The notes below the pieces were generated by a model. The model ran no database searches. It saw only the letters and a program-made list of their open reading frames with translations, and had not been told where the DNA came from. 64,000 nucleotides of DNA. Origin: Paraconexibacter antarcticus (GTDB lineage Bacteria; Actinomycetota; Thermoleophilia; Solirubrobacterales; Solirubrobacteraceae). This document shows, piece after piece, positions 1-64,000 of this stretch (positions within the stretch are counted from its first letter, which is position 1; each line of letters starts with the position of its first letter). The position numbers and the translations under genes were made by a program. The stretch lies in assembly GCF_024220175.1 (NCBI RefSeq), contig NZ_CP098502.1, positions 3,038,001 through 3,102,000 of the forward strand, in the 5' to 3' direction.

Positions 1-714
1 CGAGCCGGCGCGGACCTCGGCGTGGTTCTCGGCCTGGTGGCGGGACTCCTCCTCGGTGAGCGGGCGGTTGCCCAGGGGCGCGGCGAAGTTCGCCGTGCGC
101 TGGAAGACCGTCAGGTGCGCGCACGCCCTGGCGACCTCGGGGATGACCTGCAGGCCGGTCGACCCCGTGCCGATGACGCCGACGCGCTTCCCGGTGAGGT
201 CGACGGGCTCGTGCGGCCAGGAGCTCGTCCGGTGGATCTCGCCCCTGAACGTCTCCTCGCCGGGGAACTCGTTCTTCTTGGGGACGGTGACGTTGCCGCC
301 GCCGGCCACGACGAAGCGCGTGGTGCACGTGCGGCCGTCGTCGGTGCCGACCGTCCAGAGCTCGTTCGCGTCGTCCCAGACGATCGACGTGACGCGGGTG
401 CGGAACCGGAACTCCTTGCGCACGTCGAGCTTGTCCGCGCACCACTCCAGGTAGGCGAGGATCTCCGGCTGAGCGGCGAAGCGCTCGCTCCAGCGCCACT
501 CGCGCTGCAGCTCGTCGGAGAACGAATAGGAGTAGAAGACCGAGTCGAAGTCGCAGCGCGCCCCCGGGTAGCGGTTCCAGTGCCACGTGCCGCCAGGGCC
601 CTCGCCGGCGTCGAACGCCTGCACCCGGAGCCCGAGCCCGTCGCGGAGCTTGTGCACCGAGTAGATCCCCGCGAACCCGGCACCGATGACGACGACATCG
701 TGATCCGTCTGCAT
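1..714 (-). CDS. Baeyer-Villiger-type FAD monooxygenase, N-terminal 238 residues (cut by window edge)
   Basis: The gene runs off the left edge, so only residues 1-238 are present. The family uses FAD and NADPH to insert oxygen next to a ketone or to oxygenate heteroatoms. Visible are the FAD-binding GAGFAG at residues 11-16, the GGTWHWNRYPGARCD block near 41-55, and a second dinucleotide fold GVIGTGSTG near 179-187. The BVMO fingerprint (F-x-G-x3-H-x3-W-P) is at 156-167, but the consensus His position is Arg162 and a His sits one residue earlier. The ATG start is preceded by AGGAGAG. It is divergent from the PucR-type regulator, its likely controller. The exact substrate cannot be read from the sequence. 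Confidence 0.88.
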   Translation of the reverse strand, partial: MQTDHDVVVIGAGFAGIYSVHKLRDGLGLRVQAFDAGEGPGGTWHWNRYPGARCDFDSVFYSYSFSDELQREWRWSERFAAQPEILAYLEWCADKLDVRKEFRFRTRVTSIVWDDANELWTVGTDDGRTCTTRFVVAGGGNVTVPKKNEFPGEETFRGEIHRTSSWPHEPVDLTGKRVGVIGTGSTGLQVIPEVARACAHLTVFQRTANFAAPLGNRPLTEEESRHQAENHAEVRAGS

Positions 715-842
715 GTCTCTCTCCTGAGGCGCGTGGCTGGACGAGACCGACCGTACGTCCGCCCGGGCGCGAAGTCATCGGTCATTCGGACCCGGTTGCG
801 TGGGCGCTCACCGTGCTCGTTGACCATTTGGCGCAGCCGACC

Positions 843-848
843 TAGGCT
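843..848 (+). promoter_or_regulatory. Candidate -10 element of the PucR-type regulator gene
   Basis: TAGGCT lies 7 nt before the GTG start at 856, so the mRNA would have little or no leader. No Shine-Dalgarno sequence is visible before this start, which agrees with a leaderless transcript. Confidence 0.4.
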
Positions 849-855
849 CGCGCGG

Positions 856-2103
856 GTGACGCCGAACGCGCCAGCCGATCCGGTCCGCGACGGCGTCCGC
901 ACCGTGGCCCGGGCGATGCTTCCCGAGCTTCCCGCGATCGGCGAGGCGCTCGGCGATCACGTGCTCGCCGGCGAACCGCGCTTCGGTCGCGACGGCGCCG
1001 CGGACCTGGTGCGGAACTCGTGCAACGCGAACAGCACGGCGCTGCTGGACGGCCTGCTGCGCAACCTCCCCGCGGAGGCCCTCGGGCCGGCCGAGGAGGT
1101 CGTGCGGGACACCCGGAGCTTCATCCAGCGCGGCGTGACGGCGGGGACGCTCGAACGCGGATACCGGCTCGGGATCGCCTACTGGTGCACGCGCTGGGCG
1201 CAGGCCGTCGACGAGCACTGCCCGGACCGCGCCGTGGCCCTGGCGGTGAGCAGCGCCGGGACCGGCTACCTGCTCCGGTGGCTCGACCACGTGCTCGAGC
1301 GCGTGGGGGAGGAGGCGCGCGACGAGGCCGAGCGGCTGGCCGGCGAGATCGTCTTCGCCCAGGTCGAGGAGGTGCGTCGCATCCTCGACGGTGCCGACGA
1401 CGTCGACCTCGCCGCCGCCGGCATGCACCTCGGCTACAGCCTGGCCGGCCGGCACCTTGCGCTCGTCGTCCGTCAGGCGGTCCCCGGCGAGGGCCCGCCG
1501 CCGGACGCGGTCGCGCGCGAGATCGCCGCCGCGGTGACGGCGGCCCGCCCGCTCGTCGTCCGCGTGGACGTCGCCACCGCGTGGTGCTGGCTCGCGGTCC
1601 CCGAGGGCGAGGACCCCGGCGTGCCGGCTCCCCACGGCGCCGTCGTGGGCGGGCACGGCCGTGTCGCACCCGGCCTGAGCGGCTTCCGCCGCAGCCACGC
1701 CGAGGCACAGGAGGCGCTGCGGGTCGCCGTGCTCGCCCGTCGCCCGACGTCGACGATGACCGCCTACGACGACGTCGCCGTCGCCGCGCTGTGCTCGCAT
1801 GACCCGGGCTGGGTCCGCGACTTCGTCCTCGCCCAGCTCGGCCCCCTCGCCGACGACGGCGTCGAGGCGCAGCGCTTCCGTGCGACGCTCTCGGCGTTCT
1901 TCGCCTCCGGAAGCGGGTACCGCCCCACCGCCAAGGCGCTCGGCCTGCACCACAACACGGTCCGCCACCGCCTCGCCCGGGCCGAGCGGATGCTCGGGCG
2001 CCCGCTCACACGCGACCGGCTCGCCCTCGAGGTCGCCCTGCACCTCGCCGCACAGCTCGGGCCCGAGGTGCTCGCCGGCGACTGCGCGCTCGGCGCGACC
2101 TGA
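856..2103 (+). CDS. PucR/CdaR-family transcriptional regulator
   Basis: A 415-residue cytoplasmic regulator. The N-terminal half is helical and resembles the RsbRD-like N-domain of these regulators. A degenerate GGDEF-like middle region follows, and the C-terminal PucR helix-turn-helix is clear (HHNTVRHRLARAERMLGR, about residues 355-372). The frame is open far upstream, but the upstream part is antisense to the monooxygenase and has no protein-like character. GTG at 856, 7 nt after a candidate -10, is therefore the chosen start. The gene is divergent from the monooxygenase across 141 bp, the usual arrangement for a local regulator of catabolic genes. The effector is unknown. Confidence 0.82.
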   Translation: MTPNAPADPVRDGVRTVARAMLPELPAIGEALGDHVLAGEPRFGRDGAADLVRNSCNANSTALLDGLLRNLPAEALGPAEEVVRDTRSFIQRGVTAGTLERGYRLGIAYWCTRWAQAVDEHCPDRAVALAVSSAGTGYLLRWLDHVLERVGEEARDEAERLAGEIVFAQVEEVRRILDGADDVDLAAAGMHLGYSLAGRHLALVVRQAVPGEGPPPDAVAREIAAAVTAARPLVVRVDVATAWCWLAVPEGEDPGVPAPHGAVVGGHGRVAPGLSGFRRSHAEAQEALRVAVLARRPTSTMTAYDDVAVAALCSHDPGWVRDFVLAQLGPLADDGVEAQRFRATLSAFFASGSGYRPTAKALGLHHNTVRHRLARAERMLGRPLTRDRLALEVALHLAAQLGPEVLAGDCALGAT

Positions 2104-2184
2104 GCGCCCTCACGGTCGGGGCGCCGCGTGGTCGCCTGATCGCCGACGGGCCGGCGTCGGGACGGCCGACAGGACGAGGACGCT

Positions 2185-4368
2185 CTAGGCGCCGACCGTT
2201 CCTGCCGTCAGCACGCCGGCGTCCGTGCGCACCGCGGCGACCTGCACGCCGATCCCGTTGACCCAGGCGTTCCCCGAGGCCTTGTCGAGGGAGTCGACGG
2301 AGTTGGGGGTCAGGTCGTTGTAGCGGGCGCCGCCCGCGGCGACGGCGACCCGCCAGCCGCCCCGGTGGCCCCAGTGCTGATTCAGGCCGACCGAGCCCGG
2401 CATGACCTTCGTCGGTGACCTGGACCTCGACCTCGATCCGGCCCCAGTTGGAGGCCACCGCGGCCATCGCGCCGTCCGTCAGGCCGCGGGTCTCGGCGTC
2501 CTCGGGGTGGATCCGCAGGCGGCAGGCGCGGCCGCCCGACATGAGCTTGGGCACGTTGTGCAGCCACGAGTTCTGGGAGCGCAGCTCGCGGATGGTGAAG
2601 AGCCGCAGCGGGTGCGCGTCGTCGAGGCCCTCGATGGTGCGCAGGCGCTCGAGCTCGTCGGCGAAGAGGCGGTGCTCGAGGTGGACCATCCTGTCCTTGT
2701 GGCGGATGCGGTCCCGGATGATGCCGACGGGGGAGTGGTCGGCGAGCTTGACCGGCGCACCGGCCTTGAGGAGCTTCTTGCGGCTCAGGCCGTTGCGGCG
2801 CAGGCCGAAGAGGTCGCCGTCGGGGCCGATGCGCATGAAGGCGTCGACGCCGACGTGCGGCGGGAGGCGGATCCCGAGCCTGCCCATGAGCTGGGCGCCG
2901 GGGGCGCCCGAGGGCACCATGCCGATCTCCTTGCAGATGTCGTCGAGGATCTTCCAGTCGTCGCGGACGCCGGGGGGCGGGTCGACGACGGGGGCGGTCC
3001 ACTGCGCGTAGGGGACGGCGTTGTGGGACTGGGTGAAGATCGGGATCGCCTCGCGCTCCAGGAGGAGCTTCGGCGGGAGGATGTAGTCGGCGTGGCGGTT
3101 CGTGTCGGTGACGTACGGGTCCAGCGAGACGAAGAGGTCGAGGGCGGCGAACGCCTCGTCCATCGCCTTGGCGTTGACCGACGTCGTGGCGGCGTTCGTC
3201 GCGGCGCAGATCATCGCGCGGCACTGCCCGGGGCCCGGGGTGGCGACCTCGCGCGGGAACGTCGCCCAGGGCGAGGTGCCGATGACCTCCGGGATCCCGT
3301 CGACGCGGGTGCGCCAGCGGTCGTAGCCGTTGGCCTTGAGGATCCCGGTCATGAACTCGAGGTCGATCATCGGCCGGCCGAAGACGATGCCGCCGGCCTT
3401 GTCGAGGTTGCCCGTCACGATGTTGATGACGTCGATGAGGTACTTCGTGAGGGTGGCGAAGCGGCCGAGGGACGCGCCGCAGCGGCCGTAGACGCAGGCG
3501 GCGGGCGCCGCGGCGAGATCGCGGGCGAGCTGCTCGATGTCCGCGCGGGGGATGCCGCACTCGGCGGCGGCGCGGTCGAGGTCGACGTCGCGCACGAGGT
3601 CGAGCGCGAACGGCACGCCGGTCGCCTGCCGCTCGGCGGTCGCCCGGTCCACGAGCCGCTCGTCGACGAGGACCTTCAGGATCGCGGCGAGCAGCCAGGG
3701 GTCGCCCTCGGGAATGATCGGCACGTGCTCGAAGAGGCTCGCGGTCTCGGTGCGGCGCGGGTCGACGACGACGACGCGGCCGCCGCGCTTCGGGATGTCG
3801 AGCAGGACCTCGCGGATCTTCCCGACGGTCACCATCGACCCGTGGGACACGACCGGGTTCGCGCCGAGGATGAGCGCGAAGTCCGTCCGCGCGAAGTCGG
3901 GGAAGGGGTTCGCGAGGTTGTTGCCGTAGAGCAGCTCGCCGACGACCCAGTACCCGTTGATGTCGATCGAGCTGGCGGTGTAGAAGTGCTTCGTCTTCAG
4001 CGCGGTCGCCATGCCGAAGAGCGTGAGGAAGGCGCCGTAGTTCCACGCGTTCGCGTTGCCGAGCCCGATGCCGATCGACTCGCGGCCGGACTCGGCGACG
4101 ATCTTCCGCAGCCGGGTGCCGATGTCGGCCATCGCGGCGTCCCACGAGACGGGTTCGAAGGTCCCGTCGGGCCGGCGCCGCTGCGGCTCGAGGAGCCGGT
4201 CCGGGTCCTTGAGCACCTCGGGGAAGAGGATGCCCTTCGGGCAGGCGAACCCCCGCGACTGCGGATGGTCGGGTCCGGCCGCAGCTGGACGATCTCGCCC
4301 CGGTCGACCGTCGCCACGAGGCCGCACGAGGCCTCGCAGACACCGCAGAAGATGCGCTTCTCCTCCAT
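2185..4368 (-). pseudogene. Molybdopterin oxidoreductase (formate dehydrogenase/BisC-like) with two frameshifts
   Basis: A Mo-bisMGD enzyme of about 727 residues, last gene of the LysR-A operon. The start (ATG at 4368, preceded by GGAGAAGGA) gives the 4Fe-4S motif C-x2-C-x3-C in FCGVCEASC. Frame is lost at 4271-4273, where a run of four C (coding strand) appears as three; adding a base restores PDHPQSRGFACPKG. A long intact body follows, including the GANPVVSHG pterin-binding block. A second shift near 2406-2407 (apparent extra base) separates EVQVTDE from VMPGSVGLNQHWGH and the true C-terminus ending at 2185. Both indels are in short homopolymers and the protein is otherwise well preserved, so sequencing error is likelier than decay. 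The substrate is unknown; dehydrogenation or hydroxylation of a CoA-bound or polycyclic intermediate is an inference from context. Confidence 0.8.
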
Positions 4369-4381
4369 GGGTCCTTCTCCC

Positions 4382-5176
4382 TTACCTCGTGGTGGCCCGG
4401 TCGGCGTCCCGCCGCTCGAGGAACTCGTCCTTCTTCTCGTGGATCTCGGGGTCGCCCATGACCGAGTAGCTGTACAGCGCCTCGATGCGGAGCTGGTCGT
4501 CGAGCTGACGGCCGATGACCTCGAGGATGGTGTCCTTCGCGGACTCGACCGCGCTGCGCGGGTTGCGGATGATCTTGCGCGCCATGTCCTCGGCGGTCGC
4601 CATGACCTCGTCGGCGGGGACGAGGCGGTTGACGAGGTGGACCTGGAGGGCGCGCTCGGCGGTGATCGGCTCGCCGAGGAGCTCGAGCTCCATCGCGATG
4701 CCGACACCGCAGGTGTTGACGAGGCGGACGATCCCGCCGTCGCCGAAGTGCATGCCGCGGCGCATGTGGAAGAACCCGAAGTTCGCGTCGTCGGCGCAGA
4801 CGCGCATGTCGGCCGCGAGGCAGAGCTCGATGCCGCCGCCGATGATCCAGCCGTGGAGCGCGGCGATGATCGGCTTCGGCGTCCGGTGCAGGCCGCGGGT
4901 GATGCGGCCGGCGAAGCCCTTGTCGAGGACCTTGCGCCCGAGCTCGGGCCCCGCCTCGAGCCACTGGTCGACGTGGTCGTGCAGGTCGGCGCCGGCGCAG
5001 AAGTTCCTGCCGTTGCCGCTGAGGATCGCGACGCGCGCCTCGTCGTCGGCGGCGAACGCCGACCACGCCTCGAAGAGGGCGTCGTCGACCTCCGTGCTGA
5101 TCGCGTTGTGCTTGTCCGGGCGGTTGAGCGTGATGTACGCGATCTGGTCCCGGACCTCGTAGAGGACGACCGACAT
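4382..5176 (-). CDS. Enoyl-CoA hydratase/isomerase family protein
   Basis: A 264-residue crotonase-fold protein that probably hydrates or isomerises an enoyl-CoA intermediate. Visible landmarks are the N-terminal strand ITLNRPDKHNAIS, the oxyanion-hole segment NFCAGADL near residue 62, and HGWIIGGGIELCLAADMRVCADDANFGF near 105-132. The C-terminus is helical, as expected for trimer-forming crotonases. Where classical hydratases carry the first catalytic Glu, this protein reads MRRGMHFGDGG, so the chemistry may differ from plain hydration. It begins 2 bp after the P450 stop codon and ends 13 bp before the molybdopterin oxidoreductase start, inside the same operon. Confidence 0.88.
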   Translation of the reverse strand: MSVVLYEVRDQIAYITLNRPDKHNAISTEVDDALFEAWSAFAADDEARVAILSGNGRNFCAGADLHDHVDQWLEAGPELGRKVLDKGFAGRITRGLHRTPKPIIAALHGWIIGGGIELCLAADMRVCADDANFGFFHMRRGMHFGDGGIVRLVNTCGVGIAMELELLGEPITAERALQVHLVNRLVPADEVMATAEDMARKIIRNPRSAVESAKDTILEVIGRQLDDQLRIEALYSYSVMGDPEIHEKKDEFLERRDADRATTR

Positions 5177-5178
5177 GC

Positions 5179-6426
5179 TCAGACCGTCCACGTCGCGGGA
5201 AGGGTGCGCATCGTCTCGAAGAGGTTGGAGAAGCCGTAGGTCGCCTCGCCGAGCTGCAGGTCGGGCAGCTGGGTGTAGACCTCGCGCAGGGCGGCCTTCA
5301 GCAGCGTGCGGCCGAGCGCGTTGCCGAGGCAGAAGTGGATGCCTCCGCCGCCGAACGCGAGGTGCGGGTTGCGCTCGCGGCTGAGATCGAGGACCTCGGG
5401 GTTCTCGAAGACGTCCTCGTCGTAGTTGCCCGAGACGTACCAGAAGACGACCTTGTCGCCTTCCTTGATCGTCTTGCCGCCGATGTCGTAGTCCTGCACC
5501 GCGGTGCGGCGGAAGTGGACGATCGGGCAGCGCCAGCGCAGCAGCTCCTCGACGGCGGAGCCGATGCGGCCCTCGAAGTCCTCGAAGAGCCACGCCTTCT
5601 GCTCGGGATGCGACTCGAGCGCCATGATCGAGTCGACGATCGCGTGGCCGGTCGTGTCGTTCGACGCGCCGGAGAGCATCACGAAGAACGAGGCGATCTC
5701 CCAGTCGTCCATCTTGCGACCCTCGAACTCGGCCTGGACGAGCCAGGTGAGCATGTCGTCGCCCGGCTCCTTCAGGCGCAGCTCGGCGAGCTCGAGCGCG
5801 ATGTCCGAGAGGATCTCCGCGGCGTTCGCGAAGACCATGATCGGCTCCATGTGCTCGGTGTACTTGGGGTCGTTCCAGGAGCCGAGCTGGTCGGCGGCGG
5901 CGACGACCTTGTCGCGCATCTCCGCGTCGGTGACGCCGATGAAGTGCGAGTAGATGAGGCCGGGCAGCGCCTTGCCGAGGTCGGCGACGAGGTCGGCCTG
6001 GCCCTGCGGCCTGAGCCCGGCGACGACCTCGTTCGCGGTCTCGCGGATCCAGCCCTCGAGCGTGCGCATCTGCTTGGGGCCGAAGGCCGTCTGGACGATG
6101 CCGCGCATCTGGCCGTGGTCCGGCGGATCCATCGCGAGGAACGACATCGCCGCCGCGAGGACGACCTCGGGCATGTCCTCCATGAAGATCCCCTGCGAGG
6201 AGCAGAAGGCGCGGCTGCGCGACGCCTCCTGGATGTGCGCGTGCTTCGTCAGCGCCCAGAAGCCGTTGACGTTGTCCTCGGGGTCCATGAGCAGCGAGTC
6301 CGCCGGCGGATGCCAGGAGACGGGGTCGTTCTCGCGCAGCCACTTGAAGGCGGCCATGCGCTCCTGCCGTGAGCGCTCCCAGAACGCGAAGGTCTCGACG
6401 TCGGTGAGGACGGGGGTGGTGCTCAT
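5179..6426 (-). CDS. Cytochrome P450 (CYP125/CYP142-like)
   Basis: A 415-residue soluble bacterial P450. The I-helix oxygen-activation segment is SGASNDTT, the K-helix ExxR is EELLR, and the haem loop is FGGGGIHFCLGNALGR with the proximal Cys at 366. The overall sequence resembles actinobacterial P450s that hydroxylate the terminal carbon of sterol or isoprenoid side chains. That fits the neighbouring acyl-CoA ligase, acyl-CoA dehydrogenases and SCP2-like protein, but the substrate itself is inferred. The ATG overlaps the stop of the phosphotransferase gene by 4 bp (ATGA), indicating translational coupling. No dedicated ferredoxin or reductase gene is visible in the window. Confidence 0.92.
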   Translation of the reverse strand: MSTTPVLTDVETFAFWERSRQERMAAFKWLRENDPVSWHPPADSLLMDPEDNVNGFWALTKHAHIQEASRSRAFCSSQGIFMEDMPEVVLAAAMSFLAMDPPDHGQMRGIVQTAFGPKQMRTLEGWIRETANEVVAGLRPQGQADLVADLGKALPGLIYSHFIGVTDAEMRDKVVAAADQLGSWNDPKYTEHMEPIMVFANAAEILSDIALELAELRLKEPGDDMLTWLVQAEFEGRKMDDWEIASFFVMLSGASNDTTGHAIVDSIMALESHPEQKAWLFEDFEGRIGSAVEELLRWRCPIVHFRRTAVQDYDIGGKTIKEGDKVVFWYVSGNYDEDVFENPEVLDLSRERNPHLAFGGGGIHFCLGNALGRTLLKAALREVYTQLPDLQLGEATYGFSNLFETMRTLPATWTV

Positions 6427-7439
6427 GTGGGGGTCCTTTGGCTGGAGAGGGCGTGACGGGTTGCGTCGAGCAGCCCGGCGACGTGCCCGGGGTCGGCGTA
6501 ATAGGCGTCCTCACCGCGCCGGCGGCTGTACTCGTAGAGGACGGCGAGCTTGAAGAGCTGGAAGGCCTCGTGCCACGGGAGGGCGGTGACGTCGCACCCG
6601 GTGCGCTCGGCGTAGCGGGCGGCGAGCGCGTCGCGGCCGGGGAAGCCCTCCGCGAGCGTCGCGCGGGACATCGCGCTGACCGCGTGGAGGGGTACGCCGG
6701 GGACGGCGTACGTCGTGAGCGTGTAGGCGACGTCGGCGAGCGGGTCGCCGATGGCGGCGAGCTCCCAGTCCAGGACACCGAGGATCCGCGCGGGCGGGTC
6801 GGAGGCGAGCATGACGTTGCCGAGCCGTAGGTCTCCGTGGATGAGGGCCGCGCCGGACGACGCGGGGACCGTCGCGGCAAGCTCGTCGCGGTAGGCCGCG
6901 AACGGCTCGGGCAGGGTGCCGTCGGGCGCGGCGATGAGGCGGGGCAGGCGGTCGAGCTGGCGCTCGAGGAAGCCGTCGGGGCGGCCGAGGTCCGCCAGGC
7001 CGGCCTGCCAGTCGACGGCGTGGAGGACGGCGAGGGCGTCGACGAGCGCCTCGGCGACGCCGGCGCGCTGCTCCGGGGTGTCGATCGCGGGCGGGAGCGC
7101 GTCGGTGCAGACGGCGCCGTCGAGGTGCTCCATGACGTAGAAGGGGACGCCCATGAGGCCGGTGTCCTGCTCGAGCAGCAGCACCGCCGGCACCGGGACG
7201 TCGGTCGCCGCGAGCGCCTGGAGGATGCGCGCCTCGCGGACGACGTCGTGGGCGCCGCGCGGGAGGGGCGGCGGGGGCGGGCGCCGCAGGACGGCGCGGC
7301 GATGGCCGTCGTCGAGGAGGTAGGTGAGGTTCGAGTGGCCGTCGCCGATGCGCCGCAGGGTCGCGGGGGCGCTCGTCACGCCGCGCGCCTGCAGGAGCGC
7401 GTCGAGCTGCGCGGGGTCGAACGGGAGCCGGGCGGTCAT
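6423..7439 (-). CDS. APH-family phosphotransferase (ACAD10/11-like kinase domain)
   Basis: A 338-residue aminoglycoside-phosphotransferase-fold protein. The catalytic loop is IHGDLRLGNVM and the metal-binding segment is VLDWELAAIGDPLADVAY. In catabolic operons, stand-alone APH proteins like this resemble the kinase half of eukaryotic ACAD10/11, which phosphorylates hydroxyacyl-CoA intermediates. That role, not antibiotic resistance, is the likely one here (inference from context). Its ATG overlaps the upstream stop by 4 bp and its own stop overlaps the P450 start by 4 bp. A proline run (RRPPPPPLPRG) near residue 55 sits in the N-lobe loop. Confidence 0.85.
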   Translation of the reverse strand: MTARLPFDPAQLDALLQARGVTSAPATLRRIGDGHSNLTYLLDDGHRRAVLRRPPPPPLPRGAHDVVREARILQALAATDVPVPAVLLLEQDTGLMGVPFYVMEHLDGAVCTDALPPAIDTPEQRAGVAEALVDALAVLHAVDWQAGLADLGRPDGFLERQLDRLPRLIAAPDGTLPEPFAAYRDELAATVPASSGAALIHGDLRLGNVMLASDPPARILGVLDWELAAIGDPLADVAYTLTTYAVPGVPLHAVSAMSRATLAEGFPGRDALAARYAERTGCDVTALPWHEAFQLFKLAVLYEYSRRRGEDAYYADPGHVAGLLDATRHALSSQRTPT

Positions 7440-8353
7440 GCGAGCCCGCCGCCGGTGAGGTGCTGCACGTAGCTCGCCGGCCACTGGGCCTCGAACTGGC
7501 CGACGCCGGCCTCGCCGTCGATCGTCGCGTGGCACCCGGCCTCGTTGATGATCGTGCCCGACCCGACCGGCAGCCGGGCGTGGGCGAAGCGCTCGAGCGT
7601 GACCTCGGTGCTCGCGCCGGTCTCGTCCACGAGCGTGGCGCGCAGCGCGCGGTTCGTCATGTCGGCGTCGTACGTCGCCTCGCAGCGGGCGTCGACGAGG
7701 CCGACGGGCTCGCCGTCGCGGACGACGTAGCCGTTGACGCCGACCTGCCCGCGGGCGATCCACTGGAAGAGGTTCACCGCGAGCCCCGACGGGGTGTGGG
7801 CCACGACCCACTTCCAGTGCTGGGGCATGCGCCAGTCCCGCGCGCCCCACGAGTGGTCGCGGTGCATCGGCACGCCGTCGAACGCGACGCGGCGGCCCGC
7901 GAGGGTCAGCGACCCCGTCGCGCGGCCGGCCTGCTCGAGGCGGTCGGCGGCCATCCACTGCGGGCAGCCGATGGCGTTCTGCGCGTAGCCGAAGGCCTCG
8001 TGGCTGCCGGTGAACGTGTAGTCGATCGCGACGCCGTCACCCTCGTAGGCGACGTGCACCGTCTGCAGCGGATCGGTGTGCCGCAGCCGCAGCCCGCGGA
8101 CCTCCCAGTCGTCGAAGTCGCGCTCGCCGACGTCGACGCGCGCGACGGCGTCCTCCACCACCGGGCCACCGCTCTCGTCGGTGACGAGCACGAGCCGGCC
8201 GGCCTGCCCGGCGCCGTCGACCCAGGTGTAGAGGAAGACCCACAGCCGCTCCTCCGGCAGGAGCAGCGTGAAGAACAGGCTGTCGCGGCCGGCCTGCCCC
8301 GGAGCGGGGCGGTGACGGCGGTCGTCGGCGGCGGCGAGGCTCGTCGTCCTCAC
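7436..8353 (-). CDS. AttH/CrtC-like lipocalin-fold protein (DUF7064/7065-type)
   Basis: A 305-residue protein rich in beta strands, with WGARDWRMPQHWKWVVAH and MHRDHSWG blocks typical of the AttH/hydroxyneurosporene-synthase-like superfamily. No signal peptide is seen, so it is probably cytoplasmic. Related proteins are often encoded next to APH-type phosphotransferases and acyl-CoA enzymes. Lipocalin-like folds bind hydrophobic ligands, so handling a terpenoid-like intermediate, or a hydration step as in CrtC, is possible but unproven. The GTG start overlaps the acyl-CoA ligase stop (GTGA), and the stop overlaps the phosphotransferase start. Confidence 0.72.
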   Translation of the reverse strand: MRTTSLAAADDRRHRPAPGQAGRDSLFFTLLLPEERLWVFLYTWVDGAGQAGRLVLVTDESGGPVVEDAVARVDVGERDFDDWEVRGLRLRHTDPLQTVHVAYEGDGVAIDYTFTGSHEAFGYAQNAIGCPQWMAADRLEQAGRATGSLTLAGRRVAFDGVPMHRDHSWGARDWRMPQHWKWVVAHTPSGLAVNLFQWIARGQVGVNGYVVRDGEPVGLVDARCEATYDADMTNRALRATLVDETGASTEVTLERFAHARLPVGSGTIINEAGCHATIDGEAGVGQFEAQWPASYVQHLTGGGLA

Positions 8354-10137
8354 GCCCGGTACAGCTCCTCGATGACGTCCGCGTAGCCTTCGCTGACCTC
8401 GCGCCGCTTGAGCTTCTGCGTGGGGGTGAGCTGGTCGCCGCCCGGGACCCAGTCGTGGTCGAGGACCGCAAAGCGCTTGATCTGCTCGATGCGCGAGAGC
8501 TTCTCGTTGCCCGCGGCGACCGCGGCCTCGAGCGCCGCCCGGATGTCCGGGTGCTGCGTCAGCGTCGCGAAGTCCGCCTCGTCGAGGCCGTGGTCACGGG
8601 CGAAGGAGGCGACGCCGTCGCGGTCGAGCACGAGCAGCGCGACGTTGTAGGGGCGGCGGTCGCCGATCGCGACGACCTGGGAGATGAGCGGCTGCCCGGC
8701 CTTGATCGCGAGCTCGATGTTCGCGGGGGACATGTTCTTGCCGCCGCTGTTGATGATGAGGGCCTTCTTGCGGTCGACGATCTTCAGGTACCCGTCTTCG
8801 TCGATGACGCCGATGTCGCCGGTGCAGAACCAGCCGTCGGGGGTGAACGCCTCGGCGGTGCGGGCCTCGTCGCGGAAGTACCCGGGCGTGACCGTCGGCC
8901 CGTTCACGAGGATCTCGCCGTCCTCGGCGAGCTTCAGCTCGACGATGTCGAACGGCTGCCCGGCGGTGCTCAGCCGGATGTCCTCGGGCGGGCTGCACGT
9001 CAGGATGATCGTCTCGGAGGAGCCGTAGAACTCGTTGATCGGCAGGCCGAGCGCGGTGAGCTCCTCGAGCATGTCGAGCGCGCTCGGCGCCCCGGCGACG
9101 GCGAGGAAGTGCGCCTGCTCGAGGCCCGTGAGCGCGGCGAGCGGCGCGAGCAGCGCGCGATCGGCCTCGTCGTCTCCGGCGGGGAGCGGCGCTCCCGCCT
9201 GCTCGGCCCGCACGACCGCGAGCCGCCGCGCCCAGGCGGCCTCGAGGGCGCCGCGGTCGGGCGACTCCGAGACGTGGCGGCGGACGCCGGCGAGGAGCTT
9301 CTCGAAGATCCGCGGGACGCCGAAGAAGCGGGTCGGGCGCACCTCGTGCAGAGCGGCGCCGAGCCTGGCCGGATCGTCGAGCGACGTCACCTCGTACCCG
9401 TAGAGGAACGCGGCGTAGTGGCCGAAGATCCGCTCGGCGATGTGCGCCATCGGCAGGTAGGAGAGGGCGCGGTCGGCCTGCGTCGCGCCGAACCGGCGGC
9501 GGATCGAGTCCAGGCAGTCCATCATCGCGCCGTGCCGGAACTGCACGCCCTTCGGCGGCCCGGTCGTGCCCGAGGTGTAGACGAGCGTGCAGATGTCGTC
9601 GCGCTCGGCGAGGCCGGCCGCGGTCTCCGCGTCGAAGTCCGCGGGGCACAGGCCCTCGAGGTCGGCGATGCTCAGCTCGCCGGGGCCCACGGCGTCGGCC
9701 TCGACGACGACGACGCGCTCGATCGACGGCGTGGTGGCCGCGAGCGCGCGGGCCTTGTCGAGGAGCGCGCGCTCGGTGACGAGGACACGCGGCTCGGCGT
9801 TCGCGCAGATCTCGGCCATCTGGACGACGGCGGAGGTGACGTAGATCGAGAACGGGATGGCGCCGAGGACGAGCGCGCCCATGTCGGCGATGTGGAACTC
9901 CATCCGCGTCCCGAGCAGCAGGGCGATGCGATCGCCGCGACGGACGCCGAGCGTGTGCAGGCCCCCGGCGACGGCGGCGGCGCGGCGGTCCCACTCGCCC
10001 CAGGTCAGGCCCTCGCCGGAGCCGAACATCCGCAGGGCGGTCTCGTCGGGCGCGGAGCGGGCCTTGGCGAGGAAGGCGGCGGGCAGCGATGGCTGCGCCA
10101 GCGCCTGATCGATGCGGGTCGTGTCGGCGGTGGTCAC
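8350..10137 (-). CDS. AMP-dependent acyl-CoA synthetase (long-chain fatty acid-CoA ligase type)
   Basis: A 595-residue adenylate-forming ligase that activates a carboxylic acid to its CoA thioester through an acyl-AMP. The P-loop-like motif is VYTSGTTGPPKGVQ. Later motifs are YGSSETI, GWFCTGDIG and DRKKALIINSGGKNMSP, and the C-terminal lid carries the conserved lysine region LTPTQKLKRR. The length and motif spelling match the long-chain FadD/FAA group. The GTG start at 10137 overlaps the LysR-A stop by 4 bp. As the first enzyme of the operon it probably commits the substrate to a CoA-dependent beta-oxidation-like route. Confidence 0.93.
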   Translation of the reverse strand: MTTADTTRIDQALAQPSLPAAFLAKARSAPDETALRMFGSGEGLTWGEWDRRAAAVAGGLHTLGVRRGDRIALLLGTRMEFHIADMGALVLGAIPFSIYVTSAVVQMAEICANAEPRVLVTERALLDKARALAATTPSIERVVVVEADAVGPGELSIADLEGLCPADFDAETAAGLAERDDICTLVYTSGTTGPPKGVQFRHGAMMDCLDSIRRRFGATQADRALSYLPMAHIAERIFGHYAAFLYGYEVTSLDDPARLGAALHEVRPTRFFGVPRIFEKLLAGVRRHVSESPDRGALEAAWARRLAVVRAEQAGAPLPAGDDEADRALLAPLAALTGLEQAHFLAVAGAPSALDMLEELTALGLPINEFYGSSETIILTCSPPEDIRLSTAGQPFDIVELKLAEDGEILVNGPTVTPGYFRDEARTAEAFTPDGWFCTGDIGVIDEDGYLKIVDRKKALIINSGGKNMSPANIELAIKAGQPLISQVVAIGDRRPYNVALLVLDRDGVASFARDHGLDEADFATLTQHPDIRAALEAAVAAGNEKLSRIEQIKRFAVLDHDWVPGGDQLTPTQKLKRREVSEGYADVIEELYRA

Positions 10138-11054
10138 TGGAGCCGGGTCCCCCCGAGGAACTGGTCGATGTGGCGGTCGGTCGTACGGGCGGCCTGCTCG
10201 GCGAACGCGAGGACCTCGGGCCGGCGGTCGCTGCGGCGGTGCGCCACGGCGATCGTCGACGGCGGGGCGTCGGGCAGGGCGACGTAGTGGACGAGCGGGT
10301 TCGGCGCGAGCCGGGCCATCGACCCGGGGACCGAGACGACCATGTTCCCGCCGGCCACCGAGAGCTGCATGGCCGAGATCGTCGTGGCGGGCGGCGCGTC
10401 GGGCAGGGGGTTCGGACGGCCGCGCAGGTCGTCGAGCTGCCAGAACGCCGACCAGGGGTCGGGTGAGCCGAGCGGGAGCGTGTGCTCGCCGAGGACCTCG
10501 TCGGCGCTGACGGCGTCCGCGCCCGCCAGCCGGTGGGTCGCGCCGACGAGCAGCGCGCGGGCCTCGCCGGCCAGCGGCGTGAGCTCGAGCTCGGGGTCGT
10601 CGAGCGGTCCGCGGACGAGCGCGACGTCGAGCGCTCCGGCCAGCAGCGGGCCGACCTGGTCCACGAACGAGAGCTCGGCGAGCTCGACGTGCAGCTCGGG
10701 GTGGCGCTCGCGGAAGTCCTGGACGATCGGTGCGGTGAGCTCCCCGGCCCCGAGGACGCCGGCGACCACCCCGATGCGCAGCCCGCGGCGCTGCTCGGCC
10801 CGCTCGCGCATCGCGGCCCGCGCGGCCTCGGCCTGGGCGATGATCGCGCGGGCGTGGCCGAGGAACTCGTGGCCCGCCTCGGTCGTCTGGACCCCGCGCG
10901 GGGTGCGCTCGAGCAGCTCGACGCCGAGCTCGAGCTCGAGCTGGTGCAGCGCACGGGAGAGCGCGGGCTGCGCGACGTACAGCTCGCGAGAAGCCGGTCG
11001 GAACCCGTGCTCTTCGGCGACCGCCACGAAGTACCGCAGCTGGCGAAGATCCAC
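10134..11054 (-). CDS. LysR-type transcriptional regulator A
   Basis: A 306-residue LTTR. The N-terminal winged HTH reads LRQLRYFVAVAEEHGFRPASRELYVAQPALSRALHQLE, followed by a periplasmic-binding-type effector domain. The GTG start is the usual VDLRQLRYF beginning; longer readings lack protein character. It is the first gene of a seven-gene leftward operon (GTGA overlap with the acyl-CoA ligase) and is divergent from the acyl-CoA dehydrogenase gene. The 93-bp spacer contains the GCCGAT-N5-ATCGGC operator. It is a paralogue of LysR-B (14454-15374), with the same length and many identical blocks such as IGVVAG-LGAGELTAPI and DQVGPLLAG. Confidence 0.92.
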   Translation of the reverse strand: MDLRQLRYFVAVAEEHGFRPASRELYVAQPALSRALHQLELELGVELLERTPRGVQTTEAGHEFLGHARAIIAQAEAARAAMRERAEQRRGLRIGVVAGVLGAGELTAPIVQDFRERHPELHVELAELSFVDQVGPLLAGALDVALVRGPLDDPELELTPLAGEARALLVGATHRLAGADAVSADEVLGEHTLPLGSPDPWSAFWQLDDLRGRPNPLPDAPPATTISAMQLSVAGGNMVVSVPGSMARLAPNPLVHYVALPDAPPSTIAVAHRRSDRRPEVLAFAEQAARTTDRHIDQFLGGTRLQ

Positions 11055-11055
11055 G

Positions 11056-11066
11056 ATTCGATAAGA
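11056..11066 (-). promoter_or_regulatory. Conserved element GGTCTTATCGA before lysR-A
   Basis: This 11-bp element lies just upstream of the LysR-A GTG start. A near copy, GGTCTAATCGA, sits at the same place before LysR-B. It is probably a shared core promoter (-10 region) or autoregulatory site. Conservation between two otherwise different spacers is the only evidence. Confidence 0.4.
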
Positions 11067-11091
11067 CCAGCCGGGCCGTGCCTCCCGCAAG

Positions 11092-11108
11092 GCCGATGAC
11101 CAATCGGC
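11092..11108. promoter_or_regulatory. Palindromic operator A (GCCGAT-N5-ATCGGC), probable LysR binding site
   Basis: A perfect 6-bp inverted repeat with a 5-nt centre GACCA. It is identical, with 5 further bases to the right, to operator B at 15377. Exactly 25 nt separate it from a candidate -10 (TACGCT, 11134-11139) of the acyl-CoA dehydrogenase gene. It lies between divergent LysR-A and ACAD, the classical position of an LTTR box. Confidence 0.75.
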
Positions 11109-11133
11109 ATCGGCTCGCCGGTTCCCGCGCCCG

Positions 11134-11139
11134 TACGCT
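11134..11139 (+). promoter_or_regulatory. Candidate -10 (TACGCT) of the ACAD-SDR operon
   Basis: TACGCT ends 8 nt before the ATG at 11148, with no Shine-Dalgarno in between. Operator A ends 25 nt upstream, placing it next to the -35 region as expected for an activator. Confidence 0.45.
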
Positions 11140-11147
11140 CGACGGCG

Positions 11148-12338
11148 ATGCAGCTGGAGACGTCCGCCGAGCAGCGCGAGTACCGGGACGCCGTGCGGGC
11201 CTGGGTGGCCGAGCACCGGGCGCAGGCCCCGCCCCTGCACGGCCTGTGGACCGACGGCGCGTGGATCGAGGCGCGCCGCGCATGGCAGGGGCGGCTCGCC
11301 GACGCGGGCTACGCCGGCGTCACCTGGCCGGCCGAGTACGGGGGACAGGGCCTCGGCCCGATCGAGCAGGTCATCGTCGATCAGGAGCTCGCCGCCGCCG
11401 GGGTCCCGAACATCCTCGACTACATCGGCCTCGGGATGCTCGGGCCGTGCATCATGACCCACGGCACCGAGGCGCAGAAGCAGCGGTACATCGCGCCGAT
11501 GCTCCACGGCGACGAGATCTGGTGCCAGATGTTCTCCGAGCCTGCGGCCGGCTCTGACCTCGCCGCGCTGCGGACGCGGGCCAAGGAGCAGCCGGACGGC
11601 ACCTTCGTCCTCGACGGGCAGAAGGTGTGGACGACGAACGCGCAGTTCTCCGCCTTCGGGCTCTGCCTCGCGCGGACGGACCCCGACGTCGTCAAGCACC
11701 AGGGTCTGACGATGTTCGTCGTGCCGATGGACGCCGAGGGCGTCGTCGTGCGCGGGCTGCGGCAGATCTCAGGGGACGCCGAGTTCAACGAGGTCTTCCT
11801 CGACGGCGTGCGGCTCGGTCCGGAGCACGTCGTCGGCGAGGTCGGCGGCGGCTGGGCGGCCGCGGTGACCGTCCTCATGAACGAGCGGCTCTCGATCGGC
11901 CGCGACCTCACCGGCTTCCGCATGGACGTCGACCGCTTTCCGCCCGCGATCGCCGCGGACCCGGAGGCGCGCCTGGACCCCGAGGTCCGCCGCCGCCTCG
12001 GCGCGGCGAGCGTCGAGCTGCTCGCCGTGCGCGTCGCCGGGATGCGTGCCCTCGCCGGCCTGCAGCGCGGGCAGGCGCCGGGGGTCGAGGCCGGGCTGAC
12101 GAAGCTCTCGATGGTCAAGGCCGCCACCCTCGCCGCGGACCTCGTCGTGGACGTCGTCGGGCTCTCCGCGCTCGAACCGGACTCCGAGTGGTACCCCGTC
12201 GTGAGCTACCTGCCCGGCTTCAAGTCGGCCGGCGGCACGGAGGAGATCGTGCGCAACACCGTCGGTGAGCGCGCGCTGGGCCTTCCGCCCGAACCCCGGG
12301 GCGACAAGGGCGTCCCGTTCAGCCAGCTGCAGCACTGA
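11148..12338 (+). CDS. Acyl-CoA dehydrogenase 1
   Basis: A 396-residue FAD-dependent ACAD that introduces an alpha,beta double bond into an acyl-CoA. The middle domain has WCQMFSEPAAGSDLA (flavin and acyl contact) and KVWTTNAQFS. The C-terminal domain ends in GGTEEIVRNTVGERALGLP, typical of actinobacterial FadE proteins. It is transcribed divergently from LysR-A and is followed after 8 bp by the SDR gene with its own GAGGAG ribosome site. With ACAD 2 nearby, it may form a heteromeric alpha2beta2 enzyme as in steroid-degrading actinobacteria; this is inference. Confidence 0.93.
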   Translation: MQLETSAEQREYRDAVRAWVAEHRAQAPPLHGLWTDGAWIEARRAWQGRLADAGYAGVTWPAEYGGQGLGPIEQVIVDQELAAAGVPNILDYIGLGMLGPCIMTHGTEAQKQRYIAPMLHGDEIWCQMFSEPAAGSDLAALRTRAKEQPDGTFVLDGQKVWTTNAQFSAFGLCLARTDPDVVKHQGLTMFVVPMDAEGVVVRGLRQISGDAEFNEVFLDGVRLGPEHVVGEVGGGWAAAVTVLMNERLSIGRDLTGFRMDVDRFPPAIAADPEARLDPEVRRRLGAASVELLAVRVAGMRALAGLQRGQAPGVEAGLTKLSMVKAATLAADLVVDVVGLSALEPDSEWYPVVSYLPGFKSAGGTEEIVRNTVGERALGLPPEPRGDKGVPFSQLQH

Positions 12339-12346
12339 GGAGAACC

Positions 12347-13234
12347 ATGCCCTACCAGTCGGCGTTCGCGCCCAACCTCTTCGACGGCCAGGTCGTCGTC
12401 GTCACCGGCGGAGGCAGCGGCATCGGCCGCTGCATCGCCCACGAGCTCGCGTCGCTCGGCGCGCACGTCGCGATCGTCGGGCGCAGCCAGGAGAAGCTCG
12501 ACGCGGTCCTCGCCGAGATCACGGAGGACGGCGGGCGCGCCTCCGTCTACAGCTCCGACATCCGGGACGAGGACGGGATCATCGCGACGGTCGACGCGAT
12601 CCTCGCCGAGTGCGGCGCGATCGACGGGCTCGTCAACAACGCCGGCGGCCAGTACCGGATGCCGCTGAAGGACATCTCGACGAAGGGCTTCGAGGCGGTC
12701 GTCCGCACGAACCTCACCGGCGGCTTCATCGTCATGCGCGAGGTCTACAACCGCCACATGGCCGAGCACGGCGGCGCGATCGTGAACATGATCGCCGACA
12801 TCTGGCACGGCTGGCCGCACTTCTCGCACTCGGCCGCCTCGCGCGGCGGGATGTTCACGCTCACCGAGTGCGCCGCGACCGAGTGGTCGGGCTCCGGGGT
12901 CCGCGTCAACACCGTCGCCCCCGGCGCCATCGCCTCCAGCGGCCTGGACACGTACGACGACAAGGACCGCGAGTTCATCCAGAACGAGGTCGCCTGCGAG
13001 ATCCCGCTGCAGCGGTTCGGCACCGAGGCGGAGGTGTCGGCGGCGGTGACGTTCCTGCTGTCGCCCGCGGCGAGCTTCGTGACCGGCTCGTGCATCCGGA
13101 TCGACGGCGGCGCGCCGAACGCCCGGCGCGGCTGGTGGAAGCTCGAGGCCGTCTCCAACAACGAGGCCTTCAACGGCTTCCACCGCTCCAGCGCGCCGGA
13201 GATCCTCAGCGCGCTGCAGACGGACGCCGGCTGA
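12347..13234 (+). CDS. Short-chain dehydrogenase/reductase, PECR-like, lacking the YxxxK pair
   Basis: A 295-residue SDR with the cofactor loop TGGGSGIGR (residues 20-28) and NNAGG near 98. The usual catalytic Tyr-x3-Lys is replaced: the segment reads HFSHSAASRGGMFTLTE, so Tyr becomes Ser and Lys becomes Arg. The same substitution is known in peroxisomal trans-2-enoyl-CoA reductase and its relatives, which act on enoyl-CoA. Reduction or oxidation of a CoA-bound intermediate is therefore more likely than classical alcohol oxidation. It is co-transcribed with ACAD 1. The C-terminal 30 residues after GGAPNARRGWW extend past the SDR core. Confidence 0.88.
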   Translation: MPYQSAFAPNLFDGQVVVVTGGGSGIGRCIAHELASLGAHVAIVGRSQEKLDAVLAEITEDGGRASVYSSDIRDEDGIIATVDAILAECGAIDGLVNNAGGQYRMPLKDISTKGFEAVVRTNLTGGFIVMREVYNRHMAEHGGAIVNMIADIWHGWPHFSHSAASRGGMFTLTECAATEWSGSGVRVNTVAPGAIASSGLDTYDDKDREFIQNEVACEIPLQRFGTEAEVSAAVTFLLSPAASFVTGSCIRIDGGAPNARRGWWKLEAVSNNEAFNGFHRSSAPEILSALQTDAG

Positions 13235-13237
13235 CCG

Positions 13238-14362
13238 TCAGACCGTGGCGCCGGCGAGCAGCTCGCCGGCGACCCGGTCGACCGCCGCGGCCTCGCCGCC
13301 GAGCAGCCGCCGGTGCGTCTGCGCCCGGCGGAAGAACAACGGCGCGTCGTGCTCCCACGTCGCGCCGATCCCGCCGTGGACGGCGATCATCGTGCGGGCC
13401 GCGACGTCGAGTGCATGGCCGGCCGCGGCCCGCGCGGCCGCCGCGGCGAGCGGGGCTTCGGGCGAGTCCTCGTCGAGGGCCCAGGCGCCGTAGGTCAGCA
13501 GCCCGTCGGCGTTCTCACGCAGCCGCAGGACCTCGACGAGGCCGTGCTTCACCGCCTGGTAGGAGCCGATCGGGCGGCCGAAGGTCCAGCGCTCCTGCGC
13601 GTAGGCCACGGACGCGTCGAGGGCGCTGCCCACGGCGCCGACGGCCTCGGCGGCGAGCAGGACCTGAGCGGTCTGCCACGCCCGCGCGAGCTCGCGGGCG
13701 CCGAGCGCATCCAGGCGCTCGGCCTCGGCGCCGTCGAGGTGCACGTGGGCGAGGGACGCCGACGCGTCGTAGGCCGCGACGGGCTCCACCGTGACCCCGG
13801 GCGCGCCCGCGTGGACGAGCGCGGCGCACGGCGCGCCGTCCGGGTCCGTCGCGGTGACGAGGAGGACGTCGGCGCCAGGCGCGTCCGGCACCCAGGCGAC
13901 GAGCCCGCTGAGCGTCCCGTCGGCGGCCAGCGACGGGACGGCCGCGCGCGCGGACCCGGCCGGACGGTCGACCGTCCAGCGGGGCTCGAGGTCGCCCGGG
14001 GGCAGCGCGCCGGCCAGCGCGGCGCGGACGGTCCCGGTGGCGACCGGCGCGGTGAGCGCGTGACCCGCGGCGGCGAGCAGCGCCGACGACGGGAGGTGGC
14101 CGAGCAGGCCGGTCCCCGCGAGCCGGGCGCCCGCCTCGCGCAGGACGAGCGCGCTCGCGCGGACGCCGAGGCCGGCGCCGCCCGCGTCCTCGCCGACGAG
14201 CAGCCCGGGCCAGCCCGCCTGCACCGCGGTCGGCCAGAGGTCGGGCCGGGCGGCGGGGTCCTCGAGCGCGTCGCGCGCGAGCGCCACGGTCGGCGTCCGC
14301 GAGAGCGCGTCCGCCGCGGCCTCGCGCAGGGCGCGTTCGTCGTCGTCGAGGTCGAAGCGCAT
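13238..14362 (-). CDS. Acyl-CoA dehydrogenase 2
   Basis: A 374-residue ACAD, more divergent than ACAD 1. It keeps ERWTFGRPIGSYQAVKH and the C-terminal MIAVHGGIGATWEHDAPLFFRRAQ, but lacks the FSEP-type flavin segment in the middle domain. That suggests a partner subunit rather than a complete enzyme. The ATG at 14362 has a TAGGCT 10 nt upstream. It converges with the SDR gene (3 bp between stop codons) and is divergent from LysR-B. Family membership is firm; the heteromer idea is inference. Confidence 0.88.
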   Translation of the reverse strand: MRFDLDDDERALREAAADALSRTPTVALARDALEDPAARPDLWPTAVQAGWPGLLVGEDAGGAGLGVRASALVLREAGARLAGTGLLGHLPSSALLAAAGHALTAPVATGTVRAALAGALPPGDLEPRWTVDRPAGSARAAVPSLAADGTLSGLVAWVPDAPGADVLLVTATDPDGAPCAALVHAGAPGVTVEPVAAYDASASLAHVHLDGAEAERLDALGARELARAWQTAQVLLAAEAVGAVGSALDASVAYAQERWTFGRPIGSYQAVKHGLVEVLRLRENADGLLTYGAWALDEDSPEAPLAAAAARAAAGHALDVAARTMIAVHGGIGATWEHDAPLFFRRAQTHRRLLGGEAAAVDRVAGELLAGATV

Positions 14363-14439
14363 GCTGCGACGCAGCCTACGGCGCGGCGACGGACCGTCCG
14401 ATGCCTGCCCGGTATCGCTTGCGCATCCCGAGGGCACCC

Positions 14440-14450
14440 GGTCTAATCGA
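14440..14450 (+). promoter_or_regulatory. Conserved element GGTCTAATCGA before lysR-B
   Basis: It matches the element before LysR-A at 10 of 11 positions and lies at the same short distance from the GTG start. It probably marks the core promoter or an autoregulatory site. Confidence 0.4.
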
Positions 14451-14453
14451 CGT

Positions 14454-15374
14454 GTGGACCTGCGTCAGCTGCGCTACTTCGTGACGGTGGTGGACATGCG
14501 CGGAGTCCGCCCGGCGTCGCGGGAGCTGTACGTGACCCAGCCCGCGCTGTCGCGGGCGCTGCGGCAGCTCGAGGTCGAGCTCGGCGTGCGGCTGCTCACC
14601 CGCACCCCGCAGGGCGTCGATCCCACCGAGGCGGGCCTCGACTTCCTCGCGCACGCCCGCAGCATCCTCGCGAGCGCCGACGCGGCGACCGACGCGATGC
14701 GCGACCGTGCCCGCACGCGCCGCGGAATCCGCATCGGCGTCGTCGCTGGGATCCTCGGCGCCGGTGAGCTCACCGCGCCGATCATCCAGCGCTTCCGCGA
14801 CCACGAGCCCGGTGTGGACCTCGCGCTCGAGGACCTCTCGTTCTGCGACCAGGTCGGCCCGCTGCTGGCGGGCCGGCTCGATGCGGCGCTCGTGCGCGGG
14901 CCGCTCGACCACCCCGACCTCGAGGTCGTGCCGCTCGCCAGCGAGCCGCGGATGCTGCTCGTGGGAGGTGGCCACGAGCTGGCGGGCGAGGCGGGCGTCG
15001 ACGTCGAGGACGTCCTCGACCAGCCGACGCTGCGGATCGGCGCCCCGGATTCGTGGGCGTCCTTCTGGTACCTCGACGACGAGCGCGGCGCCGCGAACGC
15101 CCACGCCACCCTCCCGGTGACGACGACGATCGCGAACATGCAGCTGAACGTCGCCAGCAGCAACGCCGTCATCACCGTGCCGGCCGCCATGGCGCGGCTG
15201 GCGCCGAACCCGCTCGTGCGCTGCCTCGAGCTGCGCGGCGCACCGCCGTCGACGATCGGCGTCGCGCGCCGGCGCACCGACCGGCGGCCGGAGGTCGACG
15301 CCTTCATCGGGCACGCCGGGCGGGCGACGGAGGACCTCATCGGGCTGCTGCCCGGCGGCGCGCTCATCGGCTGA
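14454..15374 (+). CDS. LysR-type transcriptional regulator B
   Basis: A 306-residue LTTR, paralogous to LysR-A over its whole length: VDLRQLRYFVTVVDMRGVRPASRELYVTQPALSRALRQLE, then a shared effector-domain core. The GTG start corresponds exactly to that of LysR-A. It is divergent from ACAD 2 and is followed by operator B and the alcohol dehydrogenase operon. Two same-length paralogues beside identical operators suggest that either may bind both sites, or that they respond to different intermediates. That cannot be decided from sequence. Confidence 0.92.
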   Translation: MDLRQLRYFVTVVDMRGVRPASRELYVTQPALSRALRQLEVELGVRLLTRTPQGVDPTEAGLDFLAHARSILASADAATDAMRDRARTRRGIRIGVVAGILGAGELTAPIIQRFRDHEPGVDLALEDLSFCDQVGPLLAGRLDAALVRGPLDHPDLEVVPLASEPRMLLVGGGHELAGEAGVDVEDVLDQPTLRIGAPDSWASFWYLDDERGAANAHATLPVTTTIANMQLNVASSNAVITVPAAMARLAPNPLVRCLELRGAPPSTIGVARRRTDRRPEVDAFIGHAGRATEDLIGLLPGGALIG

Positions 15375-15376
15375 GC

Positions 15377-15393
15377 GCCGATGACCAATCGGC
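15377..15393. promoter_or_regulatory. Palindromic operator B (GCCGAT-N5-ATCGGC)
   Basis: Identical to operator A over the 17-bp palindrome and the next 5 bases. It starts 3 bp after the LysR-B stop codon and ends 25 nt before a candidate -10 (CATGAT, 15419-15424) of the alcohol dehydrogenase gene. The spacing is the same as at operator A. Confidence 0.75.
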
Positions 15394-15418
15394 ATCGGGT
15401 CCGCACGCCGGATCTGCG

Positions 15419-15424
15419 CATGAT
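15419..15424 (+). promoter_or_regulatory. Candidate -10 (CATGAT) of the ADH-ALDH operon
   Basis: CATGAT ends 6 nt before the GTG start at 15431. The hexamer is a weak match; the 25-nt spacing from the operator, equal to site A, is the main support. Confidence 0.35.
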
Positions 15425-15430
15425 CGGCCG

Positions 15431-16522
15431 GTGAAGATCACCGCTGCCGTCGTCCGTGAAACCGGCGCCCCGTTCCAGCTCGAGGAGCTGGAGCTCGACG
15501 CCCCCCAGGCGGGGGAGGTGCTCGTCGCCATCCGCGCCGTCGGCGTCTGCCACACCGACATCGCGATCCAGAAGCAGTGGCTGCCGGTCCCGCTCCCACT
15601 CGTCCTCGGGCACGAGGGCGCCGGGATCGTCGAGGCCGTCGGCGACGGCGTCACGAAGGTCAGGGCCGGCGACAAGGTCGCGCTGAGCTTCGGCTCCTGT
15701 GGCGGCTGCCCGACCTGCAGCGCCGGCCGTCCGGCGTACTGCTTCGAGTTCTCCGCGCGCAACGTCAGCGGCGGCCGCCCGGACGGCACGAACGCACTGC
15801 ACGACGTGAACGGCAACTTCTTCTCGCAGTCCTCGTTCGCCACCCACGCGATCGCGACCGAGCGCAACACGGTGAAGCTCCCGGACGACGCCGACCTCAC
15901 GCTCGTCGGCCCGCTCGGCTGCGGGATCCAGACCGGCGCCGGCACCGTCCTGAACCGCCTGAAGCCCGCCGCGGGCCAGACGATCGCGATCTTCGGCGTC
16001 GGCGCCGTCGGCCTGTCCGCCGTCATGGGCGCGAAGGTCGCCGGCTGCGGCACGATCATCGCCGTCGACCTCGTCGACGCCCGCCTCGACCTCGCCAAGG
16101 AGCTCGGGGCCACCCACGTCGTCAACGCCGGTCAGGTCGACGACGTCGTCGCCGAGATCATGGGGATCACCCAGGTCGGCGTCGACTTCTCGGTGGAGAC
16201 GACCGCGGTCGAGCGGGTCGCCGAGCAGGCCGTGAGCTGCCTGACGTTCCTCGGGACCGCCGCGATGCTCGGGCTCGGCCCGGCAGGCACGCGCGTGAAC
16301 GTCGACATGACCGAGCTGCTCATCCCGGGCCGCACGATCACCGGCGTCGTCGAGGGCGACAGCGACCCCGACGTCTTCATCCCGCAGCTCGTCGCGCTGC
16401 ACGCGGAGGGGAAGTTCCCCTACGACCGGCTCATCACGACCTACCCCTTCGCGGACATCAACCGCGCCGTCGAGGACGTCGAGTCCGGGGCCGCGACGAA
16501 GGCCGTCCTCGTCCTCGGCTGA
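15431..16522 (+). CDS. Zn-dependent alcohol dehydrogenase (aryl/allylic alcohol type)
   Basis: A 363-residue medium-chain dehydrogenase. Catalytic zinc ligands lie in VGVCHTDIA and LGHEGAGIVEAVG; the structural zinc loop is CGGCPTCSAGRPAYC; the NAD fold has FGVGAVGLSAVMGAKVAG. The closest pattern is the benzyl-alcohol/geraniol dehydrogenase group, including the PLGCGIQTGAGTVLN segment. It would oxidise a primary alcohol to an aldehyde for the next gene. The GTG start follows operator B by 37 bp. First gene of a three-gene operon with ALDH and an SCP2-like protein. Confidence 0.93.
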   Translation: MKITAAVVRETGAPFQLEELELDAPQAGEVLVAIRAVGVCHTDIAIQKQWLPVPLPLVLGHEGAGIVEAVGDGVTKVRAGDKVALSFGSCGGCPTCSAGRPAYCFEFSARNVSGGRPDGTNALHDVNGNFFSQSSFATHAIATERNTVKLPDDADLTLVGPLGCGIQTGAGTVLNRLKPAAGQTIAIFGVGAVGLSAVMGAKVAGCGTIIAVDLVDARLDLAKELGATHVVNAGQVDDVVAEIMGITQVGVDFSVETTAVERVAEQAVSCLTFLGTAAMLGLGPAGTRVNVDMTELLIPGRTITGVVEGDSDPDVFIPQLVALHAEGKFPYDRLITTYPFADINRAVEDVESGAATKAVLVLG

Positions 16523-16563
16523 CCGGCCACCCCAGCCACCGCACCCACCCAGGAGAGATCACG

Positions 16564-18087
16564 ATGGCATCGACCAGCGTCCGGCACCACACCATGTTCA
16601 TCGGCGGCGAGGACGTCGACTCCGGCTCCGCCTACGAGATCCGCCACCCGGCGACCGACGAGCTCGTCTGCACGATGGCGAAGGGCACCGTCGCCGACGC
16701 GGACCGCGCGGTGGCGTCGGCCCGCGAGGCGTTCGAGTCCGGCGTGTGGTCGGGCAAGAGCCCGGCCGAGCGCCAGGAGATCATGCAGCGGATCGCCGCC
16801 CGCATCGGGACCGACCAGGACGAGTTCATCGCCGCCGAGATCTCCTGCAACGGCGCGACGGTCCGCCAGGCGGCCGGCTTCCACGTCGGCATGGCGGGGG
16901 TCCACTTCGACTACTTCGCGCAGCTCGCCGGCTCCTACGAGTTCGAGCGCACGATCGAGACCGACCCGGTGCCGACCGCGTCGACGAACACGATCCGGCG
17001 CGAGCCGGTCGGCGTCTGCGCCGCGATCGTCCCATGGAACTTCCCGCTCATCCTCGGCACCTGGAAGATCGGTCCGGCGCTGGCCGCCGGCAACTCGGTC
17101 GTCGTGAAGGTCGACGAGAAGACGCCGCTGTCGCTGCTGAAGCTCGCGCACGTGGCGCACGAGGAGGGCGTCCCCGCGGGCGTCTTCAACCTCGTCAGCG
17201 GCGACGGGCCGGAGGTCGGCGCGCGACTCGCCTCCCACCCCGACGTCGACAAGGTCGCGTTCACCGGGTCGACGGCGGTCGGCCGCGAGATCATGCGCCT
17301 GGCCTCCGGCACCGTGAAGAAGGTCACGCTCGAGCTCGGCGGCAAGGGCCCGTCGATCATCCTCGACGACGCCGACCTCGACTTCGCCGTGGACGGCGTC
17401 ATCTTCGGCTGCATGCTCTTCTCCGGGCAGATGTGCGAGTCGGGCACCCGCCTGCTCGTCCCGGCCGAGCTGCACGACGACATCGTCGCCCGCCTCGTCG
17501 CCCGCGTGGCCGACCTCAACGTCGGCGACCCGAATGAGCTCGCCACCGACCTCGGGCCGGTCATCTCGCGGCGCCAGCGCGACCGCATCCTCGCCTACAT
17601 CGACGGTGCCCGCGCCGAGGGCGCGACGATCGCCTGCGGCGGCGGCATCCCGGAGGGCGAGGAGTTCCAGCGCGGCCACTGGATCGCCCCGACCATCATC
17701 ACTGACATCACGAACGACATGCCGATCGCCCGCGAGGAGGTCTTCGGGCCCGTGCTCTCCGTGCTGAGCTACTCGTCGCTCGACGAGGCCGTCGCGATCG
17801 CCAACGACACCGAGTACGGCCTCAGCGCCGGCGTGTGGTCACGTGACACCGACCGGGCGGCGGAGGTCGGCAGGCGGCTGCGCGCCGGCACGACGTGGGT
17901 CAACACGTGGCACGCCGTCGACCCGCGCCTGCCCTTCGGCGGCTACAAGCAGAGCGGCCTCGGCCGGGAGATCGGTCTCGGCGCGCTCGACGAGTACACC
18001 GAGGCCAAGCACCTGCACGTCGACCACACGACCGACCTCGGGCTCGCAACCTTCGCCCTCGTCCTGTCGACACCGCGACATGGCTGA
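16564..18087 (+). CDS. NAD(P)-dependent aldehyde dehydrogenase
   Basis: A 507-residue ALDH-superfamily enzyme that oxidises the aldehyde made by the preceding alcohol dehydrogenase to an acid, which the acyl-CoA ligase could then activate. Motifs: PWNFP with Asn159, FTGSTAVG, general base Glu257 in LELGGKGP, and nucleophile Cys291 in SGQMCESGTR. The C-terminal PFGGYKQSGLGRE is canonical. A strong AGGAGAG precedes the ATG. Its 3' end overlaps the next gene by 8 bp. Confidence 0.95.
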   Translation: MASTSVRHHTMFIGGEDVDSGSAYEIRHPATDELVCTMAKGTVADADRAVASAREAFESGVWSGKSPAERQEIMQRIAARIGTDQDEFIAAEISCNGATVRQAAGFHVGMAGVHFDYFAQLAGSYEFERTIETDPVPTASTNTIRREPVGVCAAIVPWNFPLILGTWKIGPALAAGNSVVVKVDEKTPLSLLKLAHVAHEEGVPAGVFNLVSGDGPEVGARLASHPDVDKVAFTGSTAVGREIMRLASGTVKKVTLELGGKGPSIILDDADLDFAVDGVIFGCMLFSGQMCESGTRLLVPAELHDDIVARLVARVADLNVGDPNELATDLGPVISRRQRDRILAYIDGARAEGATIACGGGIPEGEEFQRGHWIAPTIITDITNDMPIAREEVFGPVLSVLSYSSLDEAVAIANDTEYGLSAGVWSRDTDRAAEVGRRLRAGTTWVNTWHAVDPRLPFGGYKQSGLGREIGLGALDEYTEAKHLHVDHTTDLGLATFALVLSTPRHG

Positions 18088-18517
18088 CGCCGCCGCCGCG
18101 TCATCGGCGCCCGCGTCCGTTCGCCTGCGGCGCCTGCCGGAGATGACGGTCGCGTTCTTCGCCGCCGCCGCGACCGACGCCGAGCTGAGCGAGCGGATGA
18201 GCTTCGCCGACACGGTCGTCCACGTCCACTTCACCGACCTGGACGGCGACGCCGCGGCCACCGTGTACCTCGACCGCGACCCGATCGGAGCCGAACTCGG
18301 CGCCGTCGGGGCGGCCGAGGTGCAGCTCTGGGCTCCCGCGGCGGCCTACCTCGATCTCTTCACGGGCCGGGAGGCGCTGCCGATCGCGATCCTTCGCGGG
18401 GCCGTGCAGTACAAGGGACCGGTGCGCAAGTTCCTCCGCGTCGTCCCGATCCTGCAGTCGTTCGACTTCGGGATGTTCCGGGACCCGACGGAGCCTCCGG
18501 CGGCGAGCGTCGCGTAG
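18080..18517 (+). CDS. SCP2-like sterol/lipid-binding small protein
   Basis: A 145-residue protein read in a different frame from ALDH, overlapping it by 8 bp. The sequence (FADTVVHVHFTDLDGDAAATVYLDRDPI, then VQLWAPAAAYLDLFTGREALPIAILRGAVQYKGPVRKFLRVVPIL) resembles an SCP2 sterol-carrier fold, which holds hydrophobic acyl or sterol ligands. It lacks signal or membrane segments. Placement at the end of the ADH-ALDH operon supports a carrier role for the substrate. Family assignment is by pattern only. Confidence 0.62.
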   Translation: MADAAAASSAPASVRLRRLPEMTVAFFAAAATDAELSERMSFADTVVHVHFTDLDGDAAATVYLDRDPIGAELGAVGAAEVQLWAPAAAYLDLFTGREALPIAILRGAVQYKGPVRKFLRVVPILQSFDFGMFRDPTEPPAASVA

Positions 18518-18585
18518 GCGTCACCCGCGGACCCGCGGACGCCGACTTCGACCACTCCGTCAGGACCACGAGCGCCGCCCGCGCG

Positions 18586-18960
18586 TCAGGGGTAGCGCTC
18601 GACCGGCAGGTCGCGGACGACGTCCGGGTCGTCCCGCGATCCGAACCACACGTCGACCTTCTCCGTGCGGCGGGTGGTGCCCATGCCGGTCGCCGCGACC
18701 AGCCGCCGCAGGTAGCGCAGCGGGCGTTCCGGCTCGATCGCCCGTTCGAAGACGAGGAGCCGTCCGACGAGGAAGAAGTCGACGCCCTCGATCTGCGGCA
18801 CGCCCCCGACCGCCACGCGGACGATGCCGTCGACGTTCCGTGGCAAGCGGACGAGGGCCCTGGGGACGAGGTCGTGCTCGTTCACGGGTGCCGGACGGAC
18901 GGCCGCGCCGCTGGCGGAGGAGAGGGACGGACCCCACGGGAAGCTGCGCCGGCGCGTCAC
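18586..18960 (-). CDS. Hypothetical protein, 124 residues
   Basis: I do not recognise this protein. Residues 30-125 read as a compact beta-rich domain (VPRALVRLPRNVDGIVRVAVGGVPQIEGVDFFLVGRLLVFERAI). The first 25 residues are low-complexity. TAGCCT lies 6 nt before the GTG start, matching the leaderless pattern seen elsewhere in the window. It converges with the ADH operon. No signal peptide or membrane segment is visible. Confidence 0.6.
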   Translation of the reverse strand: MTRRRSFPWGPSLSSASGAAVRPAPVNEHDLVPRALVRLPRNVDGIVRVAVGGVPQIEGVDFFLVGRLLVFERAIEPERPLRYLRRLVAATGMGTTRRTEKVDVWFGSRDDPDVVRDLPVERYP

Positions 18961-19218
18961 GCCTCCAGGCTACGCGCGGAGTGGAGGCGCGTGTATGGGC
19001 TCTGCGGACGAACAGCGGCGCCGTCGTTTGGGGCCACGGCCCTCAGCGGCCCTCAGCGGCGCGGGGCCGGCACGCGCAGCGTCGGCTCCGGAGTTCCGCG
19101 GCTACCTCGAACGGACGCCGACGGGGGCGCTCACGCTCATCGACGTCATGAGCCGGCGCTTCCGCGACGCGAGCCGGTCGGCCCGCCGGGTGAGCCCGGC
19201 CCCCGGGCGGGCGGTCGC
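18961..19218. other. Gene-poor stretch
   Basis: 258 bp between a leftward hypothetical gene and the 3' end of a leftward MFS gene. It holds the candidate -10 (TAGCCT, complement 18967-18972) of the hypothetical gene and a two-copy 10-bp tandem repeat (cctcagcggc, 19041-19060). No convincing coding frame was seen. Confidence 0.5.
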
Positions 19219-20697
19219 CTACGCGGTCTCGAGCGCCGGCGCGGCGGCCCCTGCCTGCTGCTGCTGGGGCCGGATGCGGCGCGGGAGCACCACCGCGGCG
19301 ACGAGGAGCCCGATGACGAACAGGACCGCCGCGAAGGTGAAGGCCGTCGTGTAGCCGTGGACCTCGGCGGCGCCCGCGAGCCCAGGGGTCTTCGCATGGC
19401 TCGACGCGTAGCTCGAGGCGGCGTTCGCGAAGATCGTCGAGAGCACCGCGGTGCCGACGGCGCCGCCGACCTGCTGGCACGTGTTCACCATCGCCGAGGC
19501 GACGCCGGCCTCGTTCGTGGCGACCCCGAGCGTCGCCGTCGCGAAGGCCGGGGCGAAGATGCAGGGCATGCCGATGCCGATCATCAGGAGCCCGGGGAGG
19601 AGGTGGCCGGCGTAGGACGAGTCGGGCTGCAGGCGGCAGAAGAAGAGGAGCATCGACAGGGCGCCGAGCGTCATCCCCGTCAGGATGATCGGCCGCACGC
19701 CGACGCGGGGGAGGACCTTCGTCTGGATCGTCGGGGCGACGATGAAGATCATGAGCGTCATCGGCAGGAACCCGACGCCGGTCCGCAGCGGCGAGTAGCC
19801 GAGGTTCTGCTGCATGAAGAACGTGAGGAACAGGAAGACGCCGAAGACGCTCGAGCCGGCGATCATGATCGACGCGTACGCACCGCCGCGGGCGCGGTCC
19901 CACACGATGTGCAGCGGCAGGAGCGGCGCGGGGACGCGGCGCTGCGTGAGCACGAAGGCGACGAGCAGCACGACGCCGGCGCTCAGGGAGATGATCGTCG
20001 TCGCCGCCTGCCAGGCGTTCGTCTCCGCCTCGGAGAAGCCGTAGACGATCGCGAACAGCCCGGCGCAGGCGAGCACGACACCGGCCCAGTCGATGCGCGG
20101 GCGCTGCGCGGGACGCTCGTTCACGATGAGGCGCAGCGCGAGCAGCGCCGCCGGGACCGCGATGACGAGGTTGACGTAGAGGCACCACCGCCACGACAGG
20201 GCGTCCGTGAGCGCTCCGCCGAGGAGCAGGCCCACCGACGCGCCGGCCGTCGCGACCGCGGCGAAGATGCCGAACGCCTTCGGGCGGTCCGGCGAGCCGG
20301 CGAACGTGACCGTCAGGAGCGAGAGGGCCGACGGGGCGAGCAGCGCGCCGAAGGCCCCCTGCAGCGCCCGCGCGACGACGAGCACCCCGAAGGACGGGGC
20401 GAGGCCGCCGATCCCCGAGACGACCGAGAAGCCGATGAGGCCGCCGATGAACGTCCACTTGCGGCCGAAGAGATCGCCCATCTTGCCGCCGATGAGCAGC
20501 AGGCTGCCGAACGCCAACGCGTAGGCGGTGACGATCCACTGGCGGTTGTCGGTCGAGAAGCCGAGGTCGCGCTGCGCCGAGGGCAGCGCGATGTTCACGA
20601 TGGTCGAGTCGAGGACGACCATGAGCTGGGCGACCCCGAGGAGCGCGAGGACGGCCCAGCGGTTCGGGGTGGCCGCGGGCGGCGAGGCGGAGGACAT
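19219..20697 (-). CDS. MFS drug-type exporter, DHA2 (EmrB/QacA) family
   Basis: A 492-residue integral membrane protein with 14 predicted helices. The DHA2 signature is present: LDSTIVNIALPSAQRDLGFS in helix 1 and GGKMGDLFGRKWTFIGG in the first cytoplasmic loop. It would export small hydrophobic compounds using the proton gradient. ATG at 20697 is preferred over an upstream GTG at 20730 because TACCCT lies 6 nt before it (leaderless pattern). No local TetR-type regulator is present. Confidence 0.92.
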   Translation of the reverse strand: MSSASPPAATPNRWAVLALLGVAQLMVVLDSTIVNIALPSAQRDLGFSTDNRQWIVTAYALAFGSLLLIGGKMGDLFGRKWTFIGGLIGFSVVSGIGGLAPSFGVLVVARALQGAFGALLAPSALSLLTVTFAGSPDRPKAFGIFAAVATAGASVGLLLGGALTDALSWRWCLYVNLVIAVPAALLALRLIVNERPAQRPRIDWAGVVLACAGLFAIVYGFSEAETNAWQAATTIISLSAGVVLLVAFVLTQRRVPAPLLPLHIVWDRARGGAYASIMIAGSSVFGVFLFLTFFMQQNLGYSPLRTGVGFLPMTLMIFIVAPTIQTKVLPRVGVRPIILTGMTLGALSMLLFFCRLQPDSSYAGHLLPGLLMIGIGMPCIFAPAFATATLGVATNEAGVASAMVNTCQQVGGAVGTAVLSTIFANAASSYASSHAKTPGLAGAAEVHGYTTAFTFAAVLFVIGLLVAAVVLPRRIRPQQQQAGAAAPALETA

Positions 20698-20703
20698 CCT
20701 CGG

Positions 20704-20709
20704 AGGGTA
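20704..20709 (-). promoter_or_regulatory. Candidate -10 (TACCCT) of the DHA2 MFS gene
   Basis: Ends 6 nt before the ATG at 20697; it supports that start and a leaderless transcript. Confidence 0.45.
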
Positions 20710-20740
20710 CAAAGCGGAGGATGCCTCCACGCGGAATTCC

Positions 20741-21637
20741 TCAGGCGGGGCAGTCCGGGGCGACGCGGCCGTCGCTGCCGGTGTACACGTACGTGTCGGT
20801 GACGTACGCGCCGCGCCCGTTCCCGAGGTCGACGAGGTCCCACAGCCGGGAGGTCCCGAACTTCCCGGTCACCTGCTCGCCGCGTTTCTGGCAGACGATG
20901 CGCACCCGGTCCCCGCCGCGGTAGGAGCGGACGAGGGCGGCGCCTGTCCTCGCGCCCATGCGGGCCGCGACCGGCTCACCGCGGTCGGTCCGGACCGTGG
21001 CGGCGCGGCGCGCCTGGATGGGAGGCAGGACGACGCCCGCGGACGCGGGGTTCGGCGCCGGCGCGGGCGCTGGGGCGGGCGCCGTCGCCCGCTTGGGGCA
21101 GTTGTCGCTCCGGTGCGCGACGGCGTAGTCCTTGTGGCTGTACTCGGGCGCCACGACGCCGTGGAAGAGGGCCTGGGCGACCGCGCCCGACGCCGTCCGC
21201 TGCTCGTAGTGCAGGTGGGCGCTGAAGTGGTACTTGGCGCTCGTCTTGCCGACGTGGCCGATGAGCTGGCCGCGGCTCACGTGGTCGCCGACCTTCACGA
21301 GCCGGTCGCGGAGGTGCGCGTAGAACGTGTAGACCCCGCTCGGATGGCGGATCTCGATCGCGTTGCCGTAGCCGACGTTCGAGGCCTTGTCGTAGTAGAG
21401 CGACTTCGTCACGACGCCCGGCCCGGCCGCGACGACCTTCATCCCGAGGTCGCTGTCGCCGCCGCCGGGCCCGTTGAAGTCGATCGCGAGCGGCGGCTGG
21501 TGCCCCGTGTAGTACTTCCCGACGACGCCGGCGCCGCAGGCGAACGGCAGGCGCAGGTCGGACGCGGCCTGGGCCGGCCCGGCGGCCAGGCCGGTCGCGA
21601 GCGTGGCGAGGCCGGCGGTCAGGACGGAGCGACGCAC
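20741..21637 (-). CDS. Secreted M23-type peptidase with C-terminal SH3-like domain
   Basis: A 298-residue exported protein. Residues 1-24 form a Sec signal (RRSVLTAGLATLATGLAAGPAQA). The M23 (LytM) core spans about 35-165: HQPPLAIDFNG holds the first zinc ligands, then VVAAGPGVVTKS, YGNAIEIRHPSGVYTFYAHL and the zinc motif HLHYEQ. A Pro-Ala linker near 180-195 leads to an SH3-like tail (GDRVRIVCQKRGEQV, YVTDTYVYTGSDG). The enzyme likely cleaves peptidoglycan cross-links. The GTG at 21637 is preceded by GAAAGG. Upstream in-frame sequence is not protein-like. Confidence 0.85.
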   Translation of the reverse strand: MRRSVLTAGLATLATGLAAGPAQAASDLRLPFACGAGVVGKYYTGHQPPLAIDFNGPGGGDSDLGMKVVAAGPGVVTKSLYYDKASNVGYGNAIEIRHPSGVYTFYAHLRDRLVKVGDHVSRGQLIGHVGKTSAKYHFSAHLHYEQRTASGAVAQALFHGVVAPEYSHKDYAVAHRSDNCPKRATAPAPAPAPAPNPASAGVVLPPIQARRAATVRTDRGEPVAARMGARTGAALVRSYRGGDRVRIVCQKRGEQVTGKFGTSRLWDLVDLGNGRGAYVTDTYVYTGSDGRVAPDCPA

Positions 21638-21890
21638 GTCGGCACACCTTTCGGTCGGGATCGGGGGCACGCCCGGCCCGAGCATCCGGCGCCGCGTCGT
21701 GCCCGCAGTCAACCGCGTGGCACGGCCGGGGGACATGCCCGCCTCACGGACTTCTCACGCTTCGTGAGAACCGCATGTGAATGCGGCGCGGCCGGCGAAG
21801 CGTGCCTCCTGGAGCACCCGTGGCGTGCGTGGCGCGGCGAGCATCGCGCGGAGGCCGGCGCGGCGGGCGCTGCGTATGGTTCTGCGCACC

Positions 21891-23081
21891 GTGGCCGACA
21901 CCCAGACCGATCCCAAGCTCCTCGTCTCCCTGCCGCGCAGCGGCGGCGAGACGTACCACGCCGCCCTCGGCGCCGGCCCCGGGGCGCCACCGGAGCACCT
22001 CCGCACGCCGCTCCCCGCCGGCACCCCGGCCGCCGACGCCGCGACGCTCCTGCGCGAGCCCGGCAGCCGCCTGCTCTCGCTCTACGCCGAGCTCCGCACC
22101 GATCCCGCGCCCGCGCCCGCGGATGCGATCGCTGTCGCCGCCGAGGCCGCGGACGCGCCGCTCGACGCGTTCCTCGCCGATCCGCGCGCCGCGGCCCTGA
22201 CCGACAACGCGCTGGCCCGGCTCCTGCTCGCCGGCGATCCGCGCCTGCCGGAGGACGGCTTCATGCGGCAGGCGGACGCGGACGCCGTCGCGCGCGAGGC
22301 GATCGCGGCGCTCGACGCCTTCGGCTGCGTCGCCGTCCTCGAGCGGGGCGACGACGCGGCGGCCCGGCTCGGGGCGTTCTTCGGGGTGAGCCTCGAGGTC
22401 CGCCGCCCCGAGCCGCGCGAGGAGGTCCGCGACGGCAGCGTCCCCTTCCCGCCGTTCACCGCCGAGGCGTTCGCGCTGCTCTCCGAGCGCTGCGCGGCCG
22501 ACGCGCAGATCTACGAGCACGTCGCGGCCGCCATCGCCGGGGGCGACGAGGCGGCGCGCGGCCTCTCCGAGATGGCGCTCGTCCAGCAACTCGTCCGGAT
22601 CGGCGACCGCGGCGGCGTCCGCGCGGCACGCTCCGCCGAGGCCGGCCGGGCGACGGACACCGCCCGGGCCGCGGCCGAGGCGGCGGCCCGCCGGGAGGCG
22701 TCCGCCGCGGCGGCGGCCAGGTCCGAGGCCGAGTCGCTCCGCGCCGAGCGGGACCGCCTCGACGCCGAGGCCGCCGCCGCGCGCGCCGAGGCCGAGGCGG
22801 CCCGGGCCGAGGCCGAAGCGGCGCAGGCAGAGGCCGACGGGCTGCGCGCCGGCGACGAGGCCCGGGCGGGCCGCCAGAGCGCCGAGCTCGTCCGGCTCGG
22901 GACCTCGCACGCCGAGCTCGAGGTCGCGCACGCCGCGCTGCAGGACGAGCACGAGGCGCTCCGCGACGCCTACGAGGAGACGCGCGACCAGTTCGCCGCG
23001 CTGCAGTCCTCGGCGAGCTGGCTCGTCACCGCGCCGCTCCGCCTCGCCCAGCGCGGGCTCGGCGGCATCATCCGGCGCTGA
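21891..23081 (+). CDS. Sulfotransferase-like N-terminal domain fused to a coiled coil
   Basis: A 396-residue protein. The start KLLVSLPRSGGETYHAAL resembles the PAPS-binding loop of sulfotransferases, and the first 200 residues have the right layout (FMRQADADAVAREAIAAL, later LSEMALVQQ). Other sulfotransferase motifs are weak. Residues about 255-370 form an Ala/Glu/Arg heptad coiled coil. The C-terminus SASWLVTAPLRLAQRGLGG resembles the linker found after coiled coils in surface-glycan enzymes. GTG at 21891 is chosen because TATGGT lies 10 nt upstream; ATG at 21876 is the alternative. Function is unproven. Confidence 0.6.
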   Translation: MADTQTDPKLLVSLPRSGGETYHAALGAGPGAPPEHLRTPLPAGTPAADAATLLREPGSRLLSLYAELRTDPAPAPADAIAVAAEAADAPLDAFLADPRAAALTDNALARLLLAGDPRLPEDGFMRQADADAVAREAIAALDAFGCVAVLERGDDAAARLGAFFGVSLEVRRPEPREEVRDGSVPFPPFTAEAFALLSERCAADAQIYEHVAAAIAGGDEAARGLSEMALVQQLVRIGDRGGVRAARSAEAGRATDTARAAAEAAARREASAAAAARSEAESLRAERDRLDAEAAAARAEAEAARAEAEAAQAEADGLRAGDEARAGRQSAELVRLGTSHAELEVAHAALQDEHEALRDAYEETRDQFAALQSSASWLVTAPLRLAQRGLGGIIRR

Positions 23082-23102
23082 GGCGGCGCGGCACCGGGCT
23101 GG

Positions 23103-25460
23103 TCAGCTCCGTCCCGCGCAGGGATGGATCGTGGACCGGCGCACGTACCGCCGCCCGCCGACGCGGGCCGTGATGACGACCCGCACCGCCCGGCGCGGCA
23201 GGCCGCGGAACGCGACGGTGAGGCGATGCCCGCGGACGGTCGCGGGGCGGCGCCGCCCGCCGACCGTGAGCCGGACCCGCGTCGCCCCTCGCGGCAGCGT
23301 GTACGTGACGCTCCGGCGGCTGCGGCACACGGTCGCGGCGGCCGCCGGGCAGGTCCCGCCGCCGGCCGGGAGCCCGGCGCGCAGCGGGAGGTCGCGCGAG
23401 GAGAACCCGACCTTCACCTGCACGCACCCGGGCGCCACCTGCCACGCGGCGGCGCGGGTGTCCCAGTACGAGAGCGCCCGCTCGTCGAGCGTGAACGTCA
23501 CGGTCCGCCGGGCGCCGGGGGCGAGCAGCACCTTCCGCAGGCCCTTCAGCTGCGACGGCGGCTCGACGACACCGGGCCGCGGCTCGGGGAGGCCGAGGTA
23601 GAGCTGCGGGACGGCGTACCCCTTGCGGCTGCCGGTGTTGCGGACGACGACCGACACCGTCGCGCCCGAGGCCGTCGGCCGGACGCGCAGGCCGCTGAGC
23701 GCGCTCGTCGTGTACGAGAGGCCGAAGCCGAACGGGTAGGCCGGCGTCAGCCCCTTCGCGTCGTACCAGCGGTAGCCGATGAGGACGCCCTCGTCGTAGT
23801 GGACGTCGAGCGCCGGCGTCCCCGGGTAGCGGTCGCGGCTCACCGCCGTCGGCAGCTGACGCTCGCTGTCGGGGAGGTGATCGGCAGGCGCCCGCCCGGG
23901 TCCACGTCACCGAAGAGGACGCGGGCGAGGGCCGGCCCGCTGCGCGAGCCGCCGAACCACGCCTCGACGAGCGCGGCGGTGTCCCCCCGCCACGGCGTGA
24001 GGTCCGGGCCGCCGGACGCCAGGACGACGATCGTCCGCGGGTTCGCCGCCGTTATGCGGCGGATGAGCGTGTCCTGGTCGCCGTGCACCCGCGGGCACTC
24101 GAGCGTGAGGCACGTCCGGTCGGCGCCCTCCGTGTAGTAGTCGCCGGCGAAGACGATCGCCACGTCGGCCTGCCGGGCGGCCGCCACCGTCGCCGCGACG
24201 CTCGACCCGTCCGCGTAGCTCACGGCCACCGCCGAGCCGGCGCGCTCCCGGATGGCGGCGAGCGGGCTGGTGAACGAGAACGGCTTGATGTTCCCCGACC
24301 CGCCGCCGGTCGTGAACGTCGTGGCGGGCGCGCCGACGACGGCGATCCGCCGGAGCTTCGCCGCGTCGAGCGGGAGGACGTGGTCCTCGTTGCGCAGCAG
24401 GGTGATCGCCTGCTCCTCGATCCGCTGCGCGGTCTGCTCGTCGGCCGTCTTGTCGATCTGGGCGTCGTCGTCGCGGTAGGCGGGGCGGTCGATGAGGCCG
24501 AAGCGGAACCACGTCGCGAGCATCGCGCGGACGTGCTCGTCGAGGGTGTCCGTGCTCGCGAGCCCGCCGGCGAGCGCGGCGTCGACGAGCAGCGGCTGGT
24601 AGGCGATGGGCGGGAACGGCTCGAAGTCGAGGCCGTTGTTCAGCGACGCGATCGTGTTGTGCGCCGCCCCGTAGTCGGCGAGGACGTAACCGTCGAAGCC
24701 CCATTCGCGGCGGAGGATCTGCTGCAGGAGGTGGTCGTTCTCGCAGGCGTACTGGCCGTTGATCCGGTTGTAGGAGCACATGACGGTGCGACCCTGGCCT
24801 CGCGGACCGCGGCCTCGAAGTGGGGGAGGTAGATCTCGCGCAGCGTCCGCTCGTCGACGATGTCGTTGCTGAGCATCCGGTTGCCCTCGAGGCCGGCGCC
24901 GACCGGCGTCTGGCTCGTCACGAGGCCGGCGCTCGCGTCCACGCCCTCCTGGTTGTTCGCCGCGAAGTGCTTCACGTCGGCGATCACCCCGGTGCGCTGG
25001 GCGGCCTCGATCCACGGGACGACCATGCGGCTCTGCAGGAACGGGTCCTCGCCGTAGTTCTCGTAGGTCCGGCCGGCGAGCGGCACGCGGGCGATGTTCA
25101 CCGCCGGCCCGAAGATGACGTCGTTGCCCTTGTCGCGCGCCTCGCTCGCGGCGACCCGGCCGTGCTCGCCCGCCAGCGCCGGGTCGAACGTCGCGGCGAG
25201 CGCGAGCGGGATCGGCAGCCCGGCGGAGCGCCCCTGCCGCGGCCCGACCGGACCGTCGCTGTAGAGCACCGTCGGCAGATCGAGCCGGGGGACCCCGAGC
25301 TGCGTCCCCGTGTGGGTGTGCTCGCCGCCGGCGATGTCGTCGCCGCCGAGCAGCGCGACCTTCTCCTCCCGCGTGAGCGCGGCGAGCAGCAGGCCGGCGC
25401 GGACCTGCGGCGTGAGCGTCGTGTCACACCACGGATGCGCGCCGCAGCGGCCCGCGGCGG
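23103..25460 (-). pseudogene. GH3 beta-glucosidase with at least two frameshifts
   Basis: A glycoside hydrolase family 3 enzyme of about 770 residues spread over three frames. The N-part has LGVPRLDLPTVLYSDGPVG, KGNDVIFGPAVNIAR, GRTYENYGEDPF and DVKHFAANNQEG. Frame shifts near 24788-24793 (one base missing), then continues VMCSYNRINGQ and WGFDGYVLADYGAAH with the nucleophile Asp of the family. A second shift near 23875 (one T missing in TTCCCC) precedes the FnIII-like domain and an 85-residue basic tail (GYRWYDAKGLTPAYPFGFGLSY). The 5' end is unresolved: the correct frame reaches RCGAHPWCDTTLTPQ near 25440 without an ATG, so a third error may hide a signal peptide. Decay or base-calling error are both possible. 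Confidence 0.78.
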
Positions 25461-25504
25461 CGGCGGGTCCGCGCCGACCGGCGCGCCCTGTACAACGCCC
25501 CCTC

Positions 25505-26758
25505 GTGGCCCACGGCGATCGCGACTCATCCCGGCGGCGGTTCCGGCGCCTGTGGGCGGCCTACGCCGTCAGCACCTTCGGGACCTGGGTCGCCTTCGAC
25601 GCCTTCCCGCTCATCGCGATCCTCGTCCTCCACGCCGGCCCGGGCGCCGTCGCCGCCCTGGCCGCGGTCGGGCTCGCCGCGGGCGCCGTCGCGGCGCTCC
25701 CGCTCGGCCCGTGGATCGAGTTCCGCAGCAAGCGGGGCGTCATGGTCGCGATGGACCTCGTGCGGTTCTGCGCGCTCATGAGCGTCCCGGCGGCCTATGC
25801 GCTCGGCCGGCTGACGTTCGGCCAGCTCGTCGCCGTCTCGGTCCTCGTCAGCACCGCCGACATCGCGTTCAAGGCGGCGAGCGGCGCGTGCCTGAAGGGG
25901 CTGGTCGCCCCCGGGGACCTCCTCGCCGCGAGCGCGCGCCTCGAGTCGACGGCGTGGACCGCCACCGCGGTCGGCCCGCCGCTCGGCGGCGCCGCGATCG
26001 GCGTGCTGGGACCGATGACGACGGTCGTCGCGAACGGGGTGAGCTTCCTCCTCTCGGCCGCCGGGGTCCGCTCCATCGGCGGAGACGAGGCGATCCCCGC
26101 CCGGCCCGCGGACGCCCGGCGGATGCGTGCCGGCGACCTGCTCGCCGGGTGGCGCGTGATCCTCGGGCACCCGGCGCTGCGATCGCTGTTCCTCAACACC
26201 GTCCTCGTCAACGGCCTCATTCTCGCCAGTGCGCCGCTGCTCGCCGTGCTCATGCTCGGCCGGCTCGGGTTCGCCCCGTGGGAGTACGGCCTGGCGTTCG
26301 GCGCGCCGTGCGTCGGCGGGCTCGTCGGCTCGCGCCTCGCCGGGCGGTGCGTGGCCCGCTTCGGCCGCGACCGCGTGCTGCGGGCGGCCGGCACGCTCCG
26401 GGCCTGCTGGCCGCTCGGCCTGGCCTTCGTCCCCGCGGGGCCGGCGGGCCTCGCGCTCGTCCTCGTGCTGCAGTTCGGGCTCGTCACCTGCGTCGGCGTC
26501 TTCAACCCGGTGTTCGCCGCCTATCGCCTGGAGCAGACCCCGGCCGACCGGGTCGCGCGAACGCTGTCCGCCTGGTCGGTGACGAGCGGCTTGACCGTCG
26601 CGGGGCTGACCGCGATCTGGGGCCTCCTCGCCACCGTCGCGGGCCCGCGCGCGGCGATCGCGGCGGCGGGCGTCCTCCTGCTCGCGACCCCGCTGCTGCT
26701 GCCGCGACGACACGTGTTCGCGGACGACCGCCGCGCCGCGCCGGTGCCGGTGACGTGA
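25505..26758 (+). CDS. MFS transporter (EntS-like exporter group)
   Basis: A 417-residue membrane protein with about 12 helices, of the MFS_3/enterobactin-exporter type (AAYAVSTFGTWVAFDAFPLIAILVLHAGPGAVA at the start, LESTAWTATAVGPPLGGAAIGVLGPMTTVVANGVSFLLSA in the middle). It probably exports a small metabolite. The GTG start lies 8 nt after TACAAC. It is divergent from the GH3 gene, whose 5' end reaches almost to this start. The substrate is not predictable. Confidence 0.85.
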   Translation: MAHGDRDSSRRRFRRLWAAYAVSTFGTWVAFDAFPLIAILVLHAGPGAVAALAAVGLAAGAVAALPLGPWIEFRSKRGVMVAMDLVRFCALMSVPAAYALGRLTFGQLVAVSVLVSTADIAFKAASGACLKGLVAPGDLLAASARLESTAWTATAVGPPLGGAAIGVLGPMTTVVANGVSFLLSAAGVRSIGGDEAIPARPADARRMRAGDLLAGWRVILGHPALRSLFLNTVLVNGLILASAPLLAVLMLGRLGFAPWEYGLAFGAPCVGGLVGSRLAGRCVARFGRDRVLRAAGTLRACWPLGLAFVPAGPAGLALVLVLQFGLVTCVGVFNPVFAAYRLEQTPADRVARTLSAWSVTSGLTVAGLTAIWGLLATVAGPRAAIAAAGVLLLATPLLLPRRHVFADDRRAAPVPVT

Positions 26759-26785
26759 GCGGGGTGTGGGCGGCAGCCCCGGGCC

Positions 26786-27460
26786 TCAGGCCCCGACGAG
26801 CTCCGCGAGCGCGGTGAGGTCGGCGACCGTGTGGGCGCCCGCGGGCGCGGTGCCCTCGAAGTCGCGCCGGACCCAGGCCGCCTGGAAGCCGGCGGCGAGC
26901 GCCCCGGCGACGTCGAGCTCGAGGTTGTCGCCCGCGTGGAGGATCTCGGCGGGCTCGAGCCCGAGGTGCTCGCTCGCCGCCGCGAACATCCGCGGGTCCG
27001 GCTTCGTCACGCCGACGTCGCCGGCGTTCACGAGGCCGACGAACCAGCGGGCGACGCCGGTGCGCTCGAGGTCCGCGTTGCCGTCGGTGAGGGCGAGCAG
27101 CGGGACGCGCGCCGCGAGGCGGTCGAGGGCGGCGGCGGCGTCCGGGTAGAGGCTCACGCGCTGGCGCGCGGCGAAGATGACCTCGAACGCCTCCTCCGCG
27201 AGCGCGGGGTCCTCGTCCGCGGCGGCGAGCGCGCGCCGCAGCACCTCGCGCCGTACGGCACCGAGGTCGTGGGCGATCTCGGGGTGCTCGCGGCGGATCG
27301 CCGCGAGCTCGGCGGCGAGCGTCTGCGGGTCATGCCGCACGCGGGTCCGCGGCGCGTGCTCGGCCAGCCAGGCGGTGAGCGCCTCCTGGATCTGCGCCGC
27401 GACCGGCGCGAACGGCCACAGCGTGTCGTCGAGGTCGAGCGTGACGGCGCGGATCTGCAC
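26786..27460 (-). CDS. HAD-superfamily hydrolase (YigB/IA type)
   Basis: A 224-residue haloacid-dehalogenase-fold phosphatase. Motif I is LDLDDTLWPF with the nucleophile Asp, motif II is LALTDGN, motif III has the Lys in VGVTKPDPRMF, and motif IV is GDNLELD. The helical cap between motifs I and II puts it in subfamily IA. The substrate is probably a small phosphorylated metabolite such as FMN or a sugar phosphate. It converges with the MFS gene; its stop codon forms the loop of a short 5-bp GGGCC hairpin. Confidence 0.9.
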   Translation of the reverse strand: MQIRAVTLDLDDTLWPFAPVAAQIQEALTAWLAEHAPRTRVRHDPQTLAAELAAIRREHPEIAHDLGAVRREVLRRALAAADEDPALAEEAFEVIFAARQRVSLYPDAAAALDRLAARVPLLALTDGNADLERTGVARWFVGLVNAGDVGVTKPDPRMFAAASEHLGLEPAEILHAGDNLELDVAGALAAGFQAAWVRRDFEGTAPAGAHTVADLTALAELVGA

Positions 27461-27587
27461 GCGGCCATCATCGCGGAGCGGGGGCCGGCGGTGCCCGCCG
27501 GCTCGGACACCCGGGCGCCGCGTCATCTGCCGCGCGGCCCGCGTGCGGCCCCGGGCGGCCACGCCCGCGGCGCCGACCCCCGCGCGG

Positions 27588-27950
27588 TCAGGCGCCGGCG
27601 CGCCGGAGGGCGACCGCGACCCGCAGGTCCTGCACGGTGACGCCGGCGAGGACGCCGCAGAGCACGCGGCGGCGCGTGGTGTCGGGGCCGGGCGGCCGGC
27701 CGAGGAGGTAGGCGACGATGCCGACGTTCAGGGTCCCGCGAGCGACCATCCACGGCCACCGCCGCGGCCCGCGGACGAGACCCGGGACGAGCGCGAGGTC
27801 GGCGACGCCGATCGTCCGGAGCCCCGCGGTGTCGGTCAGGCCGACGGCCGCCCCGCATGCCTCGGGGGCCACCGCCAGCGCCCCGCCGAGCCCGGTGGTC
27901 AGCACCCCGACCCCGATCGCGGTCCGGCGGGCGGCGGCGGTGCTCGGCAT
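27588..27950 (-). CDS. Small membrane protein, 120 residues, unknown function
   Basis: Three or four hydrophobic segments (AIGVGVLTTGLGGALAVAPEACG; IGVADLALVPGLV; MVARGTLNVGIVAYLLG; VLCGVLAGVTVQDL) suggest an integral membrane protein. The family is not recognised. TAGCAT lies 6 nt before the ATG (complement 27957-27962), fitting the leaderless pattern. It is divergent from the RTX-like protein gene. Confidence 0.65.
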   Translation of the reverse strand: MPSTAAARRTAIGVGVLTTGLGGALAVAPEACGAAVGLTDTAGLRTIGVADLALVPGLVRGPRRWPWMVARGTLNVGIVAYLLGRPPGPDTTRRRVLCGVLAGVTVQDLRVAVALRRAGA

Positions 27951-28040
27951 GGCGCGATGCTACCGGCGGCAGCCGTATGTCGGCCGCGCCGCGAACTGCG
28001 CGCTTGCACGCAAATCGGCACCGCGCCGCTCTCGCACCGG

Positions 28041-28046
28041 TATGCT
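28041..28046 (+). promoter_or_regulatory. Candidate -10 (TATGCT) for the RTX-like gene
   Basis: The hexamer lies in the 195-bp divergent spacer (27951-28145). It would give a leader of about 95 nt containing a GC-rich palindrome and ending in a GGGGGA ribosome site. A matching -35 is not clear. Confidence 0.3.
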
Positions 28047-28145
28047 GACCGTGCTCCGCGCGTCCGGCCTGGCAGGACGGACGCACCCGCAGAGCACCGC
28101 GCCGGGGCCGCGCGGCCTGAATCCACACACAGGGGGACTCCTCTC

Positions 28146-29621
28146 ATGCCCGTCGTACACAACCTCTCCCGCGTCCGCGGGCTCTGCGGGCTGCTGCTCG
28201 CGCTGTCGATCCTCGCCGTCGTGCCCGCGGGTGCCTCGGCCTTCACGGCGTCACCCGTCTGGAACTGCCGGGCGAGCGCCCTCTGGACCTCCATCGGCGG
28301 CCAGAACCGCGTCGAGCCGATCGTCGCCAACGGCAACCCGAGCACCGCGAACAACAAGAGCGCGGACCGCGCGCAGTGCGCGTCGGAGGAGGCCGGCGCC
28401 GACAACCTCGCGACGCCGCTCGGCATCCCGACGAGCGTCGCCCAGGCCCAGAGCGCCAGCGCGACGACGACGATCACGCCCGAGCTCGGCAGCGCGATCG
28501 ACCAGAAGGTCACGTCGACCGCGCGCGTCGAGAAGCTCCAGCTGCCGCTCGGCGGCACCTCCGTCGTCCTCGGCGTCGGCGCCGCGAACTCCACCGCGAC
28601 CGGCTCCTGCGCCAACGGCTCGCCGGTCCTGCAGGGCACGAGCTCGATGGCCGACCTGACGCTCGGCGGCACGCCGATCTCGCTGAACGAGCTGCTCGGT
28701 GGCCTGCAGAAGGCCCTCCAGCCGCTCGGGATCATCGTCGACATCAAGTTCAACGAGGAGGTCCGCGAGAACGGCTCCTTCGTGCGCCGCGCCGCGCACA
28801 TCAAGCTCTTCGGGAGCACCGCGACGACCCCGCTCGCGGACATCGTCATCGCCGAGGCGAAGGTCACCGGCGACGCGACGACGTGTGATCCGAACAAGCA
28901 GATCCCGGGCCTCAGCGGCAAGATCTGCCCGACCGGCGCCGTCTACGACGCCATGAGCGGCTACTGCATCATCCCCGCCACCGCGTCGGGCACCGGCAAG
29001 GTCATCGTCGTCGGCCTGCCCTTCCAGGGCCCGAGCGGCGGCACCGTGCTGAGCCTCACGAAGGCGATCAAGAAGTACGGCAAGCTCATCTGCCTCCGCG
29101 GCCAGGGTTCGCAGTACGCGATCGTCGGCACCGGGAAGGCCGACCGGATCACCGGCACGAACGGCAAGGACCGGATCATCGGCCTCGGCGGCAACGACTC
29201 GCTCGACGGCGGTCGCGGCAACGACTGCATCGAGGGCGACAACGGCAACGACAAGGTCAACGGCGGCATCGGCGACGACCGGCTGTACGGCAAGGCCGGT
29301 AACGACACGATGACCGGCGACCTCGGCAAGGACTTCATGGACGGTGGAGCCGGAGCCGACAAGGTCAACGGCGGGTCGGGCAAGGACCGCCTGATCGGCG
29401 GCACGGGCGCGGACATCCTGTCCGGCGGCTTCGGCGCGGACTCGATCAGCGCGGGCACCGGCAACGACGTCGTGAACATCTCGGTCCAGGGGCCGAGCGC
29501 GACCGTCGACTGCGGCAAGGGCACGGACAAGATCCGCCTGAACCAGCGCGAGCGCAAGACGATCAAGAACTGCGAGATCCAGTACGTGCTCGCGGACAAC
29601 AAGATCGTCCGCGTGAGCTGA
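28146..29621 (+). CDS. Secreted RTX-like calcium-binding repeat protein
   Basis: A 491-residue exported protein. A Sec signal covers residues 1-33 (LCGLLLALSILAVVPAGASA). Residues 34-320 form a Ser/Thr-rich domain of unknown fold, with paired cysteines near CDPNKQIPGLSGKICPTGAVYDAMSGYC. Residues about 328-441 carry about a dozen GGxGxDxLx nonapeptides, the Ca-binding beta-roll of RTX proteins; the first few read GTGKADRITG and GLGGNDSLDG. The C-terminus has a Cys pair (VDCGKGTD, KNCEIQ). It is probably a cell-surface or released protein. The ATG follows GGGGGA. A strong hairpin ends the transcript. Confidence 0.85.
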   Translation: MPVVHNLSRVRGLCGLLLALSILAVVPAGASAFTASPVWNCRASALWTSIGGQNRVEPIVANGNPSTANNKSADRAQCASEEAGADNLATPLGIPTSVAQAQSASATTTITPELGSAIDQKVTSTARVEKLQLPLGGTSVVLGVGAANSTATGSCANGSPVLQGTSSMADLTLGGTPISLNELLGGLQKALQPLGIIVDIKFNEEVRENGSFVRRAAHIKLFGSTATTPLADIVIAEAKVTGDATTCDPNKQIPGLSGKICPTGAVYDAMSGYCIIPATASGTGKVIVVGLPFQGPSGGTVLSLTKAIKKYGKLICLRGQGSQYAIVGTGKADRITGTNGKDRIIGLGGNDSLDGGRGNDCIEGDNGNDKVNGGIGDDRLYGKAGNDTMTGDLGKDFMDGGAGADKVNGGSGKDRLIGGTGADILSGGFGADSISAGTGNDVVNISVQGPSATVDCGKGTDKIRLNQRERKTIKNCEIQYVLADNKIVRVS

Positions 29622-29647
29622 CGGCCGGACCGGAGCAATCGCAGGAC

Positions 29648-29676
29648 CGCGGGGCCCCGATCATCGGGGCCCCGCG
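29648..29676 (+). terminator. Strong GC hairpin after the RTX-like gene
   Basis: Two perfectly complementary 14-nt arms around a single C; the central bases would open to form the loop. It starts 27 nt after the stop codon. There is no T run, which is common for hairpin terminators in high-GC actinobacteria. Confidence 0.75.
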
Positions 29677-29726
29677 CCGTTCCGGAACGCCTGTTCACGG
29701 TTGACAGGCTCCGTTACGCTCGTCCC

Positions 29727-29966
29727 ATGCGATTCGACGACCCGAAGGATCCGGCCATGCTCCCGGTGCTCGAGGCGGGGGGCGGCGAGTCCGAGGGCTT
29801 CGAGATGGCCGAGGCGATGCTCATCGAGCACGCGAGTCACGGGGACGACGCCGGCACCGGCCGGATCACGAGCCACGCCGAGCACTTCACCGAGGAGTGC
29901 ATCCCCGACGATGCGCTCTACGGCGAGGCGGACGGCCACCTGCGGCCGCGCGCCGACCTCGACTGA
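29727..29966 (+). CDS. Small acidic hypothetical protein, 79 residues
   Basis: The protein (MRFDDPKDPAMLPVLEAGGGESEGFEMAEA...) is acidic, with no membrane segment. Its middle (MLIEHASHGDDAGTGRITSHAEHFTEEC) is rich in His, Asp and Glu, so metal binding is possible. TACGCT (29715-29720) lies 6 nt before the ATG, a leaderless signature that supports it as a real gene. The family is not recognised. Confidence 0.6.
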   Translation: MRFDDPKDPAMLPVLEAGGGESEGFEMAEAMLIEHASHGDDAGTGRITSHAEHFTEECIPDDALYGEADGHLRPRADLD

Positions 29967-30059
29967 CGGGTCCGGCCGCGCCCGCTCCGGGCGCCCGATG
30001 ACGTCCCGGCGAGCGGGGACGTAGCGCACTTTCGGTCATCGCCGTGAAGGAACGCCTGC

Positions 30060-30968
30060 ATGCGACGTCGAACATCGGGGTCGCCCATGAAGAGGACCGC
30101 AACCACCACCCAGGCCGCGCCACACGAGGCGCACGGCCACCAGACCCTGTCGGCCTACATCCAGGCCCGCTTCGACGAGTTCTCGCGCTCCCAGAAGGAC
30201 GTGGCGCAGTACATCGTCGACCACCTGGACGAGGTCGCCTTCCAGACCGCGGAGGAGCTCGCGCGCCGCGCGAACACCTCGAGCTCGACGGTCGTGCGGT
30301 TCTCGCAGGCCCTCGGCTTCGAGGGCTTCCCCGAGCTGCAGGACTCGGCGCGGCAGGAGTACCGCCGCCGGTACACGGCGCCGGAGGGGCCGCGCGGCGC
30401 GTCCGTCGAGCCGCTCTTCAGCCTCGACCAGAACGAGTTCGAGACGGCGATCGCCTCCGACCACGTGAACGTCGAGGAGACCGCGCGCAAGGTCTCCCGC
30501 AGCGACGTGCAGGCGACGATCGACGCGATCACGTCCGCCGAGCGCGTCCTCATCGCGGGCACGGACCAGATGGCGTTCTTCGCGAGCTACCTGCGCCACC
30601 TGCTCATGCTCCTCGACCTGCGCGCCGAGATCGTCGCCAGCCCGTCGCAGGAGGCCCTGAGCCGCCTCGGCCGCATCGACGAGAACACGCTCGTCATCGG
30701 ACTGAGCGCCGGCCGCCCGCACCCGCTCGTCGTCCGCGCCATGAAGCTCGCCCGCCACCGTAAGGCGCGGACGGTCGCGATCACCGACGCGACGCTCTCC
30801 GAGGTCGCGAAGCTCGCCTCGATCCGCCTGTACTACTCGTCGAACAGCCCGGCCTACGTCCGGTCGCACACGGCGCTGCTGTCGATCATCCAGGCGCTCG
30901 CCTACGGCGTGTACGCCCGCGACACCCAGCAGTACCAGGAGCGCATCAAGGCGTTCCGGCTGAAGTAG
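30060..30968 (+). CDS. MurR/RpiR-family transcriptional regulator
   Basis: A 302-residue regulator. The N-terminal RpiR helix-turn-helix ([50 protein letters not shown]) is followed by a SIS sugar-isomerase-like domain (about 135-270: [42 protein letters not shown]) that usually senses a sugar phosphate. ATG at 30060 is preferred because AAGGAA sits 7 nt upstream; ATG at 30087 is possible. It lies 140 bp upstream of pdxS, whose substrate is ribose 5-phosphate, so control of PLP synthesis is an attractive inference. Confidence 0.9.
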
Positions 30969-31096
30969 CGGCCGCCGGTCCCGGGCGCGGGCAGCCGCCG
31001 CGGCATCGCCCGGGGTGGCGAGGTGCCACGCCGCCGCGGCCAACGGGCGCCGTGAGGATGGGACGGACCGGGCACGGTCAATCCCGACCGCCGAGG

Positions 31097-31102
31097 TACA
31101 CT
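31097..31102 (+). promoter_or_regulatory. Candidate -10 (TACACT) of pdxS
   Basis: Exactly 6 nt separate it from the ATG at 31109 and no Shine-Dalgarno is visible, so pdxST would be transcribed without a leader. Confidence 0.45.
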
Positions 31103-31108
31103 TTGTCA

Positions 31109-31993
31109 ATGCGCGACGAAGCTACGCCCCGGGTCAAGACCGGCCTCGCCGAGATGCTGAAGGGCGGCGTCATCATGGACGTCGTCGACGCCGATCAGGC
31201 GCGGATCGCGGAGGAGGCCGGCGCGGTCGCCGTCATGGCGCTCGAGCGCGTCCCGTCCGACATCCGCCGCGACGGCGGGGTCGCGCGCATGAGCGACCCG
31301 GCGATGATCAAGGGCATCCAGGCCGCCGTGTCGATCCCGGTCATGGCGAAGGCCCGCATCGGCCACTTCGCCGAGGCGCAGGTCCTGCAGGCCCTCGAGG
31401 TCGACTACATCGACGAGTCGGAGGTCCTCACGCCCGCCGACGAGGCGAACCACATCGACAAGTGGGCGTTCGAGATCCCCTTCGTCTGCGGCGCGACGAA
31501 CCTCGGCGAGGCGCTGCGGCGCATCGGCGAGGGCGCGGCGCTCATCCGCTCCAAGGGCGAGGCCGGCACCGGCGACATCGTCGAGGCCGTCCGCCACATG
31601 CGCTCGATCAACGCCGACATCCGCTCGCTCGCCGGCATGGACGGCGCCGAGCTCGCGACCGCCGCGAAGCTCCACCAGGCGCCGCTCGAGCTCGTCCGCC
31701 TCACCGCCCAGCTCGGCGCGCTGCCCGTCCCGCTCTTCTCCGCCGGCGGCATCGCGACCCCGGCCGACGCCGCGCTCATGATGCAGCTCGGCGCCCAGAC
31801 CGTGTTCGTCGGCTCGGGCATCTTCAAGAGCGACGACCCCGTGGCCCGGGCCCGCGCCGTTGTCGAGGCCACGACCCACTTCCAGGACCCGCACCGCGTC
31901 GCCGCGGCGAGCGAGGGCCTCGGCGCCGCGATGCAGTCGCTCGAGGCGCGCAAGCTCGAGTCCGGCGCCACGTTCGCCGGCCGCGGCTGGTAG
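31109..31993 (+). CDS. pdxS: Pyridoxal 5'-phosphate synthase subunit PdxS
   Basis: A 294-residue TIM-barrel lyase that builds PLP from ribose 5-phosphate, glyceraldehyde 3-phosphate and ammonia delivered by PdxT. Lys81 (VMAKARIGH) forms the sugar imine and Lys149 ([10 protein letters not shown]) the later intermediate. [27 protein letters not shown] and the phosphate loop [13 protein letters not shown] are canonical. An in-frame ATG 57 bp upstream is rejected because the candidate -10 lies between the two. The stop codon overlaps the pdxT GTG by one base (TAGTG). Confidence 0.97.
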
Positions 31994-32589
31994 TGGGGGA
32001 CGCGTCCGCACCGGACGGCGGCCCGCTCGTCGGCGTCCTCGCCCTGCAGGGCGACTACGGCGCGCACGCGCGCATGCTCACCGCGCTCGGCGCGCGCGTC
32101 CGCGAGGTGCGCGTGCCGGCCGACCTCGACGGGCTCGAGGGGCTTGTCATCCCCGGTGGCGAGTCGACGACGATGACGCTCGGCGTCGCCCGCGAGGGGC
32201 TCGCCGAGCCGCTGCAGGCCTTCGCGGCCGCGGGTGCCCCGCTGCTCGGCACCTGCGCCGGGCTCATCATGCTCGACCGCACGCACCTCGGGATCCTCGA
32301 CGTCACGGCCGAGCGCAACGCCTTCGGCCGCCAGATCCGGAGCTTCGAGGAGGATCTGCAGCTCGACGGGATCACCGGCGCGGGGGCGCCCATGCGCGCG
32401 GTCTTCATCCGCGCGCCGTGGGTGGCCGAGCACGGGCCCGACGTCGAGGTCCTGGCCGCCGTCGACGGGCACATCGTCGCCGTCCGGCAGGGCGAAGTCC
32501 TCGCGGTGTCGTTCCACCCCGAGATCACCGGGGACGACCGGCTGCACGCCGCGTTCCTGGCCCGCGTCCGGGCCCGCCGGGGCGCGTAG
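31993..32589 (+). CDS. pdxT: PLP synthase glutaminase subunit PdxT
   Basis: A 198-residue class I glutaminase that hydrolyses glutamine and channels ammonia to PdxS. Nucleophile Cys88 is in LLGTCAGLIML and the His-Glu pair is in SFHPEITGD near the C-terminus. The IPGGESTTM oxyanion strand is intact. The GTG start shares its first base with the pdxS stop, so the two are translationally coupled. The N-terminus has about 12 residues before the family's usual GVLALQGD. Confidence 0.96.
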   Translation: MGDASAPDGGPLVGVLALQGDYGAHARMLTALGARVREVRVPADLDGLEGLVIPGGESTTMTLGVAREGLAEPLQAFAAAGAPLLGTCAGLIMLDRTHLGILDVTAERNAFGRQIRSFEEDLQLDGITGAGAPMRAVFIRAPWVAEHGPDVEVLAAVDGHIVAVRQGEVLAVSFHPEITGDDRLHAAFLARVRARRGA

Positions 32590-32609
32590 GCGCGCAGCCG
32601 CGTGGGGCG

Positions 32610-34226
32610 CTACGGCGTGGCGGGCTGGTAGACCGACTCGCCGCCGCCGGTGCTCGTCGTCGAGGCGGGCGGGGTGGAGGCGTCGCCGGCCGGGAGCGCG
32701 GCCGCCGGCTGCGTCGGGGTGACGCTCTCGACCTTCGCCTTGCGCGGGGTCGGGGCGGTGGTCGCGCGGGCGGGGGCGGCCGCACCGGCGGGCCGCGCCG
32801 TGGGCACGGGCGTCGTGGCGCCGGCCCGGACCGGCGTGGGGACGGTGGGCGTGGCGGCGGTGGCCGTGGGGGTGGTGGCCGTCGCGGGGGGCGCGGGACC
32901 GACGGCTCGCTTCGGAGCGCGCCGGGTGGGGCGACGGCGCGCGGGTGAGGGAGCGGCGGCCACCGCCGCGGTGCTCGTCGTCAACCCCGGCGCAGTGACG
33001 GCGGCGGCGGGGCCGACGATGACCGCGGGCGTGGGGTCGCCGCCGCCGAAGACGCCCGCGATGGCGAGCATGACGAGCACGGCGACGATGACCGCGATGG
33101 CGGGGAGCAGGAGCCGGTAGACGGGGCCGGGGTCGAGCAGCTCGGCGTCCTCGTCCGTCGCGACCGCGGTCTCGCTGTGGCGCGGGAGCGAGCGGCCGCC
33201 GCCGGCGGGCAGTCGGGGCCGCGGGAGACGCGGGGACGGCAGACGGCGGCGCGTGCGGCCGGTCGCGGCGAAGGCGGGGACGATGTCGGGGTCGGGCTCG
33301 GTGAGGTGGTCGGGCTCGCCGGCCGGGACGGCGCCGGCATCGAGGCCGTGGGGCAGGGCGACGCCGACCGCGGCGACGGGGAGCGGGAGCTCCTCGACCG
33401 GCTCGGGCGTGTCCAGGATGAACGGGGCCGGCTCCTCCTCGGGCGCGGCGTGCTCCGCGGGCTCGTCCGGGGCCAGGACCGCGTGCACGGCGGTGGGCTG
33501 CTCCTCGGGAGCGGGCGCGGGTTCCGGGTCCGGGGCCAGCTCCGGCGCGGGCGCCTCGGCGATCGGCTGCGGCTCCGCGACGGGCTCCGGCTCGACGACG
33601 GGGGTGGGCGCGGGGACGGGGGTGAGCTCGACGGCGAGCGGCGGCTCGGGTGCCTCGGCGATCGGCACGCCGTCCGCGAGCGGGGCGGCGCCCTGCATGG
33701 CGGAGACCGCGAGCGCGGTCGTCGTCACGTCGAGCGGGCGGTCGGGCGGGCTGCGGTAGCCGCGCTCGGCCCGGCGGAACGCGGCCTCGACCTCACGACA
33801 CCCCGGCGAGCGCTCGAGCAGGCGGTGCAGGCGCTCGAGGTCGTCCTCGCCGAGCATCGAGTCGGCCCGCGCCGCGAGCAGCGACGGCACCGCGGCATAC
33901 GTCTCCGGGCTCGCCCCGCGACCGAGGACGCGGAGGACGCCACGGCCGTCGCTCGGGGGCCGGGCCATCGACGCGGCCGCGTGGCGGGTCGCGCCGAGCA
34001 GGTAGGACTCGGGGTCGACGCCCGACGTGTCACCCACCGCCACGACGAGGGCGCGGAAGCGCGCGAACGCCTCGGCCAGCGCCGGCGGGACGTCCTCCGG
34101 GGCGCAGACGGCCTCGCAGAACGCGAGCACGGCGGGGCCGCGGCGCGCGACGAGCGCCGTGAGCACGGCCGGATCGCCGTCGCGCACACCCTGAGGCGTG
34201 ACGGCGGCCTGCGGAAGGTCGTCCAT
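32610..34226 (-). CDS. Membrane-anchored protein with sigma-factor-like cytoplasmic domain
   Basis: A 538-residue protein of unusual layout. Residues about 12-85 resemble ECF sigma region 2 (VRDGDPAVLTALVARRGPAVLAFCEAVC... ALAEAFARFRALV ... DPESYLLGATRHAAA). A second helical block near 125-165 reads MLGEDDLERLHRLLERSPGCREVEAAFRRAERGYR. A Pro/Glu/Ala-rich linker of about 200 residues follows, then one transmembrane helix (YRLLLPAIAVIVAVLVMLAIAGVF, about 367-392), then a Thr/Pro/Ala-rich tail of about 145 residues outside the membrane. It could be an inactive sigma or anti-sigma-type signal protein. ATG at 34226 lies 14 bp after the upstream glycosyltransferase stop, so the two may be co-transcribed. 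Confidence 0.7.
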   Translation of the reverse strand: MDDLPQAAVTPQGVRDGDPAVLTALVARRGPAVLAFCEAVCAPEDVPPALAEAFARFRALVVAVGDTSGVDPESYLLGATRHAAASMARPPSDGRGVLRVLGRGASPETYAAVPSLLAARADSMLGEDDLERLHRLLERSPGCREVEAAFRRAERGYRSPPDRPLDVTTTALAVSAMQGAAPLADGVPIAEAPEPPLAVELTPVPAPTPVVEPEPVAEPQPIAEAPAPELAPDPEPAPAPEEQPTAVHAVLAPDEPAEHAAPEEEPAPFILDTPEPVEELPLPVAAVGVALPHGLDAGAVPAGEPDHLTEPDPDIVPAFAATGRTRRRLPSPRLPRPRLPAGGGRSLPRHSETAVATDEDAELLDPGPVYRLLLPAIAVIVAVLVMLAIAGVFGGGDPTPAVIVGPAAAVTAPGLTTSTAAVAAAPSPARRRPTRRAPKRAVGPAPPATATTPTATAATPTVPTPVRAGATTPVPTARPAGAAAPARATTAPTPRKAKVESVTPTQPAAALPAGDASTPPASTTSTGGGESVYQPATP

Positions 34227-34240
34227 CGAAGGGATCAAAT

Positions 34241-35479
34241 CTAGTCGGTCGGGCGGGCGGACGCATGACCGCGCGCCGTCTCCGGGAGCTCCGCGAGCAG
34301 CGCGCTCAGCCGCGCCGTCTCGGTGCGGAGGTCCGCGCGCTCGATGACGCGGGCGCGCCCGGCCCGTCCGAGCGCCGCCCGCTCCGCCGGGCCGAGCGCG
34401 AGGACCTGCGCGAGTCCGGCCGCGAGCGCCGACGCGTCACCGGTCGCGACGACGACCCCGGTGCCGGGGACGACGACCTCCGGCAGCCCGACCGCGTCGG
34501 AGACGACGACGGGGACCTCCATCGCCATCGCCTCCTTGACGACGACCGGCATCGAGTCGCGGTCCCCGTCGGCGGCGACGACGCACGGCATGGCGAGGAC
34601 GTCGGCGGCCTCGAGCTCGCCCCGGACGGCGTCCTCCGCGAGGGCTCCGGTGAAGCGCACGCGCCGCTCGACGCCCAGTGCGGCCGCCTGCGCGCGGAGT
34701 GCGTCCAGGAGCGGTCCCGCCCCGACGAGGACGAGGTCCGCACGGGCGAGCCGCGGGTCCGCGAGAGCGTCGAGCAGCAACGCGAAGCCCTTCTTCTCGA
34801 CGAGGCGGCCGACGGCGAGGATGCGCCGGCCGCCCGGGGCGGGCGCCGTTCGGCGGAACCGCTCGGGGTCCACGCCCATGACGATCTCGTGCACGCGGCC
34901 GGCGTCGCCCGGACCCGCGCGCCGGCGCAGCTCCTGCACCGTGTACTCGCAGCCCGACGTGACGAGGGCGGCGGCGCTGAGCTTCTCGGGAAGGTTCGCG
35001 GGGGCGAGGTAGATGTCGTAGGCGTGGGCGGTGAGGGACCACGGGCGGCCGAGGACACGGCTCGCGCGGAGGGCCCGCAGCGCGGGCCCGGTCGCGAAGT
35101 GCGCGTGGACGAGGGCGCCAGATGCCTCGAGCCGGCGGATCGCCGGGGCGAGGGTCCGCAGCGGCGGCACCGGCTCCTCCCGGCGCCAGCGGCGCCGCGC
35201 GGCGAGGTCCTGCAGGCAGCGCCACGGATGGCGCGCGGCGACCGCCGCCATCGCGCGCAGCCGCTCGCCCGTGCCCTCTCGCCAGAGGTGGCTCACCGGC
35301 AGGCCGTGGTCGCCCGGGCCGTCACCGGGCGCCCCGGCGCCGATCCGCACCGGATGGCCGAGCCCGGCCAGGGCGCGGGCCTCCGCGAGGACGAACGTCT
35401 CCGAGACCGACGGGAAGGTGTCGCACCACAGCTCCAGCGGGCGGCGGGGCCGTGAGGCGGGGGCGGGGGGATGCGACAT
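34241..35479 (-). CDS. Glycosyltransferase family 4 protein
   Basis: A 412-residue GT-B retaining glycosyltransferase. The acceptor half begins LELWCDTFPSVSETFVLAEARALAGLGH, typical of exopolysaccharide GT4 enzymes. The donor half has ILAVGRLVEKKGFALLLDAL and VVVKEAMAMEVPVVVSDAVGLPEVV, the EX7E-like donor site. ATG at 35479 is only 25 bp from the start of the divergent GT2 gene. It is the left end of the glycan locus; donor and acceptor are not predictable. Confidence 0.9.
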   Translation of the reverse strand: MSHPPAPASRPRRPLELWCDTFPSVSETFVLAEARALAGLGHPVRIGAGAPGDGPGDHGLPVSHLWREGTGERLRAMAAVAARHPWRCLQDLAARRRWRREEPVPPLRTLAPAIRRLEASGALVHAHFATGPALRALRASRVLGRPWSLTAHAYDIYLAPANLPEKLSAAALVTSGCEYTVQELRRRAGPGDAGRVHEIVMGVDPERFRRTAPAPGGRRILAVGRLVEKKGFALLLDALADPRLARADLVLVGAGPLLDALRAQAAALGVERRVRFTGALAEDAVRGELEAADVLAMPCVVAADGDRDSMPVVVKEAMAMEVPVVVSDAVGLPEVVVPGTGVVVATGDASALAAGLAQVLALGPAERAALGRAGRARVIERADLRTETARLSALLAELPETARGHASARPTD

Positions 35480-35491
35480 CGGCGGCGCGCA

Positions 35492-35497
35492 TACCCT
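35492..35497 (+). promoter_or_regulatory. Candidate -10 (TACCCT) in a 25-bp divergent GT promoter
   Basis: Lies 7 nt before the GTG of the GT2 gene. The opposite strand offers TAGGGT over nearly the same bases (35493-35498), 13 nt before the GT4 start. Confidence 0.4.
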
Positions 35498-35504
35498 ACC
35501 CCGC

Positions 35505-36458
35505 GTGCCGTCCGACCCCGCCGCGCTCGTCGTCGTCGTCTCGTGGAACACCGCGGCGCTGCTCGACACGTGCCTGGAGGCGCTGCGGGCCGACCACGAC
35601 TCCGGCCTCGCGCGGGTCGTCGTCGTCGACAACGGCTCGACGGACGGCTCGCCGGCGCGCGTCCGCGAGCGCCATCCGTGGGTGACGCTCGTCGAGGCGG
35701 GGGCGAACCTCGGCTACGGGCCGGCGATCAACCTCGGCTGTGCCCGCGACGCCGCCGCGCACCCCGGTCCGCCGCCGCGCTGGCTCGTCGCCGCGAACGC
35801 CGACGTCGCCGTCCACCCGGGGGCGCTGCGTGACCTCGTCGCCGCCGGCGACGGCGACCCGCAGACCGCGGTCCTCGCCCCGCGCCTCGTCCTCCCCGAC
35901 GGCGCGGTCCAGCACCACGTGCACCCGTTCCCGTCGCTCGCCGCGCTCGCCGCGATCCATCTGCCGTCGGCGGCGGACCTCCTGCCCGCGGGACGGGTCG
36001 TGGAGGGCCGCTGGGACCCGTACCGGCCCGCGATCGTCGACTGGGCGCACGGGGCGCTGCTGCTCGTCCGCCGCGGTCCGTTCGACGCGATCGGCGGCTT
36101 CCGCGCCGATCAGTGGCTCTACGCGGAGGACGTCGACCTGTGCTGGCGGCTGCGCCGGGCCGGCTGGCGTACGCGCTACGTCCCGCACGCCGCCGTCACC
36201 CACGCGGTGAGCGCCGCGACCAGCCAGGCGTGGACGGACGACGGCGCCCGCGACGACCGCAAGCAGGCGGCGACGTACGCGTGGATGCAGGTGGGCCTCG
36301 GCCGCCGCCGGACGGCGCTGCTCGCCGGGGCGGCGTGGGCGGCCGCGCGGCTCCAGGCCCGCCGCGAGCCCGCCGGATGGCGGCGCGACCGCGCGCTCGC
36401 GTACGCCGCGCGGCACCGGCGGGGCTTCCTGGCGGCGGTCCGCCACCGTCGCCGCTGA
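35505..36458 (+). CDS. Glycosyltransferase family 2 (rhamnosyltransferase-like)
   Basis: A 317-residue GT-A inverting glycosyltransferase. The nucleotide-binding start is VVVVSWNTAALLDTCLEAL and VVVDNGSTDGSP; the metal-binding DxD-like motif is AANADV; the catalytic region is YAEDVDLCWRLRRAGWRTRYVPHAAVTHAVS. This spelling matches dTDP-rhamnose-dependent cell-wall enzymes, though the donor is unproven. The GTG start lies 7 nt after TACCCT. It ends just before a large hairpin shared with the convergent GT4 gene. Confidence 0.9.
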   Translation: MPSDPAALVVVVSWNTAALLDTCLEALRADHDSGLARVVVVDNGSTDGSPARVRERHPWVTLVEAGANLGYGPAINLGCARDAAAHPGPPPRWLVAANADVAVHPGALRDLVAAGDGDPQTAVLAPRLVLPDGAVQHHVHPFPSLAALAAIHLPSAADLLPAGRVVEGRWDPYRPAIVDWAHGALLLVRRGPFDAIGGFRADQWLYAEDVDLCWRLRRAGWRTRYVPHAAVTHAVSAATSQAWTDDGARDDRKQAATYAWMQVGLGRRRTALLAGAAWAAARLQARREPAGWRRDRALAYAARHRRGFLAAVRHRRR

Positions 36459-36478
36459 GCCGCCACCCACCGACCCAC

Positions 36479-36535
36479 CCCCGCCGACTGACAGCTCAGG
36501 CAGACCTGTCCTGCGTCAGCTGTCAGTCGGCGGGG
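36479..36535. terminator. Bidirectional hairpin between convergent glycosyltransferase genes
   Basis: Two perfect 18-bp arms (36479-36496 and 36518-36535) enclose a 21-nt loop. It starts 20 bp after the GT2 stop, and its loop/right-arm junction includes the stop codon of the leftward GT4 gene (36516-36518). It probably ends both transcripts. Confidence 0.8.
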
Positions 36536-37736
36536 TGGGGGTGCGGGATGCGGCCCGCGCGGCCGCCGCCTGCACGCGCGTGTCGAAGTCGTCGGCGCAG
36601 ATCGCCTCGACGGTCGCGCGGCCTGCCGTCCGCAGGCGCTCGCGGAGAGCCGGGTCGGCGGCGAGCTCGCGCAGCCGCGCGGCGAGGGCCTCGGGGCCGC
36701 CGGCCTCGGGGTCGAAGAGGAGCGCGTTCTCGCCGTCGCGCATGTACTCGCCCGAGCCACCGCGGCCGCTGCCGACGACGGGCAGGCCGACGGCCATCGC
36801 CTCGCTCGGCACGAGGCCCCACGGCTCGGCCCAGGTGACGGGGAAGACGAGCGCGTCGGCCGCGGCGAGGACGCCGGGCAGCTCGGCCCGCGGCCGCTTG
36901 CCCGCGAAGGTCACGCGCTCGCCGAGCCCGAGCGACGCCGCGAGCGCCCGTAGGTCGTCGAGGTGCGCCTCGTCCCCCGACCCGGTGATCGTCAGCGTCG
37001 CCTCCTCGGGGAGGCGCAGGAGCGCGCGCACGGCGACGGCGACGCCCTTGCGCTCGTCGATCCGGCCGAGGTAGAGGAGCTTCCACGACCAGTCCGGGCG
37101 CGGGGCGGGCCGGAAGAGGGACAGGTCCGGCCCGTGGTTCGCGACCTCGTGGTCGGGGAGGCCCGGGAACGCCTCCAGCGCCCGGCCGCGCACCGTCTCG
37201 CTGATGAAGACGTAGTGCATGCCGGTCCCGAGGTCGACGCTCGTCGGCAGCCCGGTCAGCCGCTCCGCCACCGCCCCGAGGCGCGGCCGCGACCGGAACG
37301 GCGCCATCCAGCCGTCGACGTCCGGCCCGTAGGTGAGCCAGTAGTCCCCGAGCACCGCGACCATCGGGACGCCCGCGCGGCGCACGCGCTCGACGAGGCC
37401 GAACGACATGCCCGCCATCGCCCACCAGACGACGACGTCGGGGCGGACCGCGGCGAGCTCGCGGGCGAGCGTCCGCGCGTTCTCGCGCTCCAGCCGGACG
37501 CGGGCGGGGAGGGAGCGCTTCGGGAAGGCGTGGTCCTCCCAGTACCAGCGCAGCGTCCGGGCGACGCCCGTCTCGCTCGCGGCGGAGACCACGGCCCCCG
37601 GGATGACGACGTCGCTCGTGAGGACCCGCACCTCGTGCCCGGCGGCCCGCGCGTGCTCCACCCACGACTGCCAGACGATCTCCGCGCCGCCCAGCTGGTG
37701 GGGCGGGTACATGTTCCCGATCGTGAGGATCCTCAT
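36516..37736 (-). CDS. Glycosyltransferase family 4 protein
   Basis: A 406-residue GT-B enzyme. The acceptor half opens MRILTIGNMYPPHQLGGAEIVWQSWVEHARAAGHEVRVLTSD and includes LAAVRPDVVVWWAMAGMSFGL and YWLTYGPDVDGW. The donor half has LLYLGRIDERKGVAVAVRALL and VFPVTWAEPWGLVPSEAMAVGLPVVGSGRGG. The acceptor half is closely similar to the isolated domain encoded at 42622-43278. The last codons lie inside the bidirectional hairpin. Confidence 0.92.
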   Translation of the reverse strand: MRILTIGNMYPPHQLGGAEIVWQSWVEHARAAGHEVRVLTSDVVIPGAVVSAASETGVARTLRWYWEDHAFPKRSLPARVRLERENARTLARELAAVRPDVVVWWAMAGMSFGLVERVRRAGVPMVAVLGDYWLTYGPDVDGWMAPFRSRPRLGAVAERLTGLPTSVDLGTGMHYVFISETVRGRALEAFPGLPDHEVANHGPDLSLFRPAPRPDWSWKLLYLGRIDERKGVAVAVRALLRLPEEATLTITGSGDEAHLDDLRALAASLGLGERVTFAGKRPRAELPGVLAAADALVFPVTWAEPWGLVPSEAMAVGLPVVGSGRGGSGEYMRDGENALLFDPEAGGPEALAARLRELAADPALRERLRTAGRATVEAICADDFDTRVQAAAARAASRTPTPPTDS

Positions 37737-37792
37737 CGCGCGGCCATCGCGGCGGACTGTAACGAGCGCCCCTGCACTACGCTCCCGGGCCG

Positions 37793-38716
37793 ATGGCCGA
37801 GCGCGAGTGCATCGTCTGCGGGCAGCGGCCGCCCTTCGCGCCGCTCTTCGCCCGGGACGGCTTCACCCTCGTCCGCTGCCCGTCCTGCCGGCTCGTCTTC
37901 CTCGACCCGCAGCCCGGCGCGGACGTCCTGGACCGCGCGTACTACCACGACGAGGCGTTCTCCCAGGCGCTGCTCGGGGACCTGCGGGCGATCACGCTCG
38001 ACCGTGCCCGCGAGAAGCTCGGCCACCTCGGCGCCGCGGGCCTCACCCCGCACGGCCTGCGGATCCTCGACGTCGGCGCGTCCTCGGGCGCCTGGCTCGA
38101 GGTCGCGCGCGGCGCCGACGCCGCCGCGGTCGTCGGGGTCGAGCTCGGGGCGAGCACCGCGGCCGCCGCGCGGGACCGCGGGCTCGACGTACGCACCGGG
38201 ACGCTCGAGCAGGTCCTGCCGCAGCTGCAGGACGAGGCCCCGTTCGACCTCGTGACCTTCTGGGACGTCCTCGAGCACCTCCCGGATCCGCGGCACGAGC
38301 TCCGCCTCGCCCGCACCCTGCTGCGGCCCGGCGGCCACGTCGCCGCGACCTTCCCGAACGTCGAGGGCCTCTACCCGCGCCTCACCCACCGCCTCTTCGC
38401 GCGGCGGACCGGCGTGTGGGAGTACCCCGAGCTGCCGGTCCACTTCTACGATTTCGCGCCCGCCACCGCGCGGCGGCTGCTGACGGGCACCGGCTACGCG
38501 GTCGAGGCCGTCCGCACCTTCGCCACGCCCTACGACTTCTACCGCGAGACGTCGCTCTCCCCGCAGCGGACCGGCCACGGCCGCCGGCGGCGCGCCCTCC
38601 GCGCCGCGTTCGACGCCGTCCACCGCGTCGCCTATCCGGTCGCCCGGCTGACCGACCGGGGCAACGCGCAGTTCGTCCTCGGCCGCACCGCCGCCGCACC
38701 GCCGCCCGCCGCGTAG
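37793..38716 (+). CDS. SAM-dependent methyltransferase with N-terminal zinc ribbon
   Basis: A 307-residue protein. Two Cys pairs (CIVCGQ, CPSC) make a small zinc-binding region at residues 6-36. The class I methyltransferase core follows: LRILDVGASSGAWLEVA, VVGVELGASTAAAAR, FDLVTFWDVLEHLPDPRHEL and LRPGGHVAATFPN. This form is common in O-antigen and surface-glycan clusters, where it methylates sugars or the chain end. TACGCT lies 9 nt before the ATG. The rpiB-like gene follows after 9 bp. Confidence 0.9.
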   Translation: MAERECIVCGQRPPFAPLFARDGFTLVRCPSCRLVFLDPQPGADVLDRAYYHDEAFSQALLGDLRAITLDRAREKLGHLGAAGLTPHGLRILDVGASSGAWLEVARGADAAAVVGVELGASTAAAARDRGLDVRTGTLEQVLPQLQDEAPFDLVTFWDVLEHLPDPRHELRLARTLLRPGGHVAATFPNVEGLYPRLTHRLFARRTGVWEYPELPVHFYDFAPATARRLLTGTGYAVEAVRTFATPYDFYRETSLSPQRTGHGRRRRALRAAFDAVHRVAYPVARLTDRGNAQFVLGRTAAAPPPAA

Positions 38717-38719
38717 GCT
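38714..38719 (+). promoter_or_regulatory. Candidate -10 (TAGGCT) of the rpiB-like gene
   Basis: Overlaps the stop codon of the methyltransferase and lies 6 nt before the ATG at 38726, so this gene may have its own leaderless transcript in addition to read-through. Confidence 0.35.
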
Positions 38720-38725
38720 CGGAGC

Positions 38726-39160
38726 ATGCGCATCGCCGTCGCCGCCGACGAACGCACTCCCGTCGCCGACGCCGTCCTCGCGCAGCTCCAGGAGCGCGGC
38801 CACGAGGTCGTGCCGTTCGGCGCGCTCGCCCCGGGCGATCGCGCGGACTGGGCGTGGTGCTCGGCGGCCGCCGCCCGCGAGGTCGCGGAGGCCCGGGCCG
38901 AGCAGGCCGTCGTCTGCTGCTGGACGGGCACCGGCGCGGCGATGGCCGCGAACAAGGTGCCCGGCGTGCGCGCGGCGCTGTGCGCGGACGCCGTGACCGC
39001 CGCCGGCGCACGGCGCTGGAACGACGCGAACGTCCTCGCCCTGAGCCTCCGCGCGACCTCGGAGCCCGTCCTCTCGGAGATCCTCGACGCCTGGTTCACC
39101 GCCGAGCCGAGCACCGACGAGGACGACGTCGCCAACATCCGCCGGCTCGACGCCACGTGA
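38726..39160 (+). CDS. RpiB/LacA/LacB-family sugar-phosphate isomerase
   Basis: A 144-residue isomerase of the ribose-5-phosphate isomerase B fold: MRIAVAADERTPVADAVLAQLQERGHEV at the start, then VVCCWTGTGAAMAANKVPGVRAALCADA and ARRWNDANVLALSLR. The conserved Cys is in the CWTGTG segment. The usual R-H-N-D reads R-W-N-D here, so the ring-opening His is absent and the substrate may differ from ribose 5-phosphate. Its TGA overlaps the next GTG (GTGA), linking it to a glycosyltransferase. A role in supplying a sugar phosphate to the glycan locus is inference. Confidence 0.82.
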   Translation: MRIAVAADERTPVADAVLAQLQERGHEVVPFGALAPGDRADWAWCSAAAAREVAEARAEQAVVCCWTGTGAAMAANKVPGVRAALCADAVTAAGARRWNDANVLALSLRATSEPVLSEILDAWFTAEPSTDEDDVANIRRLDAT

Positions 39161-40182
39161 TCCTCATCGACGCGCGGGCGGCGGCACGCCCGGAGCTCGG
39201 TGGGGTGGAGCGCTGGGCCCGCGAGCTCACCACCCGCCTCCCCCGGGAGTACCCCGGGCACTACCTCGTCGCCCGGCCGCCGGAGGCGCTCTCGCACCGC
39301 GCCGGCCACGCCTGGGAGCAGCTGCTGCTGCCGCTCCTCGCCCAGCGACGCCGCGCGCGCCTCGTCCTCTGCCCGGCGAACCTCGCGCCGCTCGGCGGGG
39401 TTCCGACCGCCGTCGTCGTCCACGACACCGCCGCGCTGCGCCACCCCGAGTGGTACTCGCCGCTCTACGTCCGCTGGCAGCGGACCGTCCTGCCGCGGAT
39501 CGTGAGCCACGCCTCGCGCATCATCACCGTGTCCGACTTCTCGCGGGGCGAGCTCGTCGACTACGCGGGCGCGGACGAGGCGAAGATCACCGTCGTCCCC
39601 GGCGGCGTGGACCACGTGCGGATGCACCCGGGCGCGGACGCGGAGGCCGCCCGCGCCGCCCACGGGCTCGGCGACCGCCCCTACGTGCTCACCGTCGCGA
39701 GCCGCACCTCGCGCAAGAACCTCCGCGCGCTCGGCCCCGCCGCCGCGACGCTGCGCGAGCTCGGCATCGACCTCTTCGCGGCCGGGGGCGGGCGGCCGCA
39801 GTTCGACGACGACGGCGCCGGCCTGCCCGACGGCGTGCGGTCGCTCGGGCACGTCGCCGACGAGCACCTGCCCGGGCTCTATGCGGGCGCGGCGGCGTTC
39901 GTGCTGCCGAGCCGTCACGAGGGCTTCGGCCTGCCGTGCCTGGAGGCGATGGCCTGCGGGACGCCGGTCGTGACGACGACGGCGGGCGGGCTGCCCGCGA
40001 CCTGCGGTGACGCCGCGCTCTACGCCCGGGCGGACGACCCCGACGGGCTCGCGCTCGCGCTCGAGCGGCTCGTCACCGACTCCAGGCTCCACGCCGACCT
40101 GCAGGAGCGCGGGCTGCGCCGCGCGACCGGCTTCTCGTGGCAGCGGACCGCCGCCGGGGTCCACGCCGCGCTCAGGCCCTGA
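39157..40182 (+). CDS. Glycosyltransferase family 4 protein (mannosyltransferase-like)
   Basis: A 341-residue GT-B enzyme with a short acceptor half: MILIDARAAARPELGGVERWARELTTRLP, then VVHDTAALRHPEWYSPLYVRWQRTVLPRIVSHASRIITVSDFSRGEL, the pattern of mannosyltransferases. The donor site is FVLPSRHEGFGLPCLEAMACGTPVVTTTAGGLPATCGDAALYA. The GTG start overlaps the rpiB-like stop by 4 bp. Its 3' end overlaps the convergent MBL gene by 11 bp. Confidence 0.92.
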   Translation: MILIDARAAARPELGGVERWARELTTRLPREYPGHYLVARPPEALSHRAGHAWEQLLLPLLAQRRRARLVLCPANLAPLGGVPTAVVVHDTAALRHPEWYSPLYVRWQRTVLPRIVSHASRIITVSDFSRGELVDYAGADEAKITVVPGGVDHVRMHPGADAEAARAAHGLGDRPYVLTVASRTSRKNLRALGPAAATLRELGIDLFAAGGGRPQFDDDGAGLPDGVRSLGHVADEHLPGLYAGAAAFVLPSRHEGFGLPCLEAMACGTPVVTTTAGGLPATCGDAALYARADDPDGLALALERLVTDSRLHADLQERGLRRATGFSWQRTAAGVHAALRP

Positions 40183-41194
40183 CGAACCGCACGACGCCGT
40201 CCGCGTCGGCCTCCTCGACGGCGGACCCCTCGTTGAGCATGAGGTCGACGTGGCCGAGGACCTCCGACAGCGTCAGGAACGCCTGCGTCACCGCGATGTT
40301 GCCCCACATCTCCGTCGCGAGCTCGTACGCCGTGCGCGGCCCCTGGTCGATGAGGCCGGCGATCTTCCGCTTGCGCCGCTCGTGCGAGCGCACCCGCGAG
40401 GCGATGAGCGAGGCGTGGTCGGTGATCGGGTCGCCGTGCCCGGGGAGGACGAGGCCGAGGTCGAGCTCCGCCGTCTGCGCGAGCGACTCGAGGTAGGTGA
40501 CGAGGGCCTGCGGCCGCGCGGTGACGTCGCCGTCGTCCGCGCGGTCCAGCGGGCGGGCGACGAGCGGGTTCGAGGAGACGTGGGCGATGAGATGGTCCCC
40601 GGCGACGAGGATCCGCCGCTCCTCGTCGTGGAAGACCGTGTCCGACGGCGAGTGTCCGGGCCGCAGCAGCACGCGCCACGTCCGATCCGCGAAGCCGAGC
40701 TCCGACCCCGGCGCCAGCGGCGTCCCCACGGTCACCGCCGTGCCCCACGCCCGGTAGGCGCCGGTCACCGCCTGCAGGACGAGCGCCATGTCGTCCGGGA
40801 TCCCGTGCCGGTGCATGAGCCGCGCGGCGTACGCGTCGTCGTCGGCGGCGTGGCGCGTGTACTCCGCGAGCCACGGGACGAGCGCGTCGAAGCAGCAGAG
40901 CTCCGCCCCCGAGCGGTCGGCGAGGATCTGCGCGAGGCCCGTGTGGTCGATGTGCTGGTGGGTGAGGACGATCCGCTCGAGGTCCTCGACCCGGCGTCCG
41001 TGGGCCGCGAGCGCCGCTTCGAGCACCGTCAGCGCCGTGCCGGAGTTCGGCCCGCAGTCGACGAGCGTCAGCGGATCGTCCTCGACGAGGTAGCAGTTCA
41101 CCCGCCCGACGGCGAACGGGGTGGGGACGGGGAGGCGGTGGATCCCCGCCGCCGCGGCGGCGGCGAGGTCCCGCTCGCGAATGGAATCCGGCAT
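40172..41194 (-). CDS. MBL-fold metallo-hydrolase with C-terminal winged helix (LACTB2-like)
   Basis: A 340-residue cytoplasmic hydrolase. Metal ligands are in VLTHQHIDHTG (HxHxDH), then LLRPGHSPSDTVF, VAGDHLI and LPGHGDPI. The last 90 residues form the winged-helix end found in LACTB2-type proteins (HERRKRKIAGLIDQGPRTAYELATEMWGN). Candidate substrates are thioesters, nucleic acids or glutathione adducts; none can be chosen from sequence. It lies 22 bp downstream of the phosphomannomutase gene and is probably co-transcribed with it. Confidence 0.9.
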   Translation of the reverse strand: MPDSIRERDLAAAAAAGIHRLPVPTPFAVGRVNCYLVEDDPLTLVDCGPNSGTALTVLEAALAAHGRRVEDLERIVLTHQHIDHTGLAQILADRSGAELCCFDALVPWLAEYTRHAADDDAYAARLMHRHGIPDDMALVLQAVTGAYRAWGTAVTVGTPLAPGSELGFADRTWRVLLRPGHSPSDTVFHDEERRILVAGDHLIAHVSSNPLVARPLDRADDGDVTARPQALVTYLESLAQTAELDLGLVLPGHGDPITDHASLIASRVRSHERRKRKIAGLIDQGPRTAYELATEMWGNIAVTQAFLTLSEVLGHVDLMLNEGSAVEEADADGVVRFVRA

Positions 41195-41216
41195 GGCGTG
41201 GCGGCGCAGAGACCCG

Positions 41217-42593
41217 CTAGGCGCGGATGACGCCGAGCACCTCGTCGCGCCTGGCCTCCATGTCGGCCTTCGAGTGCAGCGACTCCAGGCAGAGGCGGAG
41301 CAGCGGCTCCGTGTTCGACATGCGCACGTTGAAGTGCCAGTCCTCGAAGTCGACCGAGACGCCGTCGACGTGGGTGACCGTCGCGCCCGGCATAGAGCCG
41401 TACGTCTCCTCGATCTCGGCCATCTTCGCGGGGCCGTCGGCGACGGTCGAGTTGATCTCGCCGCTGATGAAGTAGCTGTCGCGCAGCGGGCCGAGCAGCT
41501 CGGACAGCTTCGCGCCTTCCTCGGAGAGCTTCTCGAGGATGAGGAGCGCCGGGATCGTGCCCGAGTCCGCGCAGTGGAAGTCGCGGAAGTAGTAGTGGCC
41601 GGAGACCTCGCCGCCGAAGAGCGAGCCCTCGCGCTTCATGCGCGTCTTGAAGAACGCGTGGCCGACGCGGCCGATCTCCGGGGTGCCGCCGGCCGCGGTG
41701 ACGAGGTCGGCCACGACGCGGGAGGCGCGGGCGTCGTAGAGGATCGTCTCCCCGGGGGACTTCGCGAGCAGGTGCTGCGCGAGGATCGCGGTGAGGAAGT
41801 CGCCGTCGACGAACTCGCCGGTGTCGTCGATGAAGAAGCAGCGGTCGGCGTCCCCGTCCCAGGCGATGCCGAGGTCGGCGCCGCTGGAGCGGACGAGGTC
41901 GATGATGAACTGGCGGTTCTCCGGGAGCAGCGGGTTCGGCTCGTGGCCGGGGAAGTCGCCGTCCGGGACCCAGTAGGTCTCCTCGAGGTCGAGGCCGAGC
42001 TGCCGCAGCAGCGGGCCGACCATCGGCCCGGCCATGCCGTTGCCGCCGTCGACGGCGACCTTCAGCGGCCTGACCTTCGCGGGGTCGATGAACTTCAGCG
42101 CGGCGGCCTGGAACTCCTCGTAGAGGTCCACCTCCTCGCTCGTCCCCCCGCCGGGGGCGTCCCCGAGGCCGCCCTCGATGAGCGCGCGGATGTCCTGGAT
42201 GCCCTCGTCGCCGCTGAGGGCTATCGCGCCCTGCTTGACGAGCTTCGCGCCGGTGTACGCCTTCGGGTTGTGCGAGGCGGTGCACATGAGGCCGCCGTCG
42301 AGGCCGCGCGAGCCGACGAGGTGGTAGAGCATCTCCGTCCCGACCTGGCCGGCGTCGATGACGTGGGCGCCCTCGTCCATCATGCCCCGGCGGTACTCGC
42401 CCGCGAGCTCGGGAGCGGTCAGCCGCATGTCGCGGCCGAGGCCGAGGACGGCCTCGCCGACCGGCTTGCCCGCGAGCCCGGCGATGACGCGGGCGAAGCC
42501 ACGGCCGATCGCGTACGCCGTGTCGGGGCCGATCTGCTCGCCGTAGAGGCCGCGCACGTCGTAGGCCTTGAAGATCTCGGGAGGCACGCTCAT
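41217..42593 (-). CDS. Phosphomannomutase/phosphoglucomutase
   Basis: A 458-residue alpha-D-phosphohexomutase that interconverts hexose 6- and 1-phosphates, supplying GDP-mannose or NDP-glucose synthesis. The phosphoserine loop is TASHNP (105-110, Ser107), the Mg loop is WDGDADRC, the sugar loop is GGEVSGHYYF, and the phosphate-binding loop is RMSNTEPLLRL. All four domains are complete. TAGGAT lies 8 nt before the ATG on the minus strand and overlaps the candidate -10 of the divergent gene. The preceding mannose-type glycosyltransferase makes a mannose role plausible. Confidence 0.95.
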   Translation of the reverse strand: MSVPPEIFKAYDVRGLYGEQIGPDTAYAIGRGFARVIAGLAGKPVGEAVLGLGRDMRLTAPELAGEYRRGMMDEGAHVIDAGQVGTEMLYHLVGSRGLDGGLMCTASHNPKAYTGAKLVKQGAIALSGDEGIQDIRALIEGGLGDAPGGGTSEEVDLYEEFQAAALKFIDPAKVRPLKVAVDGGNGMAGPMVGPLLRQLGLDLEETYWVPDGDFPGHEPNPLLPENRQFIIDLVRSSGADLGIAWDGDADRCFFIDDTGEFVDGDFLTAILAQHLLAKSPGETILYDARASRVVADLVTAAGGTPEIGRVGHAFFKTRMKREGSLFGGEVSGHYYFRDFHCADSGTIPALLILEKLSEEGAKLSELLGPLRDSYFISGEINSTVADGPAKMAEIEETYGSMPGATVTHVDGVSVDFEDWHFNVRMSNTEPLLRLCLESLHSKADMEARRDEVLGVIRA

Positions 42594-42601
42594 GGGCGCT
42601 C

Positions 42602-42611
42602 ATCCTATGCT
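42602..42611. promoter_or_regulatory. Overlapping divergent -10 elements
   Basis: TAGGAT on the minus strand (42602-42607) serves the phosphomannomutase and TATGCT on the plus strand (42606-42611) serves the gene at 42622. They share two base pairs, so the two polymerases could not bind together. Confidence 0.4.
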
Positions 42612-42621
42612 CGCCGCCGAC

Positions 42622-43278
42622 ATGGCGGACACGACCCCCCGCAGCCTGCGCGTCCTCACCGTCGGCAGCCGCTACCGCTCCGCCGACGGCGCGGATGACG
42701 CCCCGGGCTGGGCCGCGCTCGTCGCGGCGCTGCAGGCCCGCGGCGACACCGTCCGCGTGCTGACGACGGACGAGGACGGGCCGGAGCTCGACGGCGTCGA
42801 CCGCTCGCTGCACTGGTTCCGCGCCCCGGATGGGGGCTGGCGGCGCCCGGCGCGCCTGGAGGCCTCGCGGATCTCCCGCCACGGGCTCCTGCAGCTCGGC
42901 ACGACGCTCCAGCGGCTGAAGCCGCACGTCGTCGTGTGGACCGCGCTCGGCGGCCTCCCGCTCACCCTCGCCGCGGCCAGCGGGCTGCCGGAGCTCGCGC
43001 TCGTCCTCGACCCGTGGCCGGTCTACGGGCCGGCCGTCGACCTCAAGGCCCGCCAGGACGGCTGGGATCCCGGCGGCGTCGCCGCCTGGTCGTGCGGGTC
43101 CGGCGCGCTCCGCGCGCAGGTGCTCACCGCCCTCGACGGCGGCCCCGGCGGCGGCCTCGACCCCGGCCGCGTCCACGTCGACGATCCCGCCGATCGGGCG
43201 GCCTGGACCGCCGCGATCCTCGGGCGGATCGACGCCCTCGCGCGCCCGGACGGCGTGGCGGCGCCCGGCGCCGGGTAG
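42622..43278 (+). CDS. Isolated GT4 acceptor-type domain (truncated glycosyltransferase)
   Basis: A 218-residue protein that matches only the N-terminal half of a GT-B glycosyltransferase. The start LRVLTVGSRYRSADGADDAPGWAALVAALQARGDTVRVLTTD and the segment LQRLKPHVVVWTALGGLPLTLAAASGLPELALVLDPWPVYGPAVD align with the acceptor half of the GT4 at 36516. No donor domain follows; a short Gly/Pro/Asp-rich tail ends it. It may be a degraded duplicate or a regulatory partner. ATG at 42622 is chosen over three upstream in-frame ATGs because TATGCT lies 10 nt before it. Confidence 0.65.
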   Translation: MADTTPRSLRVLTVGSRYRSADGADDAPGWAALVAALQARGDTVRVLTTDEDGPELDGVDRSLHWFRAPDGGWRRPARLEASRISRHGLLQLGTTLQRLKPHVVVWTALGGLPLTLAAASGLPELALVLDPWPVYGPAVDLKARQDGWDPGGVAAWSCGSGALRAQVLTALDGGPGGGLDPGRVHVDDPADRAAWTAAILGRIDALARPDGVAAPGAG

Positions 43279-43288
43279 CGTGGACGGC

Positions 43289-43555
43289 GTGCGCCTCCGT
43301 CTGACGTTCCTCACCCTGTCCCTCGTGGCGCTCCTCCCGGCCGACGGCTGGGCCCGCGCCGGCGGCGGCTCCCACAGCTTCCGCGCCCCCTCCGGCGGCG
43401 GCGGGTTCGGCAGCGGCCGCTCCCGCGGCTTCGGCGGCGGGCACCACTTCTTCTTCTTCGGCGGCGGGGGAGGCGGGGGCGGCGGCCTCCTCATCCTCAT
43501 CATCGTCGTCGTGGTGATCTTCTTCCTCATGTCCCAGCGCGGCCGCCGCTCCTGA
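43289..43555 (+). CDS. Small Gly-rich membrane protein paired with a Tim44-like protein
   Basis: An 88-residue protein: an N-terminal signal-like helix (LRLTFLTLSLVALLPADGWARA), a Gly/Ser/Phe-rich stretch (residues 25-60, including HHFFFFGGGGGGGGG) and a C-terminal helix LLILIIVVVVIFFLM. In many actinobacteria this Gly-rich membrane part and a Tim44-like domain form one protein; here they are separate genes joined by TGATG. The GTG start lies 7 nt after TAGCGT (43276-43281). Function is unknown. Confidence 0.68.
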   Translation: MRLRLTFLTLSLVALLPADGWARAGGGSHSFRAPSGGGGFGSGRSRGFGGGHHFFFFGGGGGGGGGLLILIIVVVVIFFLMSQRGRRS

Positions 43556-44649
43556 TGGGCCTCCGCGACCTCCTGCGCGGCCGCGGCAAGGCGGCGGAGG
43601 ACCGCGCCGAGCGGGTGCGGCTCGCCGCCGCCGAGGCGTCGGAGGACGACGCGCTCTTCGCCCCGGACGCCGTCGAGGCCCGCGCCTGCGAGCTCTTCCT
43701 CACGATCCAGCGGGCCTGGAGCGCCGACGACGTCGCGACCCTGCGCCGGCTCGTCGGCCCGGAGCTCATGGTCGAGTGGGACGCCCGCCTCGCCGACTTC
43801 CGCCGCAAGGGCTGGCGCAACACCGTCGACGTCCTCGACGGCCCGACCGCGCGCTACGTCGGCCTGACGAACCGCGCGGGGGACGCCGAGGACCGCACCG
43901 TCGTCCAGCTCACCGCCCGGCTGCGCGACGTCGTGGTCGACCGCCACGGCCGCGAGATCCCGAGCGAGGACGGCGCCACCCCGCGGATCAGCGAGTTCTG
44001 GACGCTCGGCAAGCGCGACGGGGCGTGGATCGTCGTCTCGATCGAGCAGGAGCGCGAGGGGCGCCACCACCTCACCGCGCCGCTCGTCGCGGTGCCCGAG
44101 GGCGATGACCGGCGCCTGCATGCCGAGGCGGTCATGGAGGTCGCCGCGGCCGACGGGGTGCGCGCCGACGAGGTCGGCCAGTTCCTCTCACCCGGCTTCT
44201 CGGGGCCGGCCCGCGCTGCGGCGCTCGACCTCTCGCTCGTCGACGGGCGCTTCGCCCCCGACGTCCTCGCGACCGCCGTCGGCGAGGTCGTCGAGGCGTG
44301 GGCCGCCGCGATCGACGGCCCGGACGACGGGCTCGCCGAGCGCACGAGCCCGGGCACCCTGCGCACGCTCCTCTACCCGACGCCCACCGAGCGCGCCCGC
44401 CTCGTCATCCGGGGTCTCGAGGTCCGCTCCAGCACGATCACCGCGGTCGCGCCGGGCCCGCCGCCGGAGGTCCGCCTGCGGCTCGAGGTCGACGGCGTGC
44501 AGTACGTCGAGGACCGCGACACGACCGAGGTGCTCGCGGGGAGCAAGCGCCGCCGCGGCACGACGCGCCAGGAGTGGACCCTGCGGCTGTCGGACGACCC
44601 GCGCCGGCCGTGGCTCGTCGTCGCCGCCGACGGCGTCGTCCCGCGTTGA
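43555..44649 (+). CDS. Tim44-like domain protein
   Basis: A 364-residue protein. Residues about 35-175 match the Tim44/TimA-like fold (ACELFLTIQRAWSADDVATLRRLVGPELMVEWDARLADFRRKGW ... ISEFWTLGKRDGAWIVVSIEQE). The second half looks like a further tandem domain (LRTLLYPTPTERARLVIRGLEV ... RQEWTLRLSDDPRRPWLVVAADGV). It has no signal peptide; membrane attachment would come from the adjoining small protein. Bacterial Tim44-like proteins are linked to the membrane, but their role is not settled. The start overlaps the previous stop by one base. Confidence 0.75.
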   Translation: MGLRDLLRGRGKAAEDRAERVRLAAAEASEDDALFAPDAVEARACELFLTIQRAWSADDVATLRRLVGPELMVEWDARLADFRRKGWRNTVDVLDGPTARYVGLTNRAGDAEDRTVVQLTARLRDVVVDRHGREIPSEDGATPRISEFWTLGKRDGAWIVVSIEQEREGRHHLTAPLVAVPEGDDRRLHAEAVMEVAAADGVRADEVGQFLSPGFSGPARAAALDLSLVDGRFAPDVLATAVGEVVEAWAAAIDGPDDGLAERTSPGTLRTLLYPTPTERARLVIRGLEVRSSTITAVAPGPPPEVRLRLEVDGVQYVEDRDTTEVLAGSKRRRGTTRQEWTLRLSDDPRRPWLVVAADGVVPR

Positions 44650-44999
44650 GCACCCCCGCCGGTGTCCTCCACCGGCGGGCGTCCCGCGCCGCCGCCCTCC
44701 TCGGGCTCGCCGCCCCGCTGATCGCCGGCTGCGGGGCGCGATCGGGGCCACCGCCGCTCGACGCCGGACGGCACCTCTTCCTGACGCAGCGGTGCGGCAG
44801 CTGCCACGCGCTCGCCGCGGCCCATACCCGCGGCGGGCCTGGCCCCGACCTGGACACGAGCGAGCGCCTGGACCTCGCGCAGCTCCGCGACGCGCTCGTC
44901 GAGGGCGCGAACGGCATGCCGTCCTACGCGGACCGCCTGACCCCGCGGCAGCTCGACGTCCTCGCCGCCTTCCTCGAGCAGGCGACGCGGCGGCCCTGA
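44646..44999 (+). CDS. Lipoprotein c-type cytochrome
   Basis: A 117-residue exported mono-haem cytochrome. The TTG start (TTGA overlap with the Tim44-like stop) is the only start that keeps a complete signal. The lipobox is LIAG-Cys29. Haem attaches at Cys50 and Cys53 with His54 (CGSCH), and Met91 in NGMPSYADRL is the probable sixth ligand. It would carry electrons at the outer face of the membrane. No oxidase or reductase gene is adjacent, so its partner is unknown. Confidence 0.85.
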   Translation: MSTPAGVLHRRASRAAALLGLAAPLIAGCGARSGPPPLDAGRHLFLTQRCGSCHALAAAHTRGGPGPDLDTSERLDLAQLRDALVEGANGMPSYADRLTPRQLDVLAAFLEQATRRP

Positions 45000-45014
45000 C
45001 CTGACCGCTGCCGC

Positions 45015-46574
45015 TCAGGCCGGGGCGGGCGCCCGGCGCCGCAGGTAGCCGAGGGCCTCGCGCAGCAGCACCCGCTCGGCGACGACGGTGCTCACGAGGA
45101 CGAGGACGGCGAACAGCGCGAGCTGGGCGGCCGCCATCGTGGCGGTGCGCTGCCCGCCGTCCAGCGCGCGGACGAGCAGGACGGCCCCGACGCCCGGCAG
45201 GATCGGGGTGACGGCGCGGACCGCGTGGGGGAGCAGGCGGAAGCCGGTGAACAGCCGTCGCAGGTAGTACGTCCGGCACACGAGCTGGACGAGCATCATC
45301 GCCGCCATCCCGTAGGCGAAGCCCTGCAGGCCGCCGAAGATGAGCAGCGGGAGGGTGAGGACGACGAAGGCGACCGTCGTCACCGCCGAGGTCACCGCGA
45401 TCGGCCGCGTGTCGGCCCGCGCGCGGAAGTACGACGTCCAGTTGAAGCCGAGGTGGTTGATCGCCGCGATGAGCCCGAAGGCCTGCAGCAGCGGGATCGC
45501 CGGGCGCCAGCGCTCGCCGATCCCGAAGCGGACGAGGTCCTCGGCGAAGAGCGCGAGGCCGACGCCGAACGGCATCGCCCACATGAGCGCCAGGCGGTTG
45601 GACTTCACGAACGACTCGAAGAGGACGTCGGTGCGATCCGCGACCCGGCAGATCGCCGGGTAGAGGGTGCCGGAGACGATCGCGTCCACCCGGTCGGCGA
45701 ACTGGATGACCGTCGAAGCGAGCGCGACGACCCCTGCGCCGGCGACGCCGAGGGTCGCGGACGTCGCGATGATCGACCCCTGGGCGACGACGAGCCCGGC
45801 GACCGACGCGGCGAGGATCGGCAGGGAGAAGGACACGTACTCGCGGATGACCGCCCCGTCGAAGTTCAGGCGCAGCCTGTAGGGCGACGTCACCATCGCG
45901 AGGACCGACGTGGACCAGGCGCCCGCGAGCAGGCCGCCGACGAGCGCCCAGTAGCCGGCGCCCGCCGCCGCGAGCCCGACGGCGACGACGAAGCCGACGA
46001 TCGGGTCGGCCGAGCTGATCATCCGCTGCTTGACGTAGTCCATCCGGCGGTACCAGATCCACAGCGGGGCCTGGAGGGCCAGGGCCGGGATCGCGAGCAG
46101 GCCGACGAACCCGACCGGCACGATCTCCCAGCGCCCGTAGGCCCAGGCGACGAGCGGGATCGCGACGGCGATGAGGAGCGTCACGGCCGCGGTCATGACG
46201 AGCTCGATCGTGAAGGCCCGCTGGAAGGCCGCCTCCTGGTCGAGGTCCTCCTGCTGGATGTACTTGTCGCTGACGCCGACCTCCTTGAGGAAGACGAGCG
46301 TCCCGAACGACGTGACGAGCACGGCCCAGATGCCGTAGTCGTCCTTCGTGAGGAAGCGGGCGAGGACGAAGCCGCGGATGAGGCTCAGGCCGGTGAGCGC
46401 GATGAGGAAGACGCCGTTGACGAGCGTCCCGCGGGCCGCGCGGCGGCGCAGGCCGGGACCGGCCGCGGCGCCGGGCTCGGTCTCGCGCAGCTCCTCGGGG
46501 ACCTCGAGCGTGCCGTGGGGCTCGAGGGGCTCGGGCGGGCCGGTGAGGTCGATGACCTCGTCGGGGCCGCTCAT
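45015..46574 (-). CDS. Oligosaccharide flippase, Wzx/PST family
   Basis: A 519-residue MOP-superfamily transporter with about 14 helices (LVNGVFLIALTGLSLIRGFVLARFLTKDDYGIWAVLVTSFGTLVFLKEVGVSDKYIQQ is the diagnostic start). It would flip lipid-linked glycan units across the membrane. The first 50 residues are a Pro/Glu-rich cytoplasmic extension. The ATG overlaps the stop of the GT2 gene (ATGA). It is the last gene of a leftward operon of two methyltransferases, a GT2 and the flippase. Confidence 0.92.
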   Translation of the reverse strand: MSGPDEVIDLTGPPEPLEPHGTLEVPEELRETEPGAAAGPGLRRRAARGTLVNGVFLIALTGLSLIRGFVLARFLTKDDYGIWAVLVTSFGTLVFLKEVGVSDKYIQQEDLDQEAAFQRAFTIELVMTAAVTLLIAVAIPLVAWAYGRWEIVPVGFVGLLAIPALALQAPLWIWYRRMDYVKQRMISSADPIVGFVVAVGLAAAGAGYWALVGGLLAGAWSTSVLAMVTSPYRLRLNFDGAVIREYVSFSLPILAASVAGLVVAQGSIIATSATLGVAGAGVVALASTVIQFADRVDAIVSGTLYPAICRVADRTDVLFESFVKSNRLALMWAMPFGVGLALFAEDLVRFGIGERWRPAIPLLQAFGLIAAINHLGFNWTSYFRARADTRPIAVTSAVTTVAFVVLTLPLLIFGGLQGFAYGMAAMMLVQLVCRTYYLRRLFTGFRLLPHAVRAVTPILPGVGAVLLVRALDGGQRTATMAAAQLALFAVLVLVSTVVAERVLLREALGYLRRRAPAPA

Positions 46575-47521
46575 GCGCCCCGCTCCCACCCGGCGAAGAA
46601 CGCGTCGGCGAGCGTCACCTTCCAGTGGGCCCGGGCGGCGGCGTGCACGCGCGGCCCGACGACCGGGACCGCCGCCGGGATCCGCTCGGCGAGCGCCGCC
46701 ATCCGCGCGGACGACGCCTGGCCGCGCCACCCCCGCAGCGCGTCGTGGAAGTACGGCTTCACGTCGGGGTGCTTGGCGACCATCATCCGCTCCGCCGGCG
46801 CGGCCGCCGCCATCCGGCGCTCCCAGTCCGCCAGCGTCGTCGGGTGCAGGTGCTCGGCGCGGATCTGCGGGTCGTACATGAGGCGCAGCCCGCGGTCGTG
46901 CATCCGCCGCCCGATCTCGAGGTCCTCGTAGCCGAAGGTGAAGTCCTCGTCGAAGCCGCCGACCGCCTCGAGGAGCCCCCGCTTGAACGAGACGTTCGAC
47001 GTGTAGAGGCGGCCCCAGCCGGCGTCTCCCGCCTCCATGTGGGCGTAGTCGAACTGCGCCCCCTCCTCGAGGAAGCGCATGAACGGCGTGACGCGCAGCT
47101 CGCGGGCCCAGCGGACGTGACCGAGGATCCCGACGTGCTCCTCCGGCCGGCGGGCATGGGCGGCGAGGTGCGCGGAGACGAGACCGGGGTCCGCGAGGAT
47201 GTCGTCCCCGAGGAAGAGCACGAGCGGCGCGGCGGCGGCCCGCCAGCCCGCGTTGCGCGCGGCGGCGACCCCGGGGGCATGACGATGCACGATGCGCACC
47301 GCGAACGGGCGCGCGCCGGCGTCGACGGCCCGCGCGACGGCCGCAGGGTCGTCCTCCTGCGCGTCGTCGACGACAATGACCTCGGTGAGCGCGTCCGCCT
47401 GCCCCTCGAGGCGGTCCAGGCAGCGCCGGAGGACCGGTGCCCGGCGGTAGGTCGGGATGACGATCGAGACCGCGAGGGCAGCCGGCCGAGGGCGAGCCTC
47501 CTGGGCGAGCCCCTCGGCCAC
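46571..47521 (-). CDS. Glycosyltransferase family 2 protein
   Basis: A 316-residue GT-A enzyme. VSIVIPTYRRAPVLRRCLDRLEGQ and VIVVDDAQEDDP form the nucleotide fold. LVLFLGDDILADPGLV has the DxD-like metal site, and VGGFDEDFTFGYEDLEIGRRMHDRGLRLMYDP holds the catalytic Asp region. The C-terminal 70 residues are helical. GTG at 47521 lies one base after the methyltransferase stop; a start nearer VSIVIP is possible. Confidence 0.9.
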   Translation of the reverse strand: MAEGLAQEARPRPAALAVSIVIPTYRRAPVLRRCLDRLEGQADALTEVIVVDDAQEDDPAAVARAVDAGARPFAVRIVHRHAPGVAAARNAGWRAAAAPLVLFLGDDILADPGLVSAHLAAHARRPEEHVGILGHVRWARELRVTPFMRFLEEGAQFDYAHMEAGDAGWGRLYTSNVSFKRGLLEAVGGFDEDFTFGYEDLEIGRRMHDRGLRLMYDPQIRAEHLHPTTLADWERRMAAAAPAERMMVAKHPDVKPYFHDALRGWRGQASSARMAALAERIPAAVPVVGPRVHAAARAHWKVTLADAFFAGWERGA

Positions 47522-47522
47522 G

Positions 47523-48347
47523 TCAGCTCCGGAGGAAGACGTACGCGCAGTCCTCGAAGTCCGCGAGCCCGCGCCAGCGGCCGTGCCGCTCGGCGAAGGC
47601 GACGGTGTAGCCGAGCGACGCCATCGTCGCGCGCAGGTCCGCGTCGGTGATGCCCCACTGCCACACGTCGTGGACGTCGCGCCACGGGCGCCCGCGCTTG
47701 GGGTTGACCTCGTCGAGGCGGTCGAAGAGCCCGTCGATGTTGTCCTGCGGCGGGACCGCCTGCCGGTAGCGCTCCTCGCCGAGGTCGAGCAGGCGGACGG
47801 TGCGGCCGGATTCGGGAGGATGGCCCCCTGGGCCATCCTCCGGCGGGATGAGCCCCTTGGGCGAATCCCGCGGGTCCCACATCGGGTTGACGATCGCGAA
47901 GGCGCGGGCGTGCGTCGCGTAGCGACGGAGGATCTCGTCCCAGTTGGGGTCGACCTGGTGCAGGAGGACGTCGAAGAGCAGGACGACACCGACCTCGCCG
48001 ACGTCACCCGGCGTGCGCTCGAGGCCGAAGTTCTGCTCAAGCAACTCGAACTGGGGAAAGGCGGCGGCCCGCTCGCGGACGCCGGGGGTGATGTCGTCGT
48101 CGACGAGGACGGCGCGCGCCGGGCGATGCTCCTCCAGCGCGTGGAAGCTGTACCCGGCCTCGACCGCCCAGACCCCGCCGAGGTCGGCGATCGAGTCCAC
48201 GCCGTCGAGCGCGAAGGCCGCGTCGATCGTGCGGAGCTTCAGGGGGACGAGCGGCGGGCGCCACGGCCCCTCGGCGGGCGCCGCGGACCCGGCGTCCGGG
48301 GTCCCGCCGAGCCGCCGCCTGAGCGCGTCGACGAGCTTCGGCGCCAT
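47523..48347 (-). CDS. SAM-dependent methyltransferase-like protein
   Basis: A 274-residue protein with a class I methyltransferase core: SIADLGGVWAVEAGYSFHALEE for SAM, ARAVLVDDDIT at the acidic position, and VGVVLLFDVLLHQVDPNWDEILRRYA. The acceptor part (NPMWDPRDSPKGLIPPED ... DVWQWGITDADLRATMASLGY) is unlike standard families. The segment encoding IPPEDGPGGHPPESG lies in a strong DNA hairpin (47808-47868). It is translationally coupled to the upstream methyltransferase (TGATG). Confidence 0.78.
   Translation of the reverse strand: MAPKLVDALRRRLGGTPDAGSAAPAEGPWRPPLVPLKLRTIDAAFALDGVDSIADLGGVWAVEAGYSFHALEEHRPARAVLVDDDITPGVRERAAAFPQFELLEQNFGLERTPGDVGEVGVVLLFDVLLHQVDPNWDEILRRYATHARAFAIVNPMWDPRDSPKGLIPPEDGPGGHPPESGRTVRLLDLGEERYRQAVPPQDNIDGLFDRLDEVNPKRGRPWRDVHDVWQWGITDADLRATMASLGYTVAFAERHGRWRGLADFEDCAYVFLRS
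47808..47868. other. Intragenic compound hairpin
   Basis: A perfect 12-bp stem (47815-47826 with 47830-47841) with a 3-nt loop lies inside the methyltransferase coding sequence. A second 7-bp pair encloses it (47808-47814 with 47862-47868). It could pause or end transcription within the operon, or be an incidental product of codon use. Confidence 0.6.
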
Positions 48348-49168
48348 CAGATCGCCACCGGGCGCGAGTGGATCCAGGCCTGCGGATCGCCCTTGCGGGT
48401 CGCAGCGAGGAGCCGCCGGCCCTCGCGGTTCATGAGGACCTTGCGCGACGGCTTGACGATCGGGTGCCCGCCGCCGCGCGGCAGCCTGACCGGGGTCGGC
48501 CTGCCGATCGGCTCCAGGCCCGCGGCCTTCACCATGCGGGCGTAGGCGGCGATGTTCGGCATCCACCACCACGGACGGCCGTCGCCGTCGAAGGTCGCCA
48601 TCGCCCGGCGCGGGAAGAGCACCGACATCGTCGGGTCGATCGCGTCCATCGTGCAGACGATGCCGTCGCTCGCGCAGACGCCGCGCAGGCACTCGAGGGC
48701 GCGGATCGGGTCACGCAGGTGCAGGAGCAGGCTGCCCATGAAGACGAAGTCGAAGCGGCCGACCTCGGCCTCGTCGAGGTCGTAGACCGAGCACTCCTTG
48801 TAGGTGACCTTGGAGTCGAAGGCCTCCGCGGCGATCGGGAAGCCCGCGCCGCCCTGCTTGCGGTCCTCGAGGATCTGCACGAGCTCGTCGCCCGCGGTGA
48901 TCGGCCAGTCCCAGGCGCGCGGGTCGACGATGTCGACCGCGACGACCTCGGAGGCGCCCCGCTTCTCCATCTCGAAGGCCCAGAAGCCGTCGAAGGTGCC
49001 CACGTCCAGGCACCGCTTCCCCGCGAGGGAGACGGGCAGGACCTGCGGTGCGACCGTGCGCAGGTCGAACCAGCCGGGGGTGATGACGCCGGGCGCGAGC
49101 TCCAGGGTGTGGTACCACTGCTTCCGCTGCCCGACGCGCTCCCGGATCGTTTCCAGTGCGAGCGCCAT
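48347..49168 (-). CDS. CmoB-like SAM methyltransferase, paralogue 1
   Basis: A 273-residue class I methyltransferase. The diagnostic start is QWYHTLELAPGVITPGWFDLR, then KRCLDVGTFDGFWAFEMEKRGASEVVAVDIVD and FDFVFMGSLLLHLRDPIRALECLRGV. It resembles the tRNA carboxymethyltransferase CmoB group, but its place in a glycan locus suggests methylation of a sugar or its nucleotide. Two further copies of this type lie at 52086 and 53570. TAGGGT lies 9 nt before the ATG; the divergent methyltransferase starts 21 bp away. Confidence 0.85.
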   Translation of the reverse strand: MALALETIRERVGQRKQWYHTLELAPGVITPGWFDLRTVAPQVLPVSLAGKRCLDVGTFDGFWAFEMEKRGASEVVAVDIVDPRAWDWPITAGDELVQILEDRKQGGAGFPIAAEAFDSKVTYKECSVYDLDEAEVGRFDFVFMGSLLLHLRDPIRALECLRGVCASDGIVCTMDAIDPTMSVLFPRRAMATFDGDGRPWWWMPNIAAYARMVKAAGLEPIGRPTPVRLPRGGGHPIVKPSRKVLMNREGRRLLAATRKGDPQAWIHSRPVAI

Positions 49169-49189
49169 AAGGCAGACACCCTACTTCCC

Positions 49190-49960
49190 GTGGCCGTCCT
49201 GCGATCCGTCATCGACCCCGACTCCGAGGCCGCCGAGCTGCGCGCCTACCTCGGCGACGCCTACGACCACCGCAGGCTCATGCACTACGAGCACCAGCTC
49301 GAGGAGGAGCTCGCGCAGATCGGGGACGAGCAGGCGCTCTACCGCACGTCCGAGGGGTACCTCTACAACCTCACGGCCTTCGCGATGACGGGGACGAAGG
49401 ATCCCTACCGGGCGTGGATCGACGCGGCGTTCCCGGCCGGGGGGCGCCTGCTCGACGTCGGCTGCGGCATCGGGGCGGACGGCCTCGCGCTCATGGCCGG
49501 CGGCGGGCACACCGTGACGTTCGCGGACTTCGACAACCCGAGCGTCGCCTACCTGCGCACGCGCCTGGCCGCCCGTGGGGAGCGCGCCGCCCGTGCCCGG
49601 ATCGTCGACCTCGACCGCGAGCCGCTCCCGCCCGGCCACGACCTCGCCTACGCCTTCGACGTCCTCGAGCACGTCGAGGAGCCCTTCTCGCTGCTCGCCT
49701 CGATGGAGGCGGCCGCCGACCTCGTGCTCGTGAACCTCCTCGAGCCCGAGCCGGGGGAGACGGCGCTCCACCACGAGCTGCCGGTCTCCGACCTGCTCGA
49801 CCATGCGACCGGCCGCGGCCTCGTCCGCTACCGGCGCTTCCACGCGGGCCGGTCGCATCTCGTGCTCTACCGCGGCGGAGGCGCCCGTACGCCGGCGCCG
49901 GGCCCCGTCGCGGCGCTGCGCAGCCGCGTCGTGCGGCGCCTCGGCGCCCGCAGCCGCTGA
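49190..49960 (+). CDS. Class I SAM methyltransferase
   Basis: A 256-residue methyltransferase: GGRLLDVGCGIGADGLALMAGGGHTVTFADFDNPSVAYLR for SAM binding, then HDLAYAFDVLEHVEEPFSLLASME. The first 60 residues are helical (ELRAYLGDAYDHRRLMHYEHQLEEELAQIGDEQALYRTSEGYLYN). Substrate unknown; probably sugar O-methylation, given the locus. The GTG start is very close to the divergent CmoB-like gene, and a later start cannot be excluded. The 3' end lies in an inverted repeat shared with the convergent SGNH gene. Confidence 0.82.
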   Translation: MAVLRSVIDPDSEAAELRAYLGDAYDHRRLMHYEHQLEEELAQIGDEQALYRTSEGYLYNLTAFAMTGTKDPYRAWIDAAFPAGGRLLDVGCGIGADGLALMAGGGHTVTFADFDNPSVAYLRTRLAARGERAARARIVDLDREPLPPGHDLAYAFDVLEHVEEPFSLLASMEAAADLVLVNLLEPEPGETALHHELPVSDLLDHATGRGLVRYRRFHAGRSHLVLYRGGGARTPAPGPVAALRSRVVRRLGARSR

Positions 49961-50022
49961 GCCCGGCCGCCCGCTGCGCCGGCGTCGGGTGCTGCCGGCG
50001 TCGGGTGCTGCCGGCTCAGCGG
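49954..50022. terminator. Convergent inverted repeat with both stop codons in its arms
   Basis: 10-bp perfect arms (49954-49963 and 50013-50022, CCGCTGAGCC and its complement) enclose 49 bp. Each arm contains the stop codon of one of the two convergent genes. The loop holds a 16-bp tandem duplication that can fold on its own GC-rich repeats. Confidence 0.5.
49981..50012. repeat. 16-bp tandem repeat, two copies
   Basis: Two exact, adjacent copies of ggcgtcgggtgctgcc lie between the convergent methyltransferase and SGNH genes. The short unit and perfect identity suggest a recent slippage duplication. Confidence 0.85.
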
Positions 50023-51185
50023 GTCCGACGCGCGGCGGCGGCGGCCAAGGTGCCGTCCGCACCGTCCGGCCAGCTCTGCATGAGCTCGTCGACCGTACGC
50101 AGGAGGTACGGGCCGAGCGACGCGCTGTACGTCGTCGTCATGTGCGAGACGTCGCGGAGGATGAGCGCGCCTCCGGTGACCGGCGGGCACATCCGCCGCC
50201 GGCAGAAGAACGTCGCGAGGTCGGCGACCTGGACCTGGGTCGAGCCGAGCGCCTTCGCGGCCAGGACCGAGGGGTCGGGCGGCAGCGCGTAGGCCTGGGT
50301 GAGCGCGCAGACCTGCCCGGGGACCTGACCGGCGGCCACCGCGTGCTCGATGCACGGGATCGTCCGGCCCGAGTTCCGCGGCGTGTCACGGATGACGACG
50401 ATGTGCCGGACGCCGTGGAGCAGCAGCTTCGTCCACGCGAGCTCGTAGCCCTCCAGGCGCGCGGCACCCGGGCTCTGGCCCGGCCTGGCCGGCAGGGCGG
50501 TGCCGCGGTGCTGCGAGGTGAAGACGACGCTGACCTCCGGGTGCGCCGCGATCCACCGGAGCACCGCGCGGTTCCACTGCATGCAGCGGGCCTGACGGGT
50601 CCGGCCGGGGAGGTTCGGGTGGGCGAGCGTCAGCGGGCAGCCCGCCCGCTGGATCGAGATCGCGCGCCAGTGGTGCGCCTCGAGAACCGTGTCGAGGGCG
50701 GCGCGCCAGTGCGCGGCGTGGCTGTCGCCGAGCAGCGCGACGGTGCGCGTCGCGACCTCGGGCCTCGCCCCGAAGAAGCAGACGTCGAGCAGCCCGTCGG
50801 CCGAGAACTCGCGGTGCTCGCAGCGCTGCGCCTTCTGCGCCGAGCGGGCGTTCGCCGGCGCGGGGAAGACCGTGAGCGAGAGGCCGGGGTTGTCGCACGG
50901 CTTGAGCGGGTCCACGGCGGCGGCACCGAAGCACGGCTGCAGCGTCGGATCCGCCGTTGGGGCGGGCGCCGGGCCGGCCGGCGTCGTGTCCGCGGTCGTC
51001 GCGGGCGCGGGCCCCGTCGTCGCCGGCGGGTCGGTCGCCGGCGGCGCCGGGTCCGGGAAGATGAGCAGCCGCGGCGTCGCGGCCACCGCAACCGGGCGCG
51101 CGACGGCGACGGCCGTGCCCGCGCCGGCCACCAGCACTGCGAGGACGAGCAGCAGACGGCGGAGCAGGGGGCCTGGGGCGCGCAT
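50016..51185 (-). CDS. Exported SGNH-domain protein (acyltransferase-3-associated type, standalone)
   Basis: A 389-residue exported protein. Residues 1-30 are a signal or membrane anchor (LLLVLAVLVAGAGTAVAVA), followed by a Pro/Thr/Ala linker to about 85. The SGNH core has VALLGDSHAAHW (Ser block) and the C-terminal D-x-x-H in LRDVSHMTTTYS. Six or more cysteines (CFGAAAVDPLKPC, CEHREFS, CFFG) suggest disulfides. This domain normally follows an acyltransferase-3 membrane domain and transfers acetyl groups to surface polysaccharides; here it stands alone. TAGAAT lies 9 nt before the ATG. Confidence 0.82.
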   Translation of the reverse strand: MRAPGPLLRRLLLVLAVLVAGAGTAVAVARPVAVAATPRLLIFPDPAPPATDPPATTGPAPATTADTTPAGPAPAPTADPTLQPCFGAAAVDPLKPCDNPGLSLTVFPAPANARSAQKAQRCEHREFSADGLLDVCFFGARPEVATRTVALLGDSHAAHWRAALDTVLEAHHWRAISIQRAGCPLTLAHPNLPGRTRQARCMQWNRAVLRWIAAHPEVSVVFTSQHRGTALPARPGQSPGAARLEGYELAWTKLLLHGVRHIVVIRDTPRNSGRTIPCIEHAVAAGQVPGQVCALTQAYALPPDPSVLAAKALGSTQVQVADLATFFCRRRMCPPVTGGALILRDVSHMTTTYSASLGPYLLRTVDELMQSWPDGADGTLAAAAARRTR

Positions 51186-51287
51186 CGGCCGCGGATTCTA
51201 GGCCCGGGTACGACGATTCGCGCCGTACCTGTGCGTGCTCGTGCACAACGTCTCGGCTGCCGGTGGCGGCGGCGGCGCGTGCGCCGC

Positions 51288-52082
51288 TCAGGCGCGGCCG
51301 CGGGCCCAGAGGTCCGCGCGGCCGAGGGCCCGCGTGGGGCGGTGCGCCGCCAGGCGGTGCACGAGCGTGCGGGCCTTCGCGTCCGCGAGCGGGACCATCT
51401 CGTCGTGGACGAACTCGCCGTGGACGACGTGGACGTCCGCGAACCCCGCCCGCCTCAGCGCCCGCGCCAGCGAGCGGCGCGTCTGCTCGTTGACGTGCAT
51501 CATCGCCTCGACCTCGCCGCGCGGCTGCTTGGGCCAGCGCCGGGCGCGGCCGGGGACGAGCAGCCGCTGCACGCGGTAGGTCACGTCGTAGATGAGCCGG
51601 TTGGGGAACGTGTGCGCGACGATCCGCCCGCCCGGCTTCAGGATGCGGCGCGCCTCGCAGAGCGCGCGGTGGAGCTCCTCGGGGGAGAGGTGCTCGACGA
51701 CGTCGAGGAGCGTCACGAGGTCGGCGACGTCGTCGGGCAGGGGGACGGCGCGCGCGTCGGCGAGCAGCACCTCCGCCGTCACGCCGTGGGCGGCGACGGT
51801 CCGGTTCGCGAGCGCGACGGCGGCCTCGGAGTACTCGAGCCCGACGGCGCGGGCCGCGCCCTTCTGCATCGCCAGGGCGAGCAGCTCGCCGCGGCCGGTC
51901 CCGACGTCGACGAGCACCTCGCCGGGCTGCAGCTGCGCCCGCAGCAGCGCGTAGGAGTACGTGCCGTGGATCGGGGCCCCCGGGTCCGCCTTCCACTCCT
52001 CGTAGCCCATGTTCCACTCGAGGTAGTAGGCCTCGTCGTAGGCCTCGGCGGGGACGACGGGGTCGGGGAGGTCCTGCGCCAC
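51288..52082 (-). CDS. Class I SAM methyltransferase
   Basis: A 264-residue methyltransferase: EVLVDVGTGRGELLALAMQKGAARAVGLEYSEAAVALANR, DVADLVTLLDVVEHLSPEELHRALCEARRILKPGGRIVAHTFPN, and a C-terminal part with a conserved HVNEQTRRSLARALRRAGF helix. The N-terminal YDEAYYLEWNMGYEEWKAD is typical of Methyltransf_11-type enzymes in glycan clusters. The GTG start lies 3 bp after the stop of the upstream CmoB-like gene, so the two form an operon. Confidence 0.86.
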   Translation of the reverse strand: MAQDLPDPVVPAEAYDEAYYLEWNMGYEEWKADPGAPIHGTYSYALLRAQLQPGEVLVDVGTGRGELLALAMQKGAARAVGLEYSEAAVALANRTVAAHGVTAEVLLADARAVPLPDDVADLVTLLDVVEHLSPEELHRALCEARRILKPGGRIVAHTFPNRLIYDVTYRVQRLLVPGRARRWPKQPRGEVEAMMHVNEQTRRSLARALRRAGFADVHVVHGEFVHDEMVPLADAKARTLVHRLAAHRPTRALGRADLWARGRA

Positions 52083-52085
52083 CGG

Positions 52086-52805
52086 CTAGGCCCGCTTCGT
52101 CGCGTGGAAGACGACGTGCCGCACGGAGAAGTCGCCGGTCGCCTTCATGCTGAAGCGCTCCTTCTCGACGACCTCGTCGAAGCCGGCCGTCCAGATCATC
52201 CGCTTCCACGTGCGGATCGACGGCATCCAGAAGACGACGGCCGCCTCGCGGTCGGCCCGGAAGCGCGAGAGCGCGATCGGCAGCTTCGAGAGCCACGGGT
52301 CGTACTCCTCGGCGCTGACGAATGTCCCGCCGGGCTTCACGAGACCCGCGATCCGCTCGAGCGCGAGCAGCTGGTCGCGCAGGTGGATGAGCACCGAACC
52401 GCAGAAGACGAGGTCGAACTGGCCGCCGAGCTTCTCCGGGGTCGCGTCGTAGACCGAGCAGACGACGCGCTCGACGCTCGAGCCGAAGGCCTCCTTGGCG
52501 AGCCGGAAGCCGGCGCCGCGCTCGTTGTCGGGCCATTCGGTCGCCCGGCGGCGCGGAGGGACGTCCAGGTCGCGCTCGTCGTCGAGGTCGATGGCGACGA
52601 CGGTCGCGCCGCGGCGCTCCATCTCGAACGCCCAGAAGCCGTCCCACGTGCCGACCTCGAGGGCGCGCATGCCCGTCATGTCGTCCGGGAGGTGGTAGTG
52701 GCCCTCGGATCCGCGGAGGTCGAACATCCCCGGCGTCACGACCCCGGGAGCCAGCTCGAGGACGTGATACCAGCCCAGGGCGGCGGCGCGTTCGGCGATC
52801 TGCAT
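52086..52805 (-). CDS. CmoB-like SAM methyltransferase, paralogue 2
   Basis: A 239-residue paralogue of the proteins at 48347 and 53570: GWYHVLELAPGVVTPGMFDLR, then MRALEVGTWDGFWAFEMERRGATVVAIDLDD, AKEAFGSSVERVVCSVYDATPEKLGGQFDLVFCGSVLIHLRDQ and LVKPGGTFVSAEEYDP. The C-terminal 60 residues differ from the other two and probably set the acceptor. TAGGCT lies 8 nt before the ATG. It is divergent from the nucleotidyltransferase operon across 48 bp. Confidence 0.87.
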   Translation of the reverse strand: MQIAERAAALGWYHVLELAPGVVTPGMFDLRGSEGHYHLPDDMTGMRALEVGTWDGFWAFEMERRGATVVAIDLDDERDLDVPPRRRATEWPDNERGAGFRLAKEAFGSSVERVVCSVYDATPEKLGGQFDLVFCGSVLIHLRDQLLALERIAGLVKPGGTFVSAEEYDPWLSKLPIALSRFRADREAAVVFWMPSIRTWKRMIWTAGFDEVVEKERFSMKATGDFSVRHVVFHATKRA

Positions 52806-52853
52806 CGCCCGCAAGCCTACGCGGGACGGGTTCGGGATACCCTTGCCGCGCAC

Positions 52854-53573
52854 ATGCACCGTGGACCTGTCGTCATCCTCTGCGGCGGCCGGGGCACCCG
52901 CCTGCAGGAGAAGACCGCCGACATCCCCAAGCCGCTCGTCGAGATCGGCGGCCGGCCGATCGTCTGGCACGTCATCCAGCTCTACGCGGTGCAGGGCTTC
53001 ACCGACTTCCTCCTGCTCACCGGGTACAAGGGCGAGCAGATCGCCGCGTTCGCGCAGGAGACGTCGTGGCCGGCGGGCGTCACCGTCACGACCGTCGACA
53101 CGGGCCTCGACACCCCGACCGGCGGCCGGATCCACGCCGTTGCGGACCGGCTGCGGGCCGGCCGGTTCTGGGCCACCTACGCCGACGGCGTCGCCGACGT
53201 CGACCTCGCCGGGCTCACCTCCGCGCACGAGGGGCACGGCACGCTCGCGACGATGACCGTCGTGCGGCCGGAGCTGCAGTTCGGCGTCACCGAGATCGCC
53301 GACGACGGGACCGTCACCGGCTTTCACGAGAAGCCGCGCTCGGAGCACTGGATCAACGGCGGCTTCTTCGTCTTCGAGCCCGGGGCGCTCGACTACCTGA
53401 GCGCGTCGAGCGTCCTCGAGCGCGAGCCGCTCGAGGGGCTCGCGGGGGACGGGCAGCTGCGCGCCTTCCGCCACACCGGCTTCTGGGACTGCATGGACAC
53501 GTACAAGGACGCCGTGACGCTCAACGATCTGTGGGCCGCCGGGGCCCCGCCGTGGAAGCTGTGGGACGCATGA
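52854..53573 (+). CDS. Sugar-1-phosphate nucleotidyltransferase (glucose-1-phosphate cytidylyltransferase-like)
   Basis: A 239-residue nucleotidyltransferase. The activated-nucleotide loop is ILCGGRGTRLQEKTADIPKPLVEIGGRPIVWHVI, followed by ATYADGVADVDLAGL (metal-binding Asp), WINGGFFVFEPGALDYL and FWDCMDTYKDAVTLNDLW. This wording is closest to RfbF, which makes CDP-glucose; UTP or dTTP use cannot be excluded. TACCCT lies 10 nt before the ATG. It heads an operon: nucleotidyltransferase, methyltransferase, dehydratase, GT2, GT4, methyltransferase. Confidence 0.9.
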   Translation: MHRGPVVILCGGRGTRLQEKTADIPKPLVEIGGRPIVWHVIQLYAVQGFTDFLLLTGYKGEQIAAFAQETSWPAGVTVTTVDTGLDTPTGGRIHAVADRLRAGRFWATYADGVADVDLAGLTSAHEGHGTLATMTVVRPELQFGVTEIADDGTVTGFHEKPRSEHWINGGFFVFEPGALDYLSASSVLEREPLEGLAGDGQLRAFRHTGFWDCMDTYKDAVTLNDLWAAGAPPWKLWDA

Positions 53574-54328
53574 CCGCAAGCCCGGACACCGCCGACCTCC
53601 GCGCCCGCGTCGCGCAGAACGAGGGCTGGTACCACACGATCGCGCTGCCGGGCGGGGTGCTGACGCCCGGCCAGGTCGACCTGCGCACGTCGGCGCCGAA
53701 GCTCCTCCCCGACCAGCTCGACGGGCAGCGCGCCCTCGACGTCGGGACGTTCGACGGCTTCTGGGCCTTCGAGCTCGAGCGCCGCGGCGCGCAGACCGTC
53801 GCGATCGACGTCGAGGCGCTCGACGACGCGCAGTGGCCGCCGCTGAACCGCCCGAAGCTCCTGCAGCAGGTGAACGCCTGGAACATGCAGCTCGGCCGCG
53901 GGTTCGCGATCGCCCACGAGGCGCTCGGCTCGAGCGTCGAGCGCGTCATCACCGACGTCTACGACGTGACGCCCGAGAAGATCGGCGGGCAGGTCGACGT
54001 CGTCTTCGCCGGCGCGATCATGGTGCACCTGCGCGATCCGGTCCGCGCCCTGGAGGCGCTGCTCGGCTGCCTGAAGCCCGGCGGCACGCTCATCCAGATG
54101 GAGCACTTCTCGGTGCGCAACACGCTCCTCTCCCCGCGGCGGCCGACCGGCGACTTCCAGCCGCTGCGCAGCGAGTTCAACTGGATGCTCGCGAACCTCA
54201 GCCTCCTGAAGGCGTGGCCGTGGTCGGCGGGCCTCGTCGACGTGGAGCGCATCGGGTTCATGCGCCCGCCGTCCTCGAACCCGATGACCGGCTGGTACGT
54301 CGGCATCCGGTCGCGCAAGCCGGGCTGA
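53570..54328 (+). CDS. CmoB-like SAM methyltransferase, paralogue 3
   Basis: A 252-residue class I methyltransferase: GWYHTIALPGGVLTPGQVDLR, then QRALDVGTFDGFWAFELERRGAQTVAIDVEALDD, HEALGSSVERVITDVYDVTPEKIGGQVDVVFAGAIMVHLRDPVRALEALLGCLKPGGTLIQMEHF. It sits between the nucleotidyltransferase and the dehydratase with 4-bp and 1-bp overlaps, as C-methyltransferases do in branched-sugar pathways. That makes a nucleotide-sugar substrate likely. It is nevertheless not of the usual RfbH/TylC3-type C-methyltransferase family. Confidence 0.88.
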   Translation: MTASPDTADLRARVAQNEGWYHTIALPGGVLTPGQVDLRTSAPKLLPDQLDGQRALDVGTFDGFWAFELERRGAQTVAIDVEALDDAQWPPLNRPKLLQQVNAWNMQLGRGFAIAHEALGSSVERVITDVYDVTPEKIGGQVDVVFAGAIMVHLRDPVRALEALLGCLKPGGTLIQMEHFSVRNTLLSPRRPTGDFQPLRSEFNWMLANLSLLKAWPWSAGLVDVERIGFMRPPSSNPMTGWYVGIRSRKPG

Positions 54329-55287
54329 TGGACGTCGCGCTCGTCACCGGAGCCGGCGGCCTGCTCGGGACATGGCTCGTGCCCGCCCTCCTCACGCGCG
54401 GCACCGCGGTCGTCGTCCTGCAGCGCGACGGGTCCACCGGCGTCCTGCCAGAGGGCGTGACGACGGTCGCCGGCGACGTCACCGATCCGGCGGCGCTCGA
54501 CGCGGCGCTCGCCGGTCGCGGCGTGGACACCGTCTTCCACCTCGCCGCCCAGTCGATCACGGGGCAGGCGATCGCCGACCCGGCGGGGACCTACGAGACG
54601 AACGTGCGGGGGACGTGGCTCGTCCTCGACGCCTGCCGCGCGCACGGCGTCGCCCGCGCCCTCGTCGCCTCCTCCGACCGGGTGTACGGCGTCGCGCCGG
54701 GGCGGGGCCCGCTGACCGAGGAGGCGCCGCTCGACGCGCGGCTGCCCTACGACGTCTCCAAGGCCGCCGCCGACCTCATCGCGCGCGCCGCCGGGGCCAC
54801 GCCCGGCCTCGCCGTCGCCGCCCTGCGCACGACGAACCTCTACGGGGGCGGGGACCGCAACCGCTCGCGGCTCGTCCCGGAGCTCGCCGCCGCGATCATC
54901 GAGGACCGCCCGCCCGTCATCCACACCGACGGCAGCCCCGCCCGCCGGCACCTGCACGCCGGGGACGCCGCGACCGCGTACCTCGCCGTGGCCGACGTCC
55001 TCGCGACGGCGCCGGAGACCGCGAGCGGGCAGGCGTTCAACGTCGCCGGGGACGTCCTCTACACGGTGCGCGAGGTGGCCGAGACGGCCCTCGCGGGCGC
55101 CGGCGCGGCGCTCACCCCGGACTTCCGCGGCGCGCCGGTGCCGCCGGCCGCGGTGGACGTCCTCGACATCGACTCGGCGAAGCTCCGCGAGCTCACCGGC
55201 TGGGCCCCGACCGTCCCGCTCGACGAGGGCCTGCGCCGGACCGTCGCCTGGTACCGGCGCCACGCGGAGTCGCCGGCGCGGCCATGA
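54328..55287 (+). CDS. NAD-dependent sugar-nucleotide epimerase/dehydratase (CDP-glucose 4,6-dehydratase-like)
   Basis: A 319-residue extended SDR. NAD loop TGAGGLLG (residues 7-14), HLAAQSITGQAIADPAGTYETNVRGTW, VASSDRVYG, and catalytic Tyr-x3-Lys in PYDVSKAAADLI. TTNLYGGGDRNRSRLVPEL and RRHLHAGDAATAYLAV match the GDP-mannose/CDP-glucose 4,6-dehydratase group. With the nucleotidyltransferase it would give a 4-keto-6-deoxy nucleotide sugar. The ATG shares one base with the previous stop. Confidence 0.9.
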   Translation: MDVALVTGAGGLLGTWLVPALLTRGTAVVVLQRDGSTGVLPEGVTTVAGDVTDPAALDAALAGRGVDTVFHLAAQSITGQAIADPAGTYETNVRGTWLVLDACRAHGVARALVASSDRVYGVAPGRGPLTEEAPLDARLPYDVSKAAADLIARAAGATPGLAVAALRTTNLYGGGDRNRSRLVPELAAAIIEDRPPVIHTDGSPARRHLHAGDAATAYLAVADVLATAPETASGQAFNVAGDVLYTVREVAETALAGAGAALTPDFRGAPVPPAAVDVLDIDSAKLRELTGWAPTVPLDEGLRRTVAWYRRHAESPARP

Positions 55288-56309
55288 GCGCGGCGGAGGA
55301 CGCAGATGCCGCCCGTCCGGCGCCGGCGCTCAGCGTCGTCGTCCCCTCGCACGACCGCCCGCTGCGGCTGCGCTGGCTGCTGAACGCGCTCGCCGAGCAG
55401 TCGGCGCCCGCCGGCAGCTTCGAGGTCCTCGTCGCCCACGACTCGGCGGGCCCGGAGACGGACGCGCTGCTGCGCAGCCATCCGCTGGCGGTGACCGGGA
55501 CGCTGCGCACCCTGCCGTTCGCGCCCGGGACGGCCGGCCCGGCGCAGAAGCGCAACGCCGCCTGGCGGGCCGCGGCGGCGCCGACGGTCCTCTTCACCGA
55601 CGACGACTGCCGCCCGCCGGCGACGTGGGTCGCGGCGGCGCTCGACGCCTGCGCGGCAAGTCCCGGGGCGATCGTCCAGGGCCCGACGCAGGTCGACCCG
55701 GACGAGCTCGTCGTGAAGCTCCACGCGCCGCACGCCCGCACGCAGGTCGTCGAGCTCGTCGGCGGGGAGCCGTCGATCTGGGCCCAGACGTGCAACATCG
55801 CCTACCCGCGCGCGGTGCTCGAGGCGCTCGGCGGGTTCGACGAGGCGCTGCCGCTCGCGGCGGGGGAGGACACGGACCTCGCCTGGCGGGCCCGTGACGC
55901 CGGTGTCCCGGTGGCCGCGGCGCCGGCGATGCTCACCTACCACTGCGTCGAGCCCGCCTCGCTGCTCGCCCGGGCGCGGGAGTCGTGGCGCTGGCAGCAC
56001 CTGCCGTACCTCACGCGCAAGCACCCGGAGATCCGCCGCTCCTACGCGGGAGGCGGGTACTTCTGGAAGCCGCAGCACGTCCGGGTCCCGTTCCTGCTCG
56101 CCGGCGCCGCGCTGCTGCTTCGCGGGCGGCCGCTCGCCGCGCTCGCCGCCGTCCTGCCGTGGGCCGTCCCGTCGCTGCCGTCCTACGGGACCGGCCTGCG
56201 CGGCCGCGCCCGCGCGGTGTCCGAGCTGCCCGCGCACGCGGTGCTCGACGTCGTGGAGGTCGCGGCGCTCGCCCGCGGCTCCGTCCGCCACCGGTCGCTG
56301 CTCCTGTGA
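55284..56309 (+). CDS. Glycosyltransferase family 2 protein
   Basis: A 341-residue GT-A enzyme: LSVVVPSHDRPLRLRWLLNALAEQ, metal site LFTDDDCRPPATWV, and catalytic region LGGFDEALPLAAGEDTDLAWRARDAGVPVAAAPAMLTYHC. The C-terminal 90 residues contain one or two hydrophobic segments (VPFLLAGAALLLRGRPLAALAAVLPWAVPSL) that may hold it to the membrane. The ATG overlaps the dehydratase stop (ATGA). Confidence 0.9.
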   Translation: MSAAEDADAARPAPALSVVVPSHDRPLRLRWLLNALAEQSAPAGSFEVLVAHDSAGPETDALLRSHPLAVTGTLRTLPFAPGTAGPAQKRNAAWRAAAAPTVLFTDDDCRPPATWVAAALDACAASPGAIVQGPTQVDPDELVVKLHAPHARTQVVELVGGEPSIWAQTCNIAYPRAVLEALGGFDEALPLAAGEDTDLAWRARDAGVPVAAAPAMLTYHCVEPASLLARARESWRWQHLPYLTRKHPEIRRSYAGGGYFWKPQHVRVPFLLAGAALLLRGRPLAALAAVLPWAVPSLPSYGTGLRGRARAVSELPAHAVLDVVEVAALARGSVRHRSLLL

Positions 56310-56330
56310 ACCTGGGAACCTGATCCGCGC

Positions 56331-57428
56331 GTGGACGTCACCCTCCTGAACCCCGTCTACTGGCCGGAGGTGCGCCGCGGCTCCGAGCGGGTCGTGCGCG
56401 AGCTCGCCGACGGGCTTTTCGCCGCCGGTCACCGCCCGCGGCTCATCACGAGCACGCGCGCACGACCGTCGACGACCGTGGAGGACGGGCTGACCGTCGA
56501 GCGCGTCTGGCGGCCCGACGTCGTCGAGCACCGGCTGCGCCGCCGGCTCTACGAGGAGCACCTCGCGCACGTCCCGTTCAGCTACCTCGCGCTGCGGCGC
56601 GGCGCCCGGCCGGACGTCGTGCAGGCCCTGTACGCGACCGACGCCGCCGCCGCGCTGCGCTACCGGCGGGCGACCGGCGTCCCGGTGATCTTCAGCTACA
56701 TGGGCGTCCCGCACCGGATCTCGCTCGCGAACCGCCGCCGCCGCAAGGAGCTCGTCGTGGCCGCCTGCGAGGGCGCCGACGCCGTCGTCGCGCTGAGCGA
56801 GCTCGCCGCCGAGCACTTCCGCACCTGGCTCGGCGTCGACCCGCACGTCATCGCCCCGCCGGTCGACGTCGAGTTCTTCACGCCCGCCGCCGACGCGCGC
56901 GCCGCCGTGCCGACGATCCTCTGCGCGGCCGACCACACGCAGCCGCGCAAGCGGGTCGGCCTGCTCGTCGACGCGCTCGCCCACGTCCGCCGCGAGCACC
57001 CCGAGGCGCGGCTCGTCCTCTCCCGCGGCGCTACGCCCTCGCCGTGGGCCGGCGTGCCCGGCGTCGTCGAGGCCGACCTCGACGACCGTGCCGCGCTGCG
57101 CGACCACAACCGCGCCGCGTGGGTCCACGCGCTGCCGAGCGTGGGGGAGGCCTTCGGGCTCGTCCTCGCCGAGGCGCTCGCCTGCGGGACGCCGGTCGTC
57201 GGCGCCCAGGCCGAGGTCGTGGGTGGGCCCCAGGACGGCTGCGGCGTCGCGTTCGCGGCCGGCGCCGAGGACGCCGAGGAGCTCGGCGCGGCCCTGCTGG
57301 CGGCACTCGCGCTCGCGCAGGACCCGGGCACCGCCGCCCGCTGCGCCGCCCGCGCGCAGCGCTTCTCCCGCGCGGCGTGCGTCGCCGCCCACCTGGACCT
57401 CTACCGCGCCGTCGGCGCGACGGGCTGA
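56331..57428 (+). CDS. Glycosyltransferase family 4 protein
   Basis: A 365-residue GT-B enzyme: VTLLNPVYWPEVRRGSERVVRELADGLFAAGHRPRLITS opens the acceptor half. The donor half has ILCAADHTQPRKRVGLLVDALAHV and HALPSVGEAFGLVLAEALACGTPVVGAQAEVVGG, with both Glu residues of the EX7E donor site. The GTG start lies 21 bp after the GT2 stop. The start GTG and the VTLLNPVYWPE opening are typical of actinobacterial GT4 proteins. Confidence 0.9.
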   Translation: MDVTLLNPVYWPEVRRGSERVVRELADGLFAAGHRPRLITSTRARPSTTVEDGLTVERVWRPDVVEHRLRRRLYEEHLAHVPFSYLALRRGARPDVVQALYATDAAAALRYRRATGVPVIFSYMGVPHRISLANRRRRKELVVAACEGADAVVALSELAAEHFRTWLGVDPHVIAPPVDVEFFTPAADARAAVPTILCAADHTQPRKRVGLLVDALAHVRREHPEARLVLSRGATPSPWAGVPGVVEADLDDRAALRDHNRAAWVHALPSVGEAFGLVLAEALACGTPVVGAQAEVVGGPQDGCGVAFAAGAEDAEELGAALLAALALAQDPGTAARCAARAQRFSRAACVAAHLDLYRAVGATG

Positions 57429-57438
57429 CGGCCGGCCG

Positions 57439-58137
57439 ATGCTCGACGCCGCCCGCGAGCGCCTGCTCGCGCAGACCCCGGAGGACGCGAAGGTCCTCGA
57501 CGTCGGCGGCTGGGCCAGGCCACTCCCGCGCGCCGACGCCGTCCTCGACCTGCTGCCCTACGCGACGCGCGGTCTCTACGGGACCGAGGACGACACGCCC
57601 GAGCGCTTCACCGCGGACACCTGGGTGCAGCGCGACATCTGCGACCACGAGCCGTGGCCGTTCGCCGACGGCGCCTTCGACGTCGCCGTCTGCTCGCACA
57701 CCCTCGAGGACGTCCGGGACCCGGTGTGGGTCTGCCACGAGCTCGCGCGCGTAGCGAAGGCCGGCTACGTCGAGGTGCCCGCGCCCGTCGAGGAGCTCAC
57801 CTGGGGCGTCCACGGCCCGTGGGTCGGGTGGACGCACCACCACTGGATCACCGAGCCCGAGCGCACCGCGGACGGGGTCGACGGGCTGCGCTTCACCTTC
57901 AAGCCGCACCTCCTCGCCGCGCCCGGCCGCCACCTCGCGGCGGGGACGACCGAGGGGCTCGCGCCCGCGGACCGCGTCGTCGCCCTGTGGTGGGACGGGA
58001 CGCTCCCGGCCCGCGAGCAGGTCCTCGTCGGCGCCGACGAGTTCGACGCGTGGCTCGGAGGCCTGCTCGCCGCGCACGGCGGGCCGGCGCCGGCCCCGGG
58101 GACGCCACGCACCCCCCGGCGCCCCTGGCGGCGCTGA
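57439..58137 (+). CDS. SAM methyltransferase-like protein
   Basis: A 232-residue protein: AKVLDVGGWARPLPRADAVLDLLPYATR gives the SAM fold, QRDICDHEPWPFADGAFDVAVCSHTLEDVRDPVWVCHELARVAKAGYVEVPAP follows the Methyltransf_11 pattern. An inserted acceptor segment (TWGVHGPWVGWTHHHWI) is rich in Trp and His. Last gene of the nucleotidyltransferase operon, 10 bp after the GT4. Probably modifies the glycan end or a sugar. Confidence 0.82.
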   Translation: MLDAARERLLAQTPEDAKVLDVGGWARPLPRADAVLDLLPYATRGLYGTEDDTPERFTADTWVQRDICDHEPWPFADGAFDVAVCSHTLEDVRDPVWVCHELARVAKAGYVEVPAPVEELTWGVHGPWVGWTHHHWITEPERTADGVDGLRFTFKPHLLAAPGRHLAAGTTEGLAPADRVVALWWDGTLPAREQVLVGADEFDAWLGGLLAAHGGPAPAPGTPRTPRRPWRR

Positions 58138-58162
58138 CCGCCCGCGGGAGCGGACGGGCCGG

Positions 58163-58168
58163 TACCCT
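58163..58168 (+). promoter_or_regulatory. Candidate -10 (TACCCT) of the yebC gene
   Basis: Lies 7 nt before the ATG at 58176, with no ribosome site between, another leaderless candidate. It separates yebC transcription from the glycan operon upstream. Confidence 0.45.
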
Positions 58169-58175
58169 GAAGCGC

Positions 58176-58925
58176 ATGTCGGGACATTCGAAGTGGGCGT
58201 CGATCAAGCACCAGAAGGCGATCAAGGACTCGCGCCGCGGCCAGGCCTTCACGAAGCTCACCCGCGCGATCACCGTCGCGGCCAAGGCCGGTGGCGGCGA
58301 CATCGACGGCAACCCGTCGCTCGCGCTCGCCGTGCAGAAGGCGAAGGACGCCTCGATGCCGAAGGACAACATCCAGCGCGCGATCGACAAGGGCACCGGC
58401 GCCGGCGCGGACGCGGAGTCCTTCGAGGAGGTCATGTACGAGGGGTACGGGCCCGGCGGCGTCGCGCTCCTCATCGAGGCCCTGACCGACAACCGCAACC
58501 GCACCGGCGCGGACGTGCGGAACATCTTCACGAAGGCCGGCTGCGCCCTCGGCGAGCCCGGCTCGGTGTCCTACCTCTTCGACAAGAAGGGCGTCGTCGT
58601 CGTCGAGTCGGAGCACGCCTCCGAGGACGACCTCATGGTCGCGATCGACGCCGGCGCGGAGGACATCGTCGACAACGGCGACCACTTCGAGGTCATCGCC
58701 GAGCCGTCCGACTTCCAGGCCGTCCGCAAGGCCATCGACGAGGCCGGTATCACGATCGCCTCGAGCGAGGTCCTGTGGCGCCCGCAGGTCCGCACCGAGG
58801 TCGACGAGGAGACCGCGGGCAAGCTCTTCCGCCTGCTCGAGAAGCTCGACGAGAACGACGACGTCGGCGAGGTCCACGGCAACTACGAGGTCGACGACGC
58901 CGTGATGGAGAAGCTCGCGGGCTGA
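58176..58925 (+). CDS. yebC: YebC/PmpR-family protein (TACO1-type translation factor)
   Basis: A 249-residue cytoplasmic protein, full length. The start MSGHSKWASIKHQKAIKDSRRGQAFTKLTRAITVAAK and the blocks MPKDNIQRAIDKGTG, YEGYGPGGVALLIEALTDNRNRT and LFDKKGVVVVESE are diagnostic. YebC proteins were named as regulators and more recently shown to relieve ribosome stalling at proline runs. The gene often adjoins ruvC; here ruvC is 3.8 kb downstream with three genes between. Confidence 0.96.
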   Translation: MSGHSKWASIKHQKAIKDSRRGQAFTKLTRAITVAAKAGGGDIDGNPSLALAVQKAKDASMPKDNIQRAIDKGTGAGADAESFEEVMYEGYGPGGVALLIEALTDNRNRTGADVRNIFTKAGCALGEPGSVSYLFDKKGVVVVESEHASEDDLMVAIDAGAEDIVDNGDHFEVIAEPSDFQAVRKAIDEAGITIASSEVLWRPQVRTEVDEETAGKLFRLLEKLDENDDVGEVHGNYEVDDAVMEKLAG

Positions 58926-59015
58926 GCGCGACATCCTCGCCTGGCGGCTCGGATGCCGCCGGCGGTTGCTCGCCCAGGGGGCTCCCAACACGCCTGCCGG
59001 TGGGCACTGAACGCC

Positions 59016-60253
59016 ATGGCCCGCCTCGTTCCACCCGTGCTGCGGGAGGAGCCGCAGTTCCGGCGGCTCTTCACCGGGCTGTCGCTGTCGGCCTTCGGCG
59101 ACCGCATGACGTTCGTCGCGCTGCCGTTCGCCGTGCTGTCGATCGGCGGCGGGGCGGCCGACGTCGGTCTCGTCAGCGCGGCCGCGACGATCCCGTTCCT
59201 CGTCTTCACCCTCGCCGGCGGCGTCATCGCCGACCGCGTCCGGCGCCACCGCCTGATGATGGTCACCGACCTCGTCCGGCTCGTGACGCAGACGATCGCC
59301 GCGGCGCTGCTCATCTCCGGGCACGCCGAGGTCTCCTGGCGGTCCTGTTCGTCGTCTTCGGGACGGCGGAGGCGTTCTTCGGGCCGGCCATCACCGGGCT
59401 CATCCCGCTCACCGTCGGCCCGGAGCACCTGCAGGCCGCGAACGGGCTGCGCTCGCTCGTCCTCTCGACCGGCATGGTCACGGGCCCGGCGGTCGCCGGC
59501 GTGCTCATCGCGACGGCGGGCCCGGGCTATGCGCTCGCGGTCGACGCCGCGACGTACGCCGTGAGCGCAGCCGCGCTCGCCGGGCTGCGGCCCCGCGTCC
59601 CCGACCCGGAGGACGCGGACGGCACCGACCCGGGCTTCCTCGCCCAGCTCCGCGCCGGCTTCGCCGAGGTCCGATCGCGGACCTGGGTCTGGGCGGGCCT
59701 CGTCGGCATCGCCGTCTACCACGTCGTCCTGCCCTCGATCTTCGTGCTCGGCCCCGTGCTCGCCGATCGCGAGCTCGACGGAGCCTCGAGCTGGGCCGTC
59801 ATCACCGTCGGGTTCGGCGTCGGCGCGATCGTCGGGGACCTCGTCGTCATCCGGCTGCGCCTCAGCCGGCCGATGCTCGTCTCCTGCTGCGGGCTCGCGG
59901 TCGCCTCCTGCCAGGCGCTCATCGTCGGCAGCGGCTTCCCCGTCGCGGTCATCGCCGTCCTGGACGGGGTCACCGGCGTGGCCGTCTCCCTGTACTTCAC
60001 GCTCTGGGAGCTCTCGCTCCAGCAGCACATCCCGCCCGCCGCGATCTCCCGCGTGTCGAGCTACGACTACCTCGCGTCGGGCGGCCTGATGCCCGTCGGG
60101 CTCGCGCTCGCGGGGCCGGCGGAGGCCGCCTTCGGGCTCCACGCGACGCTCCACGCGATGACGCTCATCGCCGTCCCCTTCGCCCTCGTCCTGATGGCGC
60201 TTCCGGCGGTTCGGGCGCTGCGGGCTTTGGACGCCGTGCCCGCTGCACCCTGA
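59016..60253 (+). pseudogene. MFS transporter with one frameshift
   Basis: About 412 residues in two frames. The first frame begins MARLVPPVLREEPQFRRLFTGLSLSAFGDRMTFVALPFAVLSIGGGAADVG and runs to HAEV. At 59335-59336 one C appears to be missing (CC for CCC); restoring it gives VSLAVLFVVFGTAEAFFGPAITGLIPLTV and the rest of a 12-helix MFS_3-type transporter. The protein is otherwise intact, so a sequence error is likely. The 3' end overlaps the convergent adenylate cyclase gene by 89 bp. Confidence 0.8.
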
Positions 60254-61373
60254 TCTCACCGCCGACGTTCTTCAGGCGCTTGGCCCCGGCGAGCGACCAG
60301 TGCACGCCGTCGGGGACCTGGTCGGCGACCTCGTTCGTCGCGAGCACCGAGCCCGCCCGGGCGACGCCGGTGATGCGGCTCGCGAGGTTGACGGGGGCGC
60401 CGAACCAGTCGCCCGCCCGGCTCACGGCCGGCCCCGACGCGATCCCGACGCGGAGCTGGGGGAAGTCCTCGCCCTCCTGCTCGGCGACCTCGACGAGCCG
60501 CAGCGCCGCCTCGACCATCGCGGGCGCGTCCGGGCTCACGAGCAGCACGGCGTCGCCGATCGTCTTCACGACGCGGACGGGGGCCTGCACCGCGTCCTCC
60601 GCGAGGGCCTCCAGGCGCCCGGCGACGGCCCCGAGCACCTCGGGCGGGACCTGCTCGCCCATCCGGGTGAAACCGACGAGGTCGGCGAACGCGACGACGA
60701 CCTCGCGCGCGCCCGGCAGGTCGCCGCCGGCCCGCTCCTGCGCCGTCACGATCTCCGTCGCGACCGCCTGCCGCAGGTGGATCCGCAGGATGGTCTCCAG
60801 CAGCGGGCCGAGGGACGGCGCGAGCAGCGCCGACGCCTCCTGGTAGTTGCGGGCGAGCTCGAGCTCGGTCGCGCCCGGCCGCAGGACGACCTCGAAGGTC
60901 ACCTGCCGCAGCAGCTCGGCGATCTGCGCGAACGCCCGCGAGAGCATCCGCGAGACGGTCAGCACCTGGTCCTCGCTGAGGCCCGCGTCGACGTAGGTCC
61001 GGGCGATCCGGGCGGCGTCGACGTCGAGGTCGGTGAACAGCGCGCCCCCGTCCTCGTCGGTGTCGGCCTGCACGCCGCTCGCGCTCTGCAGCGCGCGGAG
61101 GAAGGCGAGGCCGACGTCGGCCCGCTCGGCGACCTCCTCCTCGCTGAAGCGGGCGGTGCCGGTGATGACGCGCTCGGAGGGGAGGAGGACGAGCGTCTGC
61201 GTGTCGGTCGCCCGCCGCAGCTCGGTGAGCGTCCGGCCCTCGTCGGTGGCGAGCCAGCGCAGCAGCTCCAGGCGCTCCTCGCGCGCGTCGCCCTCGAGCC
61301 CGTCGAGGAGCCCCGCCGCCACGAGCTCCTCGTCGGTCGGCGGGCCGGCGTCAGGACGGGGGGCGTCGCTCAT
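60165..61373 (-). CDS. Class III adenylate cyclase with Rv1264-like N-terminal regulatory domain
   Basis: A 402-residue cytoplasmic cyclase that makes cAMP. Residues 15-200 form a helical autoregulatory region (EELVAAGLLDGLEGDAREERLELLRWLATDEG ... RMLSRAFAQIAELLRQ) like the pH-sensing domain of Rv1264. In the catalytic domain all six key residues are visible: Asp in AFADLVGFTRMG, Asp in TIGDAVLL, purine-specifying Lys in VVKTIGD and Asp in GDWFGAPVN, and Asn and Arg in VNLASR. TACGCT lies 8 nt before the ATG. The basic tail (GRGRRGRR) overlaps the MFS gene. Confidence 0.9.
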   Translation of the reverse strand: MSDAPRPDAGPPTDEELVAAGLLDGLEGDAREERLELLRWLATDEGRTLTELRRATDTQTLVLLPSERVITGTARFSEEEVAERADVGLAFLRALQSASGVQADTDEDGGALFTDLDVDAARIARTYVDAGLSEDQVLTVSRMLSRAFAQIAELLRQVTFEVVLRPGATELELARNYQEASALLAPSLGPLLETILRIHLRQAVATEIVTAQERAGGDLPGAREVVVAFADLVGFTRMGEQVPPEVLGAVAGRLEALAEDAVQAPVRVVKTIGDAVLLVSPDAPAMVEAALRLVEVAEQEGEDFPQLRVGIASGPAVSRAGDWFGAPVNLASRITGVARAGSVLATNEVADQVPDGVHWSLAGAKRLKNVGGEIRVQRARRPKPAAPEPPEAPSGRGRRGRR

Positions 61374-61402
61374 CGGGCGCCAGCGTAGCCGCGGCGCGCG
61401 GC

Positions 61403-62659
61403 TCAGGCGACGAGGGGGGAGCCCGACTGGCGCAGCGCATGGAGGTGCCCGATGAGCGCCTCGGTGACCCGCGGGTCGAACTGGGTGCCCGCGCAGCGCG
61501 CGAGCTCGTGGACGGCGTCGGCGTGCGGCATCCGGGCGCGGTAGGGCCGGTCGGAGGTCATCGCGTGGTACGTGTCGCAGGCGAGGATGATGCGGCTGCC
61601 GAGCGGGATCGCCTCCCCGGCCAGCCCGTCCGGGTAGCCCGAGCCGTCGAAGGACTCGTGCTCGTGGCGGACGATCCGGGCGACCGTCCCCAGGCCCGGG
61701 ATCGCCTGCAGGATCCGCCAGCCGATGACGGGGTGCTCGCGCATGAGCTCCCACTCCTCGGGGTCCAGGCGCGCCGGCTTGTTGAGGACGTGGTCGGGGA
61801 TCGCGACCTTGCCGATGTCGTGCAGCAGCGCCGCGGTGCCGAGCCGCTCGACGTCAGGCAGGTGGAGGCCGAGCGAGCGCCCGACCGAGCGCGCCATGTC
61901 CACGACGGACTCGGAGTGCTCGCCGGTGTAGCGGTCGCGCTCGAGCAGGGTGACGGCGAGCGCCTCGATGACGTCGGTGTGGGGGTTGTGGAGCGGCGCC
62001 TCGCCGTCGTCCCCGGGGCCGGCGGTCTGCAGCCCCGCGTCGACCCGGCCACCGCCCGCGCGGCGGGCGCGGTCCAGGCCGAAGGACGCCCGGCCGAGCA
62101 GCGCCTCGACCGTGCCGCCGCGGACGTGCTGCGCGGCGCCGGCGGAGATCGTGAGCGGGCCGACGCCGTCGACCTCGGCGTCCTCGACCCGCTCGACCAT
62201 CCGCTGGGCGCAGCTCACGGCGCCGTCGAGCGCGGTGTCGGGGAGGAGGACGGCGAGCTCGTCGGCGCCGGTGCGGCCGCAGATGTCGGTCGTCCGGGTG
62301 ACGTCGCGGAGATGGTCGGCGAGGACGGCGAGGGCGATGTCGCCGCCGGCGGCGCCGCGCGTCGCGTTGAGCTCGCGGAAGCCGTCGATGTCGATGAGCG
62401 CGAGGCTCACCGAGTTGCCGCTGCGCCGGGTGCGCTCGAGCTCGCGGGCGGCGGCCTCGCGGAAGGCCTCGAGCGTCAGGAGCTGCGTGCGGGCGTCGCG
62501 GCCGGCGGCGGCGAGCCGCTCGCGTTCGAGCGAGCGCACGCGCTCCTGGGCCGCGGCGAGCTGCTCCCGGAGGAACGCGAGCTCGGGGTCGGGTGTCGCG
62601 GCGCGGCGGCGCATCACGGGGTTCGTATCGACAGCGCCGCATGCTTCTTTAGTGGCCAT
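61403..62659 (-). CDS. Degenerate GGDEF plus HD-GYP domain protein
   Basis: A 418-residue signalling protein. A short coiled coil (LAFLREQLAAAQERVRSLERERLA) leads to a GGDEF domain whose signature reads TGADEL instead of GGDEF, so cyclase activity is doubtful. An HD-GYP domain follows (about 225-400): TGEHSESV, LLHDIGKVAIPDHVLNKP, RHEHESFDGSGYPDGLAGEAIPLGSRI, and CDTYHAMTSDRPYR. The HD-GYP motifs look complete, so c-di-GMP breakdown is the likely role. It lacks a membrane segment. ATG at 62659 is one of several possible starts. Confidence 0.85.
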   Translation of the reverse strand: MATKEACGAVDTNPVMRRRAATPDPELAFLREQLAAAQERVRSLERERLAAAGRDARTQLLTLEAFREAAARELERTRRSGNSVSLALIDIDGFRELNATRGAAGGDIALAVLADHLRDVTRTTDICGRTGADELAVLLPDTALDGAVSCAQRMVERVEDAEVDGVGPLTISAGAAQHVRGGTVEALLGRASFGLDRARRAGGGRVDAGLQTAGPGDDGEAPLHNPHTDVIEALAVTLLERDRYTGEHSESVVDMARSVGRSLGLHLPDVERLGTAALLHDIGKVAIPDHVLNKPARLDPEEWELMREHPVIGWRILQAIPGLGTVARIVRHEHESFDGSGYPDGLAGEAIPLGSRIILACDTYHAMTSDRPYRARMPHADAVHELARCAGTQFDPRVTEALIGHLHALRQSGSPLVA

Positions 62660-62723
62660 TCGGCCAGGAATGCGCGGCGCCGGGGCGGAAGGCATCCGGC
62701 CCGCCCCGCAGAATCACGAACAC

Positions 62724-63230
62724 ATGATCGTGCTCGGCATCGACCCCGGCCTCGCGAACACCGGCTTCGGCGTGGTCGCGCGCCGTCGCGGGCGCCTCGT
62801 GGCGCTCGACGGCGGGGTCATCACGACGGCCTCCGCGATGGCGGGCGAGCTGCGGCTCAAGCGGATCTTCGACGCCGTCACCGAGCTCATCGCCTCCCAT
62901 GAGCCCGACGCCGTCGCCCTCGAGAACCTCTACTTCGGCGCGAACGTCGGCAGCGCCATGGCGGTCGGGCAGGCGCGCGGCGTCGTCCTGCTCGCCGCCG
63001 GACAGCGCGGTCTCGGCTGCCACGACTACACCCCGCAGCAGGTGAAGTCGGCGGTCTGCGGCAGTGGCCGGGCCGCGAAGGACCAGGTCGCCCGCATGGT
63101 CCAGACGCTCCTGAGCCTGCCCGAGCCCCCGCGTCCCGACCACGCCGCGGACGCGCTCGCCGTCGCGCTCTGCCACGCGAACCACGCCCCGCTGCAGCGC
63201 GCGGCCGCCCTCGCGGGGGCCTCGGCGTGA
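62724..63230 (+). CDS. ruvC: Crossover junction endodeoxyribonuclease RuvC
   Basis: A 168-residue Holliday junction resolvase. Catalytic residues are Asp7 ([10 protein letters not shown]), Glu67 (ALENLYF), and the C-terminal His140 and Asp143 ([11 protein letters not shown]). The His form is the one seen in Thermus RuvC. The dimer cuts opposite strands of a junction handled by RuvAB. It is the first of three overlapping ruv genes. The ruvA GTG overlaps its stop by 4 bp. Confidence 0.97.
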
Positions 63231-63826
63231 TCGCCCGGATCGCCGGCGAGGTCGTCGCCCGCCGCGCCGACCACGTCATCGTCGAGACCGCGGGCGGCGT
63301 CGGCTACCGCGTCGCCGTCTCGGCGTCGACGCTCGAGCACGTCCCCGCGGTCGGCGGGGCCGTCAGCCTCCACACGGAGCTCATCGTCCGCGAGGACAGC
63401 ATGGCGCTCTACGGCTTCGCGACCGAGGAGGAGCAGGACCTCTTCACCATGCTGCTCGGCGTCCAGTCGGTCGGGCCGAAGATGGCCCTGGCCGTGCTCT
63501 CGGGCGGCTCCCCGCGGGAGCTCGTGACCGCCCTGGCCGCCGGCGACGCCGCCCGCTTCCAGGCCGTGCCGGGCATCGGCAAGCGGACGGCCGAGCGGAT
63601 CATCGTCGAGCTGCGCGAGAAGGTCGGCGTGCCGGCCGACATGGTGCCCGCGCTCGGCGACGTCACCGCGTCGCGCGGGGACGACCCGCGCCTGCTCGCC
63701 CGCGACGGCCTCCTGGAGCTCGGGTACGACCTCGTCGAGGCCGACCGCCTGCTCGCCGGCGCCGAGCCCGGCCTCTCCGCGGAGGCGCTCATCGGCCACG
63801 CGCTCAAGCAGGCGGCCCGGCGATGA
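63227..63826 (+). CDS. ruvA: Holliday junction branch migration protein RuvA
   Basis: A 199-residue junction-binding protein. The OB-fold domain I spans about 1-62 ([32 protein letters not shown]), two helix-hairpin-helix motifs follow ([17 protein letters not shown] and [19 protein letters not shown]), and the C-terminal three-helix domain III binds RuvB ([19 protein letters not shown]). The GTG start overlaps ruvC and the stop overlaps ruvB by 4 bp each. Confidence 0.97.
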
Positions 63827-64000
63827 GCGACATCCCCCGGATCCACACGCCCGGCATCCTCGACGAGGACGACGCCGTCGCGGTCACGCTCCGCCCGCGC
63901 CGGCTGCGCGACTTCGTCGGCCAGGAGGGGCTCCGTGAGCAGCTCGCGGTGTCCGTCGAGGCCGCCCGCGCCCGCGGCGAGGCGCTCGACCACGTCCTCT
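63823..64000 (+). CDS. ruvB: Holliday junction helicase RuvB, N-terminal 59 residues (cut by window edge)
   Basis: The visible part reads [59 protein letters not shown]. It contains the RuvB-specific LRPxxLxDFVGQ block just before the Walker A region, which lies outside the window. The ATG overlaps the ruvA stop (ATGA), completing the ruvCAB order. Confidence 0.96.

What the first reader, a model, noticed from the sequence alone, without database searches (positions are those of the whole stretch)
32610..34226. Sigma-region-2-like domain on a membrane-anchored protein
The N-terminal domain looks like ECF sigma region 2 plus a helical block, but no region 4 is seen. It is followed by a 200-residue acidic/proline linker, one transmembrane helix and a 145-residue Thr/Pro-rich outer tail. 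A sigma-like module held at the membrane, next to a glycan locus, suggests a surface-stress sensor working by sigma mimicry or release.
Basis: partly seen in the sequence, partly recalled or inferred. Interest (0 to 1): 0.65.

Follow-up and report, generated by a model that had tools for sequence, protein, structure and literature searches.

The report
Membrane-bound pseudo-sigma/anti-sigma fusion protein
A bacterium of the order Solirubrobacterales carries a conserved membrane protein built from half of a gene-switching sigma factor joined to the inhibitor domain that normally restrains one; the sigma half has lost the parts needed to work with RNA polymerase, so it probably regulates other proteins and does not switch on genes itself.

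Summary
On the minus strand (34226..32610) lies a 538-aa protein: sigma-2-like domain, helical block, linker, one membrane helix and a Thr/Pro/Ala-rich tail, with no sigma-4. Its zinc motif (C..HxxxCxxC) is intact in 23 of 26 aligned sequences, but three of four ligands are lost here. Profile-profile comparison ties the N-domain to ECF sigma-2 (P 95%, E 1.8e-8) and the block to the ASDs of ECF-ASD fusions in the same genome (P 93%, E 4.6e-7).

All 26 sequences have lost the sigma-2 residues for core RNA polymerase (Q 0/26 against 19/20 in real ECFs) and for promoter binding or melting (W 0/26 against 20/20; N 0/26 against 18/20). Both domains remain under purifying selection. Release of a working sigma factor is therefore unlikely. 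Best reading: an ECF52/53-type sigma-ASD-membrane fusion that lost sigma-4 and became a pseudo-sigma/anti-sigma protein, working by protein contacts at the membrane. Full-length members were found only in Thermoleophilia, mostly beside pdxS-pdxT near glycosyltransferase genes. Some distant relatives carry sortase or LytR_C domains outside. Function is untested. New variant of a known kind.

The parts
32610..34226 (-). whole gene, 538 aa: pseudo-sigma-2 / anti-sigma domain / linker / membrane helix / outer tail
   Evidence: homologues; purifying selection
33951..34199 (-). sigma-2-like domain (residues 10-92); the Q, W and N typical of ECF regions 2.2-2.4 are all replaced
33681..33917 (-). anti-sigma domain, class I / zf-HC2 type, four helices (residues 104-182); zinc-ligand positions now Y110, L136, S140, C143
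   Evidence: relatives match PF13490 zf-HC2, RsiW/ChrR by profile, RsiW and MucA by fold; ligand table
33114..33680 (-). acidic/proline linker, probably disordered (residues 183-371), fast evolving
   Evidence: composition, dN/dS; disorder inferred from composition
33042..33113 (-). single transmembrane helix LLLPAIAVIVAVLVMLAIAGVFGG (residues 372-395); a Pro near its start and a GVFGG-like end recur in relatives
32613..33041 (-). extracytoplasmic Thr/Pro/Ala-rich tail (residues 396-538); nearly absent in two relatives, replaced by sortase+PG-binding or LytR_C domains in distant ones
34241..35479 (-). glycosyltransferase (group 1) directly upstream on the same strand; 14 bases between its stop and the ATG, so probably co-transcribed (inferred)
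31109..32589 (+). pdxS and pdxT (PLP synthase), convergent; the conserved syntenic landmark of the family

Best explanation
It is a membrane-anchored pseudo-sigma/anti-sigma fusion. An ancestor of the ECF52/53 kind (sigma-2, sigma-4, zinc anti-sigma domain, membrane helix, Pro-rich outer part), a layout still found many times in this genome, lost sigma-4. Its remaining sigma-2 lost the residues that hold RNA polymerase and promoter DNA. What is left is a cytoplasmic sigma-2 plus ASD unit tethered to the membrane. Proposed mechanism (inferred): ASD helix 4 stays docked on the pseudo-sigma-2 in cis, as in known ECF/ASD complexes, while the ASD face that normally grips sigma-4 (helices 1-3) is free. 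The protein then works through protein-protein contacts at the membrane, most plausibly as a trans-acting anti-sigma-type or sigma-mimic regulator of other ECF/anti-sigma pairs, and not as a sigma factor. Shown: domain homologies, missing sigma-4, loss of contact residues, purifying selection, membrane helix, lineage restriction. Inferred: the loss-of-sigma-4 history, the cis docking, and any trans partner. The confidence is for the whole statement; for identity alone (degenerate sigma-2 plus ASD, not a working sigma) I would say about 0.9.
For: Sigma-2 homology: hhalign P 95.4%, E 1.8e-8, shuffled controls 0.1%; an ECF HMM finds family members before any other neighbourhood gene; 13 best structural matches all sigma factors, Z 5.5-8.6. 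ASD homology: zf-HC2 in relatives; RsiW and ChrR by profile; hhalign P 92.6% with the ASDs of same-genome ECF fusions, cross-domain controls 0.1-0.2%; four ASD helices predicted. Lost contact residues: Q 0/26 vs 19/20, W 0/26 vs 20/20, N 0/26 vs 18/20. Ancestral layout present: nine ECF genes in this genome carry HxxxCxxC after sigma-4 and long tails with a candidate membrane helix; the window's three best ECF matches include two of the fused type, L029 and L089. Maintained: dN/dS 0.17-0.18 in both domains. Literature: ASD helix 4 binds sigma-2 regions 2.1/2.2 and helices 1-3 bind sigma-4 (PMC7406223); PhyR is a precedent for a sigma-like domain with degenerate RNAP and promoter regions that works only by binding an anti-sigma (PMC8103513).
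Against: No partner is identified: no other ECF or sigma-4 gene was found near the family in the fetched loci. ASD helix 4 is the least conserved helix, which fits specificity but also relaxation. An envelope-scaffold role explains the sortase and LytR_C fusions at least as well. The membrane helix in the same-genome ECF fusions is only weakly predicted.
Confidence: 0.55

Rival explanations
1. Envelope scaffold: the sigma-2/ASD unit has no remaining transcriptional role and serves as a cytoplasmic docking or anchoring domain that positions a membrane or cell-wall protein near glycan or wall machinery.
For: Distant relatives carry real wall domains outside: sortase plus peptidoglycan-binding (L025) and LytR_C (L022, L027). 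Glycosyltransferase genes lie upstream in many loci. No sigma partner gene nearby.
Against: Close relatives have only low-complexity tails or none (L007, L008); nothing in the cytoplasmic domains points to a glycan-enzyme partner.
Confidence: 0.27
2. Membrane-held working sigma factor: proteolysis releases the N-domain, which joins RNA polymerase, perhaps with a separate sigma-4 protein as in SigO-RsoA.
For: The layout resembles ECF52 SCO4117, for which proteolytic release is proposed (PMC5826349, PMC8999054). SigO-RsoA shows that sigma-2 and sigma-4 can be separate proteins (PMC8103513).
Against: Core-binding and promoter residues absent in 26/26 sequences. No sigma-4 in the protein or convincingly in the neighbourhoods.
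Confidence: 0.08
3. Decaying relic: a former ECF-ASD fusion on its way to being lost.
For: Features are being lost, including zinc ligands (CHCC, CHHC and YLSC all occur within one genus). Homologues were not found in every genome of the genus, though those genomes are incomplete.
Against: dN/dS about 0.17-0.18 in both domains between two proteins that have both lost the ligands; conserved synteny across genera; matches in 16 of 51 sampled genera of the order.
Confidence: 0.08

Closest known systems
ECF52 sigma factors (SCO4117 of Streptomyces coelicolor) and ECF48/ECF53
   Same: sigma-2-type N-domain, anti-sigma domain of zinc-finger type, membrane helix and Pro-rich outer region in one chain; actinobacterial (PMC5826349, PMC8999054)
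   Different: no sigma-4, RNA polymerase and promoter residues lost, zinc ligands lost here, no carbohydrate-binding domain
Class I anti-sigma factors (RsiW, ChrR, RskA, RseA)
   Same: four-helix ASD; membrane-anchored like RsiW; zinc motif in most relatives
   Different: a pseudo-sigma-2 is fused in front of the ASD, and no cognate sigma gene is adjacent
PhyR (sigma mimic of the alphaproteobacterial general stress response)
   Same: sigma-like domain with degenerate RNA polymerase and promoter regions (PMC8103513)
   Different: [quoted passage not shown] here sigma-2 only, its own ASD and a membrane helix
[quoted passage not shown]
   Same: a sigma-2 without sigma-4 in one protein (PMC8103513)
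   Different: RsoA is a working subunit with a sigma-4 partner; here contact residues are lost and no partner is seen nearby

Membership tests
ECF (group IV) sigma factor | sigma-2 domain | tested here: met
ECF (group IV) sigma factor | sigma-4 domain | tested here: not met
   no Pfam match; sigma-4 HMM with filters off finds nothing
ECF (group IV) sigma factor | region 2.2 core-binding and region 2.3/2.4 promoter residues | tested here: not met
   Q, W and N absent in 26/26 sequences
ECF (group IV) sigma factor | binds core RNA polymerase and directs transcription | not testable with these tools
   needs biochemistry
ECF52/ECF53 fusion | working sigma-2 plus sigma-4 in front of the ASD | tested here: not met
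ECF52/ECF53 fusion | zinc-finger ASD | tested here: inconclusive
   ASD present; zinc motif intact in 23/26 sequences but lost in the window protein
ECF52/ECF53 fusion | membrane helix and Pro-rich outer extension | tested here: met
ECF52/ECF53 fusion | carbohydrate-binding module (ECF52) | tested here: not met
   no Pfam match in the window protein
Class I anti-sigma factor | four-helix anti-sigma domain | tested here: met
Class I anti-sigma factor | cognate ECF sigma gene close by (usual, not universal) | tested here: not met
   none found in the window or the 20 fetched loci of 12-19 kb
Class I anti-sigma factor | binds and inhibits an ECF sigma | not testable with these tools
   needs pulldown or two-hybrid
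PhyR-type sigma mimic | degenerate sigma domain unable to contact RNAP and promoter | tested here: met
   by residue loss only
PhyR-type sigma mimic | receiver domain | tested here: not met
   no Pfam match
SigO-RsoA type split sigma | separate sigma-4 partner protein | tested here: inconclusive
   no convincing sigma-4 protein in the neighbourhoods; the rest of the genome was not searched for stand-alone sigma-4

The most novel reading that the evidence does not exclude
A new class of membrane regulator: an anti-sigma factor that carries its own decoy sigma-2 in cis, leaving its sigma-4-binding face free to capture ECF sigma factors (or to act as a sigma mimic on another anti-sigma) in trans, with varied outer domains coupling this to the cell wall.
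Probability: 0.25. Interest if true: 0.7.

Novelty: new variant of a known kind. Interest (0 to 1): 0.5.

Why it matters
Fused ECF-ASD sigma factors are known but little studied. This family appears to show the next evolutionary step: the sigma part turned into a pseudo-domain yet kept under selection together with its inhibitor across a bacterial family. If it regulates other sigma factors, it would be a sigma-mimicry system evolved independently of PhyR, built from a sigma/anti-sigma pair in one chain. It also offers a natural test of which sigma-2 residues are needed only for RNA polymerase and which for the anti-sigma contact.

Tried and rejected
Pfam and NCBIfam on the window protein itself gave nothing useful; the identity came only through relatives. 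The single genome-contig scan gave one relative, 80% identical, in a Solirubrobacterales MAG; L031 and L002 give the same protein and appear to be the same contig. Foldseek E-values of the model were not significant (best 0.79); the VIA re-ranking was informative, but Z about 8 alone is common for helical bundles, so I lean on profile comparison and residue tests. L028 (my ORF pick there was a thioredoxin-like frame), the truncated L024 and the full ECF L029 were left out of the family alignment. A promoter/terminator scan around the gene found nothing. Literature searches found no description of this architecture in Thermoleophilia, but most subscription papers are not held. Considered and rejected: a sigma-4 hidden elsewhere in the protein; a direct role in PLP synthesis or proline catabolism (neighbourhood only). 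PADLOC and PHROGs were not searched. The second structure job was not used.

Full report
What is there. The gene runs on the minus strand from 34226 to 32610 and encodes 538 residues. Nothing in Pfam or NCBIfam recognises it. The genome (one contig, 5.14 Mb) has one clear copy. Homologues were found in 33 of 201 genomes of the order at E <= 0.001, the weakest of which are doubtful. With a profile of 26 N-domains (A1), strong matches in 399 genomes of the class lie in the window's own family and in a few genomes of a second family of the order. In 396 genomes of the phylum no match covering the whole profile lies outside the window's own family (that sample did not include the second-family members). 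The only named relative is a Solirubrobacterales MAG.

The N-domain is sigma-2. Profile comparison of the family (residues 1-92) with sigma-2 of ECF factors from the same genome gives P 95.4%, E 1.8e-8 over 78 columns, against P 0.1% for five column-shuffled controls. An HMM of ECF sigma-2 run over all predicted genes in 21 loci has family members as its 17 best hits. AlphaFold2 gives pLDDT 90.5 and pTM 0.87, and the 13 best structural matches are sigma factors (sigma-E, CnrH, BldN, AlgU, SigW and others; Z 5.5-8.6). Such Z values alone would be weak for a helical bundle; together with the sequence evidence they are convincing.

The 'helical block' is an anti-sigma domain. Seven proteins of the family scanned against Pfam all give zf-HC2 as a match, at E 8.6e-6 to 0.0033 for six and 0.84 for one; two pass Pfam's cut-off. 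The profile finds the anti-sigma factors RsiW, a tuberculosis membrane protein (3hug) and ChrR first among solved structures, at E 0.006-0.05, and the fold finds RsiW and MucA. The block also matches the anti-sigma domains of ECF fusions in the same genome (P 92.6%, E 4.6e-7, over 21 columns around the zinc motif), while cross-domain controls give 0.1-0.2%. Helices at 113-121, 127-139, 141-158 and 167-179 make up the four-helix pattern that defines a class I ASD (PMC7406223). The zinc-ligand positions read C-H-C-C in 23 of 26 sequences, C-H-H-C in one of the same genus, and Y-L-S-C in the window protein and its nearest relative. Zinc-free ASDs are common and still bind sigma factors, so this loss does not by itself mean loss of function.

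Why it is not a working sigma factor. There is no sigma-4. Against 20 ECF sequences, the region 2.2 glutamine is kept in 19/20 ECFs and 0/26 family sequences, the tryptophan in 20/20 and 0/26, and the asparagine in 18/20 and 0/26, while likely buried positions (F54, L76) are kept in 24 and 26 of 26. That region 2.2 meets the beta' coiled-coil and regions 2.3-2.4 meet the -10 element is established (PMC4598750); assigning these particular residues to those roles rests on my knowledge of ECF factors. The 26 sequences share ancestry, so the counts are not independent events. Both domains are nonetheless constrained: dN/dS against L031 is 0.18 and 0.17, against 0.54 in the linker and 0.61 in the tail. 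Conservation is highest in ASD helix 1 and lowest, among the helices, in ASD helix 4.

Origin. Nine ECF genes of this genome have HxxxCxxC after sigma-4 and long C-terminal extensions with a candidate, weakly predicted, membrane helix (three of them are near-identical copies). This matches the published ECF48/52/53 layout (PMC8999054, PMC5826349). The window's three best ECF matches include two fusions of this type (L029 from a relative, L089). The simplest history, not proven by a tree, is loss of sigma-4 from such a fusion followed by decay of the RNA polymerase contacts.

Outside part. The single membrane helix is conserved; the tail is not. L007 and L008 have five and zero residues after it. 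Distant relatives carry a sortase with a peptidoglycan-binding domain (L025 by Pfam; L026 alike by sequence) or LytR_C (L022, L027).

Locus. In 13 of the 19 loci where the gene was called (window included), pdxT lies within six genes downstream, always on the opposite strand. Glycosyltransferases are frequent upstream, and proline dehydrogenase and P5C dehydrogenase follow on the same strand in six loci (names of the last two enzymes are read from sequence, not from a family search; the gene caller was home-made). In the window a glycosyltransferase gene ends 14 bases before the ATG. No other ECF or convincing sigma-4 gene is near.

Mechanism. In solved complexes, ASD helices 1-3 bind sigma-4 and helix 4 binds sigma-2 over the surface used for RNA polymerase. 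In this protein sigma-2 and ASD are joined with sigma-4 missing, so helix 4 could dock in cis and leave the other face free. I infer a membrane-held regulator acting by protein contacts, comparable in logic to PhyR, whose degenerate sigma-like domain titrates an anti-sigma. This trans-acting step is untested; an envelope scaffold is the main rival.

Noticed in passing
L025:1429 onward and L026 (distant family members): Sortase plus peptidoglycan-binding domain fused to a cytoplasmic pseudo-sigma-2/zinc anti-sigma module: an unusual combination of a wall enzyme with a transcription-type domain.
   Followed up: partly
L022 and L027: LytR_C domain outside, same pseudo-sigma-2/ASD module inside.
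   Followed up: partly
L070, minus strand, reverse-strand frame starting near 4770: A second related open frame (632 residues) two genes away from the family member, in which the sigma-2 part is almost gone and the ASD, acidic linker and a hydrophobic helix remain; possibly a further step of decay.
   Followed up: no
own genome, L090, L093, L094: Three nearly identical ECF-ASD fusion genes (about 520 aa) at distant sites, suggesting recent duplication or a mobile copy.
   Followed up: no
window 27543-29621 (+): Protein whose C-terminal part carries RTX-like glycine/aspartate-rich repeats (GGxGxD type).
   Followed up: no
window 23103-24781 (-): A gene that looks like a glycoside hydrolase family 3 member appears split into two overlapping frames; read from sequence only.
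   Followed up: no
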